NCBI GenBank assembly: GCA_020793555.1
Contig: DQIO01000313.1
Location: 1 to 19,057, forward strand
Length of the DNA: 19,057 nt
Source: Methanosarcinaceae archaeon
Lineage (GTDB): Archaea; Halobacteriota; Methanosarcinia; Methanosarcinales; Methanosarcinaceae
Reading direction: 5' to 3'
Every line of letters begins with the position of its first letter. Within the stretch, counting starts at the first letter, position 1. The notes under the pieces were generated by a model that was not told the DNA's origin, did not search any database, and worked only from the letters and a program-made list of their open reading frames with translations. Positions 1 through 19,057 of the stretch are shown one piece after another. Position numbers and translations under genes: made by a program.

Positions 1-114
1 TTTTTCGATATTTTTCGTAAGTAAAACAAGTTCTTGTACCTTTGGATTGAATTCACCTGTAAATTCAAGTAATGCTCTTTTTTCTCTTTCATCAATATCA
101 TTTGTAAATGACAT
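1..114 (-). CDS. Incoming partial ORF of unknown function, 5' end at a junction
   Basis: On the minus strand the first 114 bases read without a stop from an ATG at 114-112 to the window edge (MSFTNDIDEREKRALLEFTG...). The composition is charged and helical and looks coded, but I do not recognise the family. The first three codons overlap, antisense, the beginning of the dehydrogenase fragment at 108, and the frame stays open further into it. The true start may therefore have been lost when the two sequences were joined. No ribosome binding site is visible in front of the ATG. It may be the 5'-truncated end of a gene continuing outside the window. Confidence 0.3.
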   Translation of the reverse strand, partial: MSFTNDIDEREKRALLEFTGEFNPKVQELVLLTKNIEK

Positions 115-1055
115 TAAAGAACGCCGCAGCCGATCTTCCTCATGGTGGTGGTAAGGCCGTGATTTTTGGCGATCCAAATATGCCAAAGGATGAAAAGGAA
201 CTACTGATTCGGGCATTTGCCAGTTCACTGCGGGAAATTCACGAGTACATCTTCGCTCCCGACATGGGGACCGATGAGGAATGCATGGCATGGGTGAAAG
301 ATGAGATTGGCAGGGCAGTGGGATTGCCCCGTGACCTGGGCGGAATCCCTCTTGATGAGATTGGGGCAACTGCATGGGGTTTGAATCATGCAACATGTGT
401 CGCGCTCAAATACTGTGACCTGGAGCTGGAAGGAGCCAGGGTTGTGATACAGGGCTTTGGTGCAGTAGGTAAACACACCGCATGTTTCCTCACGGAAAAG
501 GGCGCCTTGCTGGTGGGAGCAGCTGATTCCAAAGGGACTGTCTATGACCCTGACGGCCTTGATGTCAATACATTGATCGAGTTGAAGGAGGCAGGCAAGA
601 GTGTGGTCAATTATCCTGGCGGGGAAAAGCTCGACCGTGATGCAGTGATCGACATAGAATGCGATATATGGATTCCAGCGGCACGGCCTGATGTCATAAA
701 TGAGAGCAATGTGCACCGCCTGAAGACCAGACTTGTGGTAGAGGGTGCTAACATTCCCATCACGCACGCTGCGGAAAGATATCTTCATGAAAATGGAATA
801 CTCTGCATTCCCGATATTATTGCCAATGCAGGTGGTGTGATCTGCGCAGCCATGGAGTATCAAGGAGCTACCCAGGCAGCAGCATTTGATGCTATTGAAG
901 AGAAGCTGTGTCGTAATACACATATGTTGATGAATGAGGTTGCAAAAGGGATCCTGCCCCGCGAAGCTGCTGAAAAACTCGCTTTGCAGAGGGTTAAGAA
1001 AGCTATGGGATATAGACGCTGGTCGCTGTTTTCATCAGCTCCTGATTTTGTGTAG
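108..1055 (+). pseudogene. Glu/Leu/Phe/Val dehydrogenase, N-terminus missing
   Basis: The 315-residue reading frame is clearly an amino-acid dehydrogenase of the glutamate/leucine family (NAD(P)-dependent oxidative deamination). The substrate-domain motif MTLKNAAADLPHGGGKAV is at residues 1-18, with lysines matching two of the active-site lysines of glutamate dehydrogenase. The catalytic-Asp motif APDMGTDE is near 50, a Rossmann GFGAVG at 116-121, and NAGG further on; the C-terminal YRRW and 'APDFV' end looks normal. Family members are about 415-430 residues, so about 100 N-terminal residues, including the region of the first conserved lysine, are absent. A TAA (105-107) directly precedes the ATG, there is no Shine-Dalgarno sequence, and the upstream DNA reads as something else on the other strand. 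I infer a 5'-truncated, probably inactive gene, or an assembly joint. Substrate specificity cannot be assigned. Confidence 0.8.
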
Positions 1056-1084
1056 TTCAACACAATATCTTATATCACACCATC

Positions 1085-1170
1085 GGCTTTGTGTATAAAG
1101 TACATCCTGTGTAAAAAGTCAGGAATCTGTGTATAAAGTCGGGATATATTACTATTTTTAGAACAAAGCC
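1085..1170. repeat. Degenerate copy of the 6764-6831 inverted-repeat element
   Basis: The first ~39 bases (ggctttgtgtataaagtaca...) match the left half of the perfect element at 6764-6831 with only a few differences. The unit 'tgtgtataaagtc' then recurs and the copy ends with 'caaagcc', the complement of its start. It lies just downstream of the truncated dehydrogenase. It may be a terminal-repeat relic of a small non-autonomous mobile element. No transposase is present. Confidence 0.55.
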
Positions 1171-1302
1171 ATTAAGATATGCAATTATAATTTGTCAACG
1201 ACCCCAGACCAGAGGTACGAAGGCATCAAGGCGGATGCTCATAAATTTTCAATCTTATCTTTTTTTGCCTTTTAATTCAGGCGCTAAATTTACAATAATG
1301 AA

Positions 1303-2352
1303 TCAATCAGTTTCAAAAATATAATTTTTATCTTGAAGGCATAAATTCAAACGTCCAATTAATTCTGGAAGTTTTGAATGAGGTGGATATTCTGAACCTT
1401 CTTGAATTTTATACCTGATCGTTTTAACTCCTAACTTTATTAGATCATAATCAAAAAGTGAATCAAACATCTTACTTTCATCATCTTCGACTTCTTTTGT
1501 TGACAAGAATGTATAGTGTCTATTTGGAAAAATGGATGAACTAATTCTTAGTAATCGTCTTATATTTGGATCTGTCATTGAAGTGCCAACAAATATACAA
1601 GTTGAACTGCTAAATAATTGTAATTGAACAAGATTAGCCCAAGAATAAGGTTCCTTTGTTTCTTGCTGGTAATCACTCTCTGTAATAATAATATTAGATA
1701 TTTCTCCTCCCCCAATGGAAGATATACCATGTGGATGATACACAATCAGATGATTTCTATCTTTAGCGATTTTTTTTCCATACCACATTGATTTATATGG
1801 CAGTCCCTTGGCTTTTAAAGATTGCTCGAAAATATCATCATAGTTATAATTTATTATCGCCTTTACTTTATTTTGATTTTCAACACATATTTCAGTTAGA
1901 GATTCTATTAGATTCGACGTAGTAGAAGTGTAATTTATATCATCATAAAGAGCATGTCTCAGCAAATACATCCAATCCCTATCACGAATACAATTTTTAA
2001 TTTGCTGTGCAACTAATATTACATCATTTTCCGTTAATTTTTTTGCAAGTTCCACAGCACTATCATGCCAAAAAATTTCTTCTGCAAAAGCAATAGATAA
2101 ATCTGTAGGTGGTCTATTTTTTGGCAATCTTCCAAATTCATTAGCAAATTCCCAATGAGTAAAAAAGGAAGAACAAGCTTTTTCTAACAATTTCCGCCAA
2201 TCTGGAAGTCCAACAGAAGATGATATTCCTGCACCAAGGACTAATGTAATTGGGTTTTTATCTATGTCTTTGAGTAATGACATAAAATTACTAGCGCTTT
2301 GAATATCAAGATCTTTTAATTTAGCAGGAGGAAAATTTTTATTCCTTGACAT
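1303..2352 (-). CDS. SIR2-domain protein (SIR2_2 type, putative NAD+-consuming effector)
   Basis: This 349-residue protein carries the SIR2-type NAD-binding signature: LVLGAGISSSVGLPDW at residues 37-52, NYNYDDIFE at 168-176, a catalytic-type histidine in YHPHG at 205-209, and FVGTSMTDPNIRRLL at 254-268. This pattern fits the SIR2_2 / SIR2-like group found in prokaryotic defence proteins (ThsA-, DSR- or SIR2-effector-like) better than classical sirtuin deacetylases, because the zinc-binding cysteines are absent. Known relatives hydrolyse NAD+ to stop phage growth; that role here is inference. There is no membrane segment, so it should be cytosolic. The ATG at 2352 has a good GGAG about 10 nt upstream. 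It lies 38 bp behind the short ORF at 2391-2597 and is probably co-transcribed with it. Composition is AT-rich, as in its accessory neighbours. Confidence 0.85.
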   Translation of the reverse strand: MSRNKNFPPAKLKDLDIQSASNFMSLLKDIDKNPITLVLGAGISSSVGLPDWRKLLEKACSSFFTHWEFANEFGRLPKNRPPTDLSIAFAEEIFWHDSAVELAKKLTENDVILVAQQIKNCIRDRDWMYLLRHALYDDINYTSTTSNLIESLTEICVENQNKVKAIINYNYDDIFEQSLKAKGLPYKSMWYGKKIAKDRNHLIVYHPHGISSIGGGEISNIIITESDYQQETKEPYSWANLVQLQLFSSSTCIFVGTSMTDPNIRRLLRISSSIFPNRHYTFLSTKEVEDDESKMFDSLFDYDLIKLGVKTIRYKIQEGSEYPPHSKLPELIGRLNLCLQDKNYIFETD

Positions 2353-2390
2353 GATAATAGAATCTCCATTGAGGTTTAGAGTGAGCTTGT

Positions 2391-2597
2391 TTACTCATGA
2401 AAAGTTGAAAATGAAAAACTATGACCTGACCAGAAATTTTCCGCTGTTTGAGGAACTAAATGATAAGCTTCATAATAAGCTTTCAAATAGGTCATGATCT
2501 CTTCTGGAAGGTTATTATGGTTCATTAAGTAATCTTCAGAAATCCTATATACACTTTCAATTTTTTCGTGGTCATTGATTATTAATGGCATTTTCAT
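2391..2597 (-). CDS. Short ORF upstream of SIR2 gene, possibly an N-terminal remnant
   Basis: This encodes 68 residues from an ATG at 2597, preceded by AAGGAAG at a suitable distance, so translation is plausible. A second ATG is two codons later. The protein is soluble and predicted helical, ending in ENFWSGHSFSFSTFHE. From memory, 'WSGHxFP' stretches are followed in larger archaeal and bacterial hypothetical proteins by about 150 more residues. The ORF may thus be the N-terminal stump of such a protein rather than a complete small gene. It immediately precedes the SIR2 gene in the same direction and could be either a partner (antitoxin-like) or debris. Function unknown. Confidence 0.45.
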   Translation of the reverse strand: MKMPLIINDHEKIESVYRISEDYLMNHNNLPEEIMTYLKAYYEAYHLVPQTAENFWSGHSFSFSTFHE

Positions 2598-2663
2598 AGA
2601 TTTTGCGCTTCCTTTATGGTAAATAAGGCCATATGACCCATACTCAACTTATCTTCCCAATCT

Positions 2664-2848
2664 TTAATTAACATTTTCTTTCTTCCCCTCACCATCCAGT
2701 TCTTCAATCAATTCTGCATATTCCACAAGAAGTGATTTACTCATTTGTGTTGTAATGCCGCCTCTTTCATCGATAACCCTTTCTTAAGACAGAAACGCAC
2801 ACGTTCAAAGTCACCGAGATATCTATCAACCATGACACTTGAGGGCGC
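2664..2848 (-). pseudogene. DUF1670-like C-terminal remnant with frameshift
   Basis: Read on the minus strand from about 2848, one frame gives SSVMVDRYLGDFERVRFC and then LKKGLSMKEA. A shift of frame near 2755 continues as GITTQMSKSLLVEYAELIEELDG and ends at TAA 2664-2666. The order 'DRYLxDFxRV - KKGLS - MSKSLVxEY' resembles the C-terminal helix-turn-helix-like end of DUF1670 proteins, which are frequent in Methanosarcinales. The frame break and the missing N-terminal portion mark it as a remnant. The family name is recalled, not searched. No ribosome binding site or promoter is needed or seen. Confidence 0.45.
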
Positions 2849-2875
2849 GCCGGATGGATAATTCCATTCTGTGCA

Positions 2876-2962
2876 TCAACCTACGCGCTTTTTCGCGAGT
2901 CCACGCGCTAAGTCCACTATTCCTGTTTTGTCCGATACGCTGAGGAGTGCCCTTTTTACCAG
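2876..2962 (-). pseudogene. purH 5'-end remnant (IMP cyclohydrolase N-terminus)
   Basis: On the minus strand a 27-28-codon stretch reads LVKRALLSVSDKTGIVDLAR followed by GLAKKRVG and a TGA at 2876-2878. This is the opening of the bifunctional AICAR transformylase/IMP cyclohydrolase (typical start M-x-x-RALLSVSDKTG(I/L)V-x-F/L-A). The position of the usual ATG is CTG here. The expected next motif (ELISTGGTA-x-ALK) is only vaguely discernible, in another frame, up to about 2846. It is therefore a roughly 90-115 bp scrap of purH fused directly to the DUF1670-like debris. It cannot encode an enzyme. Confidence 0.6.
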
Positions 2963-3153
2963 AAAATTGCCGTAGTATGTTGGGGTGTATGATCTGAAGT
3001 AAGGGTACAATCAATCTTCTAAATAAAGCTTCTGCAGTTACATTGTTAATATCTGTTAATGGACTCGGACAAAGCTAACGCTCTACCCGAGGTACATAAA
3101 TGGATGCTCGTGATTTGGATGGAACGAGAGGTAGTTTAAAAAGTGCCTTGCTT

Positions 3154-4071
3154 TTAATCAAACATTTTCAAAAAGTCCCCCATAGTTTTAGATTGCTTAT
3201 TGGGTGAATATACAGTAATTTCATCGAGTTCTATACGATTATATTTGTAGGCATTAAAATCATTTTTAGATATCCAGTATGATTGCCTTAGGTTTGAATC
3301 TACATTTTTTGGTGCATACGTCATGTATCCATATGGCTCATAATATTTAGAGGCAATTCGACTCATTTCAACAATATTTTTTGCGTATTCAACATCTGGA
3401 ATGTTAAATATGAATGTTTCTCTTTCTGCATATGTATATTTATCATTTAAATGTTCCATGCGAACTTCAATAGAATCTACATTGTATCCTGCATCATTCA
3501 ATTCACTTAACACAAGTTCTTTTTTTTCTTCTTCGGTTGGTTTTCTAGATTTCTCTCTAAGAGATTGGAAATAATCAATCTGTTTCATATCTGGACTCAT
3601 GATTCCAGTGTATCTTAAAGATGCCTGTGTAGTTTCGTCTGTTACTAGAAATACCATATTTGTCTTGAAACTACCGCCCTGTTTAACATCTACCGACTGG
3701 TGGTTGATTTCATCTGCATAGGTGGTAGTATCATGGTAATGTGTAACACTATTTGCTGTCATTTCCCAATTATAAGCATTCGTGGATACCGATCTACTAG
3801 CTTTGTTATTCAGGTATATACTTACAATAGCATATGTATATCCAGATGGAGCAGAGTAGTATCTTCCTATATTATTGGTTGTGTAGAAAGTCCAGTCCCA
3901 TTCGCATACATTTGTTTTTGGTTCCTCTGTGACATCTGTTTTTGGCTCTTCCGTGACATATGTTTTTGGTTTCTCTGTGACATCTGTTTTTGGCCCCGTA
4001 CATCCCACGGCAATTAGTGCCACGAGGACAATTACTATTACTACCAAATTTTTCACAATTTTATTTTTCAT
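3154..4071 (-). CDS. Lipoprotein with octapeptide repeats and a DUF4352-like domain
   Basis: The 305-residue protein starts at the ATG 4071, chosen because TGAGGA lies 8 nt upstream and a perfect lipoprotein signal follows: a hydrophobic segment at 6-20 and lipobox AVGC with Cys24. A short linker then carries tandem octapeptides (PKTDVTEK, PKTYVTEE, PKTDVTEE, PKTNV), likely a flexible spacer on the cell surface. Residues about 60-170 (YYSAPSGYTYAIVSIYLNNK...) resemble the immunoglobulin-like DUF4352 fold. The remaining C-terminal ~130 residues are a lysine- and tyrosine-rich region I do not recognise. It is 52 bp downstream of the lipoprotein at 4124-4822 and probably in the same operon. An extended frame to 4191 exists but adds a non-signal leader. 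Function unknown. Confidence 0.75.
   Translation of the reverse strand: MKNKIVKNLVVIVIVLVALIAVGCTGPKTDVTEKPKTYVTEEPKTDVTEEPKTNVCEWDWTFYTTNNIGRYYSAPSGYTYAIVSIYLNNKASRSVSTNAYNWEMTANSVTHYHDTTTYADEINHQSVDVKQGGSFKTNMVFLVTDETTQASLRYTGIMSPDMKQIDYFQSLREKSRKPTEEEKKELVLSELNDAGYNVDSIEVRMEHLNDKYTYAERETFIFNIPDVEYAKNIVEMSRIASKYYEPYGYMTYAPKNVDSNLRQSYWISKNDFNAYKYNRIELDEITVYSPNKQSKTMGDFLKMFD
3908..3994. repeat. 24-bp tandem repeat, about 3.6 units, inside the lipoprotein gene
   Basis: The unit 'acatctgtttttggctcttc' plus 'cgtg' is repeated with small changes. It encodes the octapeptide PKT(D/N/Y)VTE(E/K). The unit length is a multiple of three, so copy number can change without breaking the frame. Confidence 0.8.
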
Positions 4072-4123
4072 AGATTTATTCCTCAGCTTTTGACTAGTTT
4101 TTAATCTCTGCAAATTACTTAAT

Positions 4124-4822
4124 TTAATACCACAATACTTTTCTAATGATGTCTGTTGCTTCATCTTTAGTAATCCCAAATTTATCTGCAACTTTCTGAA
4201 CTACAACATCTTCATCCACGAACGAATATGGATCATTTAAGTCAATATTCTCCCATTCAGCATCATTTACGACTTGATAATAATCATATATCTCGAAATC
4301 TCTATCAGTGGGTATGTCAGCCGGTTCTATATTCCCAACTTTATCCTCTATGACAAATTCATACTCATAAGAAGACCGGTCATTAGTTGAAGCTATTTCA
4401 GATGTTACTCCCCCCCAATCACCATATGGACTCCAATCCATTGTACCAATGGTATAAGCATTACTGATGCCCCCTTTTCTGTCATAATAAGCAAAAACAC
4501 ATATTGCATCAATATCTCCATTTCTAGATGCTTGATCCATGGCGATTTGGATTAAAGTTGCTTTTAATTCTTCTTTGGAAATATCAGTCGAAACAAGCAC
4601 TCTATATTGTTTTCGAATGGCATTTCCCCATGGATCATCTTCAGTTTCTACAATCTCATAATTTCTGACAAGAGAACTGTCATATTCTGGAGGTGCAGTT
4701 TGAATATCTTCGTCTATAGAAGTTGTATCTCCTACTCCATCCTCGTTTGTTTCAGTACATCCGACTACCATCAACGTTGCAAGAATTAATAATATAATTA
4801 CAATTTTTTGAATAAATTTCAT
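4124..4822 (-). CDS. Lipoprotein, acidic, unknown function (possibly DUF4875-like)
   Basis: The 232-residue protein starts at ATG 4822, selected over the upstream ATG at 4858 because GAGAGGT sits 7-8 nt before it and the signal peptide begins immediately (MKFIQKIVII, lipobox MVVGC with Cys22). After an acidic linker, residues about 50-150 contain VSTDISKEELKATLIQIAMD and a DAICVFAYYDR...YTIGTMDWSPYGDWG segment. This reminds me of DUF4875-type domains, but I am unsure. The C-terminus (VVQKVADKFGITKDEATDII) is a small helical, helix-turn-helix-like tail. The protein should be lipid-anchored on the outer face of the membrane. It is the first gene of a two-lipoprotein operon. Confidence 0.75.
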   Translation of the reverse strand: MKFIQKIVIILLILATLMVVGCTETNEDGVGDTTSIDEDIQTAPPEYDSSLVRNYEIVETEDDPWGNAIRKQYRVLVSTDISKEELKATLIQIAMDQASRNGDIDAICVFAYYDRKGGISNAYTIGTMDWSPYGDWGGVTSEIASTNDRSSYEYEFVIEDKVGNIEPADIPTDRDFEIYDYYQVVNDAEWENIDLNDPYSFVDEDVVVQKVADKFGITKDEATDIIRKVLWY

Positions 4823-4865
4823 GTCAGTAACCTCTCTTGATTTGTTACCATTAAACAAAAGAAAG

Positions 4866-4877
4866 TTCTATAAAAAT
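4866..4877 (-). promoter_or_regulatory. TATA box for the lipoprotein operon
   Basis: Minus-strand 'catttttatagaa' lies about 45-50 nt upstream of the ATG at 4822. This places the expected start site about 20 nt before the ATG and leaves room for the Shine-Dalgarno sequence. Prediction from spacing only. Confidence 0.4.
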
Positions 4878-4937
4878 GTAACGAAAATATAATGACGATG
4901 CCTAAATCAGCAGAGTTGCGGGGTATAATTTTTAAGA

Positions 4938-5750
4938 TTAAAAAATAGTTTTTATGATACTTTCTACCCCTTCAATTAACTCATCAACATTTTCCGTTTT
5001 GGGTTCTTTATTCTTATTGTGATCACAAAGATTTCTTAAGTCTCCCAATTGCAGTATTTTCCGCCAAGAGTGTTTTTCATAAATACCTTCGTCTCTCAAT
5101 TTATTATTGTAATTTGCAATTGATGGATTTCTCAGGGTGATTTTTACGTCATGATTATCGCAAACCTTCAATAAATGTTTTTCCAAAACAACGCCTGCTA
5201 CGGCACCAGCACCTCGTAAAAACCCTTTTGTGCTTAATTCTTTTGCTGCTTCCAATTCTGAATCAAATAGATCAGCTTGAACAAGTTGTATTATATCAAA
5301 AAGTGAACTTTCAAATCTTTTATTTATTGCTTTAACGATATTGAGTTGTTGTTTGAATATTGGTATTGCGGCTTCAGGTCCAACAACGAGTTCTCCGCCA
5401 CGCGTAATACGCAAACCTTGGAGGGCATCTTCAATAACATAATTTTCATAGGTGATTTCCTTTCTTCTTTTATTGGGTTTTTCGTACGATTTTGTAAAAT
5501 CCAAAACACGATCAGGCAAGAGTTGTTTTAATAAAACAAGACTTTCCGAATACCACGCTTGATAATCATTTTTGAATGAAGGTGGTTTTGCGAGAAATTC
5601 AGTAGCGTTTTTGTCACCATTATACTTTTTTTCAAGAGATTTGCGAAATTCTTCTCCATGATACTCAATTTCCATTGCCAGCAATAACCTATCACCATTG
5701 GCAATTAATTCTGCAAGGTCTTTTTTATATGTATCTAGATTTGTAATCAT
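4938..5750 (-). CDS. HEPN-type protein with R-x4-H motif
   Basis: This is a soluble, largely helical 270-residue protein with no signal peptide. The C-terminal half (FLRGAGAVAGVVLEKHLLKV ... HSWRKILQLGDLRNLCDHNK ... VDELIEGVESIIKTIF) has the organisation of HEPN domains. It contains the RNLCDH (R239-x4-H244) signature that forms the RNase active site in many HEPN toxins and defence proteins. The N-terminal ~120 residues are unrecognised. The ATG at 5750 has AAGGAA 5 nt upstream, and a TATA-like 'aatataatt' (minus strand, about 5795-5803) sits at a suitable distance. It precedes the lipoprotein operon in the same direction but with its own promoter. RNase activity or a toxin/abortive-infection role is inference. 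Confidence 0.7.
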   Translation of the reverse strand: MITNLDTYKKDLAELIANGDRLLLAMEIEYHGEEFRKSLEKKYNGDKNATEFLAKPPSFKNDYQAWYSESLVLLKQLLPDRVLDFTKSYEKPNKRRKEITYENYVIEDALQGLRITRGGELVVGPEAAIPIFKQQLNIVKAINKRFESSLFDIIQLVQADLFDSELEAAKELSTKGFLRGAGAVAGVVLEKHLLKVCDNHDVKITLRNPSIANYNNKLRDEGIYEKHSWRKILQLGDLRNLCDHNKNKEPKTENVDELIEGVESIIKTIF

Positions 5751-6153
5751 ATTAGTTCCTTAAAAGATATTTTACTTAACTCGTTGATATCCGAAATTAT
5801 ATTCGTCTATATTATCTTGCCACAACAGTCTTAATAATTTCTACTTCCTTTTTCATGGTTGAGTTCACACATTATGCAAGAACAATCTTGGTGACAAAAC
5901 TCACTGAATATTAGAGATATTTAAACTCACTTAAAAATGGGAGTATGAATCAACTCTGTTTCTTCACATTCTTTTTTTATAATTTTATCAGTACCTTATT
6001 TTTGCGCCATAATTGTTATCTGTTCGAGATATCCTAACGGATGCACACAACAGCCATCGTCTGCAGTGACGCTACACCACAATGAATTGCGATGCATCTT
6101 TTTTAATATAAACAATGGAGAAAATGATAATGAATATGCAATATGGATATATC
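5751..6153. other. Intergenic stretch with a short coding-like remnant
   Basis: These 400 bases separate two minus-strand genes. A 33-codon minus-strand frame at 6097-5996 (MHRNSLWCSVTADDGCCVHP, then LGYLEQITIMAQK and TAA) looks like a protein C-terminus, but it has no Shine-Dalgarno sequence and I cannot name the family. The rest is AT-rich and carries the presumed promoter of the gene at 5750. No RNA gene is recognised. Confidence 0.35.
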
Positions 6154-6594
6154 TCATCCATTAAAACTGAATTTGCAACGAGGGCAAATAAGTTTAGACA
6201 TATGGCCAACATACTGCCTTTGGAGTATCGACTTCTTGCGATTATCCCAACACTGTGTGCAAAGCCAATGAGTTGGTATACCAAACTGTTGGGTGTTTTT
6301 GGAAGTATATACGAAAGTTCCAGATACAATCTCTTGAAGTTCGTACTCGGACTCGGTCTTTTCCCACTGTTCAAATTGAACCACCTTCTTTATGAGTTCC
6401 TCTTTCTCGTGAATGATCGCAAAATGTTTCTCTTGGAGCGCCAATGCGTCGATTTGAAGAGTAAACAAATGTTCAAGAATATCCGATTGGGCTTGTGTGA
6501 TTGTCTTAGCATCGTAAGAGGACTTCAATGATTTGACCATATTAATTGTACCTTTGATACCTGTGATTAGAGCGGTTCCTTCAATGATTACCAT
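6154..6594 (-). CDS. Coiled-coil zinc-ribbon protein (phage/mobile-element type)
   Basis: The start is placed at ATG 6594 because a perfect GGAGGT lies 8 nt upstream; the frame could extend to 6654 but that ATG lacks such a site. The 146-residue product has a hydrophobic N-terminus with glycine (VIIEGTALITGIKGTINMV), a long helix/coiled coil at about 30-82, a short beta region (ELQEIVSGTFVYT), and a four-cysteine zinc ribbon: C112-x2-C115 and C137-x2-C140. Proteins with 'HWLCTQC-x-KSILQ-x-CPRC' ends are common in phage and integrated elements and generally have no known function. Here it stands alone and on the opposite strand to the ATPase. Zinc binding is inferred. Confidence 0.7.
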   Translation of the reverse strand: MVIIEGTALITGIKGTINMVKSLKSSYDAKTITQAQSDILEHLFTLQIDALALQEKHFAIIHEKEELIKKVVQFEQWEKTESEYELQEIVSGTFVYTSKNTQQFGIPTHWLCTQCWDNRKKSILQRQYVGHMSKLICPRCKFSFNG

Positions 6595-6763
6595 AAATAA
6601 AAACCTCCAATGTAGTAAATTCAATATCACATGCACGTATAGCGCATCATACAATAACTATTCCTGTACTGAATTGTACAGGGTCTTCATATACTTAAAT
6701 AAAACGATTTTTTGCTTCAAGTCCTGAGGTGGTTACAAACCCTTATCCGAATCCCGTATTGTA

Positions 6764-6831
6764 GGGCTTTGTGCATAAAGTACATCCTATGTATAAAGTC
6801 GGGGCATAATTCGACTTTATACACAAAGCCC
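6764..6831. repeat. 68-bp element with 18-bp terminal inverted repeats
   Basis: The left end gggctttgtgcataaagt (6764-6781) and the right end actttatacacaaagccc (6814-6831) are inverted repeats with one mismatch. The interior contains another 'tgtataaagtcgggg' unit. A diverged copy is at 1085-1170. It lies about 20 bp upstream of the ATPase promoter. It could be a miniature inverted-repeat element, the ends of a deleted insertion sequence, or a stable transcript hairpin. Confidence 0.65.
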
Positions 6832-6850
6832 GCACCATCATAACAACTAT

Positions 6851-6889
6851 ATAGTTGCAACACGATTAGTATAATCATGTTGCAACAAT
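6851..6889 (+). promoter_or_regulatory. Palindrome spanning the ATPase promoter and start codon (copy 1)
   Basis: GTTGCAACACGATTA (6854-6868), spacer GTA, TAATCATGTTGCAAC (6872-6886): 15-bp arms with one mismatch. The right arm contains the ATG (6877) of the ATPase. 'ctatatag' at about 6848-6854 lies about 27 nt before that ATG, the normal TATA-to-start distance, so the mRNA is probably leaderless and the palindrome would cover the transcription start. An identical 39-bp stretch occurs at 10822-10860. Likely operator or terminal sequence; the binding protein is unknown. Confidence 0.65.
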
Positions 6890-8301
6890 TCATCAACCGC
6901 GAAGCAGAACTCGCTTTTTTAAACGAACGTTTATTAGAACATAAGCCCCAACTGCTTATTTTTTACGGTCGGCGCAGGGTTGGCAAGACTCATTTATTGG
7001 CAAAGTTCATGGAAAGCAAACCGCAAACGCCATCTATTTACTTCCTTGCAGGGAAAAAACGATGGAATGACAACATCAAAGAACTTCAATCAAAAATGGC
7101 TGAAATGGTTGATGAGCCATTGTTTTCAACCGCAGAATTCACCGATTATATTGAACTTTTCAGGGAATTTTCAAAAAGGTTCAAGGAACAAATTTTAATT
7201 GTCATTGATGAATTCCCATACCTCCATGATTCAAAAAGAGATATTGAATCAATGTTCCAGAAGATATATGATGAGATCATATCAGAATCTGAAATAACTC
7301 TGATACTGTGCGGTTCAAGTGTCTCAATGATGGAATCACTGCTCGGATACAAGAGTCCGCTCTATGGCAGGCGTACCGGGCAGTGGTTGGTTGAACCGCT
7401 TCGCTTCAGGGATGTCTGCAAGTTTTTCCCAAAATACGACATACAGGGCTGTATTGAGACGTATGCTGTACTCGGGGGGATACCATTCTATCTTTCTATG
7501 TTCAATGACCGTAATAGTGTTTTGAAGAATATAGAAAACATGCTGCTCAGTAAAGGTTCGGTATTGCAAAGGGAACCCGAATTCTTATTGATGGAACAAG
7601 TGCGAGAGCCAAGGAACTATTTTCTCATATTGAAGGCAATCGCATTTGGAAATACAAGATCATCTGAGATAATTAGCACAACCGGACTCGATAAGTCTGT
7701 AGTTTCAAGGTACATAGATGTCTTGCATAATCTCAGGATCGTTAAAAGATCCACGCCGGTCACAATCAAAAAAGAAAATGTGCGGGATATTCGATATTAT
7801 CTGGAAGATAACCTGTTTAATTTTTGGTTTAAATTCATCTATCCAAACGAAGCACAGATAGAATATGGCAATACAGATGCCCTGATCCAGACCATAAAGT
7901 CACAATTGGATGTCCATACGAGTTTTGTTTTTGAAGACATTTCGCGAGAATTCCTGTACGAGATCATGGATGATCTGCCATTTAGGTTTGAGAGAATTGG
8001 CAAGTGGTGGCACAAGGACAATGAGATCGACCTTGTGGCATTCAACGAAGGATCAAGAGATATCATGTTTGTTGAATGCAAATGGAAAAACAGGAAGATA
8101 GGTGTGGATGTTATTGAAAAATTGATCAATAAAGTAAAATATGTTGATTGGAAAAACAACGACCGACATGAATATTTCTGTATAATCTCAAAGAATGGAT
8201 TAACAAAAAATGCAAAGCAGTTTGCAAAAGAAAATGGCGTTTTAAGTTTTGATATGCAGGATATGAAGAAAGTCTTTAGTGTTGATGATAGTGAAGTTTA
8301 G
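6877..8301 (+). CDS. Archaeal-family AAA ATPase with DUF234-like C-terminal domain
   Basis: The 474-residue protein has an N-terminal P-loop ATPase of the archaeal ATPase family: Walker A GRRRVGKT at 31-38, Walker B ILIVIDEF at 106-113, sensor-like LILCGSS at 142-148, and the family motif SPLYGRRTGQW at 160-170. A winged-helix segment follows at about 250-290. The C-terminal DUF234 region has a PD-(D/E)xK-like pattern (NEIDLVAFNE at 382-391; FVECKWK at 398-404). These lineage-expanded STAND-like ATPases have no established function; DNA or nuclease roles are inferred. The ATG at 6877 lies inside a palindrome, and the message appears leaderless. A decayed, internally deleted second copy is at 9018-9154, and another copy of the start palindrome lies at 10822. 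Length and domains are complete, so this copy is probably functional. Confidence 0.88.
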   Translation: MLQQFINREAELAFLNERLLEHKPQLLIFYGRRRVGKTHLLAKFMESKPQTPSIYFLAGKKRWNDNIKELQSKMAEMVDEPLFSTAEFTDYIELFREFSKRFKEQILIVIDEFPYLHDSKRDIESMFQKIYDEIISESEITLILCGSSVSMMESLLGYKSPLYGRRTGQWLVEPLRFRDVCKFFPKYDIQGCIETYAVLGGIPFYLSMFNDRNSVLKNIENMLLSKGSVLQREPEFLLMEQVREPRNYFLILKAIAFGNTRSSEIISTTGLDKSVVSRYIDVLHNLRIVKRSTPVTIKKENVRDIRYYLEDNLFNFWFKFIYPNEAQIEYGNTDALIQTIKSQLDVHTSFVFEDISREFLYEIMDDLPFRFERIGKWWHKDNEIDLVAFNEGSRDIMFVECKWKNRKIGVDVIEKLINKVKYVDWKNNDRHEYFCIISKNGLTKNAKQFAKENGVLSFDMQDMKKVFSVDDSEV

Positions 8302-8447
8302 AGTTGTGCCATATTTATCCATGCCCTTAATAATCGACACTCGGACGTTGAAGAGACACTATTCGCAATATTATTATATAGGCAGATACAAAAAACAGAA
8401 ACGAATCGGAAATAAGAATTGTTAATTGAGTGGATATGTGTGATTAA

Positions 8448-8972
8448 ATGATTAACATCGGTTTATTTTATCGACAGCTAGAAGCGATGGTCTATTTAAA
8501 ATCAATACTTTTGTTTATGGTTGCCGTCTTTGTTATTGGGACGATCGGCCGGCTGGTTAATAAATATTTAAGCACTACAAATTTACCTAAAGATGTACAG
8601 AACATCTTGAGGAGATGCATCGTGTATGTATTATGGTACATTGTTTTAATATATATTATTGAGTTACTGGATATAAAAGAAATTTTACTACCCCTCCTAG
8701 GCACTTCAATTTTGATTGGTGCTGCCGTTGCCCTGGCCATCAAAGACACCTTATCCGATGCAGTGGCAGGTTTGTTCCTTCTATTTGATAAACACTTTAA
8801 TATTGGTGACCAAATCGAGACGATGAAGTATAAAGGTGAGATCATCAATGTCACACTCAGAAAAACACGTATAATTACAAGCGACGGAACAATAGTTGTG
8901 TTACCAAATAGAAAAATTGATTCGTCCGGATGGCAGTTGTATAAAAAAACAGATCAGATGGATAAAAAATGA
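8448..8972 (+). CDS. Minimal MscS-type mechanosensitive channel
   Basis: A 174-residue membrane protein. Predicted membrane segments are at about 17-37, 56-76 and 78-113. The last carries the glycine/alanine pore helix LLGTSILIGAAVALAIKDTLSDAVAGLFLLFD characteristic of MscS TM3. It is followed by the beta-domain signature FNIGDQIE and YKGEIINVTLRKTRIITSDG and VVLPNRKI. The large C-terminal alpha/beta domain of E. coli MscS (286 aa) is missing and the protein ends about 17 residues after the PNRKI motif. Short forms like this occur in methanogens, so it may be complete rather than truncated. Start uncertain: ATG 8448 has only a weak ribosome site, and ATG 8487 (residue 14) is an alternative. 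A TATA-like 'ttatata' lies at 8373-8380. Role: release of solutes on hypo-osmotic shock. Confidence 0.8.
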   Translation: MINIGLFYRQLEAMVYLKSILLFMVAVFVIGTIGRLVNKYLSTTNLPKDVQNILRRCIVYVLWYIVLIYIIELLDIKEILLPLLGTSILIGAAVALAIKDTLSDAVAGLFLLFDKHFNIGDQIETMKYKGEIINVTLRKTRIITSDGTIVVLPNRKIDSSGWQLYKKTDQMDKK

Positions 8973-9017
8973 AACTATATATGCCGAATTTTGATTAAGC
9001 ATAGTGTGCTTGATCCA

Positions 9018-9154
9018 TTGACAATGGCGGAGTTCATGAAAAGTAAACCGCAATCGCTATCGATTTACGTCCTTGCAGGGAAAAACGATGTAAAAACAGC
9101 AATCGGCATGAATATTTCTGCATTATTTCAAAGAATGGATTAACAAAAAATGCA
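9018..9154 (+). pseudogene. Internally deleted remnant of an archaeal ATPase gene
   Basis: Bases 9024-9090 match the ATPase gene at about 6995-7065 (agttcatgaaaagtaaaccg... cttgcagggaaaaacgatg), encoding FMxSKPQ...YFLAGK. Bases 9095-9154 then match 8160-8215 (catgaatatttctg... aagaatggattaacaaaaaa), encoding HEYF...SKNGLTKNA. About 1.1 kb of the gene between these blocks is missing and the joint falls in an A-rich stretch. Both blocks carry many substitutions, so this is a diverged paralogue that decayed, not a recent copy. Confidence 0.8.
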
Positions 9155-9310
9155 GTGTTAACGACGATCAAGAATCCCCTCTATAAGAACATATATCCGT
9201 TTGGTGACGCCCGTGCTAATGTTTCTTTGAATCTCAGTGTCAATGTTGACTACACCACATTGTCAGCAACATTTAATGATGCAATGAACACGATCTCAAG
9301 GTATACGTGA
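9155..9310 (+). pseudogene. C-terminal fragment of a probable exported protein
   Basis: Fifty-one codons, ending at TGA 9308-9310, read VLTTIKNPLYKNIYPFGDAR then ANVSLNLSVNVDYTTLSATF and NDAMNTISRYT. The alternating beta-type pattern and two N-glycosylation sequons suggest the end of an extracellular or S-layer-associated protein. The fragment begins exactly where the ATPase remnant ends, in frame with it, and has no start or ribosome site of its own. Family not recognised. Confidence 0.4.
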
Positions 9311-9550
9311 GGAGATTTATCATTCAGGTAAACTAACTACCAATGACTACCAAATTGGTAGAAAATGCATGCATTATTTTGATAAAAAGGGTATTTAGCA
9401 AATATTTGTCATATCATTTTGATAATCGAATATAAATTTATTTTTAATCTTGATTTTTTCCTATAGTTTGAATGAAGTTTCAAATTACAAACAAACTAAA
9501 TGATTGACCTACCAAACTTAATCAAGATACAAAACACAATTCAAAAAACC
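9311..9550. other. AT-rich spacer with a CTACCAA palindrome
   Basis: No gene is seen. 'ctaccaaattggtag' (9347-9361) is a palindrome around one central base, preceded by another half-site 'ctaccaa' at 9338-9344. The rest is very AT-rich and separates plus-strand and minus-strand remnants. Confidence 0.4.
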
Positions 9551-9973
9551 CTATGTAGAGCACTTAAAATTCACATCGATTCCCAAAATATCCTCTGCGC
9601 CGCCTGCGACATCACACGCGATCTCCGCGCACCCAATAGCTGCACTCCATTTCCCAAGCATATGACAATTGACGCCAAGGTGGGCATTGACCTTATCCAC
9701 CACATAATCAACTTCCCCGACCGAACCTGCAAGGAATATCTCCCCATCACAACCATAGTCTTTGAGCAATACTTCAATACTCGCAATCTCCATTGCAGCG
9801 AACAGGGCGATAGTATCAAGCGCAAGCAGTGCACTTTCTTCACCTCTTGCCGCGCCTTCAAGAAGTTTTTCCCTGCCTGCATACGAGGTGTGCTTCAAAA
9901 CCCCTGCATGTATGAAAGCCTCGTTAGCAGTACAAGTCCCTGCATCAACATCCCGAATAGCCTGCAGGTCAAG
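9551..9973 (-). pseudogene. Methanogenesis marker protein 12, C-terminal fragment
   Basis: The minus-strand frame is open from 9973 to the TGA at 9551, giving 140 residues: LDLQAIRDVDAGTCTANEAF ... GREKLLEGAARGEESALLAL ... DGEIFLAGSVGEVDYV ... LGKWSAAIGCAEIA ... ILGIDVNFKCST. This is the C-terminal portion of the ASKHA-fold 'methanogenesis marker 12' family, encoded almost only in methanogens and ANME archaea. The family is about 320 residues, so over half is missing. An in-frame TAG (9974-9976) directly precedes the fragment and the TauE gene's stop lies at 9980, so the break falls between the two. An internal ATG at 9898 could start only 115 residues. Broken gene; an intact copy is expected elsewhere. 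Confidence 0.75.
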
Positions 9974-9979
9974 CTAAGT

Positions 9980-10753
9980 TCAAACTAAATTACACATGAT
10001 CAAGAAACTCACAAATATCAACATAAAAGAAATGTAGATCCTCAACCACTTAGCGTTTATATTTTTGATAACTCTTGGACCCAACTGTCCACCGATAACA
10101 ACCGAAGGTACTACAAATATCATAATATCAAGCAATTGAGACCAATTCTCGATCAATGCTCCAATGAAAATCGGATTCATTCGAGTCAATGCCGCTACAA
10201 TATCCACAATGAAAATAACCACTACGGTTGAACCTATTACCTCGGAAGGATGCTTTATCTTTTCATGATCCCAGATACATGGCACGATTACTTTGCCCAG
10301 CCCCGTAGCGATCAATCCTTTAAGGAATCCGGCTGCAAAGCCCAGTTCCCAGAATATCCGGCTGTGTTTTTGCGGCTCTTTCTTTGATGAAAGAGTTGTG
10401 ATAAGCAAGTAGGTCCCATAAACAAACACAAAAAATCCGAATATCATTACAAGGATGTTACCCTCGATATAAGCTGTCAAGATCGAACCGATGACAGCAC
10501 CTGGAATTGTAGCGATCAGATATTTCTTGACAATATACCAATTGACTGTGTGCTGGTAAAGATTTCTAACAACACCGCTTCCAAATCCGAATACCATTGT
10601 CAAAAGTGCCAGCCAAAAACTGATCAAAGGGTCAAGTTTGAGTATGAACAGGTAAACGGGTATCCAGAAATTCGCCCCTGAAATTCCGGCAGACATTGCC
10701 ATTGCTGATATGATGATGCCAAGTGGGAAAAGATACCAGTATGTGATGTCCAT
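9980..10753 (-). CDS. TauE/SafE-family membrane transporter
   Basis: The 257-residue protein is strongly hydrophobic with about 7-8 predicted membrane segments and the TauE/SafE duplication. The N-terminal repeat has SAGISGANFWIPVYLFILKL and the second has GFAAGFLKGLIATGLGKVIV, the glycine-rich loops typical of this family (formerly DUF81). Members export sulfite, sulfoacetate or other small organosulfur anions; the substrate here is unknown. No Shine-Dalgarno sequence is present. A TATA box at 10778-10783 is centred 27 nt before the ATG, implying a leaderless message. Its 3' end abuts the truncated marker-12 fragment in the same orientation. Confidence 0.85.
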   Translation of the reverse strand: MDITYWYLFPLGIIISAMAMSAGISGANFWIPVYLFILKLDPLISFWLALLTMVFGFGSGVVRNLYQHTVNWYIVKKYLIATIPGAVIGSILTAYIEGNILVMIFGFFVFVYGTYLLITTLSSKKEPQKHSRIFWELGFAAGFLKGLIATGLGKVIVPCIWDHEKIKHPSEVIGSTVVVIFIVDIVAALTRMNPIFIGALIENWSQLLDIMIFVVPSVVIGGQLGPRVIKNINAKWLRIYISFMLIFVSFLIMCNLV

Positions 10754-10777
10754 AGTCTTTTAAGAGAAGGTTTAGGG

Positions 10778-10783
10778 TATATA
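10778..10783 (-). promoter_or_regulatory. TATA box for leaderless TauE-family gene
   Basis: Minus-strand 'ctatatacc' centred 27 nt upstream of the ATG at 10753. This is the archaeal TATA-to-start distance, so the transcript should begin at or next to the start codon. Confidence 0.5.
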
Positions 10784-10821
10784 GTGGTTTTTATTTTAGG
10801 TGGCTTGATGTCCTTTTGCGC

Positions 10822-10860
10822 ATAGTTGCAACACGATTAGTATAATCATGTTGCAACAAT
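10822..10860 (+). promoter_or_regulatory. Second copy of the ATPase-start palindrome
   Basis: All 39 bases are identical to 6851-6889, including both 15-bp arms (10825-10839 and 10843-10857) and the ATG-TTG-CAA-CAA that encodes MLQQ in the ATPase. Here the frame continues only as MLQQYGYWVRVTL... to a TGA at 10931-10933, so no ATPase follows. It lies between the divergent TauE gene (start 10753) and the winged-helix ORF (from 10861). Confidence 0.8.
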
Positions 10861-11106
10861 ATGGGTATTGGGTTAGAGTTACACTTATATCGCAAAAAAA
10901 CAACAAATACCAAGGAGAAAACTATAGCTGACAATGAACAAAAAGTAATAGATGCTATAAAAGAAGCAGGGGAACCACTAAGAAGCGGTGACATTGCAGA
11001 CCGTATAGGTATAGACAAAAAGGAAATCGGGAAGATCATAAATGCCCTTAAGAAGAAGGGACAGGTATCATCTCCAAAGAGATGCTACTACGCACCGCCT
11101 GAATGA
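10861..11106 (+). CDS. Small winged-helix DNA-binding protein, start codon uncertain
   Basis: The conserved part, NEQKVIDAIKEAGEPLRSGD then IADRIGIDKKEIGKIINALK and KKGQVSSPKRCYYAPPE, is a complete winged-helix fold of a type common in methanogen genomes as ~60-residue proteins. The only canonical in-frame start is ATG 10861, which directly abuts the palindrome and adds 21 atypical residues with no ribosome site. A perfect AAGGAG (10912-10917) instead lies 6 nt before an ATA codon (10924) followed by GCT-GAC-AAT, exactly where the normal 'M-A-D-N-E' start is expected. Either AUA initiates or an ATG was mutated. The stop overlaps the ribosome site of the next ORF. It may bind the adjacent palindrome, but nothing shows this. 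Confidence 0.7.
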   Translation: MGIGLELHLYRKKTTNTKEKTIADNEQKVIDAIKEAGEPLRSGDIADRIGIDKKEIGKIINALKKKGQVSSPKRCYYAPPE

Positions 11107-11116
11107 AGGTCATACA

Positions 11117-11251
11117 ATGGCATGGAAGAAGCCAAACAAAGAATTGACCGAGTTTCTTGAGGAAAAGATGGCATCATTTGATTGCCAGAAAAAGATGATG
11201 AAAAAAAGTCAAGATTCAAGGATAATGTGCGTGATTAAAATTGGCAGCTAA
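11117..11251 (+). pseudogene. TfoX N-terminal-domain-like protein, shortened
   Basis: The ATG at 11117 has GAAGGT as its ribosome site, overlapping the end of the winged-helix ORF. MAWKKPNKELTEFLEEKMAS then FDCQKKMM is the start of small TfoX/Sxy N-terminal-domain proteins, in which 'KKMFG-x-P-x-YFV-x-N-x-MFAG' follows. Here the sequence leaves the family after KKMM and ends after 16 unrelated residues (KKSQDSRIMCVIKIGS). This looks like an internal deletion or joined ends, giving a 44-residue product instead of ~100. The family call is from memory. Confidence 0.4.
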
Positions 11252-11342
11252 ACAAATACGAAAAATCAAAATACTCAGCATCCATCTGATACCTTTCGGA
11301 TTTCAATCCTGAGTTGTGACCACCTCCATCCAACCCAAAATT

Positions 11343-11350
11343 ACTATATA
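11343..11350 (+). promoter_or_regulatory. TATA box for guaAB-raSEA
   Basis: 'actatata' lies 57-64 nt before the guaAB ATG. A start about 25 nt downstream would leave a leader of ~35 nt that includes the AGGAG at 11393-11397. Confidence 0.5.
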
Positions 11351-11406
11351 CAAACCCCCATACTACCATACATAAAACACAGAACACAAAACAGGAGTTC
11401 ATTCCA

Positions 11407-12321
11407 ATGGTAAAAGTCCAAAAATTCATACCTAAAAGCATAGAGCGGATAAAAAAAGAAGCTCAGGGAAAGACCATAATCGCACTTTCGGGCGGGGTTG
11501 ACAGTTCAGTTTGTGCAGTGCTTGCAAACCGTGCAATTGGTGACAAATTGACACCAATATACATTGACACAGGCCTGATGAGAAAAGGTGAAACAGAGCG
11601 TATAAAGGAGTTATTCTCTTACATGAACCTTCAGGTGGTCGATGCAAAAGACATGTTCATGGAAGCCTTGAAGGGTCTTGAAGATCCCGAAGAAAAGCGA
11701 ATGGCTGTAGGTGAGGCATTCATACGTGCCTTCGAAAAGGAAGCACGACTGCTTGAAGCCGAATACCTGATACAGGGCACCATATACCCTGACAGGATCG
11801 AATCCGAAGGCGGGATTAAATCACACCACAACGTTGGTGGGTTGCCATCAGTAATTGATTTTAAAGCAATTGTCGAGCCTATCGATGACCTGTACAAGGA
11901 CGAGGTTCGAGAAGTCGCACGTGCACTCAACCTTCCCCATGAGATCAGCGAACGCATGCCGTTCCCGGGTCCAGGTCTTTCAGTCCGCATCATTGGTGAG
12001 GTAACTGAAGAGAAGGTTGAGGTTGTTCGGGCGGCAAATGCCATCGTTGAAGAAGAACTGCTTAAAAAATTCCAGCCATGGCAGACCTTTGCCGCAATAC
12101 TCGGGAAAGGCACAGGTGTCAAAGGTGACCAGAGGATACACGGCTGGATAGTTGCCATTCGCGCCGTAGGTTCAAGGGACGGCATGACTGCCGAAGCATC
12201 GGAACTCCCATGGTATGCACTTCGTCAGATCGAATCACGCATTACAGGCGAGATACCATCGGTTGCAAGGGTTGTCTATGACATAACTCCAAAGCCGCCG
12301 GCAACCATTGAATTCGAATGA
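11407..12321 (+). CDS. guaAB: GMP synthase (glutamine-hydrolysing) subunit B, ATP-pyrophosphatase
   Basis: The 304-residue protein is the synthetase subunit of the two-subunit archaeal GMP synthase. It adenylates XMP and replaces the adenylate with ammonia delivered by the separate glutaminase subunit GuaAA. The PP-loop SGGVDSS is at residues 28-34. The family motifs [50 protein letters not shown] and the C-terminal dimerisation segment ending in [13 protein letters not shown] are all intact, and length is normal. AGGAG precedes the ATG by 9 nt, and a TATA box lies at 11343. Its last codons overlap the start of the radical SAM gene, suggesting translational coupling. It is the best-conserved gene in the window. 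Confidence 0.95.
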
Positions 12322-13378
12322 GTTTGAGTATGCACAGATGACACTCAACAAAGCAGTAGCAGACATCCGGGCACGCCAGCGTATCAAACCCTCAGCGCTC
12401 GACAGACCGTCAGCGGTATGGACAGGTGTTGACCTTCTCGATGGACGGGAAATAAAAACACTTACCATCATCTTCAAAACATCAGGCTGCCGATGGGGAC
12501 AGGCAGGCGGCTGTACCATGTGCGGTTTCGTATACGACAGCGCTACAGAACCACCATCTCCTGCCGACCTTGAAACACAACTCGACAGGGCGCTCAACAA
12601 AGCAGGCGACATGGACGAGTTCATGCTCAAGATATTCACATCAGGCAGCTTTTTTGATGAGCGCGAGATATCACCGCAGGTTCGGCAAAGTATCCTGCGC
12701 CGGCTTGCAGACGATGAGCGCATCCCAAAAGTGCTTGCTGAAACACGCCCCGAATATGTGACCGATGAGGTCATGGATGAATGCACAACCATACTTGGCG
12801 ACACGAAATTCGAGATCGCTGTCGGACTTGAGACAAGTTCCGACATAATACGAAAAGATTCTATTAACAAAGGTTTCACATTCGTGAATTTTGTCCGCGC
12901 ATCGGAAACCGCCAAAAAACACGGCGTAACCACAAAAACGTATCTTATGCTAAAACCCCCATTCCTCTCCGAAGGAGAGGCAATGGACGATATCATCCAA
13001 TCCGTAAACGATGCAGCACAATATTCAGACACCATATCCATCAACCTCTGCAATGTCCAGCGCGGCACATTTGTCGAATCACTATGGCAAAAGCAACAAT
13101 ACCGCCCTCCCTGGCTGTGGAGTATCGTGGAAATAATCAAAAAAGCAAAGCAGGTACATCCTGATATGCCAATCATGTCCGACCCTGTAGGCGCAGGCTC
13201 AAAACGCGGACCTCACAACTGCAAACAATGCAGCCATGATGTTGCAGACGCAATACGTAAATTCTCGATCACACAGGACGTTGGTGACTTTGATGAACTC
13301 ACATGTGACTGCAAAGAATTGTGGAAAAAAGTACTTGAACTGGATGATCTCACATATGGTTCAGCGATTATGGATTAG
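12308..13378 (+). CDS. raSEA: Archaeosine biosynthesis radical SAM protein RaSEA
   Basis: A 356-residue radical SAM enzyme. The cluster motif is [16 protein letters not shown] with Cys61, Cys69 and Cys72, a CX7CX2C spacing instead of the usual CX3CX2C, which is diagnostic of the TIGR01210/RaSEA group. [17 protein letters not shown] and LCNVQRGT follow. A C-terminal cysteine set (C305, C308, C333, C335) could bind zinc. RaSEA works with ArcS: ArcS attaches lysine to preQ0 in tRNA at position 15, and RaSEA cleaves it to leave the archaeosine amidine. The frame opens at TTG 12308, inside the last codons of guaAB. An ATG at 12338 (residue 11) is the alternative start, and the ATG overlapping the guaAB stop (12318) is in another frame and dies after seven codons. 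Translation is probably coupled to guaAB. Confidence 0.88.
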
Positions 13379-13458
13379 GTCTAACTGGGTTGTACCCAAA
13401 ACATAAAAGTCAATGATAATTTTGTACTTGTTTAGGTAATTTTGATGCTGGGTCAATC

Positions 13459-13472
13459 CGCCGCATGCGGCG
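13459..13472. repeat. GC-rich perfect palindrome (hairpin family member 1)
   Basis: CGCCGCATGCGGCG stands out in an AT-rich spacer, 80 bp after raSEA. Similar hairpins occur at 13721 and 15509. It could be a transcript 3' structure or a dispersed REP-like repeat. Confidence 0.5.
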
Positions 13473-13552
13473 TCGGCACATATCATTTTATTAATTATGA
13501 GGGTCGGTTTTTGAATAACTATTTCGTGGCTCTGCGAGCGGATTTGCAATAA

Positions 13553-13634
13553 TCCATAGTATACTATGGATAAACAGCCAATTATCCATGGTATAATGGG
13601 GATAAATACCCAAATATCCATACTATACTATGGA
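13553..13634. repeat. Array of three 18-bp palindromes at exact 32-bp spacing
   Basis: Site 1 (13553-13570) TCCATAGTATACTATGGA is a perfect palindrome. Site 2 (13585-13602) TCCATGGTATAATGGGGA differs at four bases. Site 3 (13617-13634) TCCATACTATACTATGGA differs at one. Starts are 32 bp apart both times. The linkers after sites 1 and 2 are alike (TAAACAGCCAATTA, TAAATACCCAAATA), so the unit is a 32-bp direct repeat with an internal palindrome. The spacing is about three helical turns, suggesting one protein bound repeatedly to the same DNA face. No gene starts close downstream. Confidence 0.8.
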
Positions 13635-13720
13635 CAATGAAATTTTAGTGATATTTGTATAGATGTGGTTGGATGGCTGCGTAAATGTGATTGTTCTATT
13701 TGAAATTAAAAACAATGCGA

Positions 13721-13734
13721 CCGCCGTCAGGCGG
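13721..13734. repeat. GC-rich hairpin (family member 2)
   Basis: CCGCC-GTCA-GGCGG with a four-base loop. Like members 1 and 3 it is followed within ~20 bp by a 'actaa(a)tt' AT-rich stretch. Confidence 0.45.
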
Positions 13735-13980
13735 CATGTCCCATACATACTAAATTGAATAATCCAAATTGTTAGCAAAAAGTGTATGAGAAAAATCTCT
13801 CTTCGGTTAATTTAACTCGAACTATATGCTTATGAAACATATACCATTAAAAATTGTGGAATATGCTCTGAAGCGATTGAAAATTCGATGTGTATGTAGG
13901 GCAACGCCACGTTATGCGCGGGTGGTCGAATCATTTTTATCATGAACTAATTAAACACTCTGCGCCACGACGTTGCACTA

Positions 13981-14000
13981 ACTAAACAAAAATGTTTAGT
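13981..14000 (-). terminator. Hairpin after purB
   Basis: ACTAAACA-AAAA-TGTTTAGT forms an 8-bp perfect stem 12-31 nt downstream of the purB stop codon. It could end the purB transcript or protect its 3' end. There is no long T-run immediately after it on the minus strand apart from the loop. Confidence 0.4.
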
Positions 14001-14011
14001 CTATTGAAATT

Positions 14012-15307
14012 TTATTTCTTCTGCAACTTCGCCACAACAGCCTCTACCTGTTCGACTGCTGTCCCAATATACTTGTCAGGGTCTACAAGATTTACAATAT
14101 CATCTTTGTTCAGGTATTTTGTAACCTCCTTGTTGGCAAGCAAAACATCTTTGAAGTGTTGTCCACCCTCGTGTGCTATCATTGCACTGCTTCGCACAAT
14201 CTCATGTGCTTCCTGCCTGCCAACCCCGCGCATTGCGAGTTCGATCATCACGGCTTCACCCATGTTGAGCCCGCGCAAAAGATCAAGGTTGCTGCGTATG
14301 TTTTCGGGATAGAAACGCAGGTTTTCAATAACACCAATTGCAAGTTTGATTATGTGGTCTGTGAGGACGCATGCTTCAGGGAATACGATCCTTTCGCATG
14401 ATGAGTTGGTGAGGTCACGTTCATCCCAGAGTGTGTTGTTCATCAGTTCCGGCTCGATCATGGCACGCACGATGCGGGCTAGTCCGCATATCTGCTCGGA
14501 CTTGATCGGGTTTCGTTTGTGTGGCATTGTGGATGAACCAACCTGTTTTTTGCCAAAACTCTCTTCAACCTCTGCAATTTCGCTTCTCTGGAGTGATCGG
14601 AATTCGACAGCGATTTTGTCCAGTGTGGTTACGGTGTTTGCCATCCACATGACGAATTCGGCATGACGGTCACGCTGGATGATCTGGTTTGAGACATCCA
14701 CCGCGCCAATTTTGAGATATTCCATTGTACGTTTCTGGATCTCGATCCCGTCTTTGCCAAAGGCAGCCTGTGTGCCTACTGCACCTGTCATTTGACCGAC
14801 AGTGGCGCGGGGTTTGAGTTGTTCAAGCCGCTCGATATGACGTGCAACTTCGGATGCCCAGATGGCAAACCGCAGTCCGTATGTTGTCGGGACACCGATC
14901 TGACCGTGTGTGCGTCCGGCACATACCAGATTCTTGTTGTCGCTTGCCTGTTTGACAAGCACTGCCAGAAGTTGGTCCATTTTCTTTTCAAGTATCTCGA
15001 TAGCGTCCTTGATCTGAAGTCCTGTTGAAGTGTCAAGAATATCGTTGGAGGTCGCACCAAAGTGCACCCACTTACCTGCTTCTTCGGTGCACTGCTCGGT
15101 AATTCCAATGACCACAGCCATCATGTCATGGTCAATTTCATCCTCGATCGCTTTTACACGTTCAAGTTGTACGGATTGAATGCTTTTTGCGATATTCTCA
15201 GCTGCATCTTTTGGGATAAGCCCGATGTCAGCCTCTGCCATTGCAAGGGCAGCTTCGGTCTCCATGAGTTTGTCAAGGCGGTTTGCCTCACTCCAAACGT
15301 ATTTCAT
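14012..15307 (-). CDS. purB: Adenylosuccinate lyase, body of gene downstream of a nonsense codon
   Basis: PurB splits SAICAR to AICAR and adenylosuccinate to AMP, both with release of fumarate. The 431 residues from ATG 15307 (MKYVWSEANR) contain all later family motifs: EIDHDMM at 57-63, GRTHGQIGVPTTYG at 131-144, and the fumarase/ASL signature GSSTMPHKRNPIKSE at 257-271, with a normal C-terminus. The natural start is clearly upstream at ATG 15349 (MAIHPIEYR, then GTDE and MKYVW), giving 446 residues, but codon 10, where the family has the Tyr of the conserved Arg-Tyr pair, is TAA. As written, only re-initiation at 15307 (no ribosome site seen) could make the 431-residue form, which lacks the substrate-binding Arg-Tyr. 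Alternatives are readthrough, a sequencing error, or a pseudogene. A hairpin follows the stop. Confidence 0.88.
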   Translation of the reverse strand: MKYVWSEANRLDKLMETEAALAMAEADIGLIPKDAAENIAKSIQSVQLERVKAIEDEIDHDMMAVVIGITEQCTEEAGKWVHFGATSNDILDTSTGLQIKDAIEILEKKMDQLLAVLVKQASDNKNLVCAGRTHGQIGVPTTYGLRFAIWASEVARHIERLEQLKPRATVGQMTGAVGTQAAFGKDGIEIQKRTMEYLKIGAVDVSNQIIQRDRHAEFVMWMANTVTTLDKIAVEFRSLQRSEIAEVEESFGKKQVGSSTMPHKRNPIKSEQICGLARIVRAMIEPELMNNTLWDERDLTNSSCERIVFPEACVLTDHIIKLAIGVIENLRFYPENIRSNLDLLRGLNMGEAVMIELAMRGVGRQEAHEIVRSSAMIAHEGGQHFKDVLLANKEVTKYLNKDDIVNLVDPDKYIGTAVEQVEAVVAKLQKK

Positions 15308-15319
15308 TTCGTCTGTACC

Positions 15320-15349
15320 TTAGCGGTATTCTATTGGGTGAATTGCCAT
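15320..15349 (-). other. purB: Native purB N-terminus ending in an in-frame TAA
   Basis: ATG 15349-15347 with GGAG about 10 nt upstream begins MAIHPIEYR, then TAA (15322-15320), then GGT-ACA-GAC-GAA-ATG in the same frame into the purB body. The homologous archaeal start is 'IEYRYGT-x-EM', so a TAT or TAC codon has apparently become TAA by one substitution. Confidence 0.8.
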
Positions 15350-15682
15350 ATTTTTGAATCTCCATTGTGGATAATTTGTGTTATTTGAATTGGTGTGGAT
15401 TACTCTTGTAAGTAATAAATAGGCTTTGAATCGAATGGAGAATTGTCTTACAAATTTGGTCGTCGGTGTTATGTGAATCAAGTTGATATACTTTGGTAAA
15501 AGCATCAACACGTCGCAAGCGGCGTGTTCCTCCGTTACTAATTAATTGTAACTACAAATCAAAAATGATGTCACATTGTTAAAAATGCATCATGGGGCAT
15601 GCCAAAGATAATTAAAACACATCTGTCTGACTATGTGAGGGGGATAGTTTATACTTAAACTAAAATGGGGGGAGAAGATGTT
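15350..15682. other. Intergenic region upstream of purB
   Basis: It holds the purB leader and presumably its promoter (minus-strand 'ctatttattac', about 15412-15422, is the best TATA-like candidate) and the GC-rich hairpin at 15509. A minus-strand frame at 15511-15320 is only the extension of the purB frame upstream of its start. Nothing else is supported. Confidence 0.35.
15509..15526. repeat. GC-rich hairpin (family member 3)
   Basis: CACGTCGC-AA-GCGGCGTG, 8-bp arms with one mismatch, followed by 'ttactaattaattg'. It resembles the hairpins at 13459 and 13721 in composition and in the AT-rich sequence that follows. Confidence 0.45.
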
Positions 15683-16462
15683 TTAATCTTTCAAATTATG
15701 AATTTCAAACCCTAATGTTACTATAATAAAGAACCACCCAGCACAAATAAGGGAAAATATCAAGTATCTCCATTTTATCATAATATCATAATCTAAAAGC
15801 ATCATAAAAAGTGGCAAAAAAATACCGACAAGTGAAAAAATAGACAAATTTATCAGATGTTTTTTTGAGTCAAGAACATCTTTATTGGACGATAATTGTT
15901 CCTCTTTGTATTTTAAAACGTTATCTAAAAAAAGTACTTCCCCTTTTTTAGTACTGATATCATTTTCATATTCTCGATATTTAGTCAATTTTAAACTAAG
16001 TTGAGTGCCTCCTTCCCCTTTTTCTAATTGATATAACATATAACTGCTTGGAATATTAGATGGATTGAAAGTGTTATCTAGGCTTTTACAAAGTTCAATT
16101 TCTCTATCACTTAGCAGTTCTTTTGTTCGAAGATAGATTTGATCAGTTTCTTCAACGAGATATGTATATTTTTTATTAATCTCATCAATTTCATTTTTGA
16201 GTTGTTTGAGGTACAATTTTTGATTTAAGACTTTAGTTGTTAGGAATGCGCCCATTAAACCGACTATTGCAGCAGCACTTTGTGCAGATGCACTATAAAA
16301 CCAATTTGGATCAATTTGGGATGCTATAAAAGTTGTATTGCTAGCGTTTAGAAAAGAGCTAGATGAATAATCAATAAAACTAGAAGTATAGTTTGTTATA
16401 TTTGTAACGTTGGTTGAATTAGAATTATTGTTCAATAAAACTTCTTGAATATTTCCATTCAT
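15683..16462 (-). CDS. Three-TM coiled-coil membrane protein, unknown function
   Basis: A 259-residue protein. Residues 1-50 are Asn/Ser/Thr-rich with six N-glycosylation sequons (for example N18VT, N21IT, N24YT, N42TT), pointing to an outside-facing, possibly glycosylated N-terminus. A first membrane segment at about 56-77 (SASAQSAAAIVGLMGAFLTT) is followed by a long charged coiled coil at about 80-125, a helical region to 200, and two further membrane segments at 205-224 and 231-251. The coiled-coil part would then lie in the cytoplasm. There is no Shine-Dalgarno sequence before the ATG, and a TATA-like 'ttttaaaaac' about 28 nt upstream suggests a leaderless message. The family is not recognised; a sensor or signalling role is only a guess. 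Confidence 0.65.
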   Translation of the reverse strand: MNGNIQEVLLNNNSNSTNVTNITNYTSSFIDYSSSSFLNASNTTFIASQIDPNWFYSASAQSAAAIVGLMGAFLTTKVLNQKLYLKQLKNEIDEINKKYTYLVEETDQIYLRTKELLSDREIELCKSLDNTFNPSNIPSSYMLYQLEKGEGGTQLSLKLTKYREYENDISTKKGEVLFLDNVLKYKEEQLSSNKDVLDSKKHLINLSIFSLVGIFLPLFMMLLDYDIMIKWRYLIFSLICAGWFFIIVTLGFEIHNLKD

Positions 16463-16783
16463 TTATGTCATGATAATAATCTAAGTTTTTAAAAGTATCG
16501 TTTGTCTGAGATTATTGGAAAAGGAGTAAAATGGAAACATTCTAACCAATATTGGTAAATAAAATGTTATGCAATATTGTGCCATATTTATTGAATAAGT
16601 TGGAATGCCTCGAAATATGGAATTTTCTGATAGTTTCTATTAAAAATTTAGAGATTTTGTATCTGATTTAGTCACAGTTTTAATTAAGCAGAGAAAAATA
16701 TTTTTTTCAATCTTAAATACGTTAAATATTAATATGTGTAAATATAATTCATACTTATAAAAATAAATATATAGAGGTTTGAT
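16463..16783. other. Divergent promoter region
   Basis: This very AT-rich 320-bp spacer separates the minus-strand membrane-protein gene from the plus-strand lipoprotein gene. 'aaatataattc' (about 16740-16750) is a fitting TATA box for the lipoprotein, leaving a short leader that holds AGAGG at 16773-16777. No ORF or RNA gene is recognised. Confidence 0.4.
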
Positions 16784-17410
16784 ATGAGGAAATCAATGAA
16801 ACTGTTTATGATATTTTCCGTTTTTATTTGTATATCAGCATCATTAGGTTGTATAGGAAATTCAGATTACACAGGGGAATCAACTGTTGTTAATACCAAT
16901 GAAAAAGTAGTAGTAGAAGAAAAAGAAGAAGAAATACTCAAAAATGGTACGTATCAAAATCCTGCACAGATTCGTGAGCCAGTTGTATTAAAGTCGTTAT
17001 ATGGATATGGTGTGATTGGGGTGAGTATTGTCATAAGGGGACCATATGCAAATGAATTGGCTTATACTGCTAATCAGTTTAATCGTGAACCTAGTTTTGG
17101 GTATGAATATGCATTTGTATTCGTAAGTTATATGGTGCCTGAAACAGAAAAACAAGCAGTCACAGTAAGCAGCTTTCAGTATAAGGCATTTTCAAATGGT
17201 GTAGAATGCGATTCGCCTATAATTGTAATGCCAAAACATCTAATGGAATTCTCCACAGGAACTGTTTTACCAGGTGGTTTTAAAAGTGGTTGGATTCCGT
17301 TCATCGTTCCAGAGAATGAGGTGGTACTTGTATCGTATGCACCTTTGGGAACACCAGAATGTTACATAAGTATTGGAGATTATCAAACAGATGGTACAAA
17401 TGGGGGGTAA
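16784..17410 (+). CDS. Lipoprotein with probable Ig-like (DUF4352-type) domain
   Basis: The 208-residue protein starts at an ATG preceded by AGAGG 6 nt upstream. Signal peptide 1-22 ends in the lipobox ASLGC (Cys23), followed by an acidic linker (VVVEEKEEEIL). Residues about 55-195 form a beta-rich domain (NPAQIREPVV ... YEYAFVFVSYMVPETEKQAV ... FKSGWIPFIVPENEVVLVSY) resembling the DUF4352/telomere-repeat-binding-like Ig fold seen in many archaeal lipoproteins. It would be anchored on the external membrane face. It is the same general type as the protein at 3154-4071 but is not a close copy. Function unknown. Confidence 0.75.
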   Translation: MRKSMKLFMIFSVFICISASLGCIGNSDYTGESTVVNTNEKVVVEEKEEEILKNGTYQNPAQIREPVVLKSLYGYGVIGVSIVIRGPYANELAYTANQFNREPSFGYEYAFVFVSYMVPETEKQAVTVSSFQYKAFSNGVECDSPIIVMPKHLMEFSTGTVLPGGFKSGWIPFIVPENEVVLVSYAPLGTPECYISIGDYQTDGTNGG

Positions 17411-17420
17411 CTAAACAGAG

Positions 17421-17467
17421 TGTACCGGTACAACCTTTTAAAATTATATGGGATTCCCCATATAATT
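17421..17467. repeat. Two inverted repeats after the lipoprotein gene
   Basis: TGTACCGGTACA (17421-17432) is a perfect 12-bp palindrome. AATTATATGGG-attc-CCCATATAATT (17442-17452 and 17457-17467) is a perfect 11-bp stem with a four-base loop. Both lie within 60 bp of the stop. The second is a plausible transcript 3' hairpin and the first looks more like a protein-binding site. Confidence 0.55.
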
Positions 17468-17680
17468 CATTTTATATTCCATAGATATCAAAAAAATAAA
17501 ATCCATCGCTGATTATATTTATGCAGACATTGTGGGATGCAGAATTGATTATAGTGTAATGGGGGAAGAAACTGTTGTCACTAAAAGTTTCCCTCAATAA
17601 AGGAGTACAAAAATATCAAGATGGTAGTATTTAATGAAATTGGTGGAATTATAAGAAATGAAAATATTAAAGATGAATAA
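17466..17680 (+). pseudogene. Coding-like scraps with no proper start
   Basis: An open stretch 17466-17600 reads IDIKKIKSIADYIYADIVGC then RIDYSVMGEETVVTKSFPQ and TAA, without an initial ATG. After an AAGGAG at 17600-17605 a second frame gives MVVFNEIGGIIRNENIKDE (17621-17680). Both look like pieces of real proteins, perhaps one gene broken by a frameshift, but no family is recognised. From 17681 to 17798 nothing is seen. Confidence 0.25.
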
Positions 17681-17798
17681 GCTCTTTTAAGAGTTTAGGA
17701 TTCTTTGTTTTTCCAAGGTGTTTCGCCACTTACGCTTTGCCCCAGTACGAATTATATTGCCGCAGAGATTGACGAAAACGTAAAATATTTTATGATCA

Positions 17799-18776
17799 TT
17801 AATTTAAACCATTTATTATTGCCACAAGTTTTTCAACATCTTCGATTGCTTTTATCGCATCCGATCTTTTGAAGTTTTTTTGATTGTTATGGATTTTGCT
17901 GTTTCTTACATGATATGCTTCTTTTATAGATACCATTAATTCTTCATCTAATTTTTGCTTTCCTATGAATGAAATAACAAACCTAATTTTATCCATTAAT
18001 TTAACTTTTTTAAAAACTTCATCCAAATTAACATAGCTACCCTTTTCTTTTGACAATTGTTTAGATTTCATTCTTAAACAATCATTTAAAGCAGATTCTA
18101 CGGATATGAACAATTCAATATATACTAAATCAAAATGATATTCTGTATAATGAATCTTAGCCATTTCTAAATATTTCTTATCAATTTTTGTAGCAGATTT
18201 CAAATCGTCCTTTACGAGCATTATATCATCAAAATCTTCGGGTTTTTTTGCAGTTCCAACAATTTCACCAATATCTAAAACAACTAAATCAGTATTATCT
18301 GAGTGATCTAACATTTCTCTGATTACTCTAAGTTCTATGTAGTTTCCAAGTTCAGAACTTTTAATTTTGTAGTCGAATTCTATTTTCTTATCATGTAAAT
18401 CTTCTAATTCATTTTGATTTTCATGTTCAGAATCTTCAAGATTACTTAGAAAAGTATCATAGTATATATCAAAATCCATTAAGAAAATTTCGATATTTTC
18501 AATTGGTATGCCTGTAACTTCTGAGATAACACGGTCAATTTCTTTTATTGTAAAATGTGATTTATCAAATCTTTTTTTCACTTCAAATACGGTTGTTCTA
18601 TACTTACAATTGTATTCTATAACACCTTCTTCCTCTTCAAGATCCGTGTCAATTTCAACTACTTTATCCGATGATAAAAAAATAAAATTAAGTAAAGGGT
18701 CATTTTCAATTGGAAGTTCATATTTCCAAGACATTGCTTCAAGTTTGCCTATTAATAAATAACTATAGTCTCCCAT
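17799..18776 (-). CDS. HEPN-type protein with C-terminal R-x4-H motif
   Basis: The start is taken as ATG 18776 (325 residues); a TTG three codons earlier would also be in frame, and neither has a Shine-Dalgarno sequence. The protein is soluble, acidic in the N-terminal half, with an unrecognised region at about 1-200. The C-terminal ~120 residues are helical: YIELFISVESALNDCLRMKS, then VKLMDKIRFVISFIGKQKLD, then the motif YHVRNSKIHN with R-x4-H (R291, H296) and a final helix AIKAIEDVEKLVAIINGL. This layout matches Apea-like/MAE-type HEPN domains, which act as RNases or as partners in stress and phage responses. It is a lone gene with its own promoter. Activity is inferred from the motif only. 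Confidence 0.65.
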   Translation of the reverse strand: MGDYSYLLIGKLEAMSWKYELPIENDPLLNFIFLSSDKVVEIDTDLEEEEGVIEYNCKYRTTVFEVKKRFDKSHFTIKEIDRVISEVTGIPIENIEIFLMDFDIYYDTFLSNLEDSEHENQNELEDLHDKKIEFDYKIKSSELGNYIELRVIREMLDHSDNTDLVVLDIGEIVGTAKKPEDFDDIMLVKDDLKSATKIDKKYLEMAKIHYTEYHFDLVYIELFISVESALNDCLRMKSKQLSKEKGSYVNLDEVFKKVKLMDKIRFVISFIGKQKLDEELMVSIKEAYHVRNSKIHNNQKNFKRSDAIKAIEDVEKLVAIINGLN

Positions 18777-19000
18777 TAGAATCAAGAAATGAAATTATTA
18801 GTTGAAATAAATTATGTATTAAATATCCAAGTTTTACATGAAAAACGAAACTTATTGAAATTTTGAGTATCTATTTTTCAAGATACATATTACCTATAAA
18901 TAAAGTGAGAGTGTTGCGTTTTAACCGCACGAAAATCATGTGAATAAAAAGAAATGTTGATACCAAAAACAATAAAACCAATCCCCTCAAACACAAACAC
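18777..19000. other. Divergent spacer before the last gene
   Basis: 'ctataaata' (18894-18902) is a good plus-strand TATA box about 100 nt before the ATG at 19001, implying a leader of about 75 nt. No other element is recognised. Confidence 0.35.
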
Positions 19001-19057
19001 ATGCCCAAAATCTCACTCCATTCAACCGCCGACCCCCGCGATATAACTAAAGTACTT
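19001..19057 (+). CDS. Start of a gene running out of the window
   Basis: Nineteen codons from ATG 19001 (MPKISLHSTADPRDITKVL) are open to the window edge. The higher G+C at third positions resembles the housekeeping genes. There is no clear Shine-Dalgarno sequence. The family cannot be named from this much. Confidence 0.45.
   Translation, partial: MPKISLHSTADPRDITKVL

Follow-up and report, generated by a model that had tools for sequence, protein, structure and literature searches.

An in-frame TAA at codon 10 of an otherwise intact purB gene in a draft archaeal metagenome bin

The purB locus and its relatives

The window analyzed here (the whole 19,057-nt stretch of DNA) carries on its minus strand an adenylosuccinate lyase gene, purB, whose frame reads MAIHPIEYR from the ATG at 15349, meets a TAA at 15322-15320, and continues with GTDEMKYVW, open down to the stop at 14012. 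This TAA is the sole interruption of the frame (Table 1), and the gene, frame, start, and coordinates given in the original prediction proved correct. Both Pfam domains expected of a PurB, Lyase_1 and ADSL_C, are present on the 431-aa frame downstream of the TAA, and the N-terminal Arg-Tyr pair of the enzyme is broken up, with Arg9 preceding the stop and Tyr10 replaced by it. The pair had been described as removed, which holds for the Tyr but not for the Arg; both would be lost only from a product started at the internal ATG (15307), which is preceded by nothing stronger than a weak AAGGT, as judged by eye. Scans of the region 13800-15700 returned four sigma-70-type promoter sites (3.6 in shuffled sequences) and two terminator sites (1.9 in shuffles), that is, about the number found by shuffling. 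The gene lies mid-contig, and there is no N anywhere in the window.

Table 1. Features of the purB locus, with positions in the window
Feature	Coordinates	Strand	Basis or remark
purB (adenylosuccinate lyase), full conserved frame with a single interruption	14012..15349	-	Frame reading, relatives, Pfam
In-frame TAA, codon 10	15320..15322	-	TAC or TAT in all 29 relatives read at base level
Native start ATG	15347..15349	-	ATG in 24/29 and GTG in 5/29 relatives inspected
GGAG, Shine-Dalgarno-like motif	15360..15363	-	10 nt upstream of the native ATG; read from the sequence
Internal ATG, codon 15	15305..15307	-	12 nt past the TAA; possible re-initiation start, 431-aa product
431-aa open frame 3' of the TAA	14012..15307	-	Sequence reading

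A search for PurB over 60 genomes, that of the window included, gave some match in 58, strong in 55 (counting the own genome and one partial match, G034) and limited to a weak superfamily match in the other three. From the 54 relatives with a strong match, 29 loci (L003-L031) were read at base level. All 29 have TAC or TAT where the window has its TAA, and keep an open frame before it with Arg9-Tyr10 present; the long start is therefore the native one, and it is the sequence studied here that departs from its relatives. A mis-chosen start is thereby ruled out. The Tyr that had been expected after the Arg in homologues was also found at column 10 in 119 of the 120 best proteins listed (the best 120 of 8,000 scored). 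Homologues whose frame begins at MKYVW, for which the original prediction had allowed, were absent from the 29 loci, and the sole exception among the 120 proteins was P0031, which begins at the internal Met. This 430-aa protein, 86% identical to the query, comes from a 2,071-base contig and is annotated from that same Met, which may reflect gene calling or the edge of the contig. Five PurB sequences of the same genus have 91 to 96% identity to the one in the window, their first 14 residues being alike apart from the stop; L035 (ANME3 from HMMV), with 92% identity, is among the closest loci. The TAA is, therefore, a true departure of the assembled sequence from those of its relatives.

The remainder of the gene was predicted to be intact, and this is what we observed. 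Its dN/dS values against the five same-genus genes (0.048 to 0.106) overlap with those among the five (0.046 to 0.091), and no indels separate them. Loosened constraint, frameshifts, or multiple stops would mark a decayed pseudogene, and none of these is seen here, the gene having one stop and no indel. Residues 10, 73, 353, and 411 are unlike all five same-genus sequences, differing only here, and those at 58, 353, and 410 are rare among the 120 listed proteins (at most one each); against the 22 closest listed relatives, only position 10 is unmatched. Given the ordinary dN/dS and the intact remainder, any inactivation would have to be very recent. Stops would be created by 146 of the 4,005 possible single-base changes in the purB of a relative (L033), so a single nonsense change needs nothing special. 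If errors occurred at 1e-5 per base, an assumed rate, a 2.56-Mb bin would by our arithmetic contain about 0.7 to 0.9 false nonsense codons.

The contribution of the Arg-Tyr pair to substrate binding, as originally proposed, agrees with the description of Staphylococcus aureus PurB, where Arg4 and Tyr5 are among the residues that bind the AMP phosphate (PMC2917274). These two residues pair in phmmer with R9-Y10 of the close relative P0001, and the Arg-Tyr was kept in the five alignments shown. A PurB made from 15307 would, by analogy, be missing both phosphate ligands, and its activity is expected to be low. The active site of the enzyme is shared between subunits, which puts it beyond what a model of the monomer could show. 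An archaeal survey gives exactly one purB per purine-making species and cites the PurB of Methanocaldococcus jannaschii as serving methanopterin synthesis too (PMC3261824), so loss of the gene should be costly for a methane oxidizer. In the 93%-complete bin we found no second purB that could back up an inactivation, the other match being a superfamily lyase with 26% identity. Additional partial PurB pieces were seen besides the full copy in two relatives of another family, two in G056 (C109:219-899 and C7:45567-46055) and one in G044 (C183:1802-2284), the latter with a TAA inside the match.

Stop codons, tRNAs, and assembly quality across the bin

A first comparison of stretches of the bin (G000) with contigs of its relatives found almost no shared genes. 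As a forward control, the ORFs of one same-genus contig (G001:C32) and of most of another (G005:C33), in 11 stretches, were used as queries, with DNA searches for the matching places in G000 for five of the 11. Rows were kept if the query had 120 aa or more and was covered over at least 60% with an identity of >65%. The 69 rows that passed correspond to 68 distinct places and 24,134 codons (purB counted twice). Seven were flagged for a stop, two of them being purB; in the other five the stop precedes the probable real start, as judged by eye, with L202 as the least certain case, given that the residues ahead of its presumed start are conserved too. Of the 68 genes, purB is the sole one whose conserved frame is interrupted by a stop, and none showed a frameshift.

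The reverse control, non-overlapping ORFs of G000 against the stretches of the relatives, covered 75 genes and 26,026 codons and flagged six rows. Two belong to a single gene of G005 (L147, G005:C33) with an internal in-frame stop, which we take to be a transposase and which is open in the related G000 copies. One row, a 148-aa ORF, may hold a frameshift; in two others the stop precedes the likely start; and one (180 aa, three stops) resembles a shadow ORF. Thus, the relatives too show an occasional broken gene.

The end was seen for 59 of the compared G000 genes, and 26 of these terminate with TAA. The relatives have Tyr at 738 compared sites (purB counted twice); the corresponding codon in the bin is TAT or TAC in 687 cases and TAA in three, two of them being purB. 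The third, judging from the alignment, would lie upstream of the real start of another gene. A reassigned TAA would recur at conserved sense positions and not serve to terminate genes; here the codon is a common terminator and no other genuine internal TAA occurs in the 68 genes. None of the tRNAs resolved from 28 Rfam matches, introns allowed, has a TTA anticodon, in a tRNA set that is incomplete for the bin and in which the ARAGORN names of intron-bearing tRNAs are uncertain; a Tyr(GTA) tRNA was predicted. With TAA an ordinary stop, no TTA anticodon seen in this incomplete tRNA set, and purB an isolated case, a changed code or a suppressor tRNA found no support, and neither did the UAA readthrough listed among the original options.

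The bin consists of 334 contigs with 2,557,143 bases and a completeness of 92.74. We infer that the window comes from ANME-3 sp. HMMV2, a draft bin from a methane-oxidizing archaeon that has not been cultured. HMMV2, listed also as Methanovorans sp. nov. 2 (DQIO01000000), is described with 334 scaffolds, 2.56 Mb, and a completeness of 94.4, and was obtained from the reads SRR1971624 with metaSPAdes 3.9.0, FinishM roundup for scaffolding and gap filling, and groopm2 binning; SRR1971621 and SRR1971623 also served in the binning of its sister genome (PMC9012536). Within the bin, the 7.9-kb locus L191 (G000:C272) has, in a gene from position 3414 on, 31 Ns, single or paired and several of them three bases apart, which look like merged or unresolved consensus, as from diverged copies that were joined. 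The same-genus stretch L148 has 10 Ns, so the presence of Ns does not by itself set this bin apart. Withheld sequence would read as N too, although scattered single Ns look unlike it. Bases 1 to 55 of the window recur in contig C102, the 56th base being different. Such a 55-base overlap is that of SPAdes with k=55.

Origin of the TAA at codon 10

We consider it probable that the TAA is a base-level artefact or a collapsed strain variant, and that in the living population codon 10 specifies Tyr and a normal PurB of 445 aa is produced. The base itself would be wrong, having entered through a sequencing or assembly error, as a gap-filling base, or along a minor or chimeric strain path. Sequencing error was one of four options in the original prediction and is the best supported of them. 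What favors an artefact is that one codon alone has become a stop, in a gene that is intact in the 29 relatives inspected, under purifying selection, and without a second copy in the bin, together with the imperfect consensus elsewhere in the bin and its origin as a metaSPAdes/FinishM draft, which the 55-base contig overlap fits. On the other side, a k-mer assembler usually needs several concordant reads, and a lone read error should not persist at good coverage, which is a point against an artefact. The lack of any other conserved-frame stop or frameshift in the 68 genes also counts against it, as the part of the bin that was sampled is not full of errors, and so do the mid-contig position of purB, the N-free window, and the presence of Ns in L148 as well.

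A genuine, very recent nonsense allele in all or part of the ANME-3 population is the main alternative, which we regard as less likely. Ribosomes would stop after nine residues, and some might restart at the ATG at 15307 to make a 431-aa PurB without Arg9-Tyr10, inactive or weak; carriers would live on this leaky activity or be a minority under removal by selection. The base does stand in the deposited assembly, the remainder of the gene keeps both lyase domains and shows no decay, as a very young allele would, and a bin, being a population sample, could catch a minority allele. Recent inactivation had been proposed together with a second purB, and its recency fits the dN/dS values, but no second gene was found in the bin. 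The re-initiation that had also been proposed is physically plausible, since in Haloferax volcanii stop-to-start gaps of 13 to 14 nt, near the 12 nt here, are reported to give 40 to 60% re-initiation in three gene pairs; however, the same source states that coupling normally needs overlaps and that a gap of about 20 nt nearly abolishes it (PMC10666635), and the internal ATG has only its weak AAGGT. The shortened product would also be without the residues that align with the phosphate-binding Arg4-Tyr5 of S. aureus PurB (PMC2917274), the Tyr being the one kept in all but one of the 120 best listed relatives, and the cell needs PurB to make purines and probably methanopterin (PMC3261824).

It is very improbable that the TAA is real and fixed and that PurB simply works from 15307, the upstream residues being dispensable: P0031 starts at the same internal Met, but its start may come from gene calling or a contig edge, and the 29 relatives inspected retain Arg9-Tyr10 as substrate-phosphate ligands. 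We give just as little credence to a TAA fixed in the ANME-3 lineage where termination and re-initiation at codon 15 would yield an active PurB without the nearly universal Arg-Tyr phosphate clamp. This would resemble archaeal termination-reinitiation (translational coupling) in having a stop and then a start after 12 nt, near the H. volcanii gaps (PMC10666635), and would differ from it in acting inside one gene to give an N-terminally clipped enzyme; what the sequence shows of it is the 12-nt spacing. If the TAA were real and fixed, the need of PurB for its N-terminal phosphate ligands would come into doubt, and this in an archaeon presumed to depend on PurB to make purines and possibly methanopterin. 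Least probable of all is a real TAA read as an amino acid, by a suppressor tRNA, readthrough, or a changed code, to give full-length PurB. In its favor, reading register and sequence conservation extend to both sides of the stop, but TAA ends genes throughout the compared set, the Tyr sites of relatives are overwhelmingly TAT or TAC in the bin, and the resolved tRNAs, an incomplete set, include the predicted Tyr(GTA) tRNA and no TTA anticodon.

The most likely origin of the TAA is thus a flaw in the assembly or, failing that, a broken allele of very recent date, with no new kind of biology, and the finding is probably an ordinary one in which the departure belongs to the assembly and is no feature of the organism. 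The gene has the same domains as the Methanosarcinaceae PurB, of the aspartase/fumarase superfamily, and is unlike it in the one codon that is TAA in this assembly. It also resembles the lone false stops of draft metagenome-assembled genomes, in that one base is changed in a single-copy gene that is otherwise whole and the bin has Ns and gap filling. Our literature search found no paper joining Methanovorans with adenylosuccinate lyase and, with a narrow combination of terms, none on premature stops in metagenome bins. If an artefact, the TAA would be an example of a false stop that gene callers turn into a plausible shorter protein.

Other features of the window

At 108-1055 (together with 1-107) there is a Glu/Leu/Phe/Val dehydrogenase gene without its N-terminal part, the homology with the G001 gene starting at 108. 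Right after the stop of the TauE gene, 9551-9898 (minus strand) holds a conserved-looking C-terminal gene fragment with no Pfam match, presumably methanogenesis-marker-12-like. Pieces similar to the ATPase/DUF234 ORF at 6877-8301 appear at 8970-9170 (plus strand) in several frames and look by eye like a decayed second copy. Short repeats of about 55 to 80 bases (window positions 13788-13854 and 13467-13779) are found across dozens of G000 contigs, several of them on both strands; they also match stretches of G001 and G005 and resemble miniature mobile elements. The contig end, 18841-19056, has 78 to 87% identity to parts of G001 and G005 regions and is probably a repeat that broke the assembly.
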